This document shows positions 1 to 64,000 of a DNA stretch of 64,000 nucleotides, piece by piece; within the stretch, counting starts at the first letter, position 1; each line of letters opens with the position of its first letter. The stretch is taken from assembly GCA_011525805.1 (NCBI GenBank), contig WYBR01000013.1, forward strand, positions 1 to 64,000. The letters are read 5' to 3'. The translations under genes and the position numbers were made by a program. Origin of the DNA: Vicinamibacteraceae bacterium (GTDB lineage: Bacteria > Planctomycetota > Phycisphaerae > Phycisphaerales > UBA5793). The notes under the pieces are model-generated. The model worked only from the letters and a program-made list of their open reading frames with translations, did not search any database and had not been told where the DNA came from.

Positions 1-120
1 ACAACCCGTCGAGGGCCGGCCCCGGCCGGCCCGAAGAGCCCCGGAAACACCCCCGGGGCGATCTGCTGCGCAGGGGGCGTTGGCCATTCCCCTGCCGATT
101 TGGCCACTTTGCTCTGCCCG

Positions 121-312
121 CTACGGGGGCGAAGCGTCTCCGCCTTCGCGCGGCACGGTCCACAGGTCGTTGGCGTAGACGAAGACGATCCGCTCCGCGC
201 TGACCGCCGGGTAGCGCAGCATTCCCGCGCTGGGGTCCACCTGCGCGATCCCCGACGCCGCGGCGCCGACAAGAGCCACCATCACCACCAGCGACTGCAC
301 CATTCGCATCAT
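121..312 (-). pseudogene. N-terminal fragment of a tricorn-type (PD40/S41) protease
   Basis: About 63 residues: a signal peptide (MMRMVQSLVVMVALVGAAAS) followed by the start of a beta-propeller, with MLRYPAVSAERIVFVYANDL and WTVPREGG. This is how secreted tricorn-like proteases begin. Those proteins normally run to about 1000 residues, but this frame stops after GGDASPP, and none of the three minus-strand frames in the remaining 120 bases continues the propeller. It lies 126 bp downstream of the M1 peptidase on the same strand, so the two may have formed a peptide-degrading pair. The start was placed at the first of two tandem ATGs, behind a GGAAC stretch; an upstream ATG at 429 gives an unlikely leader. 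It could be a true pseudogene, a repeat-disrupted gene or an assembly break. Confidence 0.6.
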
Positions 313-438
313 GCGACACCGTTCCTGTTCAATGAGTTTGTTCAGAGTGTGACTCGTGGCTCGCTGCGAAGACGCCAGCGGCGCGCGGCGTTCAGCGAAC
401 CCCGATTCCCGCTTGCATCTTCGCTTCATCAGATTCGA

Positions 439-2544
439 TCACTGCGGCGCCTGCTCCCAGACGTTGTTGCCCCGCTCGACGTCGGGGAACGCCTCGTCGG
501 GATCGATCACGATCCTGCGAAGGCGCTGCGGCGACTGCCAGCGCCAGTTGTACCGGTTCGTGTTGAACCAGATTTCGACGGGGAGGGTGCGGCGCTGCGT
601 GGAGCCGTCCTCGAACGTCAGTTCGACCGCGACGGGCATGACGAGTTCTTCAAGATTCTCGATCGTGACCTCGACGTTGAAGCCTTCATCGTCGCGCTGC
701 TGCTGCTCGACGGCGGCGAGGCCCTGGTCGAGGACGGAGACCTCGTAGAACCAGCCGCGCCAGAACCAGGCGAGGTCGGCGCCGGCGACGTCCTCCATCG
801 TGCGGAAGAAGTCGGCGGGCTGGGGCGACTTGAACGCCCAGCGCCGGATGTACTCGCGGAACGCCCGGTCGAAGCGCTCCTCACCGAGAATCTGCTCGCG
901 CAGCAGCACCAGCCCGACGGCGGGCTTGGCGTACTGCGTGCTTCCGAGTTGACTGGCGGGCAGGCGGTCGGCGTAGGTCATCATCGGCACGCTCCCCCCC
1001 TGCCTCATGCCGCGCGCGAAGTTGGAGGCGTCGCCGCGGCCGCGCGGCTCGCCGCCGAACCAGTCCGGCCCGGAGTAGTAGTTGATGAACGAATTGAATC
1101 CCTCATCCATCCACGCATAGCGGCGCTCGTCGGTGTTGACCACCATTGGGAACCAGTTGTGCCCGATTTCATGGGTCGTCACGCCGTAGAGCCCCTGCTC
1201 GCTGCGCCGCCCGCCGCAGAAAATGATCATGGGGTACTCCATCCCCCCTTCCGGCCCGTTCACGTTCGTCGCCGCCGGGTAGGGGTACTTGAACCACCGC
1301 CGGTTGTAGCCCGCGATCGCCGTGCGCAGCATCTGCGTGCTCTTGTGCCAGACAGGCGTGGCCTCCTTCGGATACGCGGACTGGATCAGCGTCCCCTCGA
1401 GGTTGCACGCGTCGTAGATAAACGCGTCGGAACTCGCCCAGGCGAAGGTGCGCACGTCCTCCGCCTTGAAGTGCCAGGTGAGCGGACCTTCGCCGGCCGG
1501 CCGGCTCGCGGGGTCGCCGACCTCCTCCGGCGCGAGGATCATCACCGTCTCGTCGCTGGACTTCGCCGCCTGCCAGCGATCCAACTGCGTCGGCGTGAAG
1601 ACGTCGGCGGGATTCTGGAGAACGCCCGTCGCCACCACGATGTGGCGGCGCGGCACGGTGAGGCGCACGTCGTAGGCGCCGAAGTTCGTGTAGAACTCCC
1701 CCGTGCCGAGATAGCCCAGCGTGTTCCACCCGTCCACGTCGTCGTAGACGGCGACGGCGGGGAACCACTGCGCGATCTCGTAGATCGTCCCCTGCTCGAC
1801 TCTCTCGATGCCAAAGCGCCGGAAGGCCCGCTCGGGAATGGTGAAGGACCACGCGATCTCGAACGAGAACGTCGAACCGCCCGGCGCGATCGGACTCGCA
1901 AGGTCGATGCGCGCCATGGTGTCGTAGACGTGATACTCCAGGTCGTACCCGCCGGCGCGGAGCCGGTCGATGCGGCAACCCTCCCCGGCCGCTTCGCGCA
2001 TTCCGATCGCGGTGTTGCGCGAGATCGCCGCACCGACGCTGTCCTCGCGGAAGATGTTCTGCTCGAGGTGCAGCCAGATGTAATCGAGCGCGTGCGGCGA
2101 ATTGTTGTGGTAGGTGACGATCGCTTCGCCGGCGACGGTGTTGGTGTCGGCGTCGAGCGAGGCCCGGATCACGTAATCCACCTGCTGCTGCCAGTAGTCG
2201 GGCCCCGGAGCGCCGGAGGCGAGACGGATCGAGTCTCCCGGAGGCAGTTCGAGAGGGCTGAAGATCGTCGTCTCATCGCGGCTGCCGCGATCGCGGCGCC
2301 GCGGGGCGCGAGGCTGATCTGGCGTCGCCGCGGGCGTGGTCGGCGCCTCGGGCGCCACGACTACCACCGCCTCCTGCGCCTCCGCCGGCCGGGCCGGCTC
2401 CGGCGCCTTGGCCGGCTCGGGAGCGACGACCGGTGGCGGCTCCTGCCCCGCGGTCGTCGCCGCCTTGTCGCGCGCGCAACCCGAACCACTCACGCACCAC
2501 AGCGCCGCCACCAGCGGCAGCGCCGCCCTGATTCGATCGTTCAT
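439..2544 (-). CDS. M1-family metallopeptidase, predicted lipoprotein
   Basis: A zinc aminopeptidase-like protein of about 701 residues. It has the gluzincin signature HEIGH (residues 458-462), with the third zinc ligand E481 in WMDEGF, which is the HExxH-x18-E spacing of family M1. Upstream, GGMEYP matches the GxMEN exopeptidase motif. The N-terminus is a lipoprotein signal ending in SGSGC, followed by a Pro/Ala/Glu-rich tether, so the enzyme is probably anchored outside the inner membrane and trims peptides there. The chosen ATG (2544) has GGAGG six bases upstream. The ATG at 2574 is unlikely because a TATACT box sits only 7 bases before it. The tricorn-like fragment follows downstream. The exact substrate is unknown. 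Confidence 0.9.
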   Translation of the reverse strand: MNDRIRAALPLVAALWCVSGSGCARDKAATTAGQEPPPVVAPEPAKAPEPARPAEAQEAVVVVAPEAPTTPAATPDQPRAPRRRDRGSRDETTIFSPLELPPGDSIRLASGAPGPDYWQQQVDYVIRASLDADTNTVAGEAIVTYHNNSPHALDYIWLHLEQNIFREDSVGAAISRNTAIGMREAAGEGCRIDRLRAGGYDLEYHVYDTMARIDLASPIAPGGSTFSFEIAWSFTIPERAFRRFGIERVEQGTIYEIAQWFPAVAVYDDVDGWNTLGYLGTGEFYTNFGAYDVRLTVPRRHIVVATGVLQNPADVFTPTQLDRWQAAKSSDETVMILAPEEVGDPASRPAGEGPLTWHFKAEDVRTFAWASSDAFIYDACNLEGTLIQSAYPKEATPVWHKSTQMLRTAIAGYNRRWFKYPYPAATNVNGPEGGMEYPMIIFCGGRRSEQGLYGVTTHEIGHNWFPMVVNTDERRYAWMDEGFNSFINYYSGPDWFGGEPRGRGDASNFARGMRQGGSVPMMTYADRLPASQLGSTQYAKPAVGLVLLREQILGEERFDRAFREYIRRWAFKSPQPADFFRTMEDVAGADLAWFWRGWFYEVSVLDQGLAAVEQQQRDDEGFNVEVTIENLEELVMPVAVELTFEDGSTQRRTLPVEIWFNTNRYNWRWQSPQRLRRIVIDPDEAFPDVERGNNVWEQAPQ

Positions 2545-2581
2545 CTTCTGCCTCCGACTCAGCACTGACGCCAAAGCGTCC

Positions 2582-2608
2582 AGTATAGTCGCGCGGCGGC
2601 CCGTGCAA
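2582..2608 (-). promoter_or_regulatory. promoter of the M1 peptidase gene
   Basis: On the minus strand, TTGCAC (2603-2608) and TATACT (2582-2587) are separated by 15 bases. A start about 7 bases downstream would give a leader of about 30 nt carrying the GGAGG site of the ATG at 2544. The spacing is shorter than the usual 17. A short GACGC/GCGTC hairpin lies just after the predicted start. Confidence 0.55.
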
Positions 2609-2652
2609 GGTCCGGCGCGCCTTGCCGGATGGGGTCAAGCACGCGAGGTCGA

Positions 2653-3309
2653 TCAGTTCGAAGCGTCCACCGTGGCGCGGCCATGGCTCGAAGCGCCGCG
2701 GCTGCGCAGCGAGGCGGAAACCACCGCCGCCTCGCTCAGGACCCGCTCCACTTCCACGCGCAGCGCCTGCGAGTCCATCGCCGAAACCTCGTGCGCTCCC
2801 GCGCTCGATTGCGTCTCGACCGCCAGGCGCACCGCGCCGAGGGCGAGGGCGAGCGATTCGACCGGCGCGGCCATCAGCCCCTGCACGCGCCGAAATTCTT
2901 CCGCCAGATGCCTCGCCTGCGCCTGCCCACCCGGCGAGGCGTCTGCAGCGCCGGCAAGGTCCTCGAGCGACTCGGTCATGCGATCGAGGTTGAACATCGA
3001 CCATCGGCAGCGATCCACCGCCGCGGCGCACTCGTCCAGGTCGCCCTTCGCGGGACGAAAGGCGCCTGACGTCGCGGCGGCGAGGCGCCCGTGCGCGCGT
3101 TCGACATCGCGCAGGGCCTGGCGATGCGCCCGAGCCACTTCGGCAATCCGCTCCGCAAGGCGCGAGTCCGGCGGCTCTTCGAGCGCAACCAGCGCGCGCC
3201 GGTAAGGCGAGGACGCGCACCCGACGGTGAGCAGAAGCACTGTCAGGAGTTTGGCCGCCGCCCGCAGACGAACCGCGCTCCGCTGCCCGAATCGAGACTC
3301 GATGCTCAT
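2653..3309 (-). CDS. predicted lipoprotein, DUF2959-like helical protein
   Basis: 218 residues. The N-terminus has a charged stretch, a hydrophobic segment (LLTVLLLTVGC) and a lipobox cysteine near residue 31. The rest is almost entirely charged, heptad-like helix rich in Ala, Arg and Glu. Its layout (lipobox, then a long helical bundle) recalls DUF2959 lipoproteins, but the resemblance is loose and no catalytic motif is seen. The start was chosen at MSIESR because frames further upstream read into the divergent intergenic region. It lies upstream of the M1 peptidase on the same strand, with about 108 bp and a promoter between them. Function unknown. Confidence 0.7.
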   Translation of the reverse strand: MSIESRFGQRSAVRLRAAAKLLTVLLLTVGCASSPYRRALVALEEPPDSRLAERIAEVARAHRQALRDVERAHGRLAAATSGAFRPAKGDLDECAAAVDRCRWSMFNLDRMTESLEDLAGAADASPGGQAQARHLAEEFRRVQGLMAAPVESLALALGAVRLAVETQSSAGAHEVSAMDSQALRVEVERVLSEAAVVSASLRSRGASSHGRATVDASN

Positions 3310-3529
3310 GGAATGACCCCTCGATAAGAAGCGTCGTTCCTCGATGATCTCCGCGACGGACCGCCCCCGCCCACGAGCGGCCGCACGGACCCTCCGGACC
3401 TCGAGCGCCTCGCCCGCCGGCGCGCCGGCGGGCGCGACGACTGAACCGTTCCGACCGGGCCTATCGTACAGCGCCAAACTCGCGGGGTCATCAGAGAGAC
3501 GCCCAAGGCCTGACGGGAGGATGCACGCG

Positions 3530-4678
3530 ATGAAGTGGATGGAGCAGTCGCGGCGCCGCGCGTGTACGGCCGCGGCTTCGGCCCTCGCAACGGCGGCGCT
3601 GATCGCCGTTCCCGCGCCCAGCCGCGCCAACGAGACGGACCAGTTTCTCCTGCCGACTGACCGTCCGCTCGCCGACGTGGGCGCGGCCATCTCGATGGCC
3701 CACTACCTCGTTCTCGAAGACTTCGTGAACCGCGCCAACGACCGCATCGAGCGTGCCAGGCGGGCGCGAAGCGACACGCGCGGCCGGCAGGCGATCGCCG
3801 AGGCGCACTCGCCCGTGGCCGTGGCGAACCACGTCCGAGCCGCGTTCGGACCGGGCTTCTTCGAGACGCTCGAACTGGAGAACGCCTTTCGATCATCGGG
3901 GGCGAGGAGCGTCTACGCCGGCCGCCCCGCCGCGTACAAGACGTCCAACTGGATCTACTCATCCGTTCACCTGCCTTTCGATCCGCGCAAGATTCCCCTG
4001 TCGCTACCCTCCTCGACGATCCGCGTCTTCGATCACTTCGTGGGGACGGACAAGTTCGGGCATTTCCACGATCTGGGACACCTCTACCACCAGGACTACC
4101 GCAACCTCTGCCGCGTCGGCGTCGAGCCGGCCGAGGCGCACCGCCGCGTCGTCGAGTTCTACACCCGCGGCCCGATCTCGGAGGCGGGCGCGATCGGCTT
4201 CTTCGCCACGGGCGTCTTTTCCAACGCGGACCTCGCGGCCAACTACCTCGGCTTCAAGTTCTACCTCAACCTCACGGAGCCGGTGAGGCTCGAAGGCGTC
4301 GAGCATCCGCCGCTGCTCATCCGCATCGGCGACCACTGGGCGTTGAACCGCCACGTGCGGCCGGAGTCGGACTTCTTCCGCCCCTTCGTCTCCGACCACT
4401 GGAACGAAGCGCTCAACCCGTGCGTGTACGAGTGGGGCGCGGCGGGGCCGATCGCCAGGAAACTGCGCGACCATGCCGACCAGATCCTCACCGTCTACGC
4501 CGACGAGAACGGCAACAAGCGGCCTCGCGAATGGTTCATCGAGAAGGCGAAGTCGCTCGTCACGTACTTCGGCGAGAACTACGGCCACCTTGGACTGGAG
4601 AAGGCGACGGTCACGATCGCCTCCTGCTGCTTTGAGCCGCCGAGCGAGGAGCCGACGGCCGAAAGCGAGCGGACCTGA
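3530..4678 (+). CDS. secreted protein of unknown function
   Basis: About 382 residues. The signal peptide has a basic n-region and an Ala-rich core ending near PSRANETD. The mature part is rich in aromatics and histidines. A distinctive stretch GTDKFGHFHDLGHLYHQDYR contains several closely spaced His/Asp residues that could bind a metal, although no known enzyme family could be assigned. Two in-frame ATGs lie at 3521 and 3530. GGGAGG directly abuts the first but is nine bases from the second, so 3530 is the better start. The gene is divergent from the small lipoprotein gene across a 220-bp gap in which no clear promoter was found. Confidence 0.75.
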   Translation: MKWMEQSRRRACTAAASALATAALIAVPAPSRANETDQFLLPTDRPLADVGAAISMAHYLVLEDFVNRANDRIERARRARSDTRGRQAIAEAHSPVAVANHVRAAFGPGFFETLELENAFRSSGARSVYAGRPAAYKTSNWIYSSVHLPFDPRKIPLSLPSSTIRVFDHFVGTDKFGHFHDLGHLYHQDYRNLCRVGVEPAEAHRRVVEFYTRGPISEAGAIGFFATGVFSNADLAANYLGFKFYLNLTEPVRLEGVEHPPLLIRIGDHWALNRHVRPESDFFRPFVSDHWNEALNPCVYEWGAAGPIARKLRDHADQILTVYADENGNKRPREWFIEKAKSLVTYFGENYGHLGLEKATVTIASCCFEPPSEEPTAESERT

Positions 4679-4793
4679 ACGCCTGCGGCGGCCAGGCGGC
4701 GCCCGGCCGGACATGCCCGCCCCGCGCCGACGCAATCCACCATCGGGCGGACCCAATCAATCGTCGCGCTGCGGAGTTCGCGAAAGGACCGAC

Positions 4794-5327
4794 GTGATCA
4801 CCAAGCATTGCGACAAGTGCAACGGACTGCTCGAATTCCCGGACACGCACGCGGGGCGCCGCGTCGAGTGCCCGGATTGCGGCGACGTCAACGTGCTGCC
4901 GGCCGCGCCGGCCGCGGCCGCGGCCGCGGGGGACCGCGCCGCGCTGCGGGGCCTTCCCCCCGACAGCGGGCTCGAGCAGGAGGTCATGGTCCTCGCTCCG
5001 GCCAACTGGCGGGCGCACCCGTTTCTGACCATCCTCACGCTCGGGATCGCCACGCTCATTCTCTGGCTGCGCAACCTCGGCAACCGCCTCTACATCACCA
5101 ACAAGCGCACGATCCTCCGTCGAGGCTTCTTCAGCAAGAGCACCACCGAGGTCCTGCACGACCACGTCCGCAACGTGCAGGTCGATCAGACCTTCCTCAA
5201 TCGCATCTTCAACGTGGGGACGATCGGCATCTCGAGTTCCGGCCAAGAGGGCATCGAGATCATCGCGCATTCGATCCCGCGGCCCAACGAGGTGAAGAAG
5301 ACGATCGACCTCTACCGCCCGCTTTGA
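4794..5327 (+). CDS. zinc-ribbon plus PH-domain (YdbS-like) membrane protein
   Basis: 177 residues. The N-terminal ribbon has CDKC at residues 6-9 and CPDC about 20 residues later. An Ala-rich linker follows, then a hydrophobic helix (FLTILTLGIATLILWL), then a bacterial PH domain of the bPH_2 type with LYITNKRTILRRGFFSKST and a tail ending in VKKTIDLYRPL. The start is GTG, chosen because AAAGGA lies five bases upstream and the ribbon begins immediately after it. Such proteins are membrane-associated; their role is not established. The gene ends 159 bp before the exosortase gene and may be independent of that locus. Confidence 0.8.
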   Translation: MITKHCDKCNGLLEFPDTHAGRRVECPDCGDVNVLPAAPAAAAAAGDRAALRGLPPDSGLEQEVMVLAPANWRAHPFLTILTLGIATLILWLRNLGNRLYITNKRTILRRGFFSKSTTEVLHDHVRNVQVDQTFLNRIFNVGTIGISSSGQEGIEIIAHSIPRPNEVKKTIDLYRPL

Positions 5328-5390
5328 ATCGCAGGCCTGCGAATCCCGGCGAAATCGCGTCCCATAAGGCCCCTGCTGACTAGAATCCGG

Positions 5391-5409
5391 TGTTTCCACA
5401 GCGGAAACA
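5391..5409 (+). promoter_or_regulatory. hairpin in the exosortase leader
   Basis: A perfect 7-bp inverted repeat, TGTTTCC-acagc-GGAAACA. It sits just downstream of a TAGAAT box (5381-5386) in the gap before the exosortase gene. No TTG-type -35 is visible at 16-17 bp and there is no T-run, so it could be a weak terminator of the upstream gene or a leader structure of the EPS operon. Confidence 0.3.
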
Positions 5410-5486
5410 GGCCGATGGTGATCCTGCCCGCTCCGCCAGCGCCGCGGCCGGGCCCACCAGCGGATCAATCGGGCAGATGCAGTGTT

Positions 5487-7301
5487 ATGCAACCTCGAAC
5501 GGACTCCCGCCATGCCGAGGTTTCCCTGACGCCGGGAACGTGGGTGCGAATCCTCGCCGTCGGCGCTTCGTTCTGCGCGCTCTTCTACCACTTCCTGCTC
5601 AACCAGATCGAGATCAGCCGCGATCCCGACTGGTCGCACGCCTACCTCATCCCCGCGATCTCGGCGTACTACATCTACGAGAATCGCGGGCGGATCCTCG
5701 CGCTTCCGGCGCGGGCGAATTGGCTCGGCCTGCCGCTGATGCTCCTGGGCGTCGGGCTGTACTTCTTCTTCACGCTCGGCCCGACGACCAACCACACGCT
5801 TCAGGGCGCGGCGATGATCTGCACGCTCCTCGGGCTGGTGCTCCTGCTCATGGGCGCGCGGCTGTGGTGGGCGCTGATGTTCCCCATGCTCTATCTCGCG
5901 ATGGGCGTGCGCATGCCGCCGCGCCTCCTGCTGATGGTGACCCCCACGCTGCAGGTCTGGGCCTCGAGAGGCTCCTACTACCTCCTGAACCTCCTCGGCT
6001 ATGACACCGACATCTCCGGCACGGTTCTGACCGTGTACCACAACGGCAAGACGCTGCCGCTCAACGTTGCCGAAGCGTGCTCGGGGATGCGCATGATCGT
6101 CGCCTTCATCGCGCTGGGGATCGCGATGGCGTTCCTGACATGCAAGGCGTGGTGGCAACGGTTGGCGCTGATTTTCATGGGCGTGCCCGTGGCGATCTTC
6201 GTCAATGTGCTGCGCGTCGCCTCGCTGGGCATCGCCTCGACCATCAACCCCGACCTCGCGCGCGGCGAGGCGCACATCTTCATCGGAACGCTCTGGCTCA
6301 TTCCCGCGATCCTCATCTACCTCGGGCTGGTGTGGATCGTGCAGCACGTCTTCATCAACGTCGGCGACGACGGGCCGGGCGAGCCGATGGCGCCGCAACG
6401 CCCCGCCGCGTCCACGCGCCTGAGCGCGGCTGCGGTTGCCGCTCCGCGCTGGCTGGCGCCGGCGGTGTGCGTCGGGCTGCTCGCGGGCGCTGTCGCCTTC
6501 GCCCCGGTCCAAGGCGCCATGGGCATCTACCTGCGCAAGGAGCCCGTCCCCCTTCGCGCGCCGCTGAGCACCCTGCCCGTACAGGTCGGCCCGTGGAAGG
6601 CCATCGGCAGCGATGAGATCGTCTCTCCCGAGGTCATCCGCGAGTTCGGTACGGAGGAATACCTCACGCGCAACTTCGCGCGCGATGGCGATGCGAGCAG
6701 CGGCGTCCTTCAACTCCACGTCGCCTACTACACCGGGTCCATCGACGCCGTTCCCCACATCCCCGACCGCTGTTTCGTCGGCGGCGGGCTGGTTCGCTCC
6801 CCCACGACCACCGCCGTGCCTCTGGACATCGACCAGTCGCTCTGGTGGCCCGATCCCGACACCACCGACGAGACTGGCGCGGCGGGCGAGGGCGGATACC
6901 TCATGGCCATCACCAGCGGACCGGCCCGCCAGGTTGTCCGTATGCCGCGACTGGGCGAAGCGGGGCTGCGGCTCAATTCCTCGGAGTACTGGCGGCATGA
7001 GGATCGAGAGCACACGCTGGCCGCGGGGTACTTCTTCATCGCCAACGGCGGCGTCACCGCCTCACCCGAGGGCGTGCGGCTGCTCGCCTACGATCGCTCC
7101 TCGAAGTACGCCTATTACTGCAAGGTGCAGTTTACCTATCAGCACCCGACCAGCGCCGTCGACCGGACGGACCTCGGCCGGGAGGCGTCGGAGTTCCTGG
7201 GGCTGATGCTGCCCGACCTGATGGCCTGCCTGCCGGACTGGCGGGACGTCGAGCAGCGCCGGTGGGAGGCGCCCCCGGCGGTCGAAGGGACCGGGAATTG
7301 A
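5487..7301 (+). CDS. exosortase fused to an EpsI domain
   Basis: About 604 residues. The first ~310 residues are a multi-spanning exosortase (cysteine transpeptidase that processes C-terminal sorting tags and couples export to surface polysaccharide). The catalytic set is visible: Cys198 in AEACSGMR, Arg243 in NVLRV and His263 in GEAHIF. After a linker and one more hydrophobic segment, the C-terminal ~230 residues form an EpsI domain (RKEPVPLR, VGPWKAIGSD, HIPDRCFVGGG). This two-domain fusion is typical of exosortases in EPS loci. An ATG at 5415 would add a Pro-rich leader that looks non-coding, so 5487 was preferred; this is uncertain. It is the first gene of a co-directional EPS cluster. 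No obvious tagged substrate is encoded in the window. Confidence 0.92.
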   Translation: MQPRTDSRHAEVSLTPGTWVRILAVGASFCALFYHFLLNQIEISRDPDWSHAYLIPAISAYYIYENRGRILALPARANWLGLPLMLLGVGLYFFFTLGPTTNHTLQGAAMICTLLGLVLLLMGARLWWALMFPMLYLAMGVRMPPRLLLMVTPTLQVWASRGSYYLLNLLGYDTDISGTVLTVYHNGKTLPLNVAEACSGMRMIVAFIALGIAMAFLTCKAWWQRLALIFMGVPVAIFVNVLRVASLGIASTINPDLARGEAHIFIGTLWLIPAILIYLGLVWIVQHVFINVGDDGPGEPMAPQRPAASTRLSAAAVAAPRWLAPAVCVGLLAGAVAFAPVQGAMGIYLRKEPVPLRAPLSTLPVQVGPWKAIGSDEIVSPEVIREFGTEEYLTRNFARDGDASSGVLQLHVAYYTGSIDAVPHIPDRCFVGGGLVRSPTTTAVPLDIDQSLWWPDPDTTDETGAAGEGGYLMAITSGPARQVVRMPRLGEAGLRLNSSEYWRHEDREHTLAAGYFFIANGGVTASPEGVRLLAYDRSSKYAYYCKVQFTYQHPTSAVDRTDLGREASEFLGLMLPDLMACLPDWRDVEQRRWEAPPAVEGTGN

Positions 7302-7369
7302 CCCCACCCGGCACCGGCGCTTTGGTCCCCCTGGCGCTTCGCCGATGGTCAACGTTTGAAAGGCAGAGC

Positions 7370-10300
7370 ATGGCCGCTCGAGTGAACAAAAAGGTCGTCA
7401 TTCCCCTGCTCGTGACCCTCACGGTCGTGGTCGGCGCGGCCGTCGCCGCTTCGCTGTTCTTCGGCCGCACGTCCGAGTACTACAAGACCAAGGGCGACAC
7501 GGCCGCGGCGGCGGAAGACTGGACCCGCGCCGAGGAGTTCTACTCCAAAGCGGTCTTCAAGGACCAGGGCAACCTCGCCCTGCTCGACCTCTGGCGCGAC
7601 TCGATCGCGCGCATCGTGCCCGAAGACGCCATCGAGGCGCGCGATCTTTACACGAAGTGGTCGAGCATTCTCAAGCGCAAGACGGAGATCCGACCCTTCG
7701 AGCCGCAGTTCCACGTCGACTGGCTCACCCATGTGCTGTCCGTTTCCCTGCCCGAGCCGTCGTCGGCCGACGCGGCATTCCTGATGGCGGAGACGGAGAA
7801 CATGGTGCGCAGCCGGCCCTCAGGCGACTCCAATCCCCTCTGGGATCGGGCGCACCGCTTCCGCGGGATCGCCGGCGCCTACCGGATGCGCGAGGCGGGC
7901 CTCGAGTCGCGGCTGCGCGACGAGGCGCGAGCCGACCTCCAGCAGGCCGTCGCCACCGATCCGACCGACTCGCTCGCAGTTGATGCGCTGATCCGCTGGC
8001 ATCTCTACGACGCCTCCGACCTCGCCGGCCGGTCCAAGTCACGCGAGGCCCTGGCGCGCGCCGAGGAGGCCCGCTCGTTCGCGCAGGCGCACCTGGCCAA
8101 GCACCCCGATGACGTCCTCATCGCGCATGCTCTCGCCGAGACGCACCTCGCGACGGCGACCTACGAGCGCGACCTGCCGGACGTCTCCACCGATGCCATG
8201 GTGGAGTATCGTCGAGCGCTGGCGAGGGCGGAGGAACTCGCTCTCGCCTCCGAGAGCATTGAGTGGTGGAAGGCGAGGCGACTGGCCAACGATCTCCTCT
8301 GGGTCGCGGAAGACCGCGCCGCCGGCGTCGCCCGCGCCGCCGAACTCATTGAGCACGCGCTCAAGGGCGAACCCGATCACCCGCAACTGCGTTTCGAGCG
8401 GGCGCGATTCCTCGCCATGGCCGGGCGGCGCGATGAGGCGATGAAGTCCTACCAGGAGCTCATCGACAGCCCGAATCTGCCCGTGAGCCTTAAGTCGGTG
8501 CAGTTGTTCGCGACGCGCCCCCTCGCCGCCCTCGCACAGTTCGAGATGGACGTCGACCAGTGGACCCGGGCCGGCCGCGGCGACGGCGAGCCCGTCGAAC
8601 AAGCCCGCGCGCGGGCCAGGGCGCGGCTTGATCTCTACCGCTCGCTCGTCTCCGACGCCGACGAAAACCTGCACTACGTCGAGGGCCGCTTCGCGCTCGC
8701 CGACCGCCGTCCCGCCGAGGCCGCCAGCCGATTGAATCAGTTCCTTACGATGGTCGGCCGCCGGCCGATCCCGACGAGCCAGCGCCTCGCCGCTCTCCTT
8801 GACCTCGCCTCCGCGCTGGAGCAGACGAACCAGCCGGGCTCCGCCTTTGAGTATCTCGAACAGGCGGCCGCACTGACGGGCTTTGCACACCCGCCGATCC
8901 TGGAATCGCTCATCGCGCTGGACCTGGCGGGGCAGAACCTCGAGCGGGCGGAGCGCAACCTGGCGCGCCTGGAGGAAGTCGCCCCGGGAAGCGCCGCGGC
9001 GGGCGATCTGCGACGCCGGCTCGACCTCGCGCGGGGGCAGACCGACGCCGCCACCGTTGACGATCCCGTGATGGCCGCGATCCTCCGCGCCCGCGACCTC
9101 GCCGTCGAGGGCCGGATCGACCAGGCCCGCGCAGCGCTGCTCGACGCCCGCGGCAGCGCCCCTGAGAGTCTCGGCCTTCTTTACGAACTCGCCCGGCTCG
9201 AACACCTTCAGGATCGCAAGTCGGAGGCGCTCCGCTACGCCGACGAGGCCCTCGCCCTGCTCGACGCCGGCAAGGGAGCGGTGCCCGAGGCCGCCGAAAC
9301 CGCCCGGCAGCAGTGGCGCCTCCTCCGCGCGCTGCTCAACGACGAGGATCTTCAGCCCATTCTCGAAGAGATCGTGGACAGCCGGCCGGGCCTCTCTCCC
9401 ATTGAGAGCCACCTCGAAAAGTGGCGCCTCTTCAACGCGCATGGCCTCAATGCGCCGGCGACGGCTCACCTCGACGCCGCTCGATCGATCGACGCCCGGC
9501 ATCCGGCGGTTCTTGAGCACGACTTCCTCGCCGCCCTCGCCTCGAACGACCTTGAAGCGGCTCGCCGCTTCACGCAGGCCGCGACGGAGGCGAACGCCGA
9601 CCTCGCCTCGGGGCTGACCTTCCGCGGGCGCCTCGAACTCCACACTGGCAAGACGACTGCCGCCATCGCCACGCTCATCCAGGCCGCCAACCTCAAGCCC
9701 TACGACAGCGCTCCGTGGCGGCTGCTCGGCGTGGCGCATCTGAGCGCCGGAAACCTCCCCGCCGCCGCCGAGGCCTTCGAGAAATCGCTCCAGCGCGAGC
9801 CGACCAACGTCCTCACCCTGCGCGAACTGGCCAAACTCCAGTTCCGGCGCGGCGATCTGAACGGCGCGCTGGCCTCGATCCGCAAGGCGCGCGCCCTCGC
9901 GCCGAGCGACCAGAACATCCACGAAGCGTGGCTTGATCTCGAAGGGCGACACGGCGACCGCCCGCGGGCCATCCAAATCCGCGAGCGGCAGCACGCGCTC
10001 GCGGCGGGCGGCGCGCTCAATCCCGCCCAACTCGACAACGCCCTCAACCTCGTCGATCTCTATGAACTCGACGGCGACTTCGCCAAGGCCGACGCCCTGC
10101 TCTCGTCGCTGAACCCGACGGAGGCCGCCCAGCGGCTGCGCGTCGCCACGGCGCGGGCCGACTGGCATCTCAAGCAGGAGCAGATTGACGCGGGGCGCGA
10201 CGCCCTCCTCGCGTTCACCCGCACCGACCCGCCGCCGGCCAACGACCTGATGACCGCCGCGCTCATCGCGTTGACTCAGTACTTCATCGACGCGAGCCGG

Positions 10301-12112
10301 ACCGATGACGCCATCGAGACCGCCAGGAGCGCCATCCCCTTCCAGGATCCGGTTCGACGGGAAGCCGACCGCTGCCTCGGCGAGATCTACCTGGCGCTGA
10401 CGCGCCTGGAGGAAGCGCTGGAATGCTATGAGCAGGCGCTCTCGGGCGGGGCGGACAACCCGGCCCTGAGCATCCAGATGGTCAACCTGCACCTGGTCCT
10501 CTCCAAGCGCGATCAGACCGCCGATCCCGCGAGCGCCGCGCGGCACCGGGACCGGGCGGGCGCCCTCCTCGACGACCTCGAGAAGTCGGCGGGGGTCAGC
10601 CTGGAGACGATGCTGCTGCGCGGCGAACTGCACTTCCAGAGCGGCGACCTCCGCGCCGCCGAGCGCGCCTTCAACGAGGCCGTCGCCGCCTACCCGCAGG
10701 ATCCCCGCTCGTGGAGCGCCCGCGCCCGATTCAACCTCACGCAGATCGCCGACAAGGGCGAGATCGAGCGCGCGCCGCGCGTCCGGGCCGACGTCGATCA
10801 GGCCATGCAGATCAGCCCCGGAAGCGAAGCGCCGCTGCTCATCCTCGCCGACCTCGCACGCTCGCGGCGCAACCCGCAGACCGGCCGGCCCGACCCGGAC
10901 GTCACCACGCTCATCTCGACCTGGCGCCGCATCCTCGAAGTCAATCCGCGCAACGAAGAGGTCCGCAGCAACCTCGTCGAACTTCTCTACTCGCGACGCG
11001 AATACACCCAGGCGCAGGTCCTCATTCAGGAAGCGATCGATCTCGATCCCAAGCGCGGCGCCTGGCACGAAATCCAAGGCGACCTCGAGCGCAACCTCGG
11101 CTCGCCGCCGGAGCGGTATGCCAATCACTACGGCCTGGCGTTCGAGAAGCAGCCCAGCGCCAACCGCCTGCTCAAACTCGGCCGCGCGTGGCTGGCGGTC
11201 AATCCTCCGCGGGCGGCGCAGGTCATCGCCCTCTACCGGCAGTTCGAAAAGGAAGTCGGGGGCCTGCCCTCGCACCGACTGCTCCTGGCCCAGGCGCAGG
11301 CGATCTCGGGCGACGGGGCGGCCGGATCGGCGACGCTGCGCGAAGCGGCGACGATGATCCTCGCCCAGACCGACCCTGCGGCGCGGGACGACCTTCTCCA
11401 GCAGTGGTTCGAGGCCTTGCGCCTCGTCGCGACCGCTGACCGCTTCGCCGCGCTGGCGCGGGAGGCCTTCGGCGAATTCGACGACCCCTGGCCCGAGGCC
11501 CTGCTCGGGCAGGCGCTGGTCGAGGCCGCCGGCGGATCCGGCGCGGCGGACGGCCCCGCCCTGCGCGGCGAAGGAATCAGCCGCATGAACGCCGCGCGCG
11601 ACCGCATCAAGGTCCTGCCCCGAGGCGAGGAGCGGACGATCCGCCTGCAGCGCGAACTGGGATGGAACCTTGCCGGCGCCTGCTACGCCGCCGGCGACTT
11701 CGCCGCCGCCGCCGACGCCTGGCGCTGGGTGCTCGAAGTCGAGCCGGAGCACTTCGCCACCCTCAACAACCTCGCGTACGCCCTGGCCAACGACCTCGAC
11801 CGGCCTGAGGAAGCGCTCGATTACGCGCGACGGGCGTACGAGGCGAGCCCGACGGACCCGACCATGCTCGACACGTATGGGTACGTATTATTCCGCAACG
11901 GTCGCCTGGAGGAAGCGGAACGGACGCTTCGCGACAGCCTGAACCGGGCGGACCAATCGGGCGCGAGGATGCACCTGGGCGAAGTGCTCGCGGCCCGCGG
12001 CAACGTCGAAGAAGCCAGGCGCGAGTTGAATCGCGCGCGCACCCTGGCCGTGCAGCAGAATCAGACCCAGCGCGTTGCGGAGATCGACGAAGTTCTAGGC
12101 CGCCTGCCGTAG
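7370..12112 (+). CDS. giant TPR protein of the exosortase/EPS locus (PrsT-like)
   Basis: 1580 residues. One N-terminal membrane anchor (VIPLLVTLTVVVGAAVAASL) is followed by a very long array of tetratricopeptide repeats with the usual A-rich helix pairs, for example at the C-terminus NNLAYALANDLDRPEEALDY. There is no catalytic motif. Exosortase EPS clusters commonly carry a large TPR protein (PrsT), thought to act as an envelope scaffold for polymer export; the role here is inferred from position. The ATG at 7370 has AAAGG about six bases upstream and follows the exosortase by 68 bp. At this length it is longer than most relatives. It could equally be an assembly factor for another envelope complex. 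Confidence 0.85.
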   Translation: MAARVNKKVVIPLLVTLTVVVGAAVAASLFFGRTSEYYKTKGDTAAAAEDWTRAEEFYSKAVFKDQGNLALLDLWRDSIARIVPEDAIEARDLYTKWSSILKRKTEIRPFEPQFHVDWLTHVLSVSLPEPSSADAAFLMAETENMVRSRPSGDSNPLWDRAHRFRGIAGAYRMREAGLESRLRDEARADLQQAVATDPTDSLAVDALIRWHLYDASDLAGRSKSREALARAEEARSFAQAHLAKHPDDVLIAHALAETHLATATYERDLPDVSTDAMVEYRRALARAEELALASESIEWWKARRLANDLLWVAEDRAAGVARAAELIEHALKGEPDHPQLRFERARFLAMAGRRDEAMKSYQELIDSPNLPVSLKSVQLFATRPLAALAQFEMDVDQWTRAGRGDGEPVEQARARARARLDLYRSLVSDADENLHYVEGRFALADRRPAEAASRLNQFLTMVGRRPIPTSQRLAALLDLASALEQTNQPGSAFEYLEQAAALTGFAHPPILESLIALDLAGQNLERAERNLARLEEVAPGSAAAGDLRRRLDLARGQTDAATVDDPVMAAILRARDLAVEGRIDQARAALLDARGSAPESLGLLYELARLEHLQDRKSEALRYADEALALLDAGKGAVPEAAETARQQWRLLRALLNDEDLQPILEEIVDSRPGLSPIESHLEKWRLFNAHGLNAPATAHLDAARSIDARHPAVLEHDFLAALASNDLEAARRFTQAATEANADLASGLTFRGRLELHTGKTTAAIATLIQAANLKPYDSAPWRLLGVAHLSAGNLPAAAEAFEKSLQREPTNVLTLRELAKLQFRRGDLNGALASIRKARALAPSDQNIHEAWLDLEGRHGDRPRAIQIRERQHALAAGGALNPAQLDNALNLVDLYELDGDFAKADALLSSLNPTEAAQRLRVATARADWHLKQEQIDAGRDALLAFTRTDPPPANDLMTAALIALTQYFIDASRTDDAIETARSAIPFQDPVRREADRCLGEIYLALTRLEEALECYEQALSGGADNPALSIQMVNLHLVLSKRDQTADPASAARHRDRAGALLDDLEKSAGVSLETMLLRGELHFQSGDLRAAERAFNEAVAAYPQDPRSWSARARFNLTQIADKGEIERAPRVRADVDQAMQISPGSEAPLLILADLARSRRNPQTGRPDPDVTTLISTWRRILEVNPRNEEVRSNLVELLYSRREYTQAQVLIQEAIDLDPKRGAWHEIQGDLERNLGSPPERYANHYGLAFEKQPSANRLLKLGRAWLAVNPPRAAQVIALYRQFEKEVGGLPSHRLLLAQAQAISGDGAAGSATLREAATMILAQTDPAARDDLLQQWFEALRLVATADRFAALAREAFGEFDDPWPEALLGQALVEAAGGSGAADGPALRGEGISRMNAARDRIKVLPRGEERTIRLQRELGWNLAGACYAAGDFAAAADAWRWVLEVEPEHFATLNNLAYALANDLDRPEEALDYARRAYEASPTDPTMLDTYGYVLFRNGRLEEAERTLRDSLNRADQSGARMHLGEVLAARGNVEEARRELNRARTLAVQQNQTQRVAEIDEVLGRLP

Positions 12113-12175
12113 CGGGCGCGGCCGGCGGCGCGAGGCACACGCGTGGCGCGCCGCCGCAGAGAAGGGATGAATCCC

Positions 12176-14401
12176 ATGACGACGATGCAGACGGCCAGTG
12201 CGACGGGTTCCGCGCCTCGAACCGGAGGCCCGCCGCGCCCGCCTCGCCCCGGCGCGGCGCCGCCGCGCCCGGCCGCCCCCGCCACCGCGGTCGATCCCGT
12301 GCGCGTCATCCGCCAGTACTTCTGGTGGATCGCGCTGAGCGTGGTGGTCGGCGCGTTTCTCGGCGCCGTCGCGCACTTCATCTTCGCCTGGACCTCTCCC
12401 GTCTACAGCGCCTCGACCTACTGGGAAGTCAACGTGCCCAAGCGCGAGGAAGGCTCGGTCGGCGAGTCCGCCAACCTCACCGGCGAGCAGATGGACCGCT
12501 CGATCGCCACCGCCGCCGCGATCATGACCGGCACGAACGTGCTCCGCCCTGCGATTACCTCCCCCGAGGTGCGCCAGACGGAGTGGATCCGGCGCTTCAT
12601 GGACTCGTCGCAGAACATCCAGATCGACAACGCGCTCGCCGACCTCCAGGACCGCTTGCGCACCTCCTACGGCAACTCGCTGCTCATCCAGTTGCGAATC
12701 ACCGGCGGCAACAAGGAAGACCTCGTCAAGATCCTCACCGCCATCAACGCCGAGTATCTCCGCGAACTCAACCTCCGCAAGCAGAACGAACTCTACGACG
12801 TCGAAGGCAGTTTCACCACCGAGAAGGAGAAACTGCGCACGACGATCCAGACGCTCACGACCGAAATCGCCACGCGCATCGAGAAGGACAAGATCAACCT
12901 CGACGTTTCGAGGTCCGACCAGGCGATGGCCCTCGGGCTGATCCGCGAGTCGATCAATCAGCGCACGGCCGAACTGAGCATGGTCCTCGCGTCGCTGACG
13001 GCGGCGGAGCAGCGCCTCAACGAGCCGACGCTCGCCTTCAACGACGCCGAACGCGCTGCGGCGCGCCTTGACCCCGGCATCATCCGACTCGAAAGCGAGG
13101 TCGTCCAGTTGCGCACCGAACTGCGCAACTCGCTCCAGCGCTTCGGCAGCGAGCACCTCAGCATCAAGCGCCTCCAGGAGCGCCTCAGCGCGACCGAGGC
13201 GGAACTCGAAACCGAACTCGACTCCGTCATGCGCCGCAACTTCCTCTCCCAGGTCGAGTCCTCGCGCAACGCCGCCCGCAGCCTCCAGCAGATCCTCGCC
13301 CAACTCGAGCAGGACCGACTGGCGGCCGACGCCCGGCACAACGACCTCCTCAAGGCCGTCGAGTGGGTCAACGCCAAGAAGGCCGAACTCGCCGCGACGC
13401 AGGAACAACTCGTCAACCTCGAAGCCGTCATCCGCCAGGCCGTCATGGTCGCCGGAATGGAGCGCACCCTCCAGGCCCGGCTCGCCCAACGGCCCGAGGC
13501 GGACGCCCGGCCCGTCTTCCCCAATCTTCTCTACATGATCCCCCTCGGCGTGCTGCTCGTCGGCGGGCTCACCACCTCGGGGCTGTTCCTGCGCGAACTG
13601 ACCGACCGGCGCGTCCGCGGCCCGGGCTGCGTCGCCATGCTCCCGCACGGCAAGGTCCTCGGACTCGTCCCCCACCGCGAGGAAGACCGCCTTCCTCCAA
13701 GCCGCGCCGAACTCGCGGTCGTGGACGCCGGCCGCTCCGTGATCGCCGAGAGCATCCGCCACCTCTTCGCGCCGCTGAGTCGGCGCATGAACGAAGGGGG
13801 CCTGCACAGCGTTCTGGTCATCGGCGGGCAGGCGGGCTCGGGCGCCACCACCGTCCTCTCCAACCTCGCCGCGTCCTTCGCGGGCAGCGAGCGATCGGTG
13901 CTGGTGATCGACGGGAACTTCCGCCGGCCGCGGCTGGCGGAGGTCTTCGCGGTGGCGGAAGGGCCGGGACTGGGCGATGTGCTCAGCGGGGCCGCGACCT
14001 TCGACCAGGGCGTGCAGGACTGCCGCGTCGAGAAGGTGTCGGTGATGACGGCGGGAAGCGACGGCAACCGCTCCGTCGATCTCCTCACCACGCCGCGCCT
14101 CAGCCGCGTCCTCGCCGAGGCGGGGCAGAAGTTCGACGTTGTCCTCGTCGATGCGCCGGCGGCGGTCGTCGCGGGCGACTGGCAGGTGCTCGCGAACCAC
14201 GTCGATGCGACGATCCTCGTCGTACGGGCCATGCAGGAGGAGCGCGGACTGGTGTCGCGCCTCATCGGGCAGTTGCGCGAGGCCAGGCCGGAACACCTCG
14301 GCGTGGTCGTCAACGCCGTGCGCAGCAACGCCGGAGGGTACATGAAGCGCAACCTGCGGCAGATGGAAGACTATCAGAAGGCCACCCGTCGCGCGCGCTG
14401 A
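12176..14401 (+). CDS. Wzz/BY-kinase-like polysaccharide co-polymerase with altered P-loop
   Basis: 741 residues. A Pro-rich cytoplasmic N-terminus is followed by a transmembrane helix (WWIALSVVVGAFLGAVAHF), a Wzz chain-length domain, a long coiled coil (about residues 180-430), a second membrane helix and a C-terminal BY-kinase-like ATPase domain. The nucleotide motifs deviate. Walker A reads GQAGSGATT, with Ala557 where the lysine should be. Walker A' reads VIDGNFRRP, with Asn581 in place of the second Asp. Walker B is FDVVLVDAP with Asp659. The C-terminal tail has only two tyrosines (GGYMK, EDYQK) instead of a cluster. It probably regulates chain length or export, possibly without kinase activity. 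The start at 12176 has AAGGG nine bases upstream. Confidence 0.88.
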   Translation: MTTMQTASATGSAPRTGGPPRPPRPGAAPPRPAAPATAVDPVRVIRQYFWWIALSVVVGAFLGAVAHFIFAWTSPVYSASTYWEVNVPKREEGSVGESANLTGEQMDRSIATAAAIMTGTNVLRPAITSPEVRQTEWIRRFMDSSQNIQIDNALADLQDRLRTSYGNSLLIQLRITGGNKEDLVKILTAINAEYLRELNLRKQNELYDVEGSFTTEKEKLRTTIQTLTTEIATRIEKDKINLDVSRSDQAMALGLIRESINQRTAELSMVLASLTAAEQRLNEPTLAFNDAERAAARLDPGIIRLESEVVQLRTELRNSLQRFGSEHLSIKRLQERLSATEAELETELDSVMRRNFLSQVESSRNAARSLQQILAQLEQDRLAADARHNDLLKAVEWVNAKKAELAATQEQLVNLEAVIRQAVMVAGMERTLQARLAQRPEADARPVFPNLLYMIPLGVLLVGGLTTSGLFLRELTDRRVRGPGCVAMLPHGKVLGLVPHREEDRLPPSRAELAVVDAGRSVIAESIRHLFAPLSRRMNEGGLHSVLVIGGQAGSGATTVLSNLAASFAGSERSVLVIDGNFRRPRLAEVFAVAEGPGLGDVLSGAATFDQGVQDCRVEKVSVMTAGSDGNRSVDLLTTPRLSRVLAEAGQKFDVVLVDAPAAVVAGDWQVLANHVDATILVVRAMQEERGLVSRLIGQLREARPEHLGVVVNAVRSNAGGYMKRNLRQMEDYQKATRRAR

Positions 14402-14444
14402 GGCGCCGCGGGCCAGGAGCGATCAGGTCAGGCGGCAGGTCAGC

Positions 14445-15515
14445 GTGAGCGAGTTCGCCCCATCCAATTCGTCGGCCCGGGTCGAGAACCGCTCGCGCCC
14501 CCGCCGCGCGCTCATCACCGGCGGGGCCGGCTTCATCGGCTCGCACCTCGCCGAGTCGATCATCGCCTCGGGCGGCAGCATCGTCGCGATCGATGATCTC
14601 TCGACGGGCGACCGCAGCAACGCTTCCCACCTGCCGGCCGACCGCTTTCGCCTCATTAAGGCGACCGTCGCCGAGGGACTGGCGGCGCTCGGCGACGACG
14701 AGCGATTCGATGAGATCTACCACCTCGCGGCCGGCGTGGGCGTCGATCTCGTTCTCGAGCGCCCGACCGAGGTGATCGAGGGGAGCCTTCGCAACGCCTC
14801 GGCGGTGCTCGATGCCGCGCGGCGCTGGCGCTGCCCCGTGCTGCTCGCCTCGTCGAGCGAGGTCTACGGCAAGTCGGAGCGCGTCCCCTTCCGCGAGGAG
14901 GATGACGTCGTCTACGGCCCGACGACGATGACGCGCTGGTCCTACGCCTACGCGAAAGGGATGGATGAGTTTGTCGCCCTGAATCACCACCAGCGGCACG
15001 GGACCCGGGCCGTCATCGCCCGCTTCTTCAACACGGTCGGGCCGCGCCAGTCCGGAGAGTGGGGCATGGTGCTCCCGCGCTTCGTCTCCGCCGCACTGCG
15101 GGGCGAGCCGCTGCGGGTGTTCGGTGACGGGCGCCAGCAGCGGTGCTTCTGCGACGTGCGCGACGTGGCGCGGATCCTGCCCGTGCTCCTTCGCCGGCCG
15201 GAGAGCGCCGGCGGCGTGTACAACGTCGGGGGCGACCGGCTCATCAGCGTCCGCGAACTGGCGCAGCGCGTCTGCGCCGTGCTCGGCAGCGTGAGCCGGA
15301 TCGAACTGGTCCCCTACGAACGGGCGTATGCGCCGGGGTTTGAGGACGTGGCCGTCCGGCAGCCCGACTTGACGCGCCTTCGGACCGCGACCGGCTTTGA
15401 GCCGACGATATCACTGGACCAGACGATCCGCGACCTGGCGTCGTGGATGCGCCAGTCCGGGGCGGCGCCGCAGGCCGGCGGACCGGTCGCGCGGGCGGCC
15501 GGAGGCGGGAACTGA
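14445..15515 (+). CDS. NAD-dependent sugar epimerase/dehydratase
   Basis: 356 residues, extended SDR fold. The NAD-binding motif GGAGFIGSHLAES lies near residue 26, the catalytic Ser region is SSSEVYGKSE, and the Tyr-Lys pair is in SYAYAKGMDE. The motif RFFNTVGPRQ is typical of UDP-glucose/GlcNAc 4-epimerases and UDP-glucuronate decarboxylases, so it makes a nucleotide sugar for the EPS built by this locus; the exact sugar cannot be told from sequence. The start is GTG. The stop is one base before the ATG of the WecA-type gene, indicating translational coupling. Confidence 0.88.
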   Translation: MSEFAPSNSSARVENRSRPRRALITGGAGFIGSHLAESIIASGGSIVAIDDLSTGDRSNASHLPADRFRLIKATVAEGLAALGDDERFDEIYHLAAGVGVDLVLERPTEVIEGSLRNASAVLDAARRWRCPVLLASSSEVYGKSERVPFREEDDVVYGPTTMTRWSYAYAKGMDEFVALNHHQRHGTRAVIARFFNTVGPRQSGEWGMVLPRFVSAALRGEPLRVFGDGRQQRCFCDVRDVARILPVLLRRPESAGGVYNVGGDRLISVRELAQRVCAVLGSVSRIELVPYERAYAPGFEDVAVRQPDLTRLRTATGFEPTISLDQTIRDLASWMRQSGAAPQAGGPVARAAGGGN

Positions 15516-15516
15516 C

Positions 15517-16959
15517 ATGGTCGACGCATTGGCGCAAGTTGTCGATCGCATGCCCGACCGTTTCCTCGGAGGCGACGGCGGGGCCGCGGACCTCCTCGGC
15601 GGCGCGGGTTCGCTCTTCGACGGCGCCGCGAGCGCCGACCAGGCGATGCTCACGGTCCACTCGGTCATCAACGACTATCTCGTCGTGCTCATGGCCTCGT
15701 TCCTCGTCACGCTGCTCATCACGCCGCTGGTGCGCCGACTGGCGCTGCGGGCGCAGGTCGTCGACTGGCCCGATCAGGGGCGCAAGTCGCACCGCGAGCC
15801 GGTGGCGTACCTCGGCGGCGTCGCCGTCTTCGTCGGACTCATCGCCGGCATTCTGACGAGTTACCTGACGTCGGCGTACGAGCCCGCGCTCGCGACGGTG
15901 CCGCTCAACATCATCATCGCCATGGCGATCATCATGTTCAGCGGCCTGTTCGACGACATCTTCCACTGGGATCCGAATCTCAAGATCGGCCTGCAGTTCG
16001 CCGCCGCCGCCGTCCTCGCCCTCGACGAGCAGATCGGCGGGCGCGTCGCCGCCGGCCTGCTCCACCCCCTCGAGGACTTCATCCAGACGGCCGGCGGCAA
16101 CGCCGACTTCACTCTCACCGCCGTCGACATCCTCCCCGGCGCCGCCTCCCTGCAGATCAACGTCGTCTACTGGGTCGGAGCCCTCATCATCGGCGTCTTC
16201 GTCCTCGGCGGATGCAACTCGGCGAATCTCATCGACGGGCTGGACGGCCTGCTCACCGGCTCCATCGCCATCATGTCCGCGGCGCTGCTCATCATCACTC
16301 TCGTCGTCGCGGCGATGTTTCCGCGCATGGCCGGGGACCTCACGGGCACGCGCGTCGTGCTGTGCTTTGCGCTGCTCGGCGCCTCGCTCGGGTTCCTGCC
16401 GCACAACTTCAGGCCCGCGAGCATCTTCCTCGGCGACGCCGGGTCGCTGCTCATGGGCTTCACCGTCATCGTCATCATTCTCCTCCTCGGCGAGACGGGC
16501 TTCACGCACCTGCTCTTCGCGGGGCTGATCGTCTACGGCCTGCCGATCCTCGACACCACGCTGGCGATCATCCGCCGCCGCCTCAACCGCATGCCCATCT
16601 CGGCGCCCGATGACAACCACCTGCACCACATGCTCCGCCGGACGCGCCTCGGAACGGTCGGCGCGGTCTTCGTGCTTTACGGCGTGAATCTCGTCTTCGC
16701 CGGCGTGGCGCTGCTCCTCGTGCTCCTTCGCGCGCGGGTGGTGTACGCGCTGGTGGTGATCCTCGCGGGCTTCATCGTCGTGATCGGCGTGAAGGCGGCG
16801 CGGCGCAAGCAACAGGCGGCGGAAGTGAGCAGCCTGGCCGCCCGCAAGCCCCACCGCGCCGTCGGACCACGCCCGGCCGCCGCCAAGCCGCGCCCGCCAG
16901 CCGCCCCGCCGGCCCGCCCCGCTCCCGTGAGCGATGTTCCCGCCTCCCCATCTCTTTGA
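15517..16959 (+). CDS. WecA/MraY-family undecaprenyl-phosphate sugar-1-phosphate transferase
   Basis: 480 residues, polytopic. The family motifs are present: the paired Asp in GLFDDIFHWD, NSANLIDGLDGL, IFLGDAGSLLMGF, and the C-terminal His motif DDNHLHHMLRR. The enzyme moves a sugar-1-phosphate from a UDP-sugar to undecaprenyl phosphate at the inner membrane, which starts a lipid-linked glycan. Beside an exosortase, a Wzz-like protein and a sugar epimerase it is the likely priming transferase of the EPS. It carries an N-terminal extension of about 40 residues before the first helix and a basic, Pro-rich C-terminal tail. Its stop overlaps the start of the next small ORF. Confidence 0.92.
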   Translation: MVDALAQVVDRMPDRFLGGDGGAADLLGGAGSLFDGAASADQAMLTVHSVINDYLVVLMASFLVTLLITPLVRRLALRAQVVDWPDQGRKSHREPVAYLGGVAVFVGLIAGILTSYLTSAYEPALATVPLNIIIAMAIIMFSGLFDDIFHWDPNLKIGLQFAAAAVLALDEQIGGRVAAGLLHPLEDFIQTAGGNADFTLTAVDILPGAASLQINVVYWVGALIIGVFVLGGCNSANLIDGLDGLLTGSIAIMSAALLIITLVVAAMFPRMAGDLTGTRVVLCFALLGASLGFLPHNFRPASIFLGDAGSLLMGFTVIVIILLLGETGFTHLLFAGLIVYGLPILDTTLAIIRRRLNRMPISAPDDNHLHHMLRRTRLGTVGAVFVLYGVNLVFAGVALLLVLLRARVVYALVVILAGFIVVIGVKAARRKQQAAEVSSLAARKPHRAVGPRPAAAKPRPPAAPPARPAPVSDVPASPSL

Positions 16960-17251
16960 CGGCGGCCGCAGCGCCAAGCCTCAAGTGCCGCCCCCGGAGC
17001 GTCGATGCTGGCGGAGGATGCTCGCGCACCTGCCCAACTTCATCCTCCCCGTGCTCATCGGCGTCGTCGTCCTCACCGCGACGCAGATCCTTCGCGTGCT
17101 TGGGACGTGGAAGGCCGAGGCCACCGGCCTGCATCAGTTGAAAGTCGAGACGCACACGCTGCGACTTCGGCTCAAGCAGCAGTCGGCCGAGCGCATCTAC
17201 GCCGAAGAGCAGCATCGCGCCAAGTTCACGACCACCCTGCTCGCCGCGTGA
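16934..17251 (+). CDS. small membrane protein with coiled-coil tail
   Basis: Up to 105 residues: one membrane helix (FILPVLIGVVVLTATQIL), then a charged helical tail (LHQLKVETHTLRLRLKQQSA). The frame overlaps the preceding transferase gene by 26 bases. An alternative ATG at 17018 is immediately preceded by GGAGG, which is too close for a normal ribosome site. The layout resembles division- or complex-stabilising small proteins, but no family was recognised. It closes the EPS gene run and is convergent with the M20 peptidase. Confidence 0.5.
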   Translation: MFPPPHLFDGGRSAKPQVPPPERRCWRRMLAHLPNFILPVLIGVVVLTATQILRVLGTWKAEATGLHQLKVETHTLRLRLKQQSAERIYAEEQHRAKFTTTLLAA

Positions 17252-17262
17252 ATCGCCCTCGC

Positions 17263-18765
17263 TCAGCCGCCCAGCGACGCCAGGCGTCCGAGCAGCGACG
17301 CGTGCGATCGCTGCCCCGCGCGGAAGCACTTCAACTCGAACTTTTCGTTGGGCGAGTGAACGCGATCGTCGCTCAGGCCGAAGCCGATGAGCAGCGTCTC
17401 AAGCCCAAGGTTGCTCTTGAAGCCCTCGACGATGGGTATCGAGCCGCCCGAGCGGATGAGCACCGCGTCGCGCCCCATCGCCTCCTTGAGCGCGGCGCGA
17501 GCGGCCGACATGGCCGGATGATCGATCGGCGTGAGGCACGGCCGGCCGGAGCCGTGGTCGATGATCTCCACGCGGCATCCCGGCGCGAGTTGGGCGTTGA
17601 TCCACCGGCGGAAGGCCTCGACGACCCTGCGGGGATCCTGGTCGGGGACGAGTCGGAAACTCACCTTGGCCGAGGCGGAAGAGGGGATGACGGTCTTGGC
17701 CCCCTGCCCCTGGTAGCCGCCCTTGATTCCGTTGACATCACACGTCGGCCGCGCCCACTGACGTTCGAGCAGGCTGTAGCCCTTCTCACCGTAGCCCTGC
17801 GCCAGCCCCGCCTCGGAGAGGAACGCCTTCTCGTCGAAGTCCAGCGCCGCCCATTCCGCCCGCTCGCCGGCGGTGAGGGGTCGCACGTCGTCGTAGAAGC
17901 CGGGGATGGCAATGCGGCGGTCGGCATCGTGAATCGTCGCGAGAATCCGCGCCAGTTCGTTGATCGGGTTGGGCACGCACCCGCCGTAGAGGCCCGAATG
18001 CAGGTCCCGGCTCGGCCCGTGCAGGATGACTTCGAGGTACACGAGGCCGCGCAGGGCGTAGGTGATGGCGGGCGTGTCGATGTCCCACATTCCCGTGTCG
18101 CTGACGACGGCGAAGTCGCAGGGCGAACCGGGGGCGGCGGCGCCGACGATCTCCTCCTTGGCGTCCTTGAGGAACTGGTGCATGTTGACGCTGCCGCACT
18201 CTTCTTCGCCCTCGATGACGCAGGTGATGTCGCAGGGGATAGAGCCGGCGGCGTCGCGCCACGCGCGGCACGCCTCGACGAAGGTCATCACCTGCCCCTT
18301 GTCATCGACCGCGCCGCGCGCGATGAGGCGCCGGCCGTGCGGCCCATCGACGATCGCCGGCTCGAAAGGCGGCGAGTCCCACAGGTCGAGCGGATCGGGC
18401 GGCTGCACGTCGTAGTGGCCGTAGAAGAGCAGGTGCGGCACGCGCGCCTCGCCGCGTCCCCGCAGCGAGCCGCCGCGTCCCCGCAGCGAGCCGCCGCGTC
18501 CCCGCAGCGAGCCGCCGCGTCCCCGCGGCGTGGCGTGGCGCGCCAGCACCACCGGATGCCCCTTCGTCTCGCGCAACTCCGCCGTGAAGCCGATCGACGC
18601 CAGGTCATCCGCGAGCCACTGCGCCGCCCGCCGGCACTCCGCCTTGAACGCGGGATCCGTGCTCACGCTCGGGATGCGCAGCCACTCGACGAGGCGATTC
18701 ACCGACTGGTCGAAGTTCCTCTCAAGATGTTCCAGAACGGCTGAGGCGCTCACCATCTCCTCCAT
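17263..18765 (-). CDS. M20-family metallopeptidase (dipeptidase)
   Basis: 500 residues. The zinc and catalytic residues of M20 are in place: the His/Asp of GHYDVQP, the Asp of GAVDDKGQ, the Glu pair of EGEEECGS, and Asp in SDTGMWD. It likely hydrolyses dipeptides or acylated amino acids in the cytoplasm. The unusual feature is a run of three to four GRGGSLR repeats at about residues 80-105, just before LLFYGHYDVQP. This is encoded by a 21-bp tandem repeat and sits where relatives have a short loop. Two start ATGs lie at 18765 and 18756, with GGAGG between them; neither has ideal spacing. It is convergent with the EPS cluster. Confidence 0.92.
   Translation of the reverse strand: MEEMVSASAVLEHLERNFDQSVNRLVEWLRIPSVSTDPAFKAECRRAAQWLADDLASIGFTAELRETKGHPVVLARHATPRGRGGSLRGRGGSLRGRGGSLRGRGEARVPHLLFYGHYDVQPPDPLDLWDSPPFEPAIVDGPHGRRLIARGAVDDKGQVMTFVEACRAWRDAAGSIPCDITCVIEGEEECGSVNMHQFLKDAKEEIVGAAAPGSPCDFAVVSDTGMWDIDTPAITYALRGLVYLEVILHGPSRDLHSGLYGGCVPNPINELARILATIHDADRRIAIPGFYDDVRPLTAGERAEWAALDFDEKAFLSEAGLAQGYGEKGYSLLERQWARPTCDVNGIKGGYQGQGAKTVIPSSASAKVSFRLVPDQDPRRVVEAFRRWINAQLAPGCRVEIIDHGSGRPCLTPIDHPAMSAARAALKEAMGRDAVLIRSGGSIPIVEGFKSNLGLETLLIGFGLSDDRVHSPNEKFELKCFRAGQRSHASLLGRLASLGG
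18452..18527. repeat. 21-bp in-frame minisatellite
   Basis: Between three and four near-identical copies of a 21-bp unit built around CGCGTCCCCGCAGCGAGC. Because 21 is a multiple of three, copy-number change keeps the M20 peptidase frame open and adds or removes GRGGSLR heptads. The copies differ only at the array edge, which suggests recent expansion. Confidence 0.9.
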
Positions 18766-18961
18766 GTTCGAGTCGCTTCACGATAGGCCCGGCAGGCGAA
18801 GGGCAGGGCGGCTTCGGCGGTGCGCCACAGGGCCTCCACCCGGCGGGCGGACCATCGTCGTGCATCAGCCCGATGAGTCGCTCAACATCATCGACCTGCT
18901 TCTGATCACCGACCTTGAAATCAAGCCCAAAGGCCGGCGCCGCCGCTCCAAGGGCGCGTAG
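18764..18961 (+). CDS. possible short ORF, unknown
   Basis: Up to 65 residues. The second half (from a GTG at 18860) has strong third-position GC and a plausible peptide (ESLNIIDLLLITDLEIKPKG), while the first half looks like GC noise. It fills the gap between the M20 start and the GT4 stop. The opposite strand reads almost as well, so it may be nothing. Confidence 0.22.
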   Translation: MFESLHDRPGRRRAGRLRRCATGPPPGGRTIVVHQPDESLNIIDLLLITDLEIKPKGRRRRSKGA

Positions 18962-18971
18962 TCCGGCCGGA

Positions 18972-20483
18972 TCACGCCGGCGCCGCAACCCCGGCCACGC
19001 GGCACATCGCCGACGCCGCCTCTTCATACACCTCGACGCACTTGCGCGCTGCGCCCTCCCACGTGAGGTGGCGCAGTTCCATGGCGCCGTTGCGCTTGAG
19101 CGTGTTGCGCAGCGGCGGGTGGCGAAGGACCGCGATGATCTTGTTGGCCATCTCGTCCACGTCCCAGAAGTCCACCTTGAGCACGTGGGTGAGCGCCTCG
19201 GAGACGCCGGACTGCTTGGAGATGATGACGGGCACGTCGTGGCTCATCGCCTCGAGCGGCGCGATGCCGAACGGCTCGGAGACGCTGGGCATGACGTAGC
19301 AGTCGGCCATCTTGTACGCCCGCGCCACGTCGTTGCCGCGCAGAAAGCCGGTGAAGAGCACTTTGTGCCCGATGCCCATCTGCGCGGCGAGTTCGATCAT
19401 CCGCGTCCCCATGTCGCCCGACCCCGCCACGACGAACTTCACATCCTCGATCTTCTCGAGCACGCGCCGGGCGGCGGCGATGAAGTACTCCGGCCCCTTC
19501 TGCATCGTGATGCGGCCGAGGAAGAGCACGATCTTGTCGCTGGCGCGGATCTTCGTCGGCGCCGCCGGCCCGCCCTTCGACTCGATCCCGTTCCACACCA
19601 CGCGGATCTTCTCCGGGCTGACGTTGTAGCGGCGCATGACGATGCTGCGCGTCCAGAAACTCACCGTGATGACCCGCATGGCGCTGTGCATGCCGCGACG
19701 CTCGATCTCGTAGAGTTGCCGGTTGATGTTGTCGCCCGAGCGGTCGAACTCCGTCGAGTGAACGTGGACGACGAGGGGGATGCCCGTGAGCCGCGCGATC
19801 GCCATTCCCGCGGGGTAGGTCAGCCAGTCGTGGGCGTGGATCACGTCGTAGCGCTCGCCGCGCGTGAGCAGAACGCACAACTCGGCGTAGCGGCGCACGT
19901 CGCCGAGGAGGTCGCCGCCGTAGTCCCCGCCGGCTGCGGGCCGGTTGAGGCCAAGGAACCCGGGCGTCGCGGCCAGCGCCGCCCCCGGCGCCCCCGCGGC
20001 GCCGGCCCCCGCGCTCGTCTCGACTTCTGCGCCCGCAACCCCGCCCGCCTGCGCGATCGGGCGGTCGCGGCGCCTCAGTTCCTCGATCTGCTCGGGCGTC
20101 AGTCCCGAGCCCGTCCCATAGGACGAGGCGACGCCCGACGGCACAGCGCGGAACGTCACGTGCCGGAACTCCTCCGACACAAACTCGCTTCCCTCCGCCC
20201 ACGCCTCACGCTCGACCGCGTCCGCGGGTCGCACCGCTGCGGGATCGGCGCCGGCGCGGATCTGCCGAATGATCGGCGCCGCGCGCGCCACGTCCCGGGC
20301 CGTCACTTCTTCAGGACTAAGCAGTTTCACGTGCGAGGCGTGCGAGCAATCGACCGCCTTGGGCAGGACGAAGGTGATCTCGTGGCCGAGGGCGTCGAGC
20401 GCCTTGGTCAGGCCGTAGCACGCGGTGCCGAGTCCGCCGGCGATGAAGGGAGGGAACTCCCAGCCGAGCATCAGGATTCGCAT
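18972..20483 (-). CDS. GT4-family glycosyltransferase (glycogen-synthase-like)
   Basis: 503 residues with a GT-B fold. The N-terminal donor/acceptor start is MRILMLGWEFPPFIAGGLGT. The C-terminal half has FLGRITMQKGPEYFI, FTGFLRGNDVARAY and the E-x7-E element SEPFGIAPLEAMS. A low-complexity Ala/Gly insertion of about 80 residues separates the first strands from the rest of the N-domain. Relatives include starch/glycogen synthase-like transferases often paired with GH57 amylases; none is adjacent here. The start has only a weak GGAG about ten bases upstream. It could make glycogen or act on a cell-surface glycan; donor and acceptor are unknown. Confidence 0.85.
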   Translation of the reverse strand: MRILMLGWEFPPFIAGGLGTACYGLTKALDALGHEITFVLPKAVDCSHASHVKLLSPEEVTARDVARAAPIIRQIRAGADPAAVRPADAVEREAWAEGSEFVSEEFRHVTFRAVPSGVASSYGTGSGLTPEQIEELRRRDRPIAQAGGVAGAEVETSAGAGAAGAPGAALAATPGFLGLNRPAAGGDYGGDLLGDVRRYAELCVLLTRGERYDVIHAHDWLTYPAGMAIARLTGIPLVVHVHSTEFDRSGDNINRQLYEIERRGMHSAMRVITVSFWTRSIVMRRYNVSPEKIRVVWNGIESKGGPAAPTKIRASDKIVLFLGRITMQKGPEYFIAAARRVLEKIEDVKFVVAGSGDMGTRMIELAAQMGIGHKVLFTGFLRGNDVARAYKMADCYVMPSVSEPFGIAPLEAMSHDVPVIISKQSGVSEALTHVLKVDFWDVDEMANKIIAVLRHPPLRNTLKRNGAMELRHLTWEGAARKCVEVYEEAASAMCRVAGVAAPA

Positions 20484-20538
20484 GGCGTCTCAACTCCAGC
20501 CGCACGCGCGGCGCCGTCGGGCCGGCCGCAGCGCGCTC

Positions 20539-20994
20539 TCATCGCTCATCTTCCGCGGCCGCCACGTCCCCGAGTTCGCGAAAGCACGCTTCGTAGGCGA
20601 GCAGGCACTTGGCCGCCGCGTCGGCTGTCCGCTCCGAAAGCCCGCCTTCAATAGGCAGCGGCGAGCGAAACGTGAAGAGCCGATCCTCGCTGCGGTAGTG
20701 CTGATAGGGAAGCGCCGCTTCGAGCCCCTGCTCCGCCAGTTCCTCTTCAAGCAGTTCATCCAGTTCATCGCCGCTGTGTTCGAGGTCGGCCTCGATCGAC
20801 TCGCTCAGCCACCGGTCGGGGGTGACGAAACTCACCCACCACTTCCCTTCCGCCTGCTCGATGCGGAAGAACGCCTCGCTCGCGCAATTCTTGGCGCGGC
20901 ACTCGACGCGGCCGTCGGCCAGCCGCACGAATCCGAAGACGCCGGCCTTCTCAGCCGCGGCGCGCACCTGCGCCAGAAATCCGTCTGCGTTCAC
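20539..20994 (-). CDS. conserved-looking hypothetical protein
   Basis: 151 residues from a GTG start, chosen because GGAAGG lies six bases upstream; the open frame extends to 21123 but that part reads like intergenic DNA. It is acidic, with an N-terminal alpha/beta segment (DGFLAQVRAAAEKAGVFGFV), a Cys pair (CRAKNC), a WWVSFVTPDRW strand and a Glu-rich helix. The size and layout recall YbjN or sensory-chaperone-like folds, but this is only an impression. It lies 55 bp upstream of the GT4 gene on the same strand and is divergent from prmC. Confidence 0.6.
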   Translation of the reverse strand: MNADGFLAQVRAAAEKAGVFGFVRLADGRVECRAKNCASEAFFRIEQAEGKWWVSFVTPDRWLSESIEADLEHSGDELDELLEEELAEQGLEAALPYQHYRSEDRLFTFRSPLPIEGGLSERTADAAAKCLLAYEACFRELGDVAAAEDER

Positions 20995-21143
20995 GATCCA
21001 CCTTCCACTCAATTCGGAATCTCGGAAATCAACCTTAGTCCGACCGCCCGCGGCCCACCATGCCGCCGCGCTGCGGCCCGTGAAAGCAGGGTCAAATCCT
21101 GACAGGCGCGGGGTCGACGGCACGGGCCGCGCCGCCGCGCGAC

Positions 21144-21149
21144 TACAAT
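21144..21149 (+). promoter_or_regulatory. -10 box of a probable leaderless prmC transcript
   Basis: TACAAT ends nine bases before the TTG start of prmC, in otherwise GC-rich sequence. Transcription would begin almost at the start codon. No TTG-type -35 is visible at 17 bp. Confidence 0.4.
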
Positions 21150-21158
21150 GCCCCCGCC

Positions 21159-22064
21159 TTGACGCCCTCGACCTCTCCCGCCGCCGACGCCTGGACCACC
21201 CGCCGCCTCCTCGCCTGGATGACCGAGTTCTTCACGCGCAAGGAAGTCGATTCCCCGCGATTGTGCGCCGAACTGCTTCTCGCCCACGTGCTCGCGTGCG
21301 AGCGGCTTCGACTCTACATGGAGACCGACCGCCCCGCCGCCGCCGACGAACTCGCCCGACTGCGCTCGCTCGTCGAGCGGGCCGGCCGCCACGAGCCGAT
21401 CCAATACCTCCTCGGCGAGGCGTGGTTCTTCACCCGCGCCTTCGAGGTGACGCCCGCCACGCTCATCCCCCGCCCGAGCACGGAGACCATCGTCGAAGAG
21501 GCCGTGCAGCACTTCCGAACTGAATCGCGGCTGTACGATCCGCTCACGATCATCGACGTCGGCACGGGCAGCGGCATCCTCGCCATCACCCTCGCCGCAT
21601 CGCTTCCGGCCGCGCGCCTCATCGCCACGGACATCTCCCCGGCCGCCCTCGAAGTGGCGCAGCGCAACGCCGGCCGCCACGGCGTGGCGGACCGCATCGA
21701 GTTCGCTTCCGGCTCGCTCTTCGAGCCGCTGGCGCATCGCGAACCTCCCGTTCAGGCCGACCTGCTCGTGTCAAACCCGCCGTACATCTCAGATGCCCAG
21801 TGGGCCGAAGTGGCACGCAATGTCCGGGACTACGAGCCGGTTTCGGCCCTGCGCGCCGGCCCCGAGGGGTTGGATGTGCTCGGCCCCCTCATCGCCAGCG
21901 CCCATCGTTTCGTTCGGCCCGGCGGGCGCGTGCTGTTGGAGATCGCCGCCACGCAGGGCCCGGCCGTCGAAGCCCTCGCCGCCGCAAACCCCACCCTCGC
22001 GGCCGTGCGCATCCTCAAGGATCACGAGTCCTTCCCGCGCGTGCTCAGCGCGCATCGCGACTGA
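21159..22064 (+). CDS. prmC: peptide chain release factor N5-glutamine methyltransferase
   Basis: 301 residues, the usual PrmC length. The N-terminal helical domain (RLCAELLLAHVL) is followed by a class I SAM-methyltransferase core with VGTGSGILAITLA and the substrate motif NPPYISD. It methylates the GGQ glutamine of the release factors. The start is TTG, without a ribosome-binding site; the next ATG at 21219 would cut into the N-domain. It stands alone, convergent with the fmdB-type gene 21 bp downstream; prfA is not in the window. Confidence 0.93.
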   Translation: MTPSTSPAADAWTTRRLLAWMTEFFTRKEVDSPRLCAELLLAHVLACERLRLYMETDRPAAADELARLRSLVERAGRHEPIQYLLGEAWFFTRAFEVTPATLIPRPSTETIVEEAVQHFRTESRLYDPLTIIDVGTGSGILAITLAASLPAARLIATDISPAALEVAQRNAGRHGVADRIEFASGSLFEPLAHREPPVQADLLVSNPPYISDAQWAEVARNVRDYEPVSALRAGPEGLDVLGPLIASAHRFVRPGGRVLLEIAATQGPAVEALAAANPTLAAVRILKDHESFPRVLSAHRD

Positions 22065-22085
22065 TCAATCCGTTCGCGAGTCGGA

Positions 22086-22439
22086 CTACTTCTTCGGCTT
22101 GCTCTCCGGGGTCGAGGCGCACGGGCCCGGGCCGCCGCACGCGCAGGAGTTGGGCTTGGTGTCGCCGCCCTTCTCGCCGGCCTTTGGGCCGCTCTTCTCG
22201 CCGGCCTTGTCGCCCGCGGGCTTGCTCTCCGCCTCGGCGGCTTTCTTGTATCCCTCCGATCGATAGTCGGTCTGGTAGAAGCCGCTGCCCTTGAAGATCA
22301 CGCCGGCGCCCGTGCCGATGAGGCGCTCAAGTTTCGGCTTGCCGCACTTGGGGCACTTGCGCTTTACCGGATCGTTCATCGACTGGAAGAGTTCGAACTG
22401 GTGCTCGCAGGCTCGGCAGATGTAATCGTACGTCGGCAT
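22086..22439 (-). CDS. FmdB-family zinc-ribbon protein
   Basis: 117 residues. The N-terminus MPTYDYICRACEHQFELFQS and CPKCGKPKLERLIG form the four-Cys ribbon that defines the FmdB family. GSGFYQTDYRS and a low-complexity Lys/Gly/Ala stretch follow, ending in a second Cys cluster (CACGGPGPC). The role of the family is poorly known; it may be regulatory. It is the last gene of the dnaJ-grpE run, 27 bp after grpE, so it is likely co-expressed with the chaperones. Confidence 0.85.
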   Translation of the reverse strand: MPTYDYICRACEHQFELFQSMNDPVKRKCPKCGKPKLERLIGTGAGVIFKGSGFYQTDYRSEGYKKAAEAESKPAGDKAGEKSGPKAGEKGGDTKPNSCACGGPGPCASTPESKPKK

Positions 22440-22466
22440 GGCGGATTCCAGAGTCCTTTCGTGAAG

Positions 22467-23003
22467 TCATTCCGCGGCGCGGGCGAGCGTCACCTTGGCG
22501 GGGCGGATGATGATCTGCCCGAGGGCGTATCCGGCCTTGAAGACCTGCGCGACGTGATCGGGTGCGACGTCGGGCGCATCGACGTGCATGAGCGCCTCAT
22601 GTCGGTTGGGGTCGAATTCGTCGCCGGGCCTGGGCTCGATGCGGCTCACGCCGTGGCCCGCGAGCGCCTTGAGCATCTCGTCGCGCACCATCTTCACGCC
22701 TTGCTGAATGGCGCGGGCGGCGTCCTGGTTCGCCTCCTGCTCCAGAACGAGATCGAGATTCTCGAGGGCCGGCACGAGGTCGCGCACCACGTCCGCCTTG
22801 GCCCGCAGCCGCGCCGCTTCTTCATTCGCGTACGCCCGCCGCTGGAAGTTCTGAAAATCCGCCAGCGCCCGCTGATACCTGGCGAGGGCCTCATCGCGCT
22901 CGCTTGTGAGGCGTTCGATCTCCGCGGGAACCTGCGCCTGCGGCGCCGCGCCCTCGTCGATCGACTCGTCAACGTCGTTGTCGTGAGTATCCCGTTCGGT
23001 CAT
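22467..23003 (-). CDS. grpE: nucleotide exchange factor GrpE
   Basis: 178 residues. An acidic N-terminus is followed by a long helical dimerisation segment and the conserved C-terminal beta-domain (VSRIEPRPGDEFDPNRHEAL, YALGQIIIRPAKVTLA). GrpE releases ADP from DnaK. It begins three bases after the dnaJ stop, so translation is probably coupled. dnaK itself is not in the window. Confidence 0.95.
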   Translation of the reverse strand: MTERDTHDNDVDESIDEGAAPQAQVPAEIERLTSERDEALARYQRALADFQNFQRRAYANEEAARLRAKADVVRDLVPALENLDLVLEQEANQDAARAIQQGVKMVRDEMLKALAGHGVSRIEPRPGDEFDPNRHEALMHVDAPDVAPDHVAQVFKAGYALGQIIIRPAKVTLARAAE

Positions 23004-23006
23004 GGC

Positions 23007-24164
23007 TCAATCGTCCTTGCCTCCGAGGAAGTCCCGGATGCGGTTCCAGAACCCCTGCGTCTCGGGAAGGACCGAGTGGTCCTCCGTCTCGGCGTATTCG
23101 CGCAGGAGCGTCTCCTGTTTCGCGGTGAGTTTCTGCGGAATCTCGATGCTGATGAGTACAAGCAGGTCGCCGCGGCGTCCGCTGCGCAGGTTCGGCAGGC
23201 CCTTGCCGCCGACCTTGATGATGCGCCCGTGCTGCGTGCCGCGCGGGATGTTCAGTTCGTGCTCGCCGTCGAGGGTGGGGATGTTGACCTTCGCCCCGAG
23301 CGCGGCCTGGGTGAAACTGATGGGCACGCGCATGGTGAGGTTGTCGCCGTCGCGCTCGAAGAGTTGGTGCGCTGCGACGCGGATCACGACGTGGAGATCG
23401 CCGCGAATTCCCTGCCCGCCCGGCGCCGCTTCGGGCGGAGGAGGCTCGCCTTCGCCGCGGATCGCCACAGCCTGTCCAGCGCGGATGCCCGGAGGAATCT
23501 TGACATCGAGCCGGCGCCGCTTCGGAACGCGCCCCTGTCCGCGGCAGGTCTCGCACGGGTCGGTGATGACTGATCCCTGTCCGCGGCATGCCGGGCAGGT
23601 GGTGACCATGCGGAACATGCCGCCGAGTCCGGACTGCGCCACCTGGCCATGCCCGCCGCACGTCTGACATGGCGAGCGCGAGGTGCCGGGCCGGGCGCCT
23701 TCGCCGTGGCAGGCGTCACAGACGTCCAGGCGGGTGAAATCGACCTCGGCGGTGGTGCCGGCGAGGACTTCCTCGAGAGTGATCTCGACCTGGGTTTCAA
23801 GGTCGTAGCCGCGGGCGACGCCCTGGCGTCTTCGTCCGCCGCGTCCGCCGCCGCCGAATCCGCCGCCGAAGATCTCGTCGAACATCGAGAAGATGTCCTG
23901 CGGGTCCATGGAGCGGAAGTCATGCCCCGGCGTGCCGCGCAGGCCGGCGTGGCCGTACTGGTCGTACATCTTGCGGCGGCCGTCGTCGCTGAGGACTTCG
24001 TAGGCCTCCGCCGCCTCCTTGAAGCGCGTCTCCGCCTCGGCGTCGCCGGGGTTGCGGTCGGGATGGAACTTCATCGCCAGGCGGCGATAGGAGCGCTTGA
24101 TCTCGTCGGCGCTGGCGGTGCGCTCCACCCCGAGGACCTCGTAATAGTCGCGCGTCGTGGCCAT
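23007..24164 (-). CDS. dnaJ: type I chaperone DnaJ
   Basis: 385 residues. The J-domain carries the HPD motif ([11 protein letters not shown]). A Gly/Phe/Arg-rich linker is followed by four zinc-binding repeats, [24 protein letters not shown] and CETCRGQG, and the C-terminal substrate-binding domain. It delivers unfolded proteins to DnaK and stimulates its ATPase. It lies 91 bp downstream of groEL2, from which it is separated by a strong hairpin, so it probably has its own or a read-through transcript, then runs into grpE and the fmdB-type gene. Confidence 0.96.
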
Positions 24165-24191
24165 GAACGGCTCCCGGCCGGTTCGTCAATG

Positions 24192-24226
24192 AAAGCCCAC
24201 GGGCGCGTTTCGGCGCTCCGTGGGCG
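24192..24226 (-). terminator. intrinsic terminator after groEL2
   Basis: On the minus strand, GCCCACGG (24218-24225 side) pairs with CCGTGGGC (24195-24202 side), extended by an inner GCGC/GCGC pairing with a small bulge and a CGAAAC loop. It is followed by TTTCATT. It lies in the 91-bp gap between groEL2 and dnaJ. Confidence 0.65.
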
Positions 24227-24255
24227 CTGGTCGATTCAGCACGGCGGCGCCTGGA

Positions 24256-25869
24256 TCACGCCACGGCGCCCTGCGCCGGCTCCGCCTCGTCCTTGATCTC
24301 GGCGACGAGCACATCGGTCGTCAGCATCAGGCCCGCGACCGACGCCGCGTTCTGCAGTGCCGTGCGCACCACGAGCGCCGGATCGATGATGCCGGCCTTG
24401 ACGAGATCGGTGAACTCTCCGGTCGCCGCGTTGAAGCCCAGGTGCCCCTTGCCCTCGCGGACTTTCTCGACGACGACGTCGCCGTCTTCGCCGGCGTTCT
24501 CGGCGATCTGGTGGGCCGGCGCCTCGAGCGCGGCGGCGACGATGTCGTAGCCGAACTTCTGATCGCCCCTGGCCTTCTTGCGGCCCTCGTTGACGGCGTC
24601 GATGGCGCGGATGAGGGCGACGCCTCCGCCGGCGACGAACCCCTCCTTCGCGGCGGCCCGCGTCGCGTGCAGGGCGTCCTTCACCCGGTCCTTGCGCTCC
24701 TTCATGGCCGTCTCCGTCGCGGCGCCGACGTTGATGATCGCCACGCCGCTGGTCAGTTTCGCCAGGCGCTCCATCAGCTTCTCGCGGTCGTAGTCGCTCG
24801 TCGAGCGGTCATACTGGGCGCGGATCTGCTCGGCCCGGGCCTGGATGTCCTTCTTCTTTCCGGCGCCCTGCACGATCGTCGTGTTGTCCTTGTCCACGAC
24901 GATCTTCTTGGCGGCGCCGAGGTCGGCCAGTTCGATCGATTCGAGACTGCGGCCGAGGTCTTCGGAGAAGAACGTCCCGCCGGTGAGCACGGCGATGTCG
25001 CCGAGCATCGCCTTGCGCCGATCGCCAAAGCCCGGCGCCTTGACGGCACATATGCGCAGCGCGCCGCGCAGGCGGTTGACCACCAGCGCCGCCAGCGCCT
25101 CGTTCTCCACATCTTCGGCGATGATGAGCAGCGGCTTGCCGGCGCCCGCGACCTTGTTGAGCAGCGGCAGGAGGTCGGCGAGGTTGCTGATTTTCTTCTC
25201 GTGGATCAGGATTGAGACATCTTCGAGGATGCACTCCGCCGTGGCCGGATCGGTCATGAAGTAGGGGCTGAGGTAGCCCTTGTCGAACTGCATGCCCTCG
25301 ACGTACTCGAGGGTGGTCTCGGAGGTCTTGCCTTCTTCGACTTCGACGACGCCTTCGGCGCCGACCTTGTCGATCGCCTCGGCGATGAGTTTGCCGATCT
25401 CGCGATCGTGGTTGGCGGAGACGGTGGCGACTTTTTCATAGTCGTCGCGTCCCTTGCACTTGATGGCCATGCCTTCGACGGCGGCGCAAGCGGCCTCGGC
25501 CGCCGCGGTGATGCCGCGCTGGAGTTCGACGGCGTTGTGCCCGGCCGCGACGTAGCGCAGCCCCTGGCCGTAGATCGCCTCGGCAAGCACGGTCGCGGCC
25601 GTGGTGCCGTCGCCGGCTTTGTCGGCCGTCTTCTTGGCGACTTGCATGACCAGCTTGGCGCCCATGTTCTCGAACGCCTCGGGCAGGTCGATTTCCTTGG
25701 CGACGCTCACGCCGTCCTTGGTCACGCTCGGCCCGCCGTAGGACTTCTGAATGAGGACGTTGCGCCCGACGGGGCCCATCGTCACGCGCACGGCATCGGC
25801 GAGCCGGGTCAGCCCCTTGCGGATCTCGACCTGCGCTTCGTTGCCGAACATCATCTGCTTGGTGGACAT
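24256..25869 (-). CDS. groEL2: chaperonin GroEL, second copy (no GGM tail)
   Basis: 537 residues. The ATP-site motifs are intact ([24 protein letters not shown]). The sequence diverges clearly from the other GroEL here, with a Met-rich N-terminus ([13 protein letters not shown]) and a C-terminus ending PAQGAVA. It lacks the Gly-Gly-Met repeat tail that lines the folding chamber. It directly follows groES (54 bp), so it is the copy that shares a message with its co-chaperonin. The divergence suggests a specialised client set, as with multiple chaperonins in other bacteria; which clients is unknown. Confidence 0.95.
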
Positions 25870-25923
25870 GTTGATTGCTCTCGCTTGGAATGGTGGTGTT
25901 GCGGGCGGCCGGCTCGCGGCGGA

Positions 25924-26214
25924 TTACTTCTCGATCACGCCGAGCAGGTCGCTCTCTTCGAGGATGACGTGCTTGACGCCCTTGATCTCGATCTCGCTGC
26001 CCGAGTACTTGCCATAGACGACCGTCTCGCCCTTCTTCACGGCGATCGGGGAGCGCTTGCCGTCCTTGAGCAGACGGCCGGGGCCGGTGGCGACGACGGT
26101 GCCCTGCTGCGGCTTCTCCTTCGCGCCCTGAGGCAGGTACAGACCCGAAGCGGTCTTCTCCTCGGGATCGCTCGGCTTGACGAGCACGCGGTCATCGAGA
26201 GGCTTGATCTGCAT
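25924..26214 (-). CDS. groES: co-chaperonin GroES
   Basis: 96 residues. The typical start IKPLDDRVLVKPSDPEEKT, the mobile loop (TASGLYLPQGAKEKP) and the C-terminal GSEIEIKGVKHVIL are all present. It caps the GroEL ring. Its ribosome site, AGAAGGAG, lies inside the last codons of the upstream 161-residue gene, whose stop is three bases before this ATG, so expression is probably coupled to that gene. Confidence 0.96.
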   Translation of the reverse strand: MQIKPLDDRVLVKPSDPEEKTASGLYLPQGAKEKPQQGTVVATGPGRLLKDGKRSPIAVKKGETVVYGKYSGSEIEIKGVKHVILEESDLLGVIEK

Positions 26215-26217
26215 GGC

Positions 26218-26703
26218 TTATGACTCCTTCTCTAGTCGGCTTTCGGGGTGAGTGGTTGATGCAAGTGAGGCGCGGCCTCGAATCTGCGTCGCGAATCCAA
26301 ATGGCGGACGATCTTCCTTCTCCGGCACGTCCACCAGTTCAATCTTGAAAACATCCTCCGGGCGAACGGAAAGGGCGATGTGGCGCTTGCGCGAGTCCTG
26401 GCCGATGAAGTGCATGCACACGATCTCGAGCGTCCCGTCGGCGTGCTGCGCCACCCGCTTGCCGTGGCCGGAGATGAGGTACTCCGACCCGTCGCGCAAG
26501 GTGAGCCGGAGGACGAGCATCTTGCACTTCTCCGGCGTGTCGCACAGTTCGCGGGCGAGATCGGTGAAGAGCAGTTCGATCTCCTCGGCCCAGTCGATCT
26601 GGCCGGGCAGAAGCATGACCGCCTGATCCGCGGCGGCTTTGCGGCGCTTCACCGTCTGGCGCGGCGCCTTCTTCTTCGATTTTGCCTTTCCGCTTCGGGG
26701 CAT
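26218..26703 (-). CDS. hypothetical protein upstream of groES
   Basis: 161 residues. A very basic N-terminus (SGKAKSKKKAPRQTVKRRK) is followed by a compact domain with PGQIDWAEEIELLFTDLA, LRLTLRDGSEYLISGHGK and HIALSVRPEDVFKIELVDVP. No family was recognised. The 3' end overlaps the groES ribosome site, and the gene follows the toxin-antitoxin pair by 15 bp, so it sits inside the chaperonin operon. The basic tail suggests nucleic-acid or acidic-partner binding; this is inference only. Confidence 0.65.
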   Translation of the reverse strand: MPRSGKAKSKKKAPRQTVKRRKAAADQAVMLLPGQIDWAEEIELLFTDLARELCDTPEKCKMLVLRLTLRDGSEYLISGHGKRVAQHADGTLEIVCMHFIGQDSRKRHIALSVRPEDVFKIELVDVPEKEDRPPFGFATQIRGRASLASTTHPESRLEKES

Positions 26704-26718
26704 GAACTCCTTTCAACT

Positions 26719-26940
26719 TCAGGCACTTCGCTTGCGGCCGGTGCGTTGGGCAATGAGCCGCTCCACCTCTTCCACAAGTTCGTTCGGCACTCGGACAAGC
26801 GATACCCTGCTGTTCTCGATGGCCGCGTCCGCCTCGTCGATCGCCTCGGCCTCGCTCTGCCGGTCGTAGTGAGCGATGACTGACTCGACGCGCTTGCGAG
26901 TCCACTTGCGCGGGTACTTGTTCGGATCCTTCTTCTTCAT
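26719..26940 (-). CDS. putative antitoxin of a BrnT-like pair
   Basis: 73 residues. It starts MKKKDPNKYPRKWTRKRVES, followed by an acidic helix (SEAEAIDEADAAIENS) and a C-terminal VRVPNELVEEVERLIAQR element. Small proteins with the YP-x-W-x3-RV and PNELVxxVxxLI pattern are found as antitoxins beside DUF4258/BrnT-type toxins. Its ATG overlaps the toxin stop by four bases. The low GC and the position between groEL1 and the groES unit suggest later insertion. Confidence 0.6.
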   Translation of the reverse strand: MKKKDPNKYPRKWTRKRVESVIAHYDRQSEAEAIDEADAAIENSRVSLVRVPNELVEEVERLIAQRTGRKRSA

Positions 26941-27239
26941 GCTGGCGGTCCTCCCTGCTTGCCCTGTCGTCTAATCCGACGCCTGTAGGCGCGTAGTTCG
27001 TTCCCCTTCAGCGCGTAGGCGGTAATTACAAAGAGGGATGAACTCCTCACCGACCGCGTGTAGATCACCTTGAGATATCGTCCCGCTTGAGTTTGGCCGA
27101 TCGCAACTCTCGCTCCGCCATAGCCAGCGTAATCCTGACCGGGTTGTTCGAGCACCTGCCGCACTTCTCGAGTCGAAACTCCATGAAATTCGATGTGGGG
27201 TCGGTCAGTCTCGGGCTCGATATAGAAGCGAATCTCCAT
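26937..27239 (-). CDS. putative BrnT/DUF4258-like toxin
   Basis: 100 residues. HIEFHGVSTREVRQVLEQP, ARVAIGQTQAGRYLKVIYT and LFVITAYALKGNELRAYRRR match the layout of BrnT/RelE-fold ribonuclease toxins: an N-terminal helix before a four-stranded sheet ending in AY-x-(4-7)-YRRR. It would cleave mRNA and be held in check by the next gene. It begins 27 bp after groEL1 on the same strand. Base composition is lower in GC than its neighbours. Confidence 0.6.
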   Translation of the reverse strand: MEIRFYIEPETDRPHIEFHGVSTREVRQVLEQPGQDYAGYGGARVAIGQTQAGRYLKVIYTRSVRSSSLFVITAYALKGNELRAYRRRIRRQGKQGGPPA

Positions 27240-27266
27240 CGAAGGCCTTTCGGGAGAAGCGTCTGA

Positions 27267-28949
27267 TCAGAACCCCATCCCGCCCATGCCTCCCATACCG
27301 CCGCCCATGCCGCCCATGCCACCCATACCACCGCCGTGGCCGTGCGCGTGGGCGTGGTCTTCCTTCTCCTGGGGCTTGTCGGTGATGATGCAGTCGGTGG
27401 TGAGCAGCAGCGACGCGACCGAGGCGGCGTTCTGAAGAGCCGTGCGATCGACCTTGGTCGGCGTGACGACGCCCATCTTGAGCAGGTCGCCGTATTCGTC
27501 CGTGAGCGCGTTGTAGCCGAAACTGCCCTTGCCCTCGGCGACCTTGGCGACGACGACCGTTCCCTTCTTGCCGGCGTTGTCGGCGATGGTGCGCAGCGGG
27601 ATGCTCAGGGCGTTGCGAACGAGATCGACGCCGTGCTCCTCATCGCCCTTGCAGGACTTGCGAACGCCGTCGAGCGCCCCGATGGCGCGAATGTAACTCA
27701 CGCCGCCGCCGGGGACGACGCCCTCGGCCACGGCGGCGCGCGTCGCGTGCAGCGCATCCTCGACCATCGCCTTGCGGGCTTTGAGTTCGGCCTCGGAGGC
27801 GGCGCCGACGTTGATCTGCGCCACGCCGCCGGCGAGTTTGGCCAGCCGCTCCTCGAGTTTCTCGCGGTCGTAGTCGCTGGTGGTGTTGCCGATCTCGGTC
27901 CTGATCTGCTGGATGCGGGCCTGGATGTCCTTCGTCGAACCGGCGCCCTCGATGATGATGGTGTTCTCCGAGTCGATCTCGATCTTCTTGGCCAGGCCGA
28001 GTTGGTTGATCTGCACCTGGTCGAGGTCGATGCCGAGGTCCTTCATGATCGCCGTACCGCCGGTGAGGACGGCGATGTCGCCGAGCATCGCCTTGCGCCG
28101 GTCTCCGTAGCCCGGGGCCTTGACGGCCGCGACGTTGAGCACGCCGCGCAACTTGTTGATGACCAGCGTGCTCAGCGCTTCGCCCGTCACGTCCTCGGCG
28201 ATGATGACCAGCGGCTTCTTGGCCTGCTGCACCTTCTCGAGGAAGGGGACGAGTTTGGTCAGCGAATCGATCTTGTCCTCGTAGATGAGGACGAGCGCCT
28301 TCTCGAACTGCACCTTCATCTCATCGACATTGGTGACGAAGTTGGGCGAGAGGTAGCCGCGGTCAAACTGCATGCCTTCGACGACATCGACGTAGGTCTC
28401 CAGGCTCTTGCCCTCCTCGACGGTGATGACGCCGTCCTTGCCGACCTTCTCGAATGCGTCGGCCATGATCTTCCCGATCTCGGGATCGTTGTTGGAACTG
28501 ATCGTGGCAACGGACTGGATGTCTTCCTTGCCGCGCACCGGCTTGGAGAGTTTGCCGATCTCGGCGGTGACGGCCTCGACGGCCTTGCGCATGCCGCGCA
28601 CGAGGGCGTTGGCGTCGGCGCCGGCGGCGATGAACTTGAGCCCTTCCTTGAAGAGGGCTTCGGCGAGCACGGTCGCCGTCGTCGTGCCGTCGCCGGCGTC
28701 ATCGCTCGTCTTGCTCGCGGCTTCCTTGACGAGTTGGGCGCCGAGGTTCTCGAACTTATCGCGGAGTTCGATCTCTTCGGCAACGCTGACCCCGTCCTTG
28801 GTCACGGTCGGCCCGCCCCAGGACTTGTCGAGCACGGCGTTGCGGCCGCGAGGGCCGAGGGTGCTCTTCACCGCCGCGGCGAGTTTCTGCACGCCGGCGA
28901 GCAACTGCTGACGGGCTTGAATGTCGAACGACAGTTCCTTGATGGCCAT
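27267..28949 (-). CDS. groEL1: chaperonin GroEL, first copy (GGM tail)
   Basis: 560 residues. Classical motifs are [32 protein letters not shown] and [10 protein letters not shown]. The C-terminus is His-rich ([10 protein letters not shown]), then Gly-Gly-Met repeats, the standard flexible chamber tail. The start MAIKELSF was chosen over an upstream ATG because it aligns with GroEL N-termini. No groES lies beside it; groES comes about 2.7 kb downstream on the same strand, after a toxin-antitoxin pair and an unknown gene. It leads the chaperone block. No CIRCE element was found upstream. Confidence 0.96.
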
Positions 28950-29222
28950 GGACCGATTCTCCAGTTCCGGGATGAAAGTTCGATGGAAGAGACCAACGCC
29001 GGTCGGGCGCGACGGGGATAGACCGATCGCGCCGGCCGGAGGGGGTTGCAATCGCGGTGCCGCCCCGGGCGAGGCCGATCGCGGACTGCTATGACTGTAA
29101 GTTGCTTGTTTTCATGTAGTTATGACTCGACTTCGCCCGGCCGTTCCGCTCGCTCCCCTCCCCGCGCCCTGACACATTCCGCCGCCGGCGCCCGCCCGCC
29201 TGCCATGCTGGCAGGCGTTTGA
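28950..29222 (-). promoter_or_regulatory. AT-richer upstream region of groEL1
   Basis: A 273-bp gap. Most is GC-rich, but 29088-29130 is much richer in A/T and holds two TATGACT copies (29090-29096, 29121-29127) 31 bp apart, that is three helical turns. No CIRCE inverted repeat, sigma-32-type box or clean -35/-10 pair could be identified. A heat-shock-controlled promoter is expected here from the genes served. Confidence 0.35.
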
Positions 29223-30170
29223 TCACCCGACGACCTGCTCCACGGGCCGCGTGGGACGGTAGAGATTCGTGGCCAGGCGCATGGAGTCCATCGTCAGGTT
29301 AAAGACGGCAAGGGTGAGCATCGCCGAACCGACGAGAATCAGCATGCTCGCGATGACGCCGAACGGGTCAAGCAGCCGCGCCGGAACGCCCGCGGCGTCA
29401 AGACCCCAGACACACAGACTGCCCACGTCCCCGGCGACGACCGTCAGCAGCGCCGCGACGAGGGCGCTGAACCCCTGCCGGCTCGCACCGCCGAGCCGAT
29501 GCGGCAGACTGTGGACGGAGAGCAGCCTCATGATCGGCAGGAACCCCCACAGCATGAACAGAACGGCGGCATCAAGCCCAAGACGGATGAGCGACCGCGA
29601 ACCATCCACCTGCAGAAGGTCAGCCCACGCCTGCGCCTGGGGCGGATGGGCCGCGTCGTACGCGAAGAGCAGCGCCAGCAGGCCGCCCCAGAGGATCACG
29701 CCGGCGCGGCCGCGCCGCAGGCCGAGCCGGTAGGAGCGAGGCGGCGGCGCGCCGGTCGGCTGGCGCAGAACGACGGTCGCCGCCAGCGCCACGCCCGCGG
29801 CGATCATCGTCGCCGCAAACCGGCCACGCGACGGCGCGCTGAGCAGCGAAGCGCCCGGCGAGCGAATCTGTCGAACCACCGCCTCGAGATACGGCGCCCA
29901 GCACAGTCCGGCGCTGATCAGCAGCGACAACGGAACCGCCACCAGCGCCAGCGCCAGGTGACGCGGGCGATGCAGCAGCGCAAAGCGCTCGCGGCTGATG
30001 TCGATGAGCGGGCGGATGGAGGGCCACGCCTCGTCACCGCATTCCGGGCACTTCCCCCCCGCCTCGACGCCCCTGAGGTTGTAGCCGCAGCGCCGGCACA
30101 GGACGGTCAGAAGGACGCGGCCCGGGGGCGCCGGCGCCTCCGCCTCTCCGGGATGTTCGGTTTGCTTCAT
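29223..30170 (-). CDS. zinc-ribbon multi-pass membrane protein
   Basis: 315 residues. The N-terminal ribbon CRRCGYNLRG...CPECG is followed by about six to seven hydrophobic segments. Membrane proteins with this C-x2-CGY-x-L...CPECG head are common in Planctomycetota and have no assigned role. It lies upstream of groEL1 on the same strand but is separated from it by 273 bp. Its own upstream gap holds a dispersed repeat. Confidence 0.75.
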   Translation of the reverse strand: MKQTEHPGEAEAPAPPGRVLLTVLCRRCGYNLRGVEAGGKCPECGDEAWPSIRPLIDISRERFALLHRPRHLALALVAVPLSLLISAGLCWAPYLEAVVRQIRSPGASLLSAPSRGRFAATMIAAGVALAATVVLRQPTGAPPPRSYRLGLRRGRAGVILWGGLLALLFAYDAAHPPQAQAWADLLQVDGSRSLIRLGLDAAVLFMLWGFLPIMRLLSVHSLPHRLGGASRQGFSALVAALLTVVAGDVGSLCVWGLDAAGVPARLLDPFGVIASMLILVGSAMLTLAVFNLTMDSMRLATNLYRPTRPVEQVVG

Positions 30171-30264
30171 GCGCGATTCTGCTCGCCAGCCGGCCGGGCA
30201 TTCTAGAGCGGTCTCACGTCAGGCGCGGACGACATCGCGGAGTTCAATCGCGCATCGCCGCGCG

Positions 30265-30435
30265 TGCCACTGCACGCTCGCGGCTCTGAGCGAGAGTGCG
30301 GTGCGAAGGGCAAGGGCGCTCGTCGGGTGCCATGCATTGACCCGCTTTGGGGTCAATGCATGGCGCATGGGCAAATGCTCGCGTTCACGCCTGCACGCTC
30401 GCTATGCTTCGCCCAGAGCGGCAAAGCAGGGCACC
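30265..30435. repeat. dispersed repeat element, copy 1
   Basis: It matches 63692-63802 over most of its length and is bounded by GTGCCACTGCACG and GGGCACC. The first hairpin pairs CACTGCAC (30268-30275) with GTGCGGTG (30296-30303), with one G-T mismatch position. This copy carries an extra hairpin, CCATGCATTGACCC/GGGTCAATGCATGG (30330-30343/30350-30363). It fills the gap between the zinc-ribbon membrane gene and the MATE gene; no other feature was seen in this 330-bp stretch apart from the -10 box. Confidence 0.8.
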
Positions 30436-30486
30436 GCGCGAAGAATCGCGATGCAAGGCCGCCGGGCGGAAGGCGAACCGATCCAA

Positions 30487-30492
30487 TATGAT
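30487..30492 (+). promoter_or_regulatory. -10 box of a probable leaderless MATE transcript
   Basis: TATGAT ends seven bases before the ATG at 30500, so the message would start at or next to the initiation codon. An in-frame ATG at 30488 lies inside the box and is therefore an unlikely start. Confidence 0.4.
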
Positions 30493-30499
30493 CGACCCC

Positions 30500-32008
30500 A
30501 TGCCCCCTGATCGCGCCGACGGCGGACAGAGCGAGATCACTTCACCCGCCGCGCTTCCCGAACCGGTCGGCGAACTCGCCTCCCCCGATGGGCCTGCGAT
30601 CCGCTCGGGCAAACTCGCAGGACGCTCGCTTCTCTCCGCCATTCTCATCATCGCCCTGCCGGTGCTTCTCGGACAATGCGCCAACGCGCTGGTCGGCCTC
30701 GTGGACAAGATCCTCGCCGGCCACCTGGCGCCGGAACTCGTCAAGCCCGCCCTCGACGGCCTCGGCCTCGCCGGGTACGTCGGCTGGTTCGTCAGCATCT
30801 CCATGATGGCCGTCGGCGTGGGCGGCATGGCGATCATCGCCCGCGCCGTCGGCGGCGGCGACCGCGAACTCGCCGAGCGAACGCTCGCGCAATGCGGCAT
30901 CCTGTCAATCGTGTGGGGCGCGATCGTCGGCGCCGTGCTGTGGTTCGTCAGCCCCGGCATGGCGAAGATCGCGCATCTCAGCCCAGCCGCCACGGCCGAC
31001 TGCGTCGCGTACATCCGCATCCTCGCGGCCGGCCTTCCCGTCGCGTCGTACCTCCTCGTGAGCATGAGTTGCCTTCAAGGCGCCGGCGAGACGGCGCGGC
31101 CGTTTCTCATCATGGTCATCGTCAACGTCGTCAACGTCATCGCCAGTTGGGCGTACTCCGGCGTCGAGGTCTCCTTCGGCTCGGTGACGATCCCCAACCC
31201 CGTCGGCATCAACGCCAACGTGCAGGGCATCGCCTTCGGCACCGTCACCGCCCAGGCGGTCGGCGCGGTGCTGATTCACGCGCTGATGCGTCACGGCATC
31301 CGCGACCTGCGCTTCGACGTCGGTTACGCCCGCTTTGATCGCCTGCTGGCGCGGCGCATCGTGCGCATCGGACTGCCCGGGTTCCTCGACGGCATGGGCA
31401 TCTGGCTCGGCCAGTTGTTCGCCGTCCTCTGGGTCCTCGGCGCGATCGTGAAGCGCTCGCGCCTGGACGAAGGGATGATCGGCGCGCACGAGATCGCCAT
31501 TCAATGGGAGTCGTTCAGTTTCCTGCCTGGGTACGCGATGGGCGTCGCGGCCGGGGCGCTGGCGGGGCAGTACCTCGGGGCGGGCAATCCGAAGATGGCC
31601 CGCCGGGCCATTCGCGCGTGCCTGTACATCGCCATGCTTGTCATGGGGGTGGCTGGGCTGGTCTTCATCTTCGCCGGATCGTGGCTCACCCACCTCATCA
31701 GCCGCGACGCGGTGCATCTCGACCTCGCGCCGCGGGCGCTCCTTATCGCGGGCTTCGTGCAGGTCTTCTTCGCCATGTCGATGGTCCTGCGCGGCGCGCT
31801 GAGCGGGGCCGGTGACACGCGCTGGAGCATGATCCTCGCCTGGAGCAGCACCTACGGCGTGCGCGTCCCCGCCTCGTGGCTGCTCGGCTACGTCCTGGGC
31901 TACGGCTTCACCGGCGTCTGGATCGCCCTCTCCGGCGAACTCGTCGTCCGCGGCATCCTCTACCTCGCCCGCTACCTCCACGGAGGCTGGGAAAAAGTCG
32001 AAGTGTAA
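30500..32008 (+). CDS. MATE-family multidrug exporter
   Basis: About 502 residues with twelve hydrophobic segments in two related halves. The N-terminal helix has LPVLLGQCANALVGLVDKIL and the second half LPGFLDGMGIWLGQLFAVLW. The motifs LQGAGETARPF and RGALSGAGDTRWS are the paired MATE signatures in equivalent places. It exports cationic drugs or metabolites using an ion gradient; the substrate is unknown. The start was placed seven bases after a TATGAT box. A 40-residue Pro-rich cytoplasmic head precedes helix one. It stands alone. Confidence 0.9.
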   Translation: MPPDRADGGQSEITSPAALPEPVGELASPDGPAIRSGKLAGRSLLSAILIIALPVLLGQCANALVGLVDKILAGHLAPELVKPALDGLGLAGYVGWFVSISMMAVGVGGMAIIARAVGGGDRELAERTLAQCGILSIVWGAIVGAVLWFVSPGMAKIAHLSPAATADCVAYIRILAAGLPVASYLLVSMSCLQGAGETARPFLIMVIVNVVNVIASWAYSGVEVSFGSVTIPNPVGINANVQGIAFGTVTAQAVGAVLIHALMRHGIRDLRFDVGYARFDRLLARRIVRIGLPGFLDGMGIWLGQLFAVLWVLGAIVKRSRLDEGMIGAHEIAIQWESFSFLPGYAMGVAAGALAGQYLGAGNPKMARRAIRACLYIAMLVMGVAGLVFIFAGSWLTHLISRDAVHLDLAPRALLIAGFVQVFFAMSMVLRGALSGAGDTRWSMILAWSSTYGVRVPASWLLGYVLGYGFTGVWIALSGELVVRGILYLARYLHGGWEKVEV

Positions 32009-32052
32009 GCAAGGGGAGTCTCGTCACAGCACGCACCTCGCCACACAGCCGC

Positions 32053-32216
32053 TCAAGACCAACCCCCAAGGCTCCAAGGCGCCAAGAAAGTCAAGAGTTG
32101 AACGCGGTGAATCTCGTCCCGGCACCGCCTTATGCTCAGCGGCGCTCGTTCGCCCAATCTCGCTGGCACTCCACTCTCTTGGAGCCTTGGAGTCTTGGGG
32201 GTTGGCCTTCCGCAGC
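32053..32216. repeat. inverted pair of low-complexity repeats
   Basis: The left arm (CCAACCCCCAAGGCTCCAAG, about 32056) and the right arm (CTTGGAGTCTTGGGGGTTGG, about 32194) are inverted versions of each other about 120 bp apart. They lie in the 214-bp gap between the MATE gene and the convergent thiolase gene. The arms use a CCTTGG/CCAAGG-type short word. No ORF is supported between them. Confidence 0.7.
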
Positions 32217-32222
32217 GCGAAG

Positions 32223-33404
32223 TCACTGGCGTTCGATGAGCATCGCCACCGCGTTGCCGCCGCCGAGGCACAGCGACGCCACGCCGCGCTTGAGGTTCAG
32301 CCGCTTCAACTGATGCACCAGCGTCACGAGCACGCGGGCGCCGGAGGCGCCGATGGGATGGCCGATGGCGATGCCGCCGCCGCAGACGTTGACCTTGTCC
32401 TCGGGAATCTCCAGCGCCTTGAGGTCGGCGAGCATCTGCGCCGCGAACGCCTCGTTGATCTCGAAGAGGTCCACGTCGCCCACGCCCAGGCCGGCCTTTC
32501 GCACGCAGCCGCGGATCGCCTCGACGGGGGCGATGAAAAGCTCCTTCGGCTCGACGCCGTGGGTATGGTAACTGAGAATGCGGGCGAGGGGCTTGAGGCC
32601 CATCGCCTGGGCGCGCTTCTCCGACATGATCGCCAGCGCCGCGGCGCCGTCGGAGATCTGGCTCGCGTTGGCGGCCGTCACGGTGCCGTCCTTGTCGAAC
32701 GCGGGCTTGAGTTTGGCGACGCCCTCGAGCGTCGTGTCGCCGCGCACGCCTTCGTCGGCGGTGATGTCCGCCTTCTGCTTCGCGTCGGCGGCGCTCACCG
32801 GGGCAATCGCGCTGCCATACCACCCGTTCGCCTGCGCCTTCGCCGCCCGCTGGTGGGATTGGACGGCGAAGCGATCCTGCTCCTGGCGCGAAATGTTGTG
32901 CGCCCGGGCGATGTGCTCGGCGGCCATGCCCATGCCCCAGTCGCAGAAGGGGCAATGCAGTCCGTCGGCCCGCATGTGGTCAATGAGCGGCGCGTCGCCG
33001 AACTTGATTCCGTTGCGCAGGTAGACCATGTGCGGGGCGAGGGACATGTTCTCCATGCCGCCGACGATGAAGCAGTCGCCGTCGCCGGCCTTGATCGCCT
33101 GGGCCGCGAGCATCGCCGCCTTGAGCGATGAGCCGCAAACCTTGTTGACGGTGAAGGCGTTGAGGCTGTTGGACAGGCCGGCCTTGAGCCCCGCCTGGCG
33201 CGCCGGGTTCTGGCCCAGCCCCGCCTGGAGCACCACGCCCATGATCACCTCATCCACCTTCTCCTTCACGGCGGGAACGTCGGCGAGCACCGCTTTGATC
33301 GCCAGCGCGCCGAGGTCCGTCGCCGGCACACGCGCGTATCCACCCATGAACCGGCCGATCGGAATTCGCTTGGCGGAGACGATGACGGGTGTGGTGTCGA
33401 TCAT
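32223..33404 (-). CDS. acetyl-CoA acetyltransferase (thiolase)
   Basis: 393 residues, standard length. The catalytic Cys is in NKVCGSSLKA, the His in GHPIGASGARV, and the second Cys in SLCLGGGNAV; NEAFAAQ is also present. It joins or splits acetoacetyl-CoA or longer beta-ketoacyl-CoA. GGAG lies four bases before the start. It is divergent from the methylcitrate operon across 218 bp, so odd-chain or branched substrate use, giving propionyl-CoA, is a plausible shared context; this is inference. Confidence 0.93.
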   Translation of the reverse strand: MIDTTPVIVSAKRIPIGRFMGGYARVPATDLGALAIKAVLADVPAVKEKVDEVIMGVVLQAGLGQNPARQAGLKAGLSNSLNAFTVNKVCGSSLKAAMLAAQAIKAGDGDCFIVGGMENMSLAPHMVYLRNGIKFGDAPLIDHMRADGLHCPFCDWGMGMAAEHIARAHNISRQEQDRFAVQSHQRAAKAQANGWYGSAIAPVSAADAKQKADITADEGVRGDTTLEGVAKLKPAFDKDGTVTAANASQISDGAAALAIMSEKRAQAMGLKPLARILSYHTHGVEPKELFIAPVEAIRGCVRKAGLGVGDVDLFEINEAFAAQMLADLKALEIPEDKVNVCGGGIAIGHPIGASGARVLVTLVHQLKRLNLKRGVASLCLGGGNAVAMLIERQ

Positions 33405-33622
33405 GGCGCTCCATCCTTGGCAATGCGATTCGAGTTGCAGCGCTCGCGTGAGCGTCTCGTGAGAATCATAGAGGCGTATCCAAGCCGGTTGGCGGCGCAT
33501 CGCCGCCTCGCGACGCCAATTGAGGATTCCGCCCCGATGCGGGTGCGCGGCTATCGGTCTACACTGCGCGTGGCTTCGCGGGCGCCTCCGGCGCGCCGGC
33601 GAGCCGGGAGGAGCCCCGATCA
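33405..33622. promoter_or_regulatory. divergent promoter region, thiolase and prpD
   Basis: Possible -10 boxes are TATGAT on the minus strand (33465-33470) toward the thiolase and TACACT on the plus strand (33560-33565) toward prpD. Neither has a convincing TTG-type -35. GGGAGGAG lies about nine bases before the prpD ATG. No operator-like palindrome was recognised. Confidence 0.4.
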
Positions 33623-35221
33623 ATGACCATCGACCTGCACCACCGCGTCACTCTCAAGCACGACACAAACCAGGCGCTGGGAATCGGCCGCTTCGCCGTG
33701 GACTTCATGTCGGGCAAAATCGGCAAGCCGGATCAGGCCGTCTTTGAGAGGGTGGCCCTTTTCCACACCGATTCCGTGCTCTGCGGCCTTTCGGCGCTGG
33801 CGCTGCGGACCAGCGCGCCGACCGTCCTGCGCGACGAGGCGCTCGGCTATCCTCACGCCGAAGGCGCGGCCGTCTTCGGGTCGCGTCAGCGCGTTCACCC
33901 CGAAAAGGCCGTCGTCGCCAACTGCTCCGCCGTGCGCGAGTGGGATTCGAACGGGACCAATTTCGGGTACAACCCCGACCTCGGCCACACGGCTGGCGAG
34001 TTCGGGCACAACGACTTCTACCCCGTCGTGATCGCGGCGGCGCAGATGCGCGGCCTCGACGGGCCCGCCGCGCTGCGCGGCATGATTCTCCTCGACGAGA
34101 TTCGCGGCCGACTCGCCGAGGTCTTCTCCCTCAAGTCCTACAAGATCGATCACGTCGTGCACGGCGCCATCGCCTCGGCCGCGACCTTCGGCGCCATGAT
34201 GGGCGCTTCGCCCGAGCAGATTGAGTCGGCGATCGGCATGGTCGTCGCCCACTACATCCCCTTCCGCGCCATCCGCGCCGGCAAGCAGTTGAGCGATTCC
34301 AAGGGCGCCTCGGCAGCCATCAGCGCCGAGGTCGCCGTCCTTTCGATGCGGCGCTCGATGCGCGGCTTCGTCGGCCCGCGCGACATCTTCCGCAACAAGG
34401 AAGCCATCTTCCGCCTCAACGAGCCGACCGAGGGCGATCGCTCTCCCTTCGACATCGTCCTCGCCCACAGCGGCGAAAAGTTCGCCGTGATGGGCATGCA
34501 CTTCAAACTCGGCCTCTACGAGCACCAGTCGGCCGGGGCGCTGCAGGGGCTCATCAACCTCCTGCGGCAGTCGCCGGCGCTGCTCAACGAGCCGACCGGC
34601 CGGCACATCCGCTCCATCGTCATCAAGGCCTACCAGCCGGCCTTCGGCATCATCGGCGATCCCGCCAAGCGCGACCCGCACACGCGCCAAAGCGCCGACC
34701 ACTCGATGGTCTACATCGTCGCCACGATGCTGCGCAAGGCGCTCGAACTCGCCGCCGCAAAAGGCTCCACGCACCTCGCGGAGGGCAGCGACGGCTACTG
34801 GAAGTCCCTCATGCTCGCGCCGCAGGACTACAGCGAAGAGGCGATCTACAACAGCGACACCCGCCGCCTCATGGAGCGCATCGCCTTCGAGCACGGCGGG
34901 CCGGAGTACGACGCGAAGTACCCCGACGGCATCCCCACCAGCATCGTCATCACCGACGACCAGGGCCGAAAGCACGACAGCGGCCTGGTCATGTACCCCG
35001 CCGGCCACGCCCGCAGCACCACCGCCGACCTGCGGAGCATCCTCGATCACAAGTTCCGCCTGCTCGGCTCCCTGGCGGTCGAGAATACCGATGCGCTGAT
35101 TGAGCGCCTCGATCTCGCCGACCGGTCGGCCGATGAGATCAGAAGCCTGTATGATTTTCAGATCGCCCGGCGCGAGCCGATCGACGCTCAGCCGGAGTCC
35201 GCACCCGTTGAGATGGCCTGA
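33623..35221 (+). CDS. prpD: 2-methylcitrate dehydratase, MmgE/PrpD family
   Basis: 532 residues. It begins in the typical helical domain (ALGIGRFAVDFMSGKIGKPD) and contains the family motifs AVREWDSNGTNFGYNPDLGH, GHNDFYPV and HVVHGAIASAATFGAMMG. The enzyme dehydrates 2-methylcitrate to 2-methylaconitate in propionyl-CoA breakdown. It is first in an operon with prpB and prpC. The stop is only three bases before the mntA start. Confidence 0.93.
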   Translation: MTIDLHHRVTLKHDTNQALGIGRFAVDFMSGKIGKPDQAVFERVALFHTDSVLCGLSALALRTSAPTVLRDEALGYPHAEGAAVFGSRQRVHPEKAVVANCSAVREWDSNGTNFGYNPDLGHTAGEFGHNDFYPVVIAAAQMRGLDGPAALRGMILLDEIRGRLAEVFSLKSYKIDHVVHGAIASAATFGAMMGASPEQIESAIGMVVAHYIPFRAIRAGKQLSDSKGASAAISAEVAVLSMRRSMRGFVGPRDIFRNKEAIFRLNEPTEGDRSPFDIVLAHSGEKFAVMGMHFKLGLYEHQSAGALQGLINLLRQSPALLNEPTGRHIRSIVIKAYQPAFGIIGDPAKRDPHTRQSADHSMVYIVATMLRKALELAAAKGSTHLAEGSDGYWKSLMLAPQDYSEEAIYNSDTRRLMERIAFEHGGPEYDAKYPDGIPTSIVITDDQGRKHDSGLVMYPAGHARSTTADLRSILDHKFRLLGSLAVENTDALIERLDLADRSADEIRSLYDFQIARREPIDAQPESAPVEMA

Positions 35222-35224
35222 GAA

Positions 35225-35524
35225 ATGATCCACCCCGACCTCCAGTTTGATCGCGAGCGGCTCGCGGACATCTGCCGGCGCTACGGCGTGCGCGAGTTGT
35301 GCCTTTTCGGCTCGGCGGTGCGCGACGACTTCGGGCCGGAGAGCGACATCGACCTCCTGGTCGAACTCGAGCGGAGAAGTTGGGACGATTTCTTCGACCT
35401 GAAGTTCGCCCTGGAAGACCTGTTCGGACGTCCGGTGGACCTGATTGACGGCCGGGACGGGATTCGCAATCCAGTCCGCAGACGCAGCATTCTGCCTTCC
35501 CTGGAGCGCCTCTATGCCGCTTGA
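35225..35524 (+). CDS. mntA: MntA-type nucleotidyltransferase antitoxin (intact motif)
   Basis: 99 residues. The minimal nucleotidyltransferase motif is complete: Gly29-Ser30 in LFGSAVRDDF and Asp41/Asp43 in SDIDLLV. Enzymes of this family AMPylate the partner HepT on tyrosine and so neutralise it. The gene starts three bases after prpD stops and overlaps hepT by eleven bases, so it is translated as part of the prp message. Confidence 0.88.
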   Translation: MIHPDLQFDRERLADICRRYGVRELCLFGSAVRDDFGPESDIDLLVELERRSWDDFFDLKFALEDLFGRPVDLIDGRDGIRNPVRRRSILPSLERLYAA

Positions 35525-35870
35525 TCCCAACGACGTTGCGCGCCTTCGCGACATCCTTGCGGCGGCGGATCGCGTTGCAAAGTTCACGGCCGGCATGGAC
35601 TGGCATGAGTACGCAGGCAATGAGATGGCCCAGTCTGCCGTCGAGCGAATGCTGGAGATCGTCGGGGAAGCGGCTCGCAGCCTGTCAACCGAAGTCAAGG
35701 CTCGCTGTCCCGCGATCCCATGGCGGAAGATCATCGCTCAGCGTCATGTTCTGGCCCACGAATACGGCACAATCAAGCACGACCTGATCTGGCAGGTCAT
35801 CACCAAGCGACTTCCAGAACTCCGCTCACAGGTTTCCGAATTGCTTCATTCAGAGGATCTCGATGACTGA
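35514..35870 (+). CDS. hepT: HepT-type RNase toxin (intact RX4HXY)
   Basis: 118 residues, an all-helical HEPN domain. The catalytic RX4HXY motif is intact as Arg77-x4-His82-x-Tyr84 (RHVLAHEYG). HepT cleaves RNA unless AMPylated at the motif tyrosine by MntA. It overlaps mntA at the start and the prpB start at the end (eight bases), so the pair is wedged between two metabolic genes with coupled translation. Confidence 0.88.
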   Translation: MPLDPNDVARLRDILAAADRVAKFTAGMDWHEYAGNEMAQSAVERMLEIVGEAARSLSTEVKARCPAIPWRKIIAQRHVLAHEYGTIKHDLIWQVITKRLPELRSQVSELLHSEDLDD

Positions 35871-36756
35871 GTTGCCCGGGTATTGGCTTCGCCGATCCAT
35901 GAGCAAGGGCCTCGTCCTCGCCCCCGGCGCCTTTGATGCGCTCGTCGCCCGCGCCGTCGGACGGGCCGGCTTCGAGGCCGTCTACGTCTCCGGCGGCGCG
36001 ACCGCCAACGTCGCGGGCTATCCCGACATCGGGCTCATCTCCCTCACCGAAATGTGCCGCACCATCCGCGAGATCAGCCAGGCCTCGGGCCTGCCCACCA
36101 TCGTCGACGCCGACACCGGCTACGGCGAGGTCGAGTCCGTCATCCGCACCACCGTCGAGTACGAACGCGCCGGCGCCGCGGCCATGCACATCGAGGACCA
36201 GGTCTTTCCCAAGCGCTGCGGCCACCTCGACGGCAAAGAACTCATCCCCATCGACTCGATGTGCGAGAAGATCGCCGCCGCCGCGTCCCACCGCGTCACG
36301 AACGACTTCGTCCTCATTGCGCGCACCGACGCCGCCGGCGTGGACGGCTTCGACGCCGCCGTCGAGCGCGCCAACGCTTACCGCGCCGCCGGGGCCGACG
36401 TCATCTTCCCTGAAGGACTTACGAGCGAGAAGGAGTTCCGCGAGATGGCGCAGCGCTCGCCGGGGCTTCTGCTCGCCAATATGACTGAGTTCGGCAAGAC
36501 GCCCCAGATCACCGCCGATCGCTTCGCGCAACTCGGCTACCGCCTCGTCATCTTCCCGCTGAGCCTCATGCGGCTGGCGATGGGGCACGTGGTGCGCGGC
36601 CTGGCGGTCCTGCGGCGCGATGGCTCCCTCGCTTCGCTGCTCAACGAGATGCAGACGCGGGCCGAACTGTACGATCTACTGGATTACCGGCCGGGCGAGG
36701 CGTGGAGTTATCCGGGCCGCAGCGGCCGCGACCTTCGCGACCGCGGCCGGTCCTGA
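35863..36756 (+). CDS. prpB: 2-methylisocitrate lyase
   Basis: 297 residues in the isocitrate lyase/PEP mutase superfamily. The catalytic loop FPKRCGHLDGKELIP carries the KRCGH signature. The metal-binding region is DADTGYGEVESV, and ARTDAAGVDGFDAA is also typical. It splits 2-methylisocitrate to pyruvate and succinate. The ATG lies inside the last codons of hepT; a downstream ATG at 35899 would remove residues that relatives keep. prpC follows after 45 bp. Confidence 0.92.
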   Translation: MTELPGYWLRRSMSKGLVLAPGAFDALVARAVGRAGFEAVYVSGGATANVAGYPDIGLISLTEMCRTIREISQASGLPTIVDADTGYGEVESVIRTTVEYERAGAAAMHIEDQVFPKRCGHLDGKELIPIDSMCEKIAAAASHRVTNDFVLIARTDAAGVDGFDAAVERANAYRAAGADVIFPEGLTSEKEFREMAQRSPGLLLANMTEFGKTPQITADRFAQLGYRLVIFPLSLMRLAMGHVVRGLAVLRRDGSLASLLNEMQTRAELYDLLDYRPGEAWSYPGRSGRDLRDRGRS

Positions 36757-36801
36757 CGCCTCATCCGCCGGCCGCGCCGCCGACACAGGGGGAACGAACC
36801 A

Positions 36802-37926
36802 ATGCCCGACAAACAAGCCGCCGCCGCCATCGCCTCCGGACTCGAAGGCATCGAGGCCGGCACGACCTCCGTCTGCTCCGTCGAGCAGGGGCAACTGCTC
36901 TACCGCGGCTACGAGATCCACGACCTTGCCGAGCACGCCACGTTCGAGGAAGTCGCGCATCTGCTGCTCGTGGGGCACAAGCCTTCGACCAGCGAACTCG
37001 CTGCCTTCAAGCGCGAACTGGCGCCGCTGCGAAACGTGCCCGAGTGGATCCTCGACGTCGTCCGCCGCGTGGCGCCCAAGTCGCACCCGATGGATGCCCT
37101 GCGCACCGGCGTGAGCCTGCTGAGCCACATCGATCCCGACGTGGCCGACAACTCGCTGGCGGCCAATCTCCGCAAAGCCAAGCGCCTTCTCGCGGCCATT
37201 CCGACAGTCATCGGCGCCGGGCAGCGCGCCATCGACGGCAAGGCCACCGTCGCCCCCGATCCGTCCCTTGGGCACGCGGCCAACCTCCTCTACGTGATGA
37301 CGGGCGAGAGGCCCAGCGACCTCATCGCGCGCGCGATGGACGTCTCGCTCATTCTCTACGCCGAGCATGAGTTCAACGCCTCCACCTTCACCTGCCGCAC
37401 CATCGCCGGCACGCTCAGCGACATGCACTCGGCTGTGTGCGGCGGCATCGGGGCCCTCAAGGGCCCGCTCCACGGAGGCGCCAACGAGGCTGCCATGGAG
37501 ATGCTCAAGGAGGTCGGCACGCTCGAAAACGTCCGCGCGTTCATGGACAACGCCTTCGCTACGAAGCGCAAGATCATGGGATTCGGCCACCGCGTCTACA
37601 AGAACGGCGACCACCGCGCTCCGATCCTCCGCGAGTGGGGACTCAAACTCACGAAGGAGCGGCCGCAGTTCAGGAAGTGGTTCGACATCGGCGACGCGGT
37701 GCAGAAGATCATGCTCGACGAGAAGAAGATCCACCCGAACGTGGACTTCCCCTGTGGCCTGACGTACTTCACGATGGGCATCCCCGTGCCGCAGTACACG
37801 CCGATTTTCGTCGCGTCCCGCATCACCGGCTGGTGCGCCCACATCATGGAGCAGCACGCCGACAATCGCCTCATCCGGCCGCTGAGTGTCTACACGGGGC
37901 CGGCGAAGCGAAGTTGGAACGGGTAA
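36802..37926 (+). CDS. prpC: 2-methylcitrate synthase / citrate synthase
   Basis: 374 residues, the short dimeric citrate-synthase type. The catalytic residues are in place: His in GPLHGGANEAAMEML, His in FGHRVYKNGD, Asp in NVDFPCGLTYF. It condenses propionyl-CoA (or acetyl-CoA) with oxaloacetate. The methylcitrate role comes from its place behind prpD and prpB; sequence alone does not exclude citrate synthesis. GGGGGAA lies about eight bases before the ATG. Confidence 0.9.
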   Translation: MPDKQAAAAIASGLEGIEAGTTSVCSVEQGQLLYRGYEIHDLAEHATFEEVAHLLLVGHKPSTSELAAFKRELAPLRNVPEWILDVVRRVAPKSHPMDALRTGVSLLSHIDPDVADNSLAANLRKAKRLLAAIPTVIGAGQRAIDGKATVAPDPSLGHAANLLYVMTGERPSDLIARAMDVSLILYAEHEFNASTFTCRTIAGTLSDMHSAVCGGIGALKGPLHGGANEAAMEMLKEVGTLENVRAFMDNAFATKRKIMGFGHRVYKNGDHRAPILREWGLKLTKERPQFRKWFDIGDAVQKIMLDEKKIHPNVDFPCGLTYFTMGIPVPQYTPIFVASRITGWCAHIMEQHADNRLIRPLSVYTGPAKRSWNG

Positions 37927-38024
37927 TGGCAGGTGGCGGACGGCGAGCGCTCACCACAAAGGACACGAAGTCACAAAGGCGGCACGAAGGGACGAGCAAA
38001 GGTGTCGCGATGTGGGTCTGATCG
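37927..38024. repeat. short CACAAAGG-type repeat between convergent genes
   Basis: The 98-bp gap contains a run of CACAAAGGACACGAAGTCAC-type words. It is the same low-complexity style as the inverted pair between lemA and htpX. No gene is supported. Confidence 0.45.
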
Positions 38025-39014
38025 TTACGGCGACAGTCCGTGAATCAGGAGGAGCGCCGCGGGCAGGCACAACGCCGTCAGAACGAGCGAAACCGTCGCC
38101 GCAAGCACAACCCGCGCTGAGCGCGGTCGATCCTCATAACAGCGCATCGCGAGCGAATACGCGGACACCAAGACCAGCGCCGTCAGCACAATCGTGTTGA
38201 ACACCGTCGGCCATCCGAAGTAGTATGCCGGCTCGTTCAGTTTGATTCGCACGGTCTCACGCGCGTTGGCCAGCGAATCGCTGAAGAGCCACATGCCGCC
38301 GAGCACGAGCAGCGGGACGCAGTAGACCGTCATCCAGCGCCGAAGCAACTGCCGCGGACGTCGAAAGACATCCATCGCATACTCGGCAGCGCATTCCGGA
38401 CAGCACACCAGATCATCCTTGAGTGAAGCGCGAAGGTCGTAGCGACACGCCGCGCAGCATCGCCGATCCAGCCGCGCGCGGCGGCGGACCTGCATCACAA
38501 TCCATCCGACGGCACCCGCCGTCAGGCCATACAGCAGCGTGTTGAGAGCCAGTCCGCCCCACAGCGGTCTCACAGGAATCAGTCGATCCGATCCAATCTG
38601 AGCACCCGGAAGGGAGAGTCGAAGCCATCGATTCGGTAATACGAGCATCCCCGATGTCGAAGTCTGTTGTGTCGTTGCACCACCCCACATGTGATACACC
38701 CCTCGCGACGCCCGCAGGGGCCATCCCACGTCGATTACAGTAATGACCCGAAACTCCCAGTTCAACCCGGTGTACTCATGATCGGCGCCAATGGACGTGC
38801 AGGACACGGCGCCGCCGATGCCCCTCGATCCCCGGGCCCTCGCCCATGGTTCAACGCCAGGTAGTTCACGCCTCCAGATCGCGTGAGTCTCTGATTCTGG
38901 AATTTCCTCGTAGGCTGCTTGATGCGTAGTCCATGTCGCCATGCGCACGACGATCATGGCGTTGATGACGAACCCGAGCAGCAGGAGCAGGCCGATCCGA
39001 GTTGCAATTCGCAT
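38025..39014 (-). CDS. membrane protein with internal zinc ribbon
   Basis: 329 residues. An N-terminal hydrophobic helix is followed by an extracytoplasmic region, a second helix (LNTLLYGLTAGAVGWIVMQV), a ribbon CAACRYDLRA...CCPEC and three further helices near the C-terminus. It shares the ribbon-plus-helices design with the 29.2-kb gene, but the ribbon is in the middle. GC is lower than in most of the window. It lies 17 bp upstream of the mnmA stop... on the same strand but downstream in gene order, so it may be co-transcribed after mnmA. Function unknown. Confidence 0.7.
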   Translation of the reverse strand: MRIATRIGLLLLLGFVINAMIVVRMATWTTHQAAYEEIPESETHAIWRRELPGVEPWARARGSRGIGGAVSCTSIGADHEYTGLNWEFRVITVIDVGWPLRASRGVYHMWGGATTQQTSTSGMLVLPNRWLRLSLPGAQIGSDRLIPVRPLWGGLALNTLLYGLTAGAVGWIVMQVRRRARLDRRCCAACRYDLRASLKDDLVCCPECAAEYAMDVFRRPRQLLRRWMTVYCVPLLVLGGMWLFSDSLANARETVRIKLNEPAYYFGWPTVFNTIVLTALVLVSAYSLAMRCYEDRPRSARVVLAATVSLVLTALCLPAALLLIHGLSP

Positions 39015-39031
39015 AGATCAGCCCTCAGCGA

Positions 39032-40231
39032 CTACGACGCCGCGTCAATCCACCCGCCGCCCATCACCACATCCGGCTCGTCGGCGCGGTAGCACACAAC
39101 TGCCTGGCCCGGCGCGACGGCGAACTGCGGCTCGTCGAAGCACACCTCGATCGCATCCTCATCAAGACGCCGCACCTGAGCGGGAACGGGGTCGCTGTTG
39201 TAGCGGATCTTCGCTTCGCACCGGATCCACTCCCCTACTGGCGACTCATCGACGAGCCAGTTCGTCTCGCGCACTGTGCAGCCGGCGGCGAGGAGCATTT
39301 CGCGCGGGCCGACGGTGATGGTGTTGCGCTGCGCATCGCGATCGACGACATAGATCGGATAGCCCAGCGCCACGCCCACGCCGCGCCGCTGGCCGATGGT
39401 GAAATGCTGGTGGCCGGCATGCTCGCCGATTTCGCGTCCCTCGGGATCGAGAATCGCCCCGGCCTGCACCGCTTGGGGCGTGCGCCGCTTCACCAGTCCC
39501 GCGTAGTCATTGTCGGGGACGAAACAGATCTCCTGCGAGTCGGGCTTGTCGAAGACAGGCAGGTCGAACTCGCGCGCGAGTTGGCGGATCTCGCTCTTGC
39601 GGTATCCGCCGACGGGCAGGAGCATCTCGTTCAATCTCGCGCGCGGTGCGCCGAAGAGGACGTAACTCTGATCCTTGTCGCGGTCGACGCCGCGCAGGAG
39701 GCGAATCGCATCGCTGTCCCGATCGATCCGTGCATAATGCCCCGATGCGACGAAATCCGCGTCGATCTGCTTCGCGTAATCGTGCAACTTGCCGAACTTG
39801 AGCCAGTCGTTACACCGCACGCAGGGATTGGGCGTGCGGCCGGCGTTGTATTCGCCGACGAAGTAGTCGATGATGCGGCCGAAGTCCTTCTTGAAGTTGA
39901 CGACGTAGAACGGCACGCCGAGTTTCGCCGCCACGAGCCGCGCGTCGGCCGCGTCGTTGATCGAGCAGCAGCCCTGGTGGCCGATGCGGATGGGGTCTGA
40001 CGAGCCGCGCCCGTGAGGAAGCGGGTTTCTGCATTCTTCGGCGTCTTGTCCGCTTCCTGACGGGCGCGGTTCATCGAACTCCGTCAACTCATTGAACGTC
40101 TCGCCCGGCGAACCGAGGCGCATGAAGCAGCCGACGACTTCGTAGCCTTCGCGCAGCAGAAGCGCCGCGGCGACGCTGCTGTCAACGCCGCCGGACATCG
40201 CCACGAGAACTTTGCCGCGCTGCGTCGCCAT
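39032..40231 (-). CDS. mnmA: tRNA-specific 2-thiouridylase MnmA
   Basis: 399 residues. The PP-loop is MSGGVDSS (residues 12-19). The two catalytic cysteines lie in TPNPCVRCN and SQEICFVPD. The enzyme thiolates U34 of tRNA-Lys, -Glu and -Gln. Residues 53-78 (starting DEPRPSGSG and ending GRGSSD) are encoded by a palindromic repeat placed between RLGSPGE and HQGCCSINDAADA; relatives have a different, variable loop there. The frame stays open through it. A TATCCT box lies eleven bases before the ATG. Divergent from the RNase HII-like gene. Confidence 0.95.
   Translation of the reverse strand: MATQRGKVLVAMSGGVDSSVAAALLLREGYEVVGCFMRLGSPGETFNELTEFDEPRPSGSGQDAEECRNPLPHGRGSSDPIRIGHQGCCSINDAADARLVAAKLGVPFYVVNFKKDFGRIIDYFVGEYNAGRTPNPCVRCNDWLKFGKLHDYAKQIDADFVASGHYARIDRDSDAIRLLRGVDRDKDQSYVLFGAPRARLNEMLLPVGGYRKSEIRQLAREFDLPVFDKPDSQEICFVPDNDYAGLVKRRTPQAVQAGAILDPEGREIGEHAGHQHFTIGQRRGVGVALGYPIYVVDRDAQRNTITVGPREMLLAAGCTVRETNWLVDESPVGEWIRCEAKIRYNSDPVPAQVRRLDEDAIEVCFDEPQFAVAPGQAVVCYRADEPDVVMGGGWIDAAS
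39999..40075. repeat. palindromic repeat inside mnmA
   Basis: Two 26-bp arms (39999-40024 and 40050-40075) are imperfect inverted copies built on GCCGCGCCCGTGAGGAAGCG and its complement, with a 25-bp centre. A second copy of the same arms is in the SBBP gene at 52072-52146. Inserted length keeps the frame. Confidence 0.85.
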
Positions 40232-40260
40232 GCCGGTGGGCAAGGATAGTCCCGGGCCGC

Positions 40261-40266
40261 TAGAGT
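40261..40266 (+). promoter_or_regulatory. -10 box before the RNase HII-like gene
   Basis: TAGAGT ends seven bases before the ATG at 40274; a leaderless start is likely. No TTG-type -35 was seen. Confidence 0.35.
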
Positions 40267-40273
40267 GACCGCG

Positions 40274-41272
40274 ATGCTGGTCTACGCGGGCGTGGATGAG
40301 GCGGGCTACGGGCCGATGTTCGGCCCGCTGACCGTCGCCTGCGCCGTGCTCGCGCTGCCCGCGAACGACGCCGCCGCCGGGGCGCCGAAACTCTGGTCGA
40401 TGCTCCGCGGCGCCGTCGCGAAGCAGGTCGGCTCCGCGAAGGGCCGCATCGTCGTCTGCGATTCCAAGCGCCTCAAGCGCTCCGCCGCCGACGCCGACGA
40501 TCCCGCTCGCCACCCCCTCGCCCACCTCGAGCGCGGCGTGCTCGCGTTCCTGCGCTGCGTCGGCGCGACCGTTCCGGAGAGCGACCGGGCGTTGATCGAG
40601 GCGATCGCTCCGGGTGCGTGGGCGCATCTCGAGCGTGAGCCGTGGTACGGCGGGCCGGCGCTGGCGCTTCCGCTGGGCAACGACGCGACGAAACTGCGCA
40701 TCGACGCCAACGTCCTGTCGAAGGCACTGGAACGCGCCAACGTGGGCGCCGCCTCCCTTCGCTGCCACGCATTGAGCGAGGCGCAGTTCAACGAGGCGGT
40801 CGGCCGCGTGCGGACCAAGTCGGCTGCGAGTTTCCACCTCGTCGGTCGCCACCTCGCCGCGATCATGGATGTGTACGGCGAACATCATCCGCGCGTCGTC
40901 GTCGATCGCCAGGGCGCCCGCATGCGCTACCGCGAGCCGCTCCAGATGCTCTTCCCCGAGGCGATGATCCGCATCCTCGACGAGGAAGATTCAATCAGCC
41001 GCTACGAACTGGCGCTCAACTCCAGGCGCATGACCATCACCTTCACGGAGAAGGCGGAAGATTCGCACCTGCCCGTGGCGCTGGCGTCGATGCTCGCCAA
41101 GTACGTGCGCGAGGTGCTGATGATCCGCTTCAACCGCTACTTCGCCGCGCTGCGGCCGGAACTCAAGCCCACGGCCGGCTACGTCGAAGACGGCCGGCGC
41201 TTCCTCGCAGAGATCGAGGATCTCATCGAGTCGCACCGCCTCCCGCGCGAGCGGCTGGTGCGGTGCTGCTGA
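40274..41272 (+). CDS. RNase HII-like protein
   Basis: 332 residues. It opens with YAGVDEAGYGPMFGPLTVA, very like the RNase HII signature DEAGRGPLAGPV, with Asp8-Glu9 as candidate metal ligands. Further parallels are VVCDSKRLKR (DSK-L in RNase HII), VVVDRQGARM and the C-terminal SMLAKYVREVLM (S-x-IAKV-RD). It is longer than RNase HII (about 200 residues) because of an insertion of about 100 residues in the middle. It may remove ribonucleotides or R-loops, or be a divergent nuclease with another role. It is divergent from mnmA. Confidence 0.7.
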   Translation: MLVYAGVDEAGYGPMFGPLTVACAVLALPANDAAAGAPKLWSMLRGAVAKQVGSAKGRIVVCDSKRLKRSAADADDPARHPLAHLERGVLAFLRCVGATVPESDRALIEAIAPGAWAHLEREPWYGGPALALPLGNDATKLRIDANVLSKALERANVGAASLRCHALSEAQFNEAVGRVRTKSAASFHLVGRHLAAIMDVYGEHHPRVVVDRQGARMRYREPLQMLFPEAMIRILDEEDSISRYELALNSRRMTITFTEKAEDSHLPVALASMLAKYVREVLMIRFNRYFAALRPELKPTAGYVEDGRRFLAEIEDLIESHRLPRERLVRCC

Positions 41273-41286
41273 GCTGCCACCGTGCA

Positions 41287-42030
41287 TTATTCATCCATCG
41301 CCTTCAATCGCGCTGACAGCCATACCACGGCCTTGAGCAGCTGCGGGATGGATCCAAACCCAATCACCACCGTCGCGATGCGCTGCGCGAGCGACACGTC
41401 TTCCGCACCACCCGGCACAGATGCCCCCATTGTGTCGACCACAACCATCGTCGCAATCGCCACGGCCATTGCAAGCAGACTGCAAATCAGCGCAGTTCGA
41501 GGCACCCGGCGAATTAGCTCGGGGTCAGAGCATTTTGGCCTTTGCCATGCTTGGAATTCGTCCCAGCCGGATTGCGCCGCCGCCGCCGGAATCGACTTGC
41601 GCAATGCATCCACGAGTTCACGCTTCGCAACGGGAGTGTAGTTATTGAACACAATCACCAATCGTCGCCGCCCGTCGCGCAACACGACGCTGCCGCCCTT
41701 CGGTTGCCTTCGCCACTGCACAGCAGAAATCTCCGACGCCCGAAGTGCTTTCAAGCGAACGACGTCGCGGCGCTCAATCCGTCCAGTTCCCAGGACTAAC
41801 AGGTGTCGCTTGCACCACAGCAGCAGGTAAACGCTCAGAAGCACGAACAAGCCAGAGACGATGCAGGCAAACAACGAAGAAAAACGGTCCTGTGGTGAAT
41901 CCGCAACCAGGGCACCGATGCCGGAGCCCAGACTAGCAAGGCCAAACAAGGCTCCACCAAACCAGCCAATCGCTCGATCAGAAGGCTTCGTGCGAAACTG
42001 CCGGGATGTCCCCGATTGTTCACACCTCAT
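41287..42030 (-). CDS. hypothetical membrane protein
   Basis: About 247 residues from the ATG at 42030. Two N-terminal helices (WFGGALFGLASLGSGIGALV; FACIVSGLFVLLSVYLLLW) are followed by a PH-like beta region (LLVLGTGRIERRDVVRLKAL, VVLRDGRRRLVIVFNNYTPV) and two further hydrophobic stretches. No family was recognised. GC is noticeably lower than in the flanking RNase HII-like and ribD genes, which hints at a more recent origin. Convergent with the RNase HII-like gene. Confidence 0.6.
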   Translation of the reverse strand: MRCEQSGTSRQFRTKPSDRAIGWFGGALFGLASLGSGIGALVADSPQDRFSSLFACIVSGLFVLLSVYLLLWCKRHLLVLGTGRIERRDVVRLKALRASEISAVQWRRQPKGGSVVLRDGRRRLVIVFNNYTPVAKRELVDALRKSIPAAAAQSGWDEFQAWQRPKCSDPELIRRVPRTALICSLLAMAVAIATMVVVDTMGASVPGGAEDVSLAQRIATVVIGFGSIPQLLKAVVWLSARLKAMDE

Positions 42031-42110
42031 CGAACAACCGTATCCGAGGTCGGCCGAGGTCGCATGTCCCGCCGCCACTGAAGCGAGTCATCTCAGATCA
42101 GACGTGCCCC

Positions 42111-42116
42111 TAGCAT
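42111..42116 (+). promoter_or_regulatory. -10 box before ribD
   Basis: TAGCAT ends seven bases before the ribD ATG, the same spacing as before the RNase HII-like and MATE genes. A leaderless message is likely. Confidence 0.35.
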
Positions 42117-42123
42117 TGGTCGC

Positions 42124-43248
42124 ATGACCCGTGACCTCGACATGATGAACCGCGCTGCCAGCCTCGGCGCGCGCGGAATCGGGCGCGTCGAGCCGAATCC
42201 GCTCGTCGGCTGCGTCATCGTCGATCCGGCGGGCGCCATCATCGGCGAAGGCTGGCACAGGCGCTTCGGCGAGGCGCATGCCGAAGTGAACGCGCTGGAA
42301 GACTGCCGCCGGCGCGGCCGCGACCCGCGAGGGGCGACGATGTACCTCACGCTCGAACCCTGCGCCCACACCGGCAAGACGCCGCCCTGCGCCGAGGCGA
42401 TCATCAGCGCCGGCATCGCGAGGTGCGTCATCGCGCGGCGCGACCCGAACCCGCCCGCCGCCGGCGGAGCAGCGCGCCTTGAGCAGGCGGGCGTACGGGT
42501 CGAGTGGTTCGATGCGCCGCGCGCCATCCGCCTCACCGATTCCTTCGTCCGTCGCGTGACGCAGGGCCGGCCGTGGACCATCGTCAAGTGGGCGCAGACG
42601 CTTGACGGGGCGATCGCCACGCGCGACGGGCGCAGCCGTTGGATCTCCAGCGCCGCCAGCCGCGCCGCCGTCCATCGGCTGCGCGCGCGGATGGACGTCG
42701 TCATGACGGGCGTGGGCACGGTGCTCAGCGACGATCCGCTGCTCACGCCGCGCAACACGCGGCGCGTGCCGCGCCTGCCGCGGCGCGTCATCGTCGATCC
42801 CTCGCTCATCACGCCGATCGACGCGCAGGTGGTCAAGACGGCTCGGGAGGCGCCGACGTCGATCGCGGTCGATGAGTCGGCCGTGGCCGGCCACGAGGCG
42901 GTGATCGCGCAGTTCGTCGAGCGCGGCGTCGAGATTCTGCCTGTCGCGCCGCTGCGCGGCGACATCGACCTGGCCCTGCTCATGCGCCGCCTGGCCGACC
43001 AGCACGCCGCCACGCGCGTGCTCGTCGAGGCGGGCGGCGGCCTGGTCGGCAAACTCCTCCGCGCCGGACTCGTCGATGAGTTGATCGTCTACCTCGCGCC
43101 CAAGGTGCTCGGCGACGCCGAGGCCATCGGGCCGGTTCGCGGGCTCAACGTCAACTCGATGGAGGCGGCGCCGCGGTTCAGGCTCGGACGCCTGCGCCGC
43201 ATCGGGGATGACATCGAGGCGGTATACCGACCGGGGGCGGCGACGTGA
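42124..43248 (+). CDS. ribD: bifunctional riboflavin deaminase/reductase RibD
   Basis: 374 residues. The N-terminal deaminase has the zinc site HAEVNALED and EPCAHTGKTPPCAEAI. The C-terminal reductase begins near KWAQTLDGAIATRDGRSRWI and ends with GGGLVGKLLRAGLVDELIVY. It carries out the second and third steps of riboflavin synthesis from GTP. No other rib gene is adjacent. The ATG follows a TAGCAT box by seven bases. Confidence 0.95.
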   Translation: MTRDLDMMNRAASLGARGIGRVEPNPLVGCVIVDPAGAIIGEGWHRRFGEAHAEVNALEDCRRRGRDPRGATMYLTLEPCAHTGKTPPCAEAIISAGIARCVIARRDPNPPAAGGAARLEQAGVRVEWFDAPRAIRLTDSFVRRVTQGRPWTIVKWAQTLDGAIATRDGRSRWISSAASRAAVHRLRARMDVVMTGVGTVLSDDPLLTPRNTRRVPRLPRRVIVDPSLITPIDAQVVKTAREAPTSIAVDESAVAGHEAVIAQFVERGVEILPVAPLRGDIDLALLMRRLADQHAATRVLVEAGGGLVGKLLRAGLVDELIVYLAPKVLGDAEAIGPVRGLNVNSMEAAPRFRLGRLRRIGDDIEAVYRPGAAT

Positions 43249-43320
43249 GGAGCTCGTGGGACGCTCGGCGCGCTCCGCTCCGAGACCATCGCGTCGCGGC
43301 TAACCAAATGCCCTGACGCC

Positions 43321-43360
43321 TTGATCCCTTGATCCCTTGATCCCTTGATGCCTCGATGCC
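43321..43360. repeat. 8-bp tandem repeat
   Basis: Five units of 8 bp: TTGATCCC three times, then TTGATGCC and TCGATGCC. It lies in the 120-bp gap between ribD and the convergent atpC. No hairpin or gene was seen in it. Confidence 0.85.
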
Positions 43361-43368
43361 TTCTTCCC

Positions 43369-43785
43369 TCAGATTCCGCGTTCCGACGCGACGCGCGCCA
43401 TGCGGCGCTTCTCGCGGGCGGCCTGCTGAGCCTTCTCGCGTGCCTTGATCGCCTCCTCGTCGGCCGCGGGCATGGTCAGGGCCGCCTCGAGTTCGCGAGC
43501 CGCGTCGGAGGCGATGAGCGTCTCCGCCGGCGTGGACTTGTCGCTGAGGATCGTCAGCCGGTCGCCGAGCATCTGCGCAAAGCCCCCCTCGAGCATGTAC
43601 CACCGGCTGGCGCCGCCGGGGAAGTCCAGCCGCATCGAGCCGATGCCGACGCGGGCGAGCAGCGGGCTGCGCCCCGGCGCGATGCCGACCTGACCATCCC
43701 ACGCGGGGAAGGTGACGTAGATCACATCATCATCGAGCACCTGCTCTTCGGGGGTCACCAGCGTGCAGCGGAACGTCTCAGCCAT
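43369..43785 (-). CDS. atpC: F1Fo ATP synthase epsilon subunit
   Basis: 138 residues. The N-terminal beta-sandwich (FRCTLVTPEEQVLDDDVIYV, PAWDGQVGIAPGRSPLLARV) and the Ala/Glu-rich C-terminal helices match the epsilon subunit, which regulates the ATPase. GGAG lies eight bases before the ATG. It is not beside atpD or any other ATP synthase gene; the upstream gene is asnB, 182 bp away, and the downstream neighbour is convergent. Confidence 0.9.
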   Translation of the reverse strand: MAETFRCTLVTPEEQVLDDDVIYVTFPAWDGQVGIAPGRSPLLARVGIGSMRLDFPGGASRWYMLEGGFAQMLGDRLTILSDKSTPAETLIASDAARELEAALTMPAADEEAIKAREKAQQAAREKRRMARVASERGI

Positions 43786-43830
43786 GCTCAGATCTCCGGG
43801 CGTGGAAGCGAGTGTTCGACGACAGTGATG

Positions 43831-43871
43831 CGGGCGTCCCGCCCGCACGGCTCGAACGGGCGGGACGCCCG
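43831..43871. repeat. perfect 15-bp palindrome between atpC and asnB
   Basis: CGGGCGTCCCGCCCG (43831-43845) and its exact complement (43857-43871) flank an 11-base loop. It lies in the 182-bp gap upstream of atpC and downstream of asnB. There is no T-run, so it looks more like a dispersed palindrome than a classic terminator, though it could stop asnB transcripts. Confidence 0.85.
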
Positions 43872-43967
43872 TTCCTCCGATTGCGCATCGGTCGTCAAAC
43901 CCCCTTCAAGGGCAGAGTGTAGACGAAGCGGCGGGATGGTCAACGCTCGGCGACGGGCCTGGGTGTT

Positions 43968-45953
43968 TCACCCGATTCCGGTGAGGGCGCCGGCGGCGTG
44001 CGGCACATCCACGGCGGGAGGCTCGAACTCAAATCCCTCCAACCCCGCGCCCCACTGCGCCTCAATCCACAGGGCGAGGTTGCAAAGCGGCCAGAGAGTC
44101 AGCCAGTTCCCGGCGGGGTCCGCGGCCCACGAGGCGAAGATCTCGGGCCGAATGATGGAAGCGGCGCTCGGGCGCGAAGCCAGCCGCGCCGCGACAGGTC
44201 CGAGCCACTGCTGAAAGGGCAGGGGGAAACTCGCCTTGGGCCGTTCGAGCACCTCGGGAGGAATGTCGCGGGCGAAGGCGGCGCGCAGAACGCGCTTGGT
44301 CTCGACGCCGCCGCGTTCGAGCGTGCGGCTGGCGCTTGACCAGCCGCCGTCGGGCGCGCGCGGGGCGTTAAACTTGTACTCGAAGGGCAGCGAGGCGGCG
44401 AGGGCGGCCAGCCGCGCGTCGGCAAAGGGAGTCCGCCCCTCCACGCCCGCGGCCATCGTCGAGGTGTCGAGGCGCCCGAGCAGGCCGGTGAGGTTGATTC
44501 GCCGCTGCACGCGCAGCAGGCGCTGCTCGGCAGGCAAAGTTGCCTCGTCTCGGCGAGCGAACTCGGCGGCGATCTCGTTGATGAGCAGCGAGTCGCCGGC
44601 ACACGCGCTGCACGCGCCGTCGGCGAGCAGCCCCGCCTTGCGCGATAGATGGACCCACGAGTTCACTCGCAGGAAGTGCTCGGCTTCACCGCCCATCGCT
44701 TCCGAGCCGTACTGCGATCGCAGTTCGGCGCGGTAGCGATGTTGCGCCGCATCGCTCCAGGCATGGAGGCGCGTGGCGTGAATCGCATCGAGACCGCAGA
44801 GCAGAGGCATCGCGTAGCCGCCGAAGAGTTCATCCGCCCCCTCGCCGCTCAGCGCCACGGTCGCGCGCGGCTTGAGGGCCGCGGCGACGGCATGGATCGC
44901 CGTCTCGTTGGGTGTGCTCAGCGGCACGCCGTTGAGCGCGATGAGATCAAGCCAGGCGCGGCGAAACTCCCTTTCGCCGATGATGACTTCGTGGTGCGCC
45001 GCGCCGAGGTGCGCCGCGAGGCGGGCCGCGTGCGCGCGATCGCCGCCGCAGTCATCCTCATCCGCCGCGCACCAGGTTCGAAGAACGTCGCTCGCGCCCA
45101 GGTCGCGGCAGATCGTTGCGATGATCGCGCTGTCCAGTCCGCCGGAGAGCAGCAGGCAGCGCGGCACATCACTGCGCAGGTGCGACCGCACCGAGTCGAT
45201 CACCGCCTCGCGGACCAGTTCCGCCGCATCCTCGAGACTCAGGTCATCGCGCTGTGCTGCCGGCTCCGACCAGTACGCGCGATGCTCAAAGCGAGGCTCG
45301 CCGTCCCGGAAGGTCACTTCAACGTACTCGCCCGGCAGGACCGCCTCGACGCCGCGGTGCATCGTCCGCCTTCCGAGCGTCGTGCGAATCGTCGAAAGAT
45401 ACGCCGAGCAGACGGGCAGATCGGGCTCCGCGCGCATCGCCGGGTGCGCGAGGATCGCTCCCGGCTGGCTCGCGACCACCACCTCCCTGCCGACGGTCGC
45501 GCAGTAAAGGGGCTTGATTCCCAGAGGGTCGCGCGCCAGCAGCAGGCGATTCTCGACGAAGTCGTAGAGCGCGAAGGCGAACATGCCGCGCAGCCGCGGC
45601 AGGGCCGCTTCGCCCCACGTCGCCAGCGCCGCCAGCAGCGTCTCGGTGTCACAGGCCGTGCGAAACCGGGCGTTGTGCCGTCGCGCCAGGTCGCGCCGGA
45701 TCTCGGCGTCGTTGTACAACTCGCCGTTGTAGATGAGCAGGAAGCGCCGATCCGCGGACCACATCGGCTGCGCGCCGCCCTGCGGATCGATCACGCTCAG
45801 GCGCCGATGCGCGAAGAGCACGTTGCGGTGCTCGATCAGGCCGGAGTCATCCGGACCGCGGTGCGCCAGACGGTCGCGCATCGATGCGGCGACCACGGCC
45901 GAAACCACCGGCCGCTCGCCCGGTCGTGCGATGATCCCCAGAAGTCCGCACAC
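43968..45953 (-). CDS. asnB: glutamine-hydrolysing asparagine synthase
   Basis: 661 residues. The start codon is GTG, read as MCGLLGIIA, which puts the catalytic Cys at position 2. The glutaminase motifs RLAHRGPDDSG and YNGELYN and the synthetase PP-loop LLLSGGLDSAIIA are intact. It is of the longer type seen in amino-acid or cell-wall amidation roles, so making Asn is likely but amidation of another acid is possible. The ribosome site is not obvious. Confidence 0.92.
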   Translation of the reverse strand: MCGLLGIIARPGERPVVSAVVAASMRDRLAHRGPDDSGLIEHRNVLFAHRRLSVIDPQGGAQPMWSADRRFLLIYNGELYNDAEIRRDLARRHNARFRTACDTETLLAALATWGEAALPRLRGMFAFALYDFVENRLLLARDPLGIKPLYCATVGREVVVASQPGAILAHPAMRAEPDLPVCSAYLSTIRTTLGRRTMHRGVEAVLPGEYVEVTFRDGEPRFEHRAYWSEPAAQRDDLSLEDAAELVREAVIDSVRSHLRSDVPRCLLLSGGLDSAIIATICRDLGASDVLRTWCAADEDDCGGDRAHAARLAAHLGAAHHEVIIGEREFRRAWLDLIALNGVPLSTPNETAIHAVAAALKPRATVALSGEGADELFGGYAMPLLCGLDAIHATRLHAWSDAAQHRYRAELRSQYGSEAMGGEAEHFLRVNSWVHLSRKAGLLADGACSACAGDSLLINEIAAEFARRDEATLPAEQRLLRVQRRINLTGLLGRLDTSTMAAGVEGRTPFADARLAALAASLPFEYKFNAPRAPDGGWSSASRTLERGGVETKRVLRAAFARDIPPEVLERPKASFPLPFQQWLGPVAARLASRPSAASIIRPEIFASWAADPAGNWLTLWPLCNLALWIEAQWGAGLEGFEFEPPAVDVPHAAGALTGIG

Positions 45954-46033
45954 GTCGAATCGCTCCCGTGGTCGATGCCCGCAAGGGATATCGGCTCGAG
46001 GAGTCGGGCGAGGTCAGTCCCGTTCAACTGTCC

Positions 46034-46465
46034 TTACACCCACACCTGGCAGATCAGCGCCGGCTCGCGCACCTTGCCGGTGAATTCGCCGATCGTCGAG
46101 GACACGAACTTCACTTCGTACTCCGGATGGGCGTCGAGCCACTCGTTGATCGTCTGGTCCATGAACGCCAGCGAGTCGGAGTTGAGTTTGGAGTGAAAGG
46201 TGCGAACGTGGATCGCGCCCGTGCCGGTGAGATTGGGTTGGCGACTGCACTGCGATTCGTGGGCGCCCTGCCGCTCGAAGGTGCGGATCTTCTTGCTGCC
46301 CTCGACGAGCGGCGCGCCCGAGTCCGAGAGGCTGACGCTCTTCTCCGGTCCCGGCTCGACCTCGAATCCCGAGGAGGCTGAAGCGCGCGGCGTCGCGGCG
46401 AAGCCCGTCGGCTCGGAAAACCTGATCTTGGGGTGATTCGGATTGTCTTCCTGTGATCCGCTCAT
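46034..46465 (-). CDS. conserved-looking hypothetical protein
   Basis: 143 residues. The first half is low-complexity. The second half (TGTGAIHVRTFHSKLNSDSL, MDQTINEWLDAHPEYEVKFV, ALICQVWV) is compact and resembles a small alpha/beta domain found in other Planctomycetota. AGGAGG lies five bases before the ATG, an excellent ribosome site. It lies upstream of asnB on the same strand, 80 bp away. Function unknown. Confidence 0.7.
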   Translation of the reverse strand: MSGSQEDNPNHPKIRFSEPTGFAATPRASASSGFEVEPGPEKSVSLSDSGAPLVEGSKKIRTFERQGAHESQCSRQPNLTGTGAIHVRTFHSKLNSDSLAFMDQTINEWLDAHPEYEVKFVSSTIGEFTGKVREPALICQVWV

Positions 46466-46566
46466 GGAATCCTCCTGAGTGCAAATCGACCAGCAGGGCG
46501 CCGTGGCTTCACGGATAGCCTACCCGACGCACCCGGCGCGTGCAAGGCCGCCGCTTCGATTCTCAC

Positions 46567-46950
46567 TCAAGCGCAGCGCGTCGCGGCGCGCGACCCCAGC
46601 AGCCAGTGCTGGCGACCCGCCGATCCGTCCCACGCGATCTCAACGCCGCCCTCGCCCGCCAAGGCTCTGGCCGGCTCCACTTCCTCCGTGGGCCGCCACC
46701 ACCCCGCCGCCACTCGTCGCACCGACCCCCGGCCCCCGTCCAGCGGTCCCTCAAACGTCAGATAGGCCGTTCGGTGCGGCGCGAGCGCCTCCATGGGGAC
46801 GACCGCCCCCACCTCCGCCTCATCCGGCCGCACGGCGCAGCGCCACGTCGCCAGCCGCGACGCCGGGGGATCGTCCAACGCGAACATCCAGTCGAAGTGG
46901 CCGCTGCCGTCGGGCAGGTCGTGGCGGAGAATCACGGTTCGAAGCACCAT
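46567..46950 (-). CDS. hypothetical protein, possible ligase-D-phosphoesterase-like fold
   Basis: About 127 residues. The pattern ILRHDLPDGSGHFDWMF, LATWRCAV, HRTAYLTFEGPLDGGRGSV recalls the H-x-HWDLM...TWRL...YLxYEGxxSGxRG arrangement of proteins related to the DNA ligase D 3'-phosphoesterase module. The first-strand His and Asp are kept. It stands alone, so a DNA-repair role is only a guess. No ribosome site was found; an ATG at 46962 is also possible. Confidence 0.55.
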   Translation of the reverse strand: MVLRTVILRHDLPDGSGHFDWMFALDDPPASRLATWRCAVRPDEAEVGAVVPMEALAPHRTAYLTFEGPLDGGRGSVRRVAAGWWRPTEEVEPARALAGEGGVEIAWDGSAGRQHWLLGSRAATRCA

Positions 46951-47012
46951 CGGCCGAAGCATAACGGGTCGAGCGCCGCCGGGCCGGGCGCCACGCCCGC
47001 GCAGGAGCGTGA

Positions 47013-47037
47013 TATCATGCCCCGTGCGTCACGCACG
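47013..47037 (+). promoter_or_regulatory. -10 box and palindrome before the TPR lipoprotein
   Basis: TATCAT (47013-47018) is followed four bases later by the palindrome CGTGCGT-c-ACGCACG (47023-47037), which would cover the transcription start. This is where a repressor would bind. No -35 of the TTG type was seen. Confidence 0.4.
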
Positions 47038-47053
47038 TTCAAGGAGTCTTCGC

Positions 47054-47722
47054 ATGGCACGGTGGATGGCCCTGCTCATGATCGTCGCTTCGCTCGCAGC
47101 CCCCGGCTGCTCGGCCAAGAAGTCCCTCATCGAACTGCGCGAAGAGGGGGCGTACTACCTCGAGCGCGACCGCTTCCCCGAGGCGCAACTCGCCTACGAG
47201 CAGGTGCTCGAAGTCAAGCCCGAAGACACCGTCGCGAACTACGGCGTCGGCCGGGCCCTGCTCGCGCAAGGCGAATCGCTTCGCGCCCGCACTCACCTTG
47301 AGATCGCCTACCAGCAGTCCAGCCGCGATCCGAACTTGACCTTCGAGATCGGCACCGCCCTGGCCGAGGCGATGGCCCAGAGTGGCGACAAGCAGGGCAT
47401 GGTGCTTTTCCTCAAGGACGCGGCCCAGAGTCGCGGCGAGGTGCGCGACTACCTCCTCTGGGGCGACATGGCCGCGAAGTACGGCGACCCCGACTCCGCC
47501 GAACTCGCCTACCGCACCGCCGTCCGCATCGAACGCACTCCGACCGTCCTGACCTACTGGAAACTCGCCCTCTTCTACGAGTCGATCGGCAAGACCGAGG
47601 CAGCGACCCACCGCCTGCGCCAGGCCTACGCGATCGAACCCGACAATCCGCAGATCATCGAGAAACTCCAGTCCTACTTCGCCGTCGTCGGGCCGAGCCT
47701 CAAGATCGATCCGGATCGATGA
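47054..47722 (+). CDS. TPR lipoprotein
   Basis: 222 residues. A lipoprotein signal ends in LAAPGC near residue 19, followed by about five TPR units (AYEQVLEVKPEDTVANYGVG; AYAIEPDNPQIIEKLQSYFA). AAGGAG lies seven bases before the ATG. Such proteins act as envelope assembly scaffolds. It is 31 bp upstream of the ArsR-methyltransferase gene and may share its message. Confidence 0.8.
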   Translation: MARWMALLMIVASLAAPGCSAKKSLIELREEGAYYLERDRFPEAQLAYEQVLEVKPEDTVANYGVGRALLAQGESLRARTHLEIAYQQSSRDPNLTFEIGTALAEAMAQSGDKQGMVLFLKDAAQSRGEVRDYLLWGDMAAKYGDPDSAELAYRTAVRIERTPTVLTYWKLALFYESIGKTEAATHRLRQAYAIEPDNPQIIEKLQSYFAVVGPSLKIDPDR

Positions 47723-47753
47723 CGCTCGCGGCCGCACGACGCCGGTTCACCTC

Positions 47754-48707
47754 ATGCCCGCCACCGGACCACGCCAGCGCCTCACCGACCGCCTCGCGCT
47801 CCTGAGCGAAATGACGCGCCTGCGCCTGCTGCGCCTGCTCGAAGCGGAGGAACTCGGCGTGGGCGAACTCGCGTCCACGCTCCAACTACCGCAGAGCACC
47901 GTCAGCCGCCACCTCAAGACGCTCCTCGAGGGGGACTGGATCGTGCGCCGCTCCGAGGGCACGGCGAGCATGTATCGCCTCGTCACCGATGCGCTGCCGC
48001 CCGAGTCGCGCGAGTTGTGGGAACTGGCGCGGCGGCAACTCGGCGCGCCGCCGCAGGTCCGCCAGGACGATCATCGCCTCCGGCAGATCCTCGCCAAGCG
48101 CGCCACCGACACCATCGCCTACTTCGGCCGCGTCGGCGGCGAATGGGACGCGGTGCGGGGCGAACTCTTCGGCTCCTCCTTCGTCGACGAAGCCCTGCTG
48201 GCCCTTCTCGATCCGAAGTGGGTCGTGGCGGACCTGGGCTGCGGCACGGGCGACATCGCCGCGCGCCTCGCACCCCTCGTCGCCGCCGTTCACGTCGTCG
48301 ATATGTCCAAGGCCATGCTCGCCGCGGCGCGCAAGCGACTCGGCTCGCACGCCAACGTGAAGTTTCACCACGGCGATCTCACCCATCTGCCCCTTGACGA
48401 TCGCAGCGTCGATGCGGCGGTGATTTCGCTCGTGCTCCATCACGTGGCCGAGCCGTCTGCGGCGATCGCGGAGGCGACGCGGCTGCTCCGCCCCGGCGGG
48501 CACCTGCTCGTCATCGACATGCTCGAGCACGACCGCGAGCAGTACCGGCAGACGATGGGGCACAAGTGGCTCGGATTCAAGCCGCAGGAAATGGCCGCGT
48601 GGTTCGCCGCCGCCGGCCTCGAAGCGGTCCGCACCACCCACCTCCATCCCGACCGCAGCGCCAAAGGCCCCGACCTCTTCGCCCTCGCGGGGACGCGAGA
48701 GGCGTGA
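47754..48707 (+). CDS. ArsR-family regulator fused to a SAM methyltransferase domain
   Basis: 317 residues. The N-terminal winged helix (LALLSEMTRLRLLRLLEAEE, LPQSTVSRHLKTLLEGDWIV) is of the ArsR type. It is joined to a class I methyltransferase with the SAM site DLGCGTG (residues 160-166) and HHGDLTHLPLDD. ArsR-methyltransferase fusions and ArsR proteins such as SahR control S-adenosylhomocysteine/methionine genes in other bacteria. With ahcY 0.9 kb downstream, a SAM/SAH-sensing role is plausible. No Cys metal-binding motif of metal-sensing ArsR proteins is seen. Confidence 0.88.
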   Translation: MPATGPRQRLTDRLALLSEMTRLRLLRLLEAEELGVGELASTLQLPQSTVSRHLKTLLEGDWIVRRSEGTASMYRLVTDALPPESRELWELARRQLGAPPQVRQDDHRLRQILAKRATDTIAYFGRVGGEWDAVRGELFGSSFVDEALLALLDPKWVVADLGCGTGDIAARLAPLVAAVHVVDMSKAMLAAARKRLGSHANVKFHHGDLTHLPLDDRSVDAAVISLVLHHVAEPSAAIAEATRLLRPGGHLLVIDMLEHDREQYRQTMGHKWLGFKPQEMAAWFAAAGLEAVRTTHLHPDRSAKGPDLFALAGTREA

Positions 48708-48752
48708 CTGACCCGGGGTTGTGCGCCACCGATCGGGATAGGACTCAGAGAC

Positions 48753-49070
48753 ATGCTTCCACCCATCGCGCAGAACCTCGGCAACCTCCGCGCGCTGTGC
48801 GCCAAGCATCGCGTGAAGTCGCTCAGCCTCTTCGAATCGGCCGCGACCGGTGCGTTCCAGCCCGGCCAAAGCGATCTCGATTTTCTCGTCGAGTTTGAGG
48901 CGCAGCCGCGTCGCGGCTTCGAGGATGTGTATTTTCTTCTTGCGGACGATCTGGAGCGACTCTTCGGCTGCGCCGTGGACCTGGTCGAACGGCAGGTGAT
49001 CGAACGCTCGTCAAACCCTTATCGCCGCGAGAGCATCTACTCCAGCGTGGTCTCCCTCTATGCCGCGTGA
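48753..49070 (+). CDS. MntA-type nucleotidyltransferase, Gly-to-Glu in active motif
   Basis: 105 residues, homologous in layout to mntA at 35.2 kb. The active motif reads LFESAATGAF...SDLDFLV: Ser29, Asp41 and Asp43 are kept, but Glu28 (codon GAA) replaces the glycine of the GS pair. One base change would restore Gly. The Gly-Ser turn normally holds the nucleotide phosphates, so AMPylation may be weak or lost. It overlaps the next hepT-like gene by eleven bases. Confidence 0.82.
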   Translation: MLPPIAQNLGNLRALCAKHRVKSLSLFESAATGAFQPGQSDLDFLVEFEAQPRRGFEDVYFLLADDLERLFGCAVDLVERQVIERSSNPYRRESIYSSVVSLYAA

Positions 49071-49437
49071 TGACGCCGCCTGGCTTGCGGACATGCTCAC
49101 GGCGTGCCGCAAGGTCGCGCGGTATGTCGCGGGAAGGTCCTTTGAGCAGTTCACTCTCGATGAGCGGACCCAGGACGCCGTGTTCCGGTCGCTGGAGATC
49201 ATCGGCGAGGCGGCGGGCAACGTCTCGGAGGTCACGCAGAACGAGTGCCCCGACATGCCCTGGGCGCGGATCGTCTCGTTTCGCAATCGGCTCGTTCACG
49301 GCCACTTCGAGATCAGCCTCGATATTGTGTGGCAGATTGCCACGACGGAGGTCGAACCGTTGGCACACCGCCCGTCGCAGGTCGTGTCGTTGAGCGGCGG
49401 GAATCGCGCGAGCGACGGTTCCGGTCGCCCCGACTGA
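49060..49437 (+). CDS. HepT-type protein, Tyr-to-His in RX4HXY
   Basis: 125 residues, HEPN fold. The motif reads RNRLVHGHFEI: Arg75 and His80 are present, but His82 (codon CAC) stands where the AMPylated tyrosine should be. One base change would restore Tyr. The RNase Arg/His pair is kept, so the protein could still be a nuclease but could not be AMPylated at the usual residue. It lies between the ArsR-methyltransferase gene and ahcY. Confidence 0.82.
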   Translation: MPRDDAAWLADMLTACRKVARYVAGRSFEQFTLDERTQDAVFRSLEIIGEAAGNVSEVTQNECPDMPWARIVSFRNRLVHGHFEISLDIVWQIATTEVEPLAHRPSQVVSLSGGNRASDGSGRPD

Positions 49438-49496
49438 TCCGGCGGTGTGAGCGACTGTGCAGAACCGAACCTTCGCGCGCGCGTGTCTGCCCCCGC

Positions 49497-49525
49497 TTGC
49501 CCGCGCCCCTCATCGCTTCTACACT
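49497..49525 (+). promoter_or_regulatory. ahcY promoter
   Basis: TTGCCC (49497-49502) and TACACT (49520-49525) are exactly 17 bp apart. This is one of the clearest promoters in the window. The leader would be about 90 nt. No riboswitch fold was recognised in it. Confidence 0.65.
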
Positions 49526-49527
49526 CT

Positions 49528-49546
49528 ATCCGGATGAACGGATGAA
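49528..49546 (+). promoter_or_regulatory. putative operator at the ahcY transcription start
   Basis: The sequence holds ATCCG-N6-CGGAT (49528-49543) and a direct repeat of CGGATGAA (49531-49538, 49539-49546). It starts three bases after the -10 box, covering the expected start site. That is a typical place for an ArsR-type repressor. The nearby ArsR-methyltransferase fusion is the obvious candidate. Confidence 0.45.
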
Positions 49547-49624
49547 TGCTGGCGGCCCCCCCTCCAACCGCCCGGTCCGCACTTCCCGCGAAGCGAACAC
49601 ACTCACCCGAAGGACGCCCACGAC

Positions 49625-51124
<1,500 letters not shown>

Positions 51125-51163
51125 CCGCCGGCAGGTCTGCGACATTTCGTCAAGAACTGAGCC

Positions 51164-51199
51164 AAAACCAGCCGTTGCCCTTGTGCCGCGGCTGGTTTT
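51164..51199 (+). terminator. terminator after ahcY
   Basis: A perfect 11-bp stem, AAAACCAGCCG (51164-51174) and CGGCTGGTTTT (51189-51199), with a 14-base loop. It ends in a TTTT run and lies 40 bp after the ahcY stop. Because the stem is A-rich on one side and T-rich on the other it could work in both directions. Confidence 0.8.
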
Positions 51200-51209
51200 G
51201 CGTTAGACT
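51181..51209 (+). promoter_or_regulatory. promoter of the SBBP gene
   Basis: TTGTGC (51181-51186) and TAGACT (51204-51209) are 17 bp apart. The -35 and spacer overlap the ahcY terminator stem, so the two signals share bases. Confidence 0.5.
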
Positions 51210-51247
51210 CTCAGTTGGCGGGGCGAACCTCCGCCGAAGGAGCCATC

Positions 51248-53836
51248 ATGCGGACCACGACCTGCCACGTCGCGATAGCCACGACTCTGCTGTCCCTCGC
51301 CCTCGTCGCGCCTGTTGGGGGACAAGTCGCACTGCCCCCCGATGATGCGGCGCCGCGCCGCCCCGCTGCGGCCGAGCGATTCAACCTCGGCCTGCGAGGG
51401 GTTTACTTCGTCGAGAATCGGGGGCAGTGGAGCGATGCGACGGTCCACTACGGCCTCAAGTCGCGCGGCCTCGATGTCGCCTTCCGCGAGTCGTCGTTCA
51501 CGATGCATCTCGCTAGGCCAATCGAAGATGCAACGAATGCAAGCCGGGGCAGAGGCTTTGCGCCGCCCCGGATTGCCTCCATCGACGACCATGACCTTTC
51601 CTTCGACGAAACCCGGGGCGTCGAAGACTCTGCCCCGGCGTACGAGCACCTCACGCTCACCGTTACCTTCCCCGACAGCAACCCCGTCACCCCGCGCGGC
51701 GCGCAGGAGCAGACGGCGAAGTTCAACTACTTCGTCGGCGGCGAAGGCCGCGAGACGGCCAGCAACGTCCCCTCATTCGGCGCAGTCGTGTACGAGAATC
51801 TCTACGACGGCATCGACCTGCTCGTGACCGGCAACGACGACGGAGTGATGAAGTACGAGTTCCACTGCACCCCCGGCGCGGATTACGCCCAGATCCGAAT
51901 CCACTACGACGGCATCGATTCGCTGTGCGTGAACGAAGATGGCGATCTCGAGATCGCCACAACCTTCGGCACCCTCCGCGACGGTGCGCCGCTCGTGTGG
52001 CAGGGAAGTTCAGCAAACCGGGGCAAAGGCTCCGCGCCGCGCCGAATTGCCGATGCGTCACAGGACGAATCAACGAGCCGCGCCCGTCAGGAAGCGGCGT
52101 TGGACGTCGCACGCGCTGCGCCGCTTGCTGACACACGCGGCTCGTCCAATCCTACCATCCCCGCCCGCTTCGAACTCATCGACGGCACGACCTACGGCGT
52201 CACTCTCGATGACCCGGTCGATCCCACGCGCCCGCTCATCATCGATCCGGACATCGAGTGGATGGATTATCGCGGAGGGAGCGGCGCCGAGACGGGCAGG
52301 CACGTCGAAAGGGACGCCGGCGGCAACTTCATCGTCTGCGGCACGACGTCATCGCCTGACTTTGAGGGGCGCAACAATCTGCCCTACGGCGGCTATGACG
52401 TGTTCGTCATGAAACTGAATCCCTCGGGAGCGCTGGTCCGGATGACCTATCTCGGCGGCAGCGGAGATGACCACATGTCCATCTTCGCGACGCCCTGCAT
52501 GACGCTCGACACCGATGGGAATGCTCTCTTGACGGGAAGGACTGGTTCGACCGACTTCGCCGGGCGTCTCAACTCCCACCACGGAGGCGCGACCGACGTG
52601 TTTGCGCTGAAACTGAACACATCAGGAGCGCTTGAGTGGATGTACTACCTCGGAGGCGCCGCTCGCGATGAGGGCCACGGCATCGCTCTCGACAGCCTGG
52701 GAAACATCGTCGTCACGGGATGGACGGGATCTTCTGCATTCGAAGGACGGCTCAACACTCACTATGGTGGATTCGACGCCTTTGTGGCGAAGGTCGATCC
52801 TGCGCTGGGCGTGCAGTGGATGCTCTACCTTGGAGGAACTGGCGAACAACAGGTCCACGACCATGGAGATGCGATCGCCATCGACGAGAACGACGACATC
52901 CTCGTTATTGGTTCGACCGCGTCCCTTGACTTCGAGGGGCGACGGAACACTTTTGATCCGCTGTTCGATTATTGTCCTTTCATCTTGAAGGTAAGCGCGT
53001 CCGGGCAACTTGAGTGGATGTACTACGTTCAGGTCAACTCGTTCTGCATCCTCGACATGCACCTCACCGGCGATGGGAACATCATCGTAACCGGGCAGGA
53101 GTGGCTCGCAGGCTGTTGCGGATATGTCATGAAGTTGGATCCGGTGGGGAACGTCCTCTGGCAAACGCATTGGACTGGAAGCGAGTTTCAGAATGAAATC
53201 CTCGGACTCGATGTTGATGATTCCGGACACATCTGTGTCACAGGGCTGACCGACTCAACCGATCTTGAAGGCCACCTCAACTCGTATCACGGCGGGCTTA
53301 GCGACGCGTTCGTGGGCCTGATGAGCCCTTCCGGCCAGATCCTCTGGTCCTACTACCTCGGCGGAGCAGCGAGCGACTTCGGCTACGGCATCGTCCTCAA
53401 TGACGCGGGCAGCGCGCTGATCGTCGGCAGCACTCAATCGACTGATTTCGAGGGAAGCCGTAATGCATTTCGTGGAGACCGCGATGCCTTCGTTGTCCAA
53501 TTCCGGCTTGTTGACGGTCCGCAACTGAGTGTGGGCGGAACCTGCCCCTCCGGCGGACCAATCCAGATCGAGTGGTCCGACGCGACGCCCGAGGGTCAGG
53601 TCGCCCTCATCTTCGCCCGCAACACCGGCTCATTCACCATTCCCAACAACCGCCCCTGCCCCGGCACGCAACTCGGACTCGGGTCGAACCAGATCCAACT
53701 CGCATGGCAGGGCGGCGCGGGACAGAACGGCTCGCGGACGCTCAACGCCAGCGCAGGCCCCGCCGCCTGCGGCGGGTATCTGCAACTGCTCGACCTCACC
53801 ACCTGCGGCACGAGCAATGTGGCGCGGATTGAGTGA
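51248..53836 (+). CDS. secreted SBBP beta-propeller protein
   Basis: 862 residues. A signal peptide (residues 1-25) is followed by an N-terminal domain opening RGVYFVENRGQWSDATVHYG, as in DUF7948/SBBP proteins, and from about residue 335 by repeated SBBP blades with DAFVAK-type, LEWMYYLGG and GNIVVTGWTGS motifs. The C-terminal module has TCPSGGPIQIEWSDATPEG and ACGGYLQLLDLTTCGTSNVA, a Cys-containing domain common on extracellular proteins of this lineage. Palindromic repeats encode residues about 99-110, 257-269 and 275-300 in the linker. AAGGAG precedes the ATG. It is likely cell-surface or matrix; ligand unknown. No PEP-CTERM tag. Confidence 0.88.
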   Translation: MRTTTCHVAIATTLLSLALVAPVGGQVALPPDDAAPRRPAAAERFNLGLRGVYFVENRGQWSDATVHYGLKSRGLDVAFRESSFTMHLARPIEDATNASRGRGFAPPRIASIDDHDLSFDETRGVEDSAPAYEHLTLTVTFPDSNPVTPRGAQEQTAKFNYFVGGEGRETASNVPSFGAVVYENLYDGIDLLVTGNDDGVMKYEFHCTPGADYAQIRIHYDGIDSLCVNEDGDLEIATTFGTLRDGAPLVWQGSSANRGKGSAPRRIADASQDESTSRARQEAALDVARAAPLADTRGSSNPTIPARFELIDGTTYGVTLDDPVDPTRPLIIDPDIEWMDYRGGSGAETGRHVERDAGGNFIVCGTTSSPDFEGRNNLPYGGYDVFVMKLNPSGALVRMTYLGGSGDDHMSIFATPCMTLDTDGNALLTGRTGSTDFAGRLNSHHGGATDVFALKLNTSGALEWMYYLGGAARDEGHGIALDSLGNIVVTGWTGSSAFEGRLNTHYGGFDAFVAKVDPALGVQWMLYLGGTGEQQVHDHGDAIAIDENDDILVIGSTASLDFEGRRNTFDPLFDYCPFILKVSASGQLEWMYYVQVNSFCILDMHLTGDGNIIVTGQEWLAGCCGYVMKLDPVGNVLWQTHWTGSEFQNEILGLDVDDSGHICVTGLTDSTDLEGHLNSYHGGLSDAFVGLMSPSGQILWSYYLGGAASDFGYGIVLNDAGSALIVGSTQSTDFEGSRNAFRGDRDAFVVQFRLVDGPQLSVGGTCPSGGPIQIEWSDATPEGQVALIFARNTGSFTIPNNRPCPGTQLGLGSNQIQLAWQGGAGQNGSRTLNASAGPAACGGYLQLLDLTTCGTSNVARIE
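51544..51577. repeat. CCGGGGCAGAGG repeat, copy 1
   Basis: A 34-bp unit, repeated with five mismatches at 52018-52051 in the same gene and same frame (SRGRGFAPPRIAS against NRGKGSAPRRIAD). A related stretch lies between genes at 60043-60080. Confidence 0.7.
52018..52051. repeat. CCGGGGCAAAGG repeat, copy 2
   Basis: The second 34-bp unit in the SBBP gene. It lies 21 bp before the left arm of the mnmA-type palindrome, so two repeat families sit side by side in the linker. Confidence 0.7.
52072..52146. repeat. mnmA-type palindromic repeat in the SBBP gene
   Basis: The left arm (52072-52097) contains GCCGCGCCCGTCAGGAAGCG, matching the arm of the mnmA copy. The right arm (52121-52146) is a decayed inverted copy ending GCGGCTCGTC. 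The centre is 23 bp. It encodes about residues 275-300. Confidence 0.8.
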
Positions 53837-53867
53837 GGTTCGATAGGAGCGCGACCTTCTCTCTCCT

Positions 53868-53889
53868 CCCCGGCACGGGAGTGCCGGGG
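53868..53889. terminator. hairpin between convergent genes
   Basis: A perfect 9-bp stem CCCCGGCAC/GTGCCGGGG with a GGGA tetraloop, followed by CTTTGGG. It lies 32 bp after the SBBP stop and 9 bp before the 3' end of the convergent glycosyltransferase. It could end transcripts from either side or be another member of the genome's palindromic repeats. Confidence 0.5.
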
Positions 53890-53897
53890 CTTTGGGA

Positions 53898-55727
53898 TCA
53901 CGTACTCGACGCAGCGACCTCCGCTGCGCTTGGTTGCGGCGCAGTGATGCGACTCAGCACCGGCAGCAGTTCCTCCGCGATCACCGCATCCCAACTCATC
54001 CGGTCGGCGAGTTCGCGGCCGCGCTCCAGCAGCCGCACCGCATCCGCCTCGCCGCGCGGGAGCGCCTCATGCAGCCGCCGCGCGACCTCCTGCGCCACGC
54101 GCTCCTCGATCCGGTCGCGCTGCGCCTGCGTCATTGCCAGCAGTTCGGCCAGACTCATGGGCTGATCGAGGCGCGTGTAGTCGGCGACGACGACGTTGGG
54201 CGTCGCGGATTGTTCCGCCCCCAGCCCCGCCAGCGCATGGCGGTACGACGCGACGCACCCGCAGACCGAACTGGCGACGCAGATCGCTCCGCTGCCGAGC
54301 GGCTCGAGTTGCGCGATGCCGAAGGGCTCGTAAACGGACTGGCCGAACTCGACGTCCGTCGCCTGGCGCAGCACCGTCATCGACATTTCCTTCGACGCCG
54401 CCTCGCCGAGCGTCTCGCGGCTCCAGCCGAACTGGTTCACGAGCATGACCTTGACGTTGGCGTGCCCGACGTTGTAGTGCTGGACGAGTCGGTAGAGTTC
54501 GATCTCGGGGCCGGCCAGGTCGGGATAGCCGTCTCGGTGGTGCCAGGGCCAGCCGTATTCGCGCGCCATGCGATTCACGTCATCGAGCGCGCGCGGCGGA
54601 GCGCCGCAGGTGAGGATGATGAGCAGCCCCGTGCGCCCTTCCGCGCCAAGCAATCGGTCAAGGTGCGATGCGACTTTGAGGTCGCGCCAGAAGCCCTTGC
54701 TGATCACCGGCCGCGCCACGTGCGTCATCAGGACGTCGGGGCGATAGCCGATGACCTTCTGCGCCCACTCGTCCATAATCCTCCGGCTGCGCCTCTCTTC
54801 GGCGAGGTCGGCGAAGTAGGCGGGCAGGCCGTTGTAGACCAGGTCGATCCTGGCCCGCTTCGTCTCGGGATTCAGAAACGCCATCTCCTCGGCGGTCGGA
54901 TCGCCGACGGCGATGATGGCGTCGAGTTGATGGGCGCGCGAGATGAGCGCGTGGCGCATGTAGGCCGACTGGTCGCCGAACGCCTGCTCGACGAACTGCC
55001 CGCGCTGCGCCGCCTGACGCATGATGTTGTAAAACGCCGTGTCGTGTCCGGCGTGGTGCTCGACGATCCGCCGCGCCGTGGCGCACTCATGAGCGTAAAA
55101 CGCCGTGCGGAACGCCTCGCCCCCGTCCATCACCGCCTTGAGCGCCGTGCACAGGCCCATGAACTCATGACTGAGGATGATGCACGGCAACTCGTCCTGC
55201 GGCACGATCGCGGAGAGCGCATAGAACGCCGGCTCGGCGAGACGGCCATATTCCTCGAAGCCCCAGTCGTGCTCGTAGCGCCGCGCGTCGATGCCGAAGC
55301 GGTCCCACAGGCGCATCTTGAAGATGCCCAGTTGCTCGCGGTTGGGATTGGAGACGTCGATGAGCAGCACCTCGGCGCTGCCGTCGCGGTTGTAGCCGTT
55401 CTTCTCGTAGGTGCGGATGCCGTAGGCGATGTGTACGCCGAACGCCCACTGAATCGGGTGGAACTTGCGCCCCAGGCCGTCGAAGTCGATGCCGTCGGCG
55501 CTGCTGTAGCGAACGTTGACGTGCGGGCCGAGGCGGCGCAGCGGGCTGGCGAAGTGATGCCCCCCCATCGGCCCGACGAGGATCGAACGCCGCACCGCCG
55601 ACTGGTACACGGCGCTGGTCATCATCCCTTCGAGCACCGTGCCGATGCCGCCCATCTTCTCGACGGCTTCGTGCGTGACGTGTGCGATGGTGAAGGGGCC
55701 GCGCGTGGCGGCGCTGGACGCGGCCAT
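53898..55727 (-). CDS. glycosyltransferase, GT-B fold (glycogen-synthase-like)
   Basis: 609 residues. The N-terminus (FTIAHVTHEAVEKMGGIGTV) is the GT-B opening with the glycine loop. The C-terminal half has ARPVISKGFWRDLKVASHLD and the nucleotide-sugar E-x7-E element SVYEPFGIAQLEPLGSG. A variable insertion lies in the middle. Donor and acceptor are unknown; glycogen-synthase-like enzymes with this length occur in several Planctomycetota. A TAGGAT box lies six bases before the ATG, so the message may be leaderless. Convergent with the SBBP gene. Confidence 0.8.
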   Translation of the reverse strand: MAASSAATRGPFTIAHVTHEAVEKMGGIGTVLEGMMTSAVYQSAVRRSILVGPMGGHHFASPLRRLGPHVNVRYSSADGIDFDGLGRKFHPIQWAFGVHIAYGIRTYEKNGYNRDGSAEVLLIDVSNPNREQLGIFKMRLWDRFGIDARRYEHDWGFEEYGRLAEPAFYALSAIVPQDELPCIILSHEFMGLCTALKAVMDGGEAFRTAFYAHECATARRIVEHHAGHDTAFYNIMRQAAQRGQFVEQAFGDQSAYMRHALISRAHQLDAIIAVGDPTAEEMAFLNPETKRARIDLVYNGLPAYFADLAEERRSRRIMDEWAQKVIGYRPDVLMTHVARPVISKGFWRDLKVASHLDRLLGAEGRTGLLIILTCGAPPRALDDVNRMAREYGWPWHHRDGYPDLAGPEIELYRLVQHYNVGHANVKVMLVNQFGWSRETLGEAASKEMSMTVLRQATDVEFGQSVYEPFGIAQLEPLGSGAICVASSVCGCVASYRHALAGLGAEQSATPNVVVADYTRLDQPMSLAELLAMTQAQRDRIEERVAQEVARRLHEALPRGEADAVRLLERGRELADRMSWDAVIAEELLPVLSRITAPQPSAAEVAASST

Positions 55728-55733
55728 GACCCG

Positions 55734-55739
55734 ATCCTA
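55734..55739 (-). promoter_or_regulatory. -10 box before the glycosyltransferase
   Basis: TAGGAT on the minus strand ends six bases before the ATG at 55727, in line with the other short-spaced boxes in the window. Confidence 0.3.
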
Positions 55740-55780
55740 TCGGCTCAACGGCATGCGCGGCCGCACAACCGCCTCCACGA

Positions 55781-57211
55781 TCAGGGCGATTCCTGATCCT
55801 CGTCGACCGCCGCGCGCCCGGGCGCCATCGTTCCTTCGATCATTCCCGGCTGCCAGATCTCCTCGAGGTCCTGGTCATCCGTGGCCTTGCGCATGAGGAA
55901 GTAGAGCACCGTCGAGGCGCAGGAGAAGTAGGAGAGGACCCACCCGGCGACGAACCCGGCGACGACGGTGCGCCACAGGCCGATGATCGCTCCGGCGGCG
56001 CGATGCGTGCCCGTGAGCATCCACGCGCGGTCCTCGGGCATGAGTTGCGTCACCGCCGCCCCGCCGCCCAGCGCCTCCACGGCCGGCGGAGTGACGATCA
56101 GCCCCGCGCCCCACGCCGCGAAGTTGATCGCAATCGCCGCGATCAGCGCCACCAGCAGCAGCCCGAGCAGCCCCTGCACGAACGCCGTCAGCGCGTACGC
56201 CAGCCAGTGCAGCGGACGGTTGCGCACGAAGGAGTAGGCTCGCGCGAGCGCGTCGGGGGCATCCGCGGCATCCACGGCGACGGCGGGCACAAGCAGCGCG
56301 CTCGCCAGCACCGTGAGGACGATGAGACACGCGGCGATCGCCGAGCCGATCAGCGCGACGCCGTAGAGCGCCGCGCCGAGCACGTTGAGCCCCGGCACGG
56401 CCAGGAGCAACCCGCCCACCGCCAGCCCCGCAGCGCCGATCGCCAGCCCCGCCAGCGGCAGGCCCGGGGCTCCGAGGATCGCCACCCAGCGTTTGAGCGC
56501 GAACGCCAGCGACGTCGTCCAGGGGATGTACTGCTCGATCGCGAATTGGCACGCCGCCGAACGTGAGATCGCCGCCGAGCCGATCAGCAGCACCACGAGC
56601 GACCACACGCCGTAAACGACGGCGAAACCCGCGTGTTCGGCGAAGAGGATCGCGGGAATCTCGAGCAGTTGCGCGACGCTCGAGAAGACCAGACCGCCGT
56701 CGAGCGCCAGCGCGGCGCTGAGGATGTCGCGGGTCCGCTCGATGACAGCCCGCGCGGTCGCCTCGAAGACGCCCATCGGCTCGGCGAGGCGGACCTGCAT
56801 CAGCGCCGCCTCAACCGCACCGCGGTATTCCACCCGCTCCTCGGCCGGGCGGGCGCGGTACGTGGACTCGATCGCGTCGCGCACCGCGGCCGGGCGCAGC
56901 GACTCCTCCGCGCCCAGCGCCGCCGCGCGATCCTCAGAGATGAGCGACTCGTCGCCCAGCAGCGGCCGCAGCCGTTCGTCGAGCGCCGCTTCGCTCAGCG
57001 GCGCCGAGCCGAGGCCCGCCGGGCCGACCCGCGCGCCGAAGAGTCCATCCCACAGCGTCCCCGTCGCCATCAGCACCGCGACGAGCACGAATCCCATGAT
57101 GATCCGATTGGGCTGGAGCGAGAGCGACAGCGCCCGTCCCAAGCGGGTGATGAGCAGCACTTCGCCCCAGTTGATCTGGTCAACGCTCACGCTTCGATGC
57201 GGCTCATTCAT
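55781..57211 (-). CDS. large multi-pass membrane protein, unknown
   Basis: 476 residues. A short cytoplasmic head (NEPHRSVSVDQINWGEVLLI) is followed by about seven hydrophobic segments, separated after the first by a soluble loop of about 130 residues. Motif-free; the overall design resembles DUF-type membrane proteins of Planctomycetota. It is headed by a strong promoter whose -10 lies five bases before the ATG. It lies 54 bp upstream of the glycosyltransferase gene on the same strand. Confidence 0.75.
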   Translation of the reverse strand: MNEPHRSVSVDQINWGEVLLITRLGRALSLSLQPNRIIMGFVLVAVLMATGTLWDGLFGARVGPAGLGSAPLSEAALDERLRPLLGDESLISEDRAAALGAEESLRPAAVRDAIESTYRARPAEERVEYRGAVEAALMQVRLAEPMGVFEATARAVIERTRDILSAALALDGGLVFSSVAQLLEIPAILFAEHAGFAVVYGVWSLVVLLIGSAAISRSAACQFAIEQYIPWTTSLAFALKRWVAILGAPGLPLAGLAIGAAGLAVGGLLLAVPGLNVLGAALYGVALIGSAIAACLIVLTVLASALLVPAVAVDAADAPDALARAYSFVRNRPLHWLAYALTAFVQGLLGLLLVALIAAIAINFAAWGAGLIVTPPAVEALGGGAAVTQLMPEDRAWMLTGTHRAAGAIIGLWRTVVAGFVAGWVLSYFSCASTVLYFLMRKATDDQDLEEIWQPGMIEGTMAPGRAAVDEDQESP

Positions 57212-57216
57212 GGTTC

Positions 57217-57245
57217 ATGCTACCTTGACGGGCCGGGCGGTGCAA
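57217..57245 (-). promoter_or_regulatory. promoter of the 476-residue membrane protein
   Basis: TTGCAC (57240-57245) and TAGCAT (57217-57222) are 17 bp apart on the minus strand. The -10 ends five bases before the ATG at 57211, so the transcript would start at the initiation codon. It is the best-formed of the leaderless-type promoters. Confidence 0.6.
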
Positions 57246-57369
57246 GTGCGCTGACGTGTCCCGCCCGGGCTGCCGCGGGACGGGCCGGGCATCCGCGCTT
57301 GCCTTTTCCCTATCACCCGATGATGCTACATCGTCGAATTGTCCCATCGATCCTTGAAAGGAGCCTGTC

Positions 57370-57936
57370 GTGGGAGCAGCCGCCATCGCCCTTCTGGTCT
57401 TCGCGGGGGCCTTCGTCTTTCTCTTCCTGTGGGCCATCGGAGTCTTCAACTCCATCAAGCGCAAGGAGATCGCCTCGGAGACGGCCTGGTCGGACATCGA
57501 CGTGCAACTTAAGCGCCGCTATGACCTGATCCCCAATCTCGTCAACACCGTCAAGGGTTTCGCCGCCCACGAGAAGCAGACGCTCGACGCGGTCATTTCG
57601 GCCCGCGCCAAGGCCGTCAACACCACGGGCGTCGCCGCCAGGGCTCAGGCCGAAGGCGAACTCGGCCAGGTCCTCGGCCGCCTGATGATGCTCAGCGAGG
57701 CGTACCCCGACCTCAAGGCCAACCAGAACTTCCTCGCCCTCCAGGAGGAACTCACGAGCACCGAGAACAAGATCGGCTTTGCGCGGCAGCACTACAACCG
57801 CACCACGCAGCAGTACAACGAGCAGATCGAGACCTTCCCGGGCGTGCTCATCGCCGGCCTGCTGGGCTTCAAGGAGCGCGAGTATTTCGAGTTGACCACC
57901 GAGGCGGAGCGCGAAGCGCCGAAGGTGCAGTTCTAG
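57370..57936 (+). CDS. lemA: LemA family protein
   Basis: 188 residues from a GTG start; AAAGGAG lies about seven bases upstream. An N-terminal helix is followed by the conserved block WSDIDVQLKRRYDLIPNLVN and VKGFAAHEKQTLDAVISARA, ending GFKEREYFE. LemA is a small membrane-anchored helical protein often found with the protease HtpX, as here (295 bp downstream). Its exact role is not settled. Confidence 0.94.
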   Translation: MGAAAIALLVFAGAFVFLFLWAIGVFNSIKRKEIASETAWSDIDVQLKRRYDLIPNLVNTVKGFAAHEKQTLDAVISARAKAVNTTGVAARAQAEGELGQVLGRLMMLSEAYPDLKANQNFLALQEELTSTENKIGFARQHYNRTTQQYNEQIETFPGVLIAGLLGFKEREYFELTTEAEREAPKVQF

Positions 57937-58231
57937 AACCGAAAGCCAACCACTGAGACACTGAGAGCACAGAGGGCGCAAAGAGAATTGCCAGCATAAG
58001 TGCCATGGCCGCAAAGAGGCACAGCATGCACAGAAGAGGGAAGGAGCAGATGGCGCGAGCATCGGGGCTGAGTGAGCCCGATGAGTGCGCCCGCTTTGGA
58101 GGTCGCGTCAGCGGCCACTGGATTCACTGTCCCTCCCCTTGTGCGCCTCTTGTGCCTCTTTGCGGCCGTTGACTCTTCCTCCCCCTCGGTGCGCCCTCTG
58201 TGTCCTCTGTGCCTCTGTGGTTGGACTCCCC
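57937..58231. repeat. inverted CACAGAGG-type repeats between lemA and htpX
   Basis: The left block (about 57952-57988) uses ACTGAGAGCACAGAGGGCGC-like words, and the right block (about 58189-58227) is the inverted version GCGCCCTCTGTGTCCTCTGT. A second inner pair, GCCGCAAAGAGGCACA and TGTGCCTCTTTGCGGC, lies between them. No gene is supported in this 295-bp gap. A transcript could fold into a long hairpin between two genes usually co-expressed. Confidence 0.75.
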
Positions 58232-59317
58232 ATGTCCGAAGCGATTCACACCGAAAACCCGGCGATCCGCGGCCTTCCCGCCAACGTGACGTTTCACGAC
58301 CTGATCCGCCGCAACAAGCGCCGCAGCGCCCTGCTCATGCTCGGCATGGGGCTGCTCGTCGTGGTGGTCGGCATGGCGGTGACCACGCTCCTGGCCGTCT
58401 ACTCCGGCGCGGCGAGCGATGAGGTCAATCTCGTTGCGTCCCTCATCCTCGGCGCCGTCGCGGCCGCGATCGTCGCCGTGCTGGCGGGCACGTGGAGTTT
58501 CTACGGCGGCTCGAAGGCGATTCTCGCTCTCAGCGGCGCTCGCGAGATCGCCAAGCAGGACGATCCGCAGTTGTACAACGTCGTCGAGGAACTCGCCATC
58601 GCCGCCGGCATCCCCGCGCCCAAGGTCTACCTCATCGACGACTCCGCCCTCAACGCCTTCGCCACCGGCCGCGATCCGCAGCACGCCGCCGTCGCCATCA
58701 CCAGGGGCCTGCGCGAGAAACTCAGCCGCGATGAACTCGCTGGCGTCATGGCCCACGAGATCTCCCACATCCGCTTCTACGACATCCGCTTTGCCATGCT
58801 CATGGCGACGATGGTCGGGCTGATCGTCTTCGCCTCCGACGCCGCGCTCCAGATGATGCGCATTCACTTCTGGTCCGGAGGCGGGCGGCGCTCCTCGCGC
58901 CGCGGCGGCGGCGACAACAAGGGCGCGGCGGTCCTCATGATCGTCGTCTTCGTCATCGCCCTCATCCTCATGATCATCGCGCCCACGCTCGCGATGATGA
59001 TTCGCATGGCCGTGAGCCGCGAGCGCGAGTACCTCGCCGACGCCGGGGCGGTCGAACTGACGCGGTATCCGCAGGGTCTGATCGGCGCGCTGGAGAAACT
59101 CGGTTCGTGCCGCGAAGTGCTTGAAGTCGCCAACCGCGCCACCTCGCACCTCTACATCGTCAACCCCATGAAGAGCGCGCTCAAGGGGCAGGGGCACGAA
59201 CTGAGCAGCGTCCTGCGCACCCACCCGCCCCTGCACGACCGCATCGCGCGGTTGCACGCGCTGACGACCCCGCCGGCGGCGCCGCCGCGCCCGAGCGCCC
59301 GGGGGGCGAAGCCATGA
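58232..59317 (+). CDS. htpX: M48-family membrane protease HtpX
   Basis: 361 residues. Two N-terminal helices, the zinc motif AHEISHIRF, a helical hairpin around a Gly/Arg-rich cytoplasmic loop, and the third ligand Glu in SREREYLADAGAVEL. HtpX degrades damaged membrane proteins. The ATG of the next gene overlaps its stop (ATGA), so the two are translationally coupled. Confidence 0.94.
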   Translation: MSEAIHTENPAIRGLPANVTFHDLIRRNKRRSALLMLGMGLLVVVVGMAVTTLLAVYSGAASDEVNLVASLILGAVAAAIVAVLAGTWSFYGGSKAILALSGAREIAKQDDPQLYNVVEELAIAAGIPAPKVYLIDDSALNAFATGRDPQHAAVAITRGLREKLSRDELAGVMAHEISHIRFYDIRFAMLMATMVGLIVFASDAALQMMRIHFWSGGGRRSSRRGGGDNKGAAVLMIVVFVIALILMIIAPTLAMMIRMAVSREREYLADAGAVELTRYPQGLIGALEKLGSCREVLEVANRATSHLYIVNPMKSALKGQGHELSSVLRTHPPLHDRIARLHALTTPPAAPPRPSARGAKP

Positions 59318-60042
59318 CGCTGCTGCTCGCCGCCGACGACGACTTTGCACTCAAAGTCGCCCTTTTTATGATCGTCGGCCTGGGGATGGTCATCTCCGCC
59401 TGGTACGTCGCGCGGCGCGAGCGCCGGAGGTCGGAGGCGCTGCGCGCCGTCGCCGCCTCGCTCGACCTTCGCTTCTTCCCCGAGAAGGACCACGATCACG
59501 ACTCGCGCTACGAGCACTTCGCCGTCTTCCGCCAGGGCCGCGACCGATACGCCCACAACACGATGGTCGGCCTGCGCACCATTCACGGCCATGCGTGCGG
59601 CGTGCTCCTCGGCGATTACCACTACGAGATCGAGCGCGGCTCGGGCAAAAGCCGGCGGACCACCTCCTATCGCTTCAGTTACGCCATCGTCAACCTCCCC
59701 TTCCCCACGGCCGGCGAGGTGATTGTCCGACCCGAGGGCGTGCTCGACCGGCTCGCGGCCGCGGCGGGCTTTGCCGACATCAACTTCGAGTCGGCTGAAT
59801 TCAGCCGCTCTTTCCACGTCAAGTCGAAGGATCGCCGATTCGCCTATGACCTCATCGACGCGCGAATGATGGAGTTTCTTCTCCGCACCCGGCCTCCGCT
59901 CGTGGAGATCGAGCGAGGGCGCATCCTGGTCACGGACGGCAAGCGCCGCTGGGACGCGCCGGGATTCGCTCGGCACCTGCGCTGGATCGAGAACTTCCTC
60001 GATCACTGGCCGCGCCACCTCGTCGAGCAACTTCAGACGTAG
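59314..60042 (+). CDS. DUF3137-like membrane-anchored protein
   Basis: 242 residues. One N-terminal helix (LKVALFMIVGLGMVISAWYV), then a mostly beta domain with LRFFPEKDHDHDSRYEHFAV, GVLLGDYHYEIERGSGKS and RRFAYDLIDARMMEFLL. Proteins of this type commonly stand beside lemA and htpX. Its overlap with htpX by four bases supports a joint role in envelope quality control. Confidence 0.75.
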   Translation: MTLLLAADDDFALKVALFMIVGLGMVISAWYVARRERRRSEALRAVAASLDLRFFPEKDHDHDSRYEHFAVFRQGRDRYAHNTMVGLRTIHGHACGVLLGDYHYEIERGSGKSRRTTSYRFSYAIVNLPFPTAGEVIVRPEGVLDRLAAAAGFADINFESAEFSRSFHVKSKDRRFAYDLIDARMMEFLLRTRPPLVEIERGRILVTDGKRRWDAPGFARHLRWIENFLDHWPRHLVEQLQT

Positions 60043-60080
60043 GCCGGGACAAGGCTCCGCGCAGGCCCGGCACTTCGGCG
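60043..60080. repeat. related CCGGGACAAGG repeat in the intergenic gap
   Basis: GGCCGGGACAAGGCTCCGCG and the following GGCCCGGC resemble the 34-bp units in the SBBP gene. It starts directly after the DUF3137-like stop, in the gap before the convergent thioesterase. Confidence 0.45.
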
Positions 60081-60161
60081 CATTTTGCACGTGACGCGTG
60101 CGAACGGCGGGCCCGACCTGCTCCCTGGCCGCGCCTCGTCGTCGATGCGCACGCGCGCCTG

Positions 60162-60611
60162 CTACCCCACGTGCGCCACGGGAGTGGGTCGACCCTGTTC
60201 ATCTACCGCGACGAACGTCATCTGCGCCTCCGTCACATCCACGATCTCGCGCGTCGCGAACCGCTCGACCTGCACGAGGACCTTGACCGTGATGCTCGTC
60301 GTGCCGACGCGGATCGTCTGCGTGTGCAGGTTGACGATGTCGCCGACGTGGACCGGGGCGTGGAAGATGACCTTGTCGAGCGCGACGGTGACCCAGCGGT
60401 GCGGCCCATGCTTGCGGGCCTCGATGTATCCCGCCTGGTCGATGTAACTGAGAATCACGCCGCCGAAGATGGTGCCGAAGTTGTTCGTATCTCGCGGCAT
60501 CGTGATGAGGCGCAGCGAAGGCACGGAGCGCGTCAGATCCCACTTCGCCCCGGGCGCCGCCCCTGCCGAGCCGCCCCCGCGCTTTCCCCGCTTCGACTTC
60601 ACCTTCGCCAT
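60162..60611 (-). CDS. acyl-CoA thioesterase, hotdog fold (YciA-type)
   Basis: 149 residues. The basic Lys/Arg/Gly-rich head is followed by the hotdog core: MPRDTNNFGTIFGGVILSYI (the catalytic Asn/Asp region), VTVALDKVIFHAPVHVGDIV and VTEAQMTFVAVDEQGRP. It hydrolyses acyl-CoA. The start MAKVKSKRGK was preferred because upstream sequence is the GTGCCCGG-type low-complexity stretch (about 60613-60655). On the same strand as the ABC permease, 54 bp downstream. Confidence 0.88.
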   Translation of the reverse strand: MAKVKSKRGKRGGGSAGAAPGAKWDLTRSVPSLRLITMPRDTNNFGTIFGGVILSYIDQAGYIEARKHGPHRWVTVALDKVIFHAPVHVGDIVNLHTQTIRVGTTSITVKVLVQVERFATREIVDVTEAQMTFVAVDEQGRPTPVAHVG

Positions 60612-60664
60612 CCGCCCCACTCCCTCGTGCCCGGTGCCCAGTGCCTGATGCCTGCCTCTTCCAC

Positions 60665-61660
60665 TCACCCCTGCTCAATCCGCGGATCCACCCAGCGGTA
60701 GAGGATATCGACCGTGAGGTTGAAGAGCACGAGCATGGTCGAGTAGGTCAGCACCACGCCCATGATCACGAAGAGGTCCTTGTTGAGGACCGAGTTGACA
60801 AAGTGCTGGCCGAGGCCGGGAATGTTGAAGACCTTCTCGACGATGAATGAGCCGGTCATGACGTACGCCGCCGCCGGCCCGAGATAACTGAGCACTGGCA
60901 GGAACGCGACCTTGAGCGCATGGCGCAGCACGATGCGCGCTTCGGAGACGCCCTTGGCCCGCGCCGTGCGGATGAAGTCCGCCGAGAGAACTTCGATCAT
61001 CCCCAGGCGCGTGAGGCGCGCGATGTAGGCGGCAAAGGGCAGACTCAGCGTCAGGGCCGGCAGGAGCAGATCCCGCGGCGAGCCCCAGTGCGCCACCTGC
61101 ACCCACTCGAGCCACACCGCGAACACGATGAGCAGCGCCGTGCCGATCACGAAACTCGGCAGGCTGATGCCGATGAGCGCGACCAGCAGCGTCGCCACCT
61201 CCATCCAACTTCCCGGCCGCACGGCCCCCACCACGCCGGCCACCAGCCCGATCGCCAGCGCGAAGACCAGCGCGACCAGGCCGAGCACAACGCTCACCGG
61301 CAGCGCTCCACCGATGATTTCGTTCACCGACCAATCTTCATATTGCAGGCAGGGACCGAGGTTGAAAATCGGCCGCGCGGCGAGCGGCGCGTCGGCGGAC
61401 TCTCCCTCATCGCCCCCTCCCCGGTCGCGCAGCCAGGCCAGCCCCGAAACCTGGTCGAGGTACGACACGTAGAACTTCACAGGATTGTCGAGGCTGTACT
61501 GCGCCTTCATCGCCTCCTGCACTTCGACGGGCGGGCGGCGACCTTCCGGCTTATCAAGCGGATTGCCCGGCAGAAGCCACGCCAGCGCGAAGGTCACCGT
61601 GTAAATGATCAGCAGGATGAGCGGCGCCTGAAGCAGGCGCCGAACGATCATCGCCGTCAT
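60665..61660 (-). CDS. peptide ABC transporter permease (OppB/DppB-type)
   Basis: 331 residues. Six hydrophobic segments. The start TAMIVRRLLQAPLILLIIYT is the OppB/DppB signature. The EAA-type loop lies in IRTARAKGVSEARIVLRHAL. It forms half of the membrane channel for peptide import. It starts 16 bp after the binding-protein gene. The partner permease (OppC) and the two ATPases do not follow, and none is in the window. Confidence 0.92.
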   Translation of the reverse strand: MTAMIVRRLLQAPLILLIIYTVTFALAWLLPGNPLDKPEGRRPPVEVQEAMKAQYSLDNPVKFYVSYLDQVSGLAWLRDRGGGDEGESADAPLAARPIFNLGPCLQYEDWSVNEIIGGALPVSVVLGLVALVFALAIGLVAGVVGAVRPGSWMEVATLLVALIGISLPSFVIGTALLIVFAVWLEWVQVAHWGSPRDLLLPALTLSLPFAAYIARLTRLGMIEVLSADFIRTARAKGVSEARIVLRHALKVAFLPVLSYLGPAAAYVMTGSFIVEKVFNIPGLGQHFVNSVLNKDLFVIMGVVLTYSTMLVLFNLTVDILYRWVDPRIEQG

Positions 61661-61676
61661 GCACGCCTCCTCGCGC

Positions 61677-63557
61677 TCATCGCGCCACCTCGAGTTCGTG
61701 GAGGAACTGCGTCAGTCGAGGGTGAGTCGAGACGTTCCGCAACCGCGCCGGGTCGTACATGTACAGCGTCACCTGGTGGAAGAGCGGCAGCAGCGGGATC
61801 TCCTCGTTCTCGATCATCGCGTTCGCCTCCTCAAGCAGTCGCAGGCGCTGCTCGGGATCGAGTTCGGCGTCGGCTCGAGCCATGAGGTCGTCGAAGACCG
61901 GGCTGGAGTAGTTTCGGTCGTTGTTGCTGTTGCCGGTGCGGTGCAGGTCGAGGAAGGTCGTCGCATCTCCGTAGTCGCCGTACCAGTTGCCTCGGGCGAC
62001 CATGAAGTTGTGTTCCTGGAGGTGCGTCGCGGCGACCTTCGTCTCCTCTTCGCGCAGGCGCGTGCGCACGCCGAGTTCCCGCTCCCACATGTTGGCGATG
62101 GCCTGGGCGATGGCCTTGTGCTCGGAAACGGAGGGAAAGAGAATCTCGACGGTCGGGAAGGGGTTGCCCGCCTCGTCTTCAACCCGCCCGTCTCCGTTGC
62201 GATCGCTCCACCCGGCGTCGGCGAGTTCGCGCCGCGCCAGGGCCGGGTCATAGCGCAGCCCGTCGGCTCCGCTGAATCCCGCCAGCGAGCCGGGCGGAAT
62301 CAGGACGTGCGCCACCGGCTGGCTCTGCCGCGTCACGCGATCGACGATTGCCTGCTTGTCCACGCTTCGCGCAAACGCCCGCCGCACCCGCGCATCCTTG
62401 AAGGCGTTGAACGCCCCGCTGTTGAGCGTCTCCTGGCAGTTGAAGTTGTAGAAGTACGTCCCGAACGCGGCGAAGGCGTGAATGTCGTTGCGCTCTCCCG
62501 CGCGCGGCGGCGACTCCTTCGCCAGGATCGCCAGGATCTCGTTGTACCCCAGCCCCTGGCGCTCAAGTTCCTCGTATCGCGCCGCGTTCCGCTCCATGTA
62601 GCGCTTCTTCTGCGCGAGCATGTCGGCCCGGTAGTCCACCCCCACGTCGCTGAGCCAGTCGATCGTCCCGGTTTCATACGCCAGCACCGCCGTGTTCGCA
62701 TCCTCGACCGAGATGCACAGCACCGAATCGGAGACTGCGGCGAGCGGATTCCAGTAAGACGGATTGCGCTTGAGCCGCAGGTCGCGCTTGTAGCGCCACA
62801 CGTCGAGAACGTAGGGGCCGTTGCTGACGAGATGCGGCGGCTTGGTCCAGCCGTGCTGCTGCCGCATGCTCCCCGTCGCCGGATCGAGGCTCACGTACCG
62901 CTCCACCGTCGGCGGATGGACCGGCATGAACGGCCCGAACGCGAGCAGGTCAAGCATGTACGGCGTGGGGACTTCGAGCGTCAGGATGAGCGTGCGCTCG
63001 TCGGGCGCGCGCAGGCCGACCGTGTCGGAGAAGCGCTGCACCGCCTCGGCGAACAGGCGCGCGGCGAGGTCGCGCCGCTTCGACTGGCTCAGTCCCGCCG
63101 CCTGCTGCGGGAAGGATGCGAGTTGTTCGCTGCGCCAGTTGAAGAACGCCTGTCCGCCGCGGATCTTGTAGAAGAGGTCCGCGTATCCCGCGGCCGTGTC
63201 AGGAAAGAGCGCCCGCCGCCACGAATAGACGAAGTTCTGGGCCGTGACGGGGTCGCCGTTGGACCACTTCGCGTCGCGGCGCAGATGGAACGTGTAGGTG
63301 AGGCCGTCAGGCGAAATCTCCCACGACTCGGCAACGCCGGGGAGAATCTCGAAGGTGTCATTGTCGTGGGCGACGACGCCCTCGTAGATCGAGTTGGCGA
63401 TGCGGAAGTCCTGGAGCCAACTCATGCGCTGCGGGTCGAGGGTGTGCACCTCGCCGCGGTTAATGAAGGTGAGTTCCGCCGCCTGCCGCGGCTTGTCGAG
63501 GAGGATCGCGCCGGTCAACAGCGCGAGAAGCAGCACAATGGGCAGGGACGCTCGCAT
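61677..63557 (-). CDS. peptide ABC transporter substrate-binding protein (OppA-like)
   Basis: 626 residues. A signal peptide (SLPIVLLLALLTGAILLDKP) with no clear lipobox cysteine, then the SBP_bac_5 start ELTFINRGEVHTLDPQRMSW and EGVVAHDNDTFEILPGVAES. The WSNGDPVTAQNFVYSWRRAL signature of oligopeptide-binding proteins is present. It captures peptides outside the membrane and gives them to the transporter. It leads the two-gene unit with the OppB-type permease. At 626 residues it is somewhat longer than typical. Confidence 0.92.
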   Translation of the reverse strand: MRASLPIVLLLALLTGAILLDKPRQAAELTFINRGEVHTLDPQRMSWLQDFRIANSIYEGVVAHDNDTFEILPGVAESWEISPDGLTYTFHLRRDAKWSNGDPVTAQNFVYSWRRALFPDTAAGYADLFYKIRGGQAFFNWRSEQLASFPQQAAGLSQSKRRDLAARLFAEAVQRFSDTVGLRAPDERTLILTLEVPTPYMLDLLAFGPFMPVHPPTVERYVSLDPATGSMRQQHGWTKPPHLVSNGPYVLDVWRYKRDLRLKRNPSYWNPLAAVSDSVLCISVEDANTAVLAYETGTIDWLSDVGVDYRADMLAQKKRYMERNAARYEELERQGLGYNEILAILAKESPPRAGERNDIHAFAAFGTYFYNFNCQETLNSGAFNAFKDARVRRAFARSVDKQAIVDRVTRQSQPVAHVLIPPGSLAGFSGADGLRYDPALARRELADAGWSDRNGDGRVEDEAGNPFPTVEILFPSVSEHKAIAQAIANMWERELGVRTRLREEETKVAATHLQEHNFMVARGNWYGDYGDATTFLDLHRTGNSNNDRNYSSPVFDDLMARADAELDPEQRLRLLEEANAMIENEEIPLLPLFHQVTLYMYDPARLRNVSTHPRLTQFLHELEVAR

Positions 63558-63691
63558 GGGCAAAGCGTAGAGGCCCGGCGCGGTCGGAGCGATGCTGTGT
63601 CGTGCTCCCGTGACGGAGTCGGCCCTTGCCCGCTGCCCATTGAACTCCACCCGCAGCGGCGGCGTTCAATGCCACCCTGCTTTGCGAGTGG

Positions 63692-63802
63692 GTGCCACTG
63701 CACGCTCGCTGCTTTGAGCGAAAGTGCAGTGCGAACGGCAGGGGCATTCGTTCACGCCTGCACGTCCGCCATGCTTCGGCCAGAGCCCCGAAGCATGGCA
63801 CC
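63692..63802. repeat. dispersed repeat element, copy 2
   Basis: It matches 30265-30435. Hairpin one is CACTGCAC (63696-63703) with GTGCAGTG (63724-63731), perfect. Hairpin two is CCATGCTTCGG (63769-63779) with CCGAAGCATGG (63788-63798), also perfect. The ends are GGTGCCA and TGGCACC, an inverted terminal pair. It lies in the 261-bp gap upstream of the OppA-like gene. Confidence 0.85.
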
Positions 63803-63818
63803 GGCCGGCGCGGTTGCT

Positions 63819-64000
63819 TCAGCGATCAAAGCCCGCCTCGATCGAGCCGGGCGGAACGCCCCACGTGCGGTTGCCGTACACCGGCCCATCCGTCGCCAGC
63901 CAGAACGACTTCATGGCCGACTCGGCATCCGCGTCCCGGCCCGCAGCGATGGCGCTGGCCACGCGCGTTTGCGTGCTGTCGCGGCGGCAAAGCAGGTTGA
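63819..64000 (-). CDS. C-terminal fragment of an unidentified gene
   Basis: 59 residues are visible, running off the window edge; no start is included. The frame has strong third-position GC and ends ATDGPVYGNRTWGVPPGSIE then AGFDR. No family was recognised. Same strand as the OppA-like gene, which lies downstream past the repeat element. Confidence 0.6.
   Translation of the reverse strand, partial: NLLCRRDSTQTRVASAIAAGRDADAESAMKSFWLATDGPVYGNRTWGVPPGSIEAGFDR

Follow-up and report, generated by a model that had tools for sequence, protein, structure and literature searches.

The HepT/MntA pair of Shewanella oneidensis (SO_3166/SO_3165) constitutes a type VII toxin–antitoxin (TA) system (Yao 2020, PMC7641770), and that article gives RX4HXY in HepT and GSX10DXD in MntA as the signature motifs of the system and states that no predicted TA module is more abundant in prokaryotes than HEPN/MNT. 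An MNT-HEPN module has also been described in the lysine biosynthesis operon of Thermus thermophilus HB8, where it is absent in strain HB27 (Makarova 2009, PMC2701414), and "TAS modules inserted within operons" are mentioned in a further source (PMC6504116). Since the Thermus insertion was reported in 2009, insertion of such a module into an operon is not new in kind. The pair analysed here resembles the S. oneidensis system in combining PF01934 and PF01909 genes, with the antitoxin gene first, in carrying both motifs, and in family profiles that reach the solved chains 6m6u and 5yep; it differs from that system in its low identity, in scores below the NCBIfam equivalog cut-offs, in its nesting within a metabolic operon, and in being known here from sequence. 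It shares with the Thermus module the location of a HEPN/MNT pair in a biosynthetic operon and the polymorphism between relatives, whereas the operon here is that of methylcitrate, the host is a planctomycete, and no exchange of toxins at one site is described in the accessible portion of the Thermus report. A literature search by titles and abstract openings found no report of a HEPN/MNT pair in the methylcitrate operon, nor of HEPN/MNT toxin exchange at one site. The reading considered probable here is that a HEPN/MNT (type VII-like) pair was inserted between prpD and prpB, rides on operon transcription, and later had its toxin half replaced.

The window, that is, the whole stretch of 64,000 nucleotides analysed, represents contig C77 of the 4.54-Mb assembly G000. 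The features of the site are as follows:

33623..35221, plus strand: prpD (MmgE/PrpD family, putative 2-methylcitrate dehydratase), by Pfam match
35225..35524, plus strand: mntA, predicted MNT-family antitoxin gene of 99 aa, by Pfam match, GSX10DXD intact
35225..35363, plus strand: mntA 5' block (catalytic half), common to the sister genome G002, with host-like GC3
35364..35898, plus strand: putative replaced cassette (mntA 3' half, hepT and the start of prpB, about 12 codons), over which nucleotide homology to G002 is not continuous
35514..35870, plus strand: hepT, predicted HEPN-family RNase toxin gene, 118 aa from the ATG at 35514, RX4HXY intact
35514..35524, plus strand: mntA/hepT overlap of 11 nt, common in the family
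35863..35870, plus strand: hepT/prpB overlap of 8 nt
35863..36756, plus strand: prpB, methylisocitrate lyase, by Pfam match, TIGR02317 just missed
36802..37926, plus strand: prpC-like 2-methylcitrate/citrate synthase, by profile matches

The sequence-only reading had placed an intact mntA-hepT pair between prpD and prpB, with a gap of 3 nt between the prpD stop and the mntA start, overlaps of 11 and 8 nt, and a prpB start inside hepT. This arrangement is exact by coordinates, prpB beginning at 35863 and hepT ending at 35870, and the two proteins retain both motifs, GS-AVRDDFGPES-DID in MntA (GSX10DXD) and RHVLAHEY in HepT (RX4HXY), together with Pfam matches to NTP_transf_2 (1.6e-13) and HepT-like (4.1e-25), the MNT gene preceding the adjacent HEPN gene. 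The NCBIfam equivalog scores of HepT and MntA (37.5 and 44.9 vs 60 bits) fall below the cut-off, so the pair was filed under the broad HEPN/MNT family and not under the NCBI equivalog. PADLOC PDC-S09 models match MntA, and no PADLOC model matched HepT at 0.001. The family profiles reached solved HEPN/MNT chains for HepT (6m6u, 1e-4) and MntA (5yep, 1e-4), the best MntA profile match among PDB chains being 1wot (6e-16). For a single-sequence structure model of HepT (mean pLDDT 77), the six best matches by Foldseek were all HEPN toxins, among which the HEPN/MNT structures 7ae2, 7ae6, 7ae8 and 7ae9 ranked best, with probability up to 1.00, TMq of about 0.6, 16-19% identity and weak E-values (0.08 and up, none below 0.001).

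The prp genes were assigned at different levels of precision. PrpD matches Pfam MmgE/PrpD (E 8e-32), yet scores far under the NCBIfam PrpD equivalog cut-offs, and PrpB is 2 bits short of the TIGR02317 cut-off (352.4 vs 354.4). As prpB adjoins a 2-methylcitrate/citrate synthase gene, it is reasonable to regard the prp genes as a methylcitrate operon. Direct inspection of the sequence revealed a Shine-Dalgarno-like AGAGGA within hepT, just upstream of the hepT/prpB overlap. Between 33300 and 38200, no promoter-like site was detected, and the three terminator-like sites were all on the minus strand (2.6 expected by shuffling), with none on the coding strand.

The prpB gene was found in all six family genomes examined (G000-G005), and the pair was present at the prp site in G000 and G002 and absent in the other four. 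Three genomes of the same genus (G001, G003 and G004) showed a clean junction formed by the prpD TGA, one base and the prpB ATG, while in G005, of the same family, prpD and prpB are separated by a short gap without a pair. Presence or absence thus varies between relatives at an otherwise syntenic junction, and because prpD-prpB occurs without the pair in relatives, mntA-hepT at this site is, on this comparison, an insertion. The clean insertion put forward in the sequence-only reading, along with a comparison of the prp locus in close relatives, was borne out in this way; its other proposal, that the pair had been taken up to sense or stabilise the operon, found nothing in its support, and no result obtained here speaks for propionate sensing or regulation.

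The closest genome, G002 (prpB 89.6%, prpC 92%), carries its pair at the same site, and the comparison of both sites disclosed a difference between the toxins of the two sisters that the sequence-only reading had missed. Counted from the mntA start, G000 and G002 are homologous between -810 and +139 (958 nt, 86%) and again from +674, about 36 nt inside prpB (89%), and no match was found between these points except a short island at the mntA 3' end and hepT start. The maximum chi-square break was located at mntA nt 140, just past the DxD codons, where identity drops from 0.89 to 0.33, with 0 of 1000 permutations as high. At the protein level, codons 1-46 of MntA are 89% identical and codons 47-99 are 55% identical; HepT is 42% identical, and prpD and prpB past codon 14 are both 90% identical. 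At fourfold sites, 16/20 are identical in the mntA block, a level comparable to prpD (138/194) and prpB (111/154) and one that shared descent would predict; the value for HepT is 11/25. Within these two assemblies, there is a strong case for a mosaic relationship between the prp-site pairs of G000 and G002, which suggests that the toxin half was replaced and the antitoxin front retained at an operon-nested site. G002 is a fragmented metagenome-assembled genome (MAG), with the prp site on a 17-kb contig and contamination of about 5%, for which reason a false assembly join is conceivable.

Insertion followed by replacement was weighed against the idea that different pairs entered a favoured site on two separate occasions, since the HepTs of G000 and G002 are no nearer each other than to the HepTs of other families, and the pdhA/pdhB junctions described below show that sites can recur. 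This alternative appears quite unlikely: the protein segments encoded by the mntA 5' block share 89% identity, the block is continuous with the prpD homology, identity to either is at most 68% among the remaining MntA N halves of the set, and G000 and G002 share the start of a derived PrpD tail, the C-terminal tail of G000 PrpD being unlike the tail in the clean-junction genomes. What counts against replacement is that a donor for either HepT was sought in 397 class genomes and the nearest sequences were only ~50% identical.

Toxins can evolve quickly, and a single old pair under strong diversifying selection on the toxin and the antitoxin C half could have reached a similar divergence without any replacement. 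The conserved island at the mntA/hepT junction, kept in both genomes, and the MntA C halves, which are mutual best matches (58%), would fit such a history. Against it stand the sharp break at mntA nt 140, the step in GC3 between block and cassette, and the normal divergence of HepT at a control locus, which together make it the least probable of the explanations considered, and very improbable in itself. The control was another orthologous pair in the genus (G000:C1, G001, G003 and G004), with HepT 69-98% and the MntA C half 76-98% identical; as HepT does not outrun MntA there, the pattern at the prp site points to replacement and not to fast drift.

GC is 0.59-0.64 over the pair vs about 0.68 in the flanks. 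GC3 changes between block and cassette: in G000 it is 43/46 in the block and 117/171 in the cassette (p 3e-4), with 264/297 in prpB; the corresponding values in G002 are 40/46, 124/174 (p 0.036) and 252/296. The block equals prpB in both genomes (p 0.45 in G000 and 1 in G002). Among 97 pairs (2 of 99 were dropped because they had no GS motif), the prp pairs ranked 1 and 6 in the GC3 step from the block to the rest, the mean difference between the block and the mntA 3' part being 0.004. Both cassettes look foreign, and the simplest reading of these values is that an adapted resident front half received a new back half and toxin in the G000 and G002 lineages, although the second replacement event, that of the G002 lineage, is only likely because of the p of 0.036 for its composition break. 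A general link between tight nesting and a GC3 step was also considered, as all 4 tight pairs fell in the top 6 of 97, but this was a post hoc observation and was not reproduced in further pairs. In 96 further pairs, the strict caller gave 0 tight pairs and the relaxed caller two, neither with a GC3 step; of 92 pairs in the first set, the relaxed caller classed 7 as tight, and the GC3 step was small in three of these.

A scan of 110 prpB loci, among which L065 appears to duplicate G004, found a pair beside prpB in three: G000, G002 and L067 (JADFIR010000018.1). The L067 pair (3323-3980) lies directly upstream of prpB, the upstream gene is not prpD, and its PrpB is sister to the window's family and L066 (clade of 8, support 0.966). 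The two halves of its MntA are 62% and 57% identical to the window MntA, both ranking 1 (n=195), while its HepT is 42% identical to the window HepT, at rank 32, with a best other match of 56%. Judged by these ranks, in L067 the antitoxin and the site travel together and the toxin does not. Because a prpB-linked pair also occurs in this related lineage, the pair may have been inserted before the genus arose and been lost since, as opposed to having been gained recently.

Pairs were also found at pdhA-pdhB junctions in the family of G031, the member that prompted this survey. A pdhB match was present in 39 of 41 genomes, and the 30 loci examined contained different pairs in four (L340, L352, L359 and L364), belonging to four genera, and mntA alone in a fifth (L363); the fair count, without G031, is three pairs and one lone mntA in 29. 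The HepTs of these pairs are 24-48% identical among themselves, hepT lies 3-23 nt from pdhB (-4 or 20 in one), and the carriers are spread over a pdhB tree with weak support. They may represent independent insertions or an ancestral insertion with losses. At another locus (L061, G046:C21), a pair was observed after pdhA; it is followed by a gene with a match to RlaP, of the RNA repair polymerase-beta family, and the distance to pdhB is about 4 kb.

The recurrence of pairs beside prpB and at pdhA-pdhB is one of the observations that would favour recruitment of the pair as a link between propionate (or pyruvate-node) metabolism and growth arrest, with translational coupling setting the levels of toxin, antitoxin and PrpB. 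Tight spacing on both sides is rare as well (4 of 94 pairs by a home-made, rough gene caller), two of the four being the prp site, and the hepT/prpB overlap is also seen in L067 (4 nt). This recruitment is nevertheless unlikely. The overlap is not kept in G002, where it is replaced by an 18-nt gap, four family genomes have the operon without the pair, and other pairs flanked on both sides are nested by unrelated genes (HypD and an AIR-synthase-type protein, LytB/RlmN, PGM/PurS-like, MutS, and LepA). Pfam was checked for the neighbours of 20 of the 41 both-flanked pairs; 15 of these 40 ORFs were without a match at 1e-8, so the caller may have counted stretches that are not genes. The mntA/hepT overlap of 11 nt is the commonest spacing in one set (55/99 pairs; 28/99 in a second set) and is therefore uninformative on the prp operon; this, with the loss of the hepT/prpB overlap in G002, leaves the reading of tight spacing as the mark of a regulatory link without support. 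Pairs at contig edges were left out of these analyses (5/99 in the tight-spacing count; 7/99 and 3/99 in another count).

The observed pair, insertion polymorphism, mosaic structure and composition break would be accounted for if a HEPN/MNT pair entered between prpD and prpB and hitchhiked on operon transcription. By analogy with the family, MntA would adenylylate the Tyr of the HepT RX4HXY motif and so hold the RNase inactive. The advantage that we infer is that nesting in a metabolic operon would provide steady co-expression and make clean loss harder. Recombination entering mntA just 3' of the active-site codons would then have replaced the mntA 3' half together with hepT; one sister lineage at least, and probably both, would have undergone this. 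The resulting antitoxin would be chimeric, its catalytic half resident and its other half new and matched to the toxin that came with it.

An exchange of the HEPN/MNT toxin half at a fixed operon site would be new, and the prp site bears on how cells tolerate a newly arriving toxin. Sisters that share the catalytic half of the antitoxin, and not the back half or the toxin, offer a direct test of whether toxin recognition resides in the back half, the catalytic half being generic. In addition, the recurrence at pdh and prp makes it feasible to ask whether nesting in operons that are hard to delete allows TA pairs to persist. A wider, more doubtful extension is that antitoxins are anchored in operons and toxins are exchangeable, the MntA front being resident at prpD-prpB and pdhA-pdhB while the back half and HepT are swapped at the active-site edge. 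If it held, a chimeric antitoxin would be matched to each new toxin, and recurrence at pyruvate-producing and pyruvate-consuming operons would mean that the sites are selected and not random.

Class-wide recombination at the MNT active-site code was considered and rejected. A HepT-like match occurs in 202 of 397 class genomes, and the DNA of the active-site segment gave short matches (70-100% identity) in 37 of 198. Synonymous identity of the block, at 0.384 vs 0.332 expected from outside it, is scarcely above background, so protein constraint explains these short matches.

Other pairs were noted in the window and in the genus. A second MntA/HepT-like pair is located at 48753-49437 (plus strand) of the window, between an ArsR/methyltransferase gene and ahcY, with ES in place of GS in MntA and RX4HXH in HepT, so that the change affects the modifying motif and the acceptor Tyr alike. 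It is absent in G001 and G002, where the flanking genes are adjacent, and was not detected in the stretches of G003 and G004 examined. Elsewhere in the same assembly (G000:C6:14211-14492; L004, L329), a pair lies between genes for 2-oxoacid dehydrogenase E1-beta and E2, neighbours named from their sequences, and none was found at this junction in G001-G004. The orthologous pairs L037 (G003:C15) and L038 (G004:C35) are nearly identical from mntA nt ~65 onward, with unlike mntA fronts and near upstream DNA, and more distant upstream DNA that matches again; the prp DNA of G003 and G004 is only 88% identical, against these near-identical cassettes. The intragenic mntA breaks in G003:C15/G004:C35 and at the prp site are on opposite sides of the active-site code. 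For the most part, the other related pairs of the set could be aligned without interruption, and the mntA breaks can thus be regarded as individual events.
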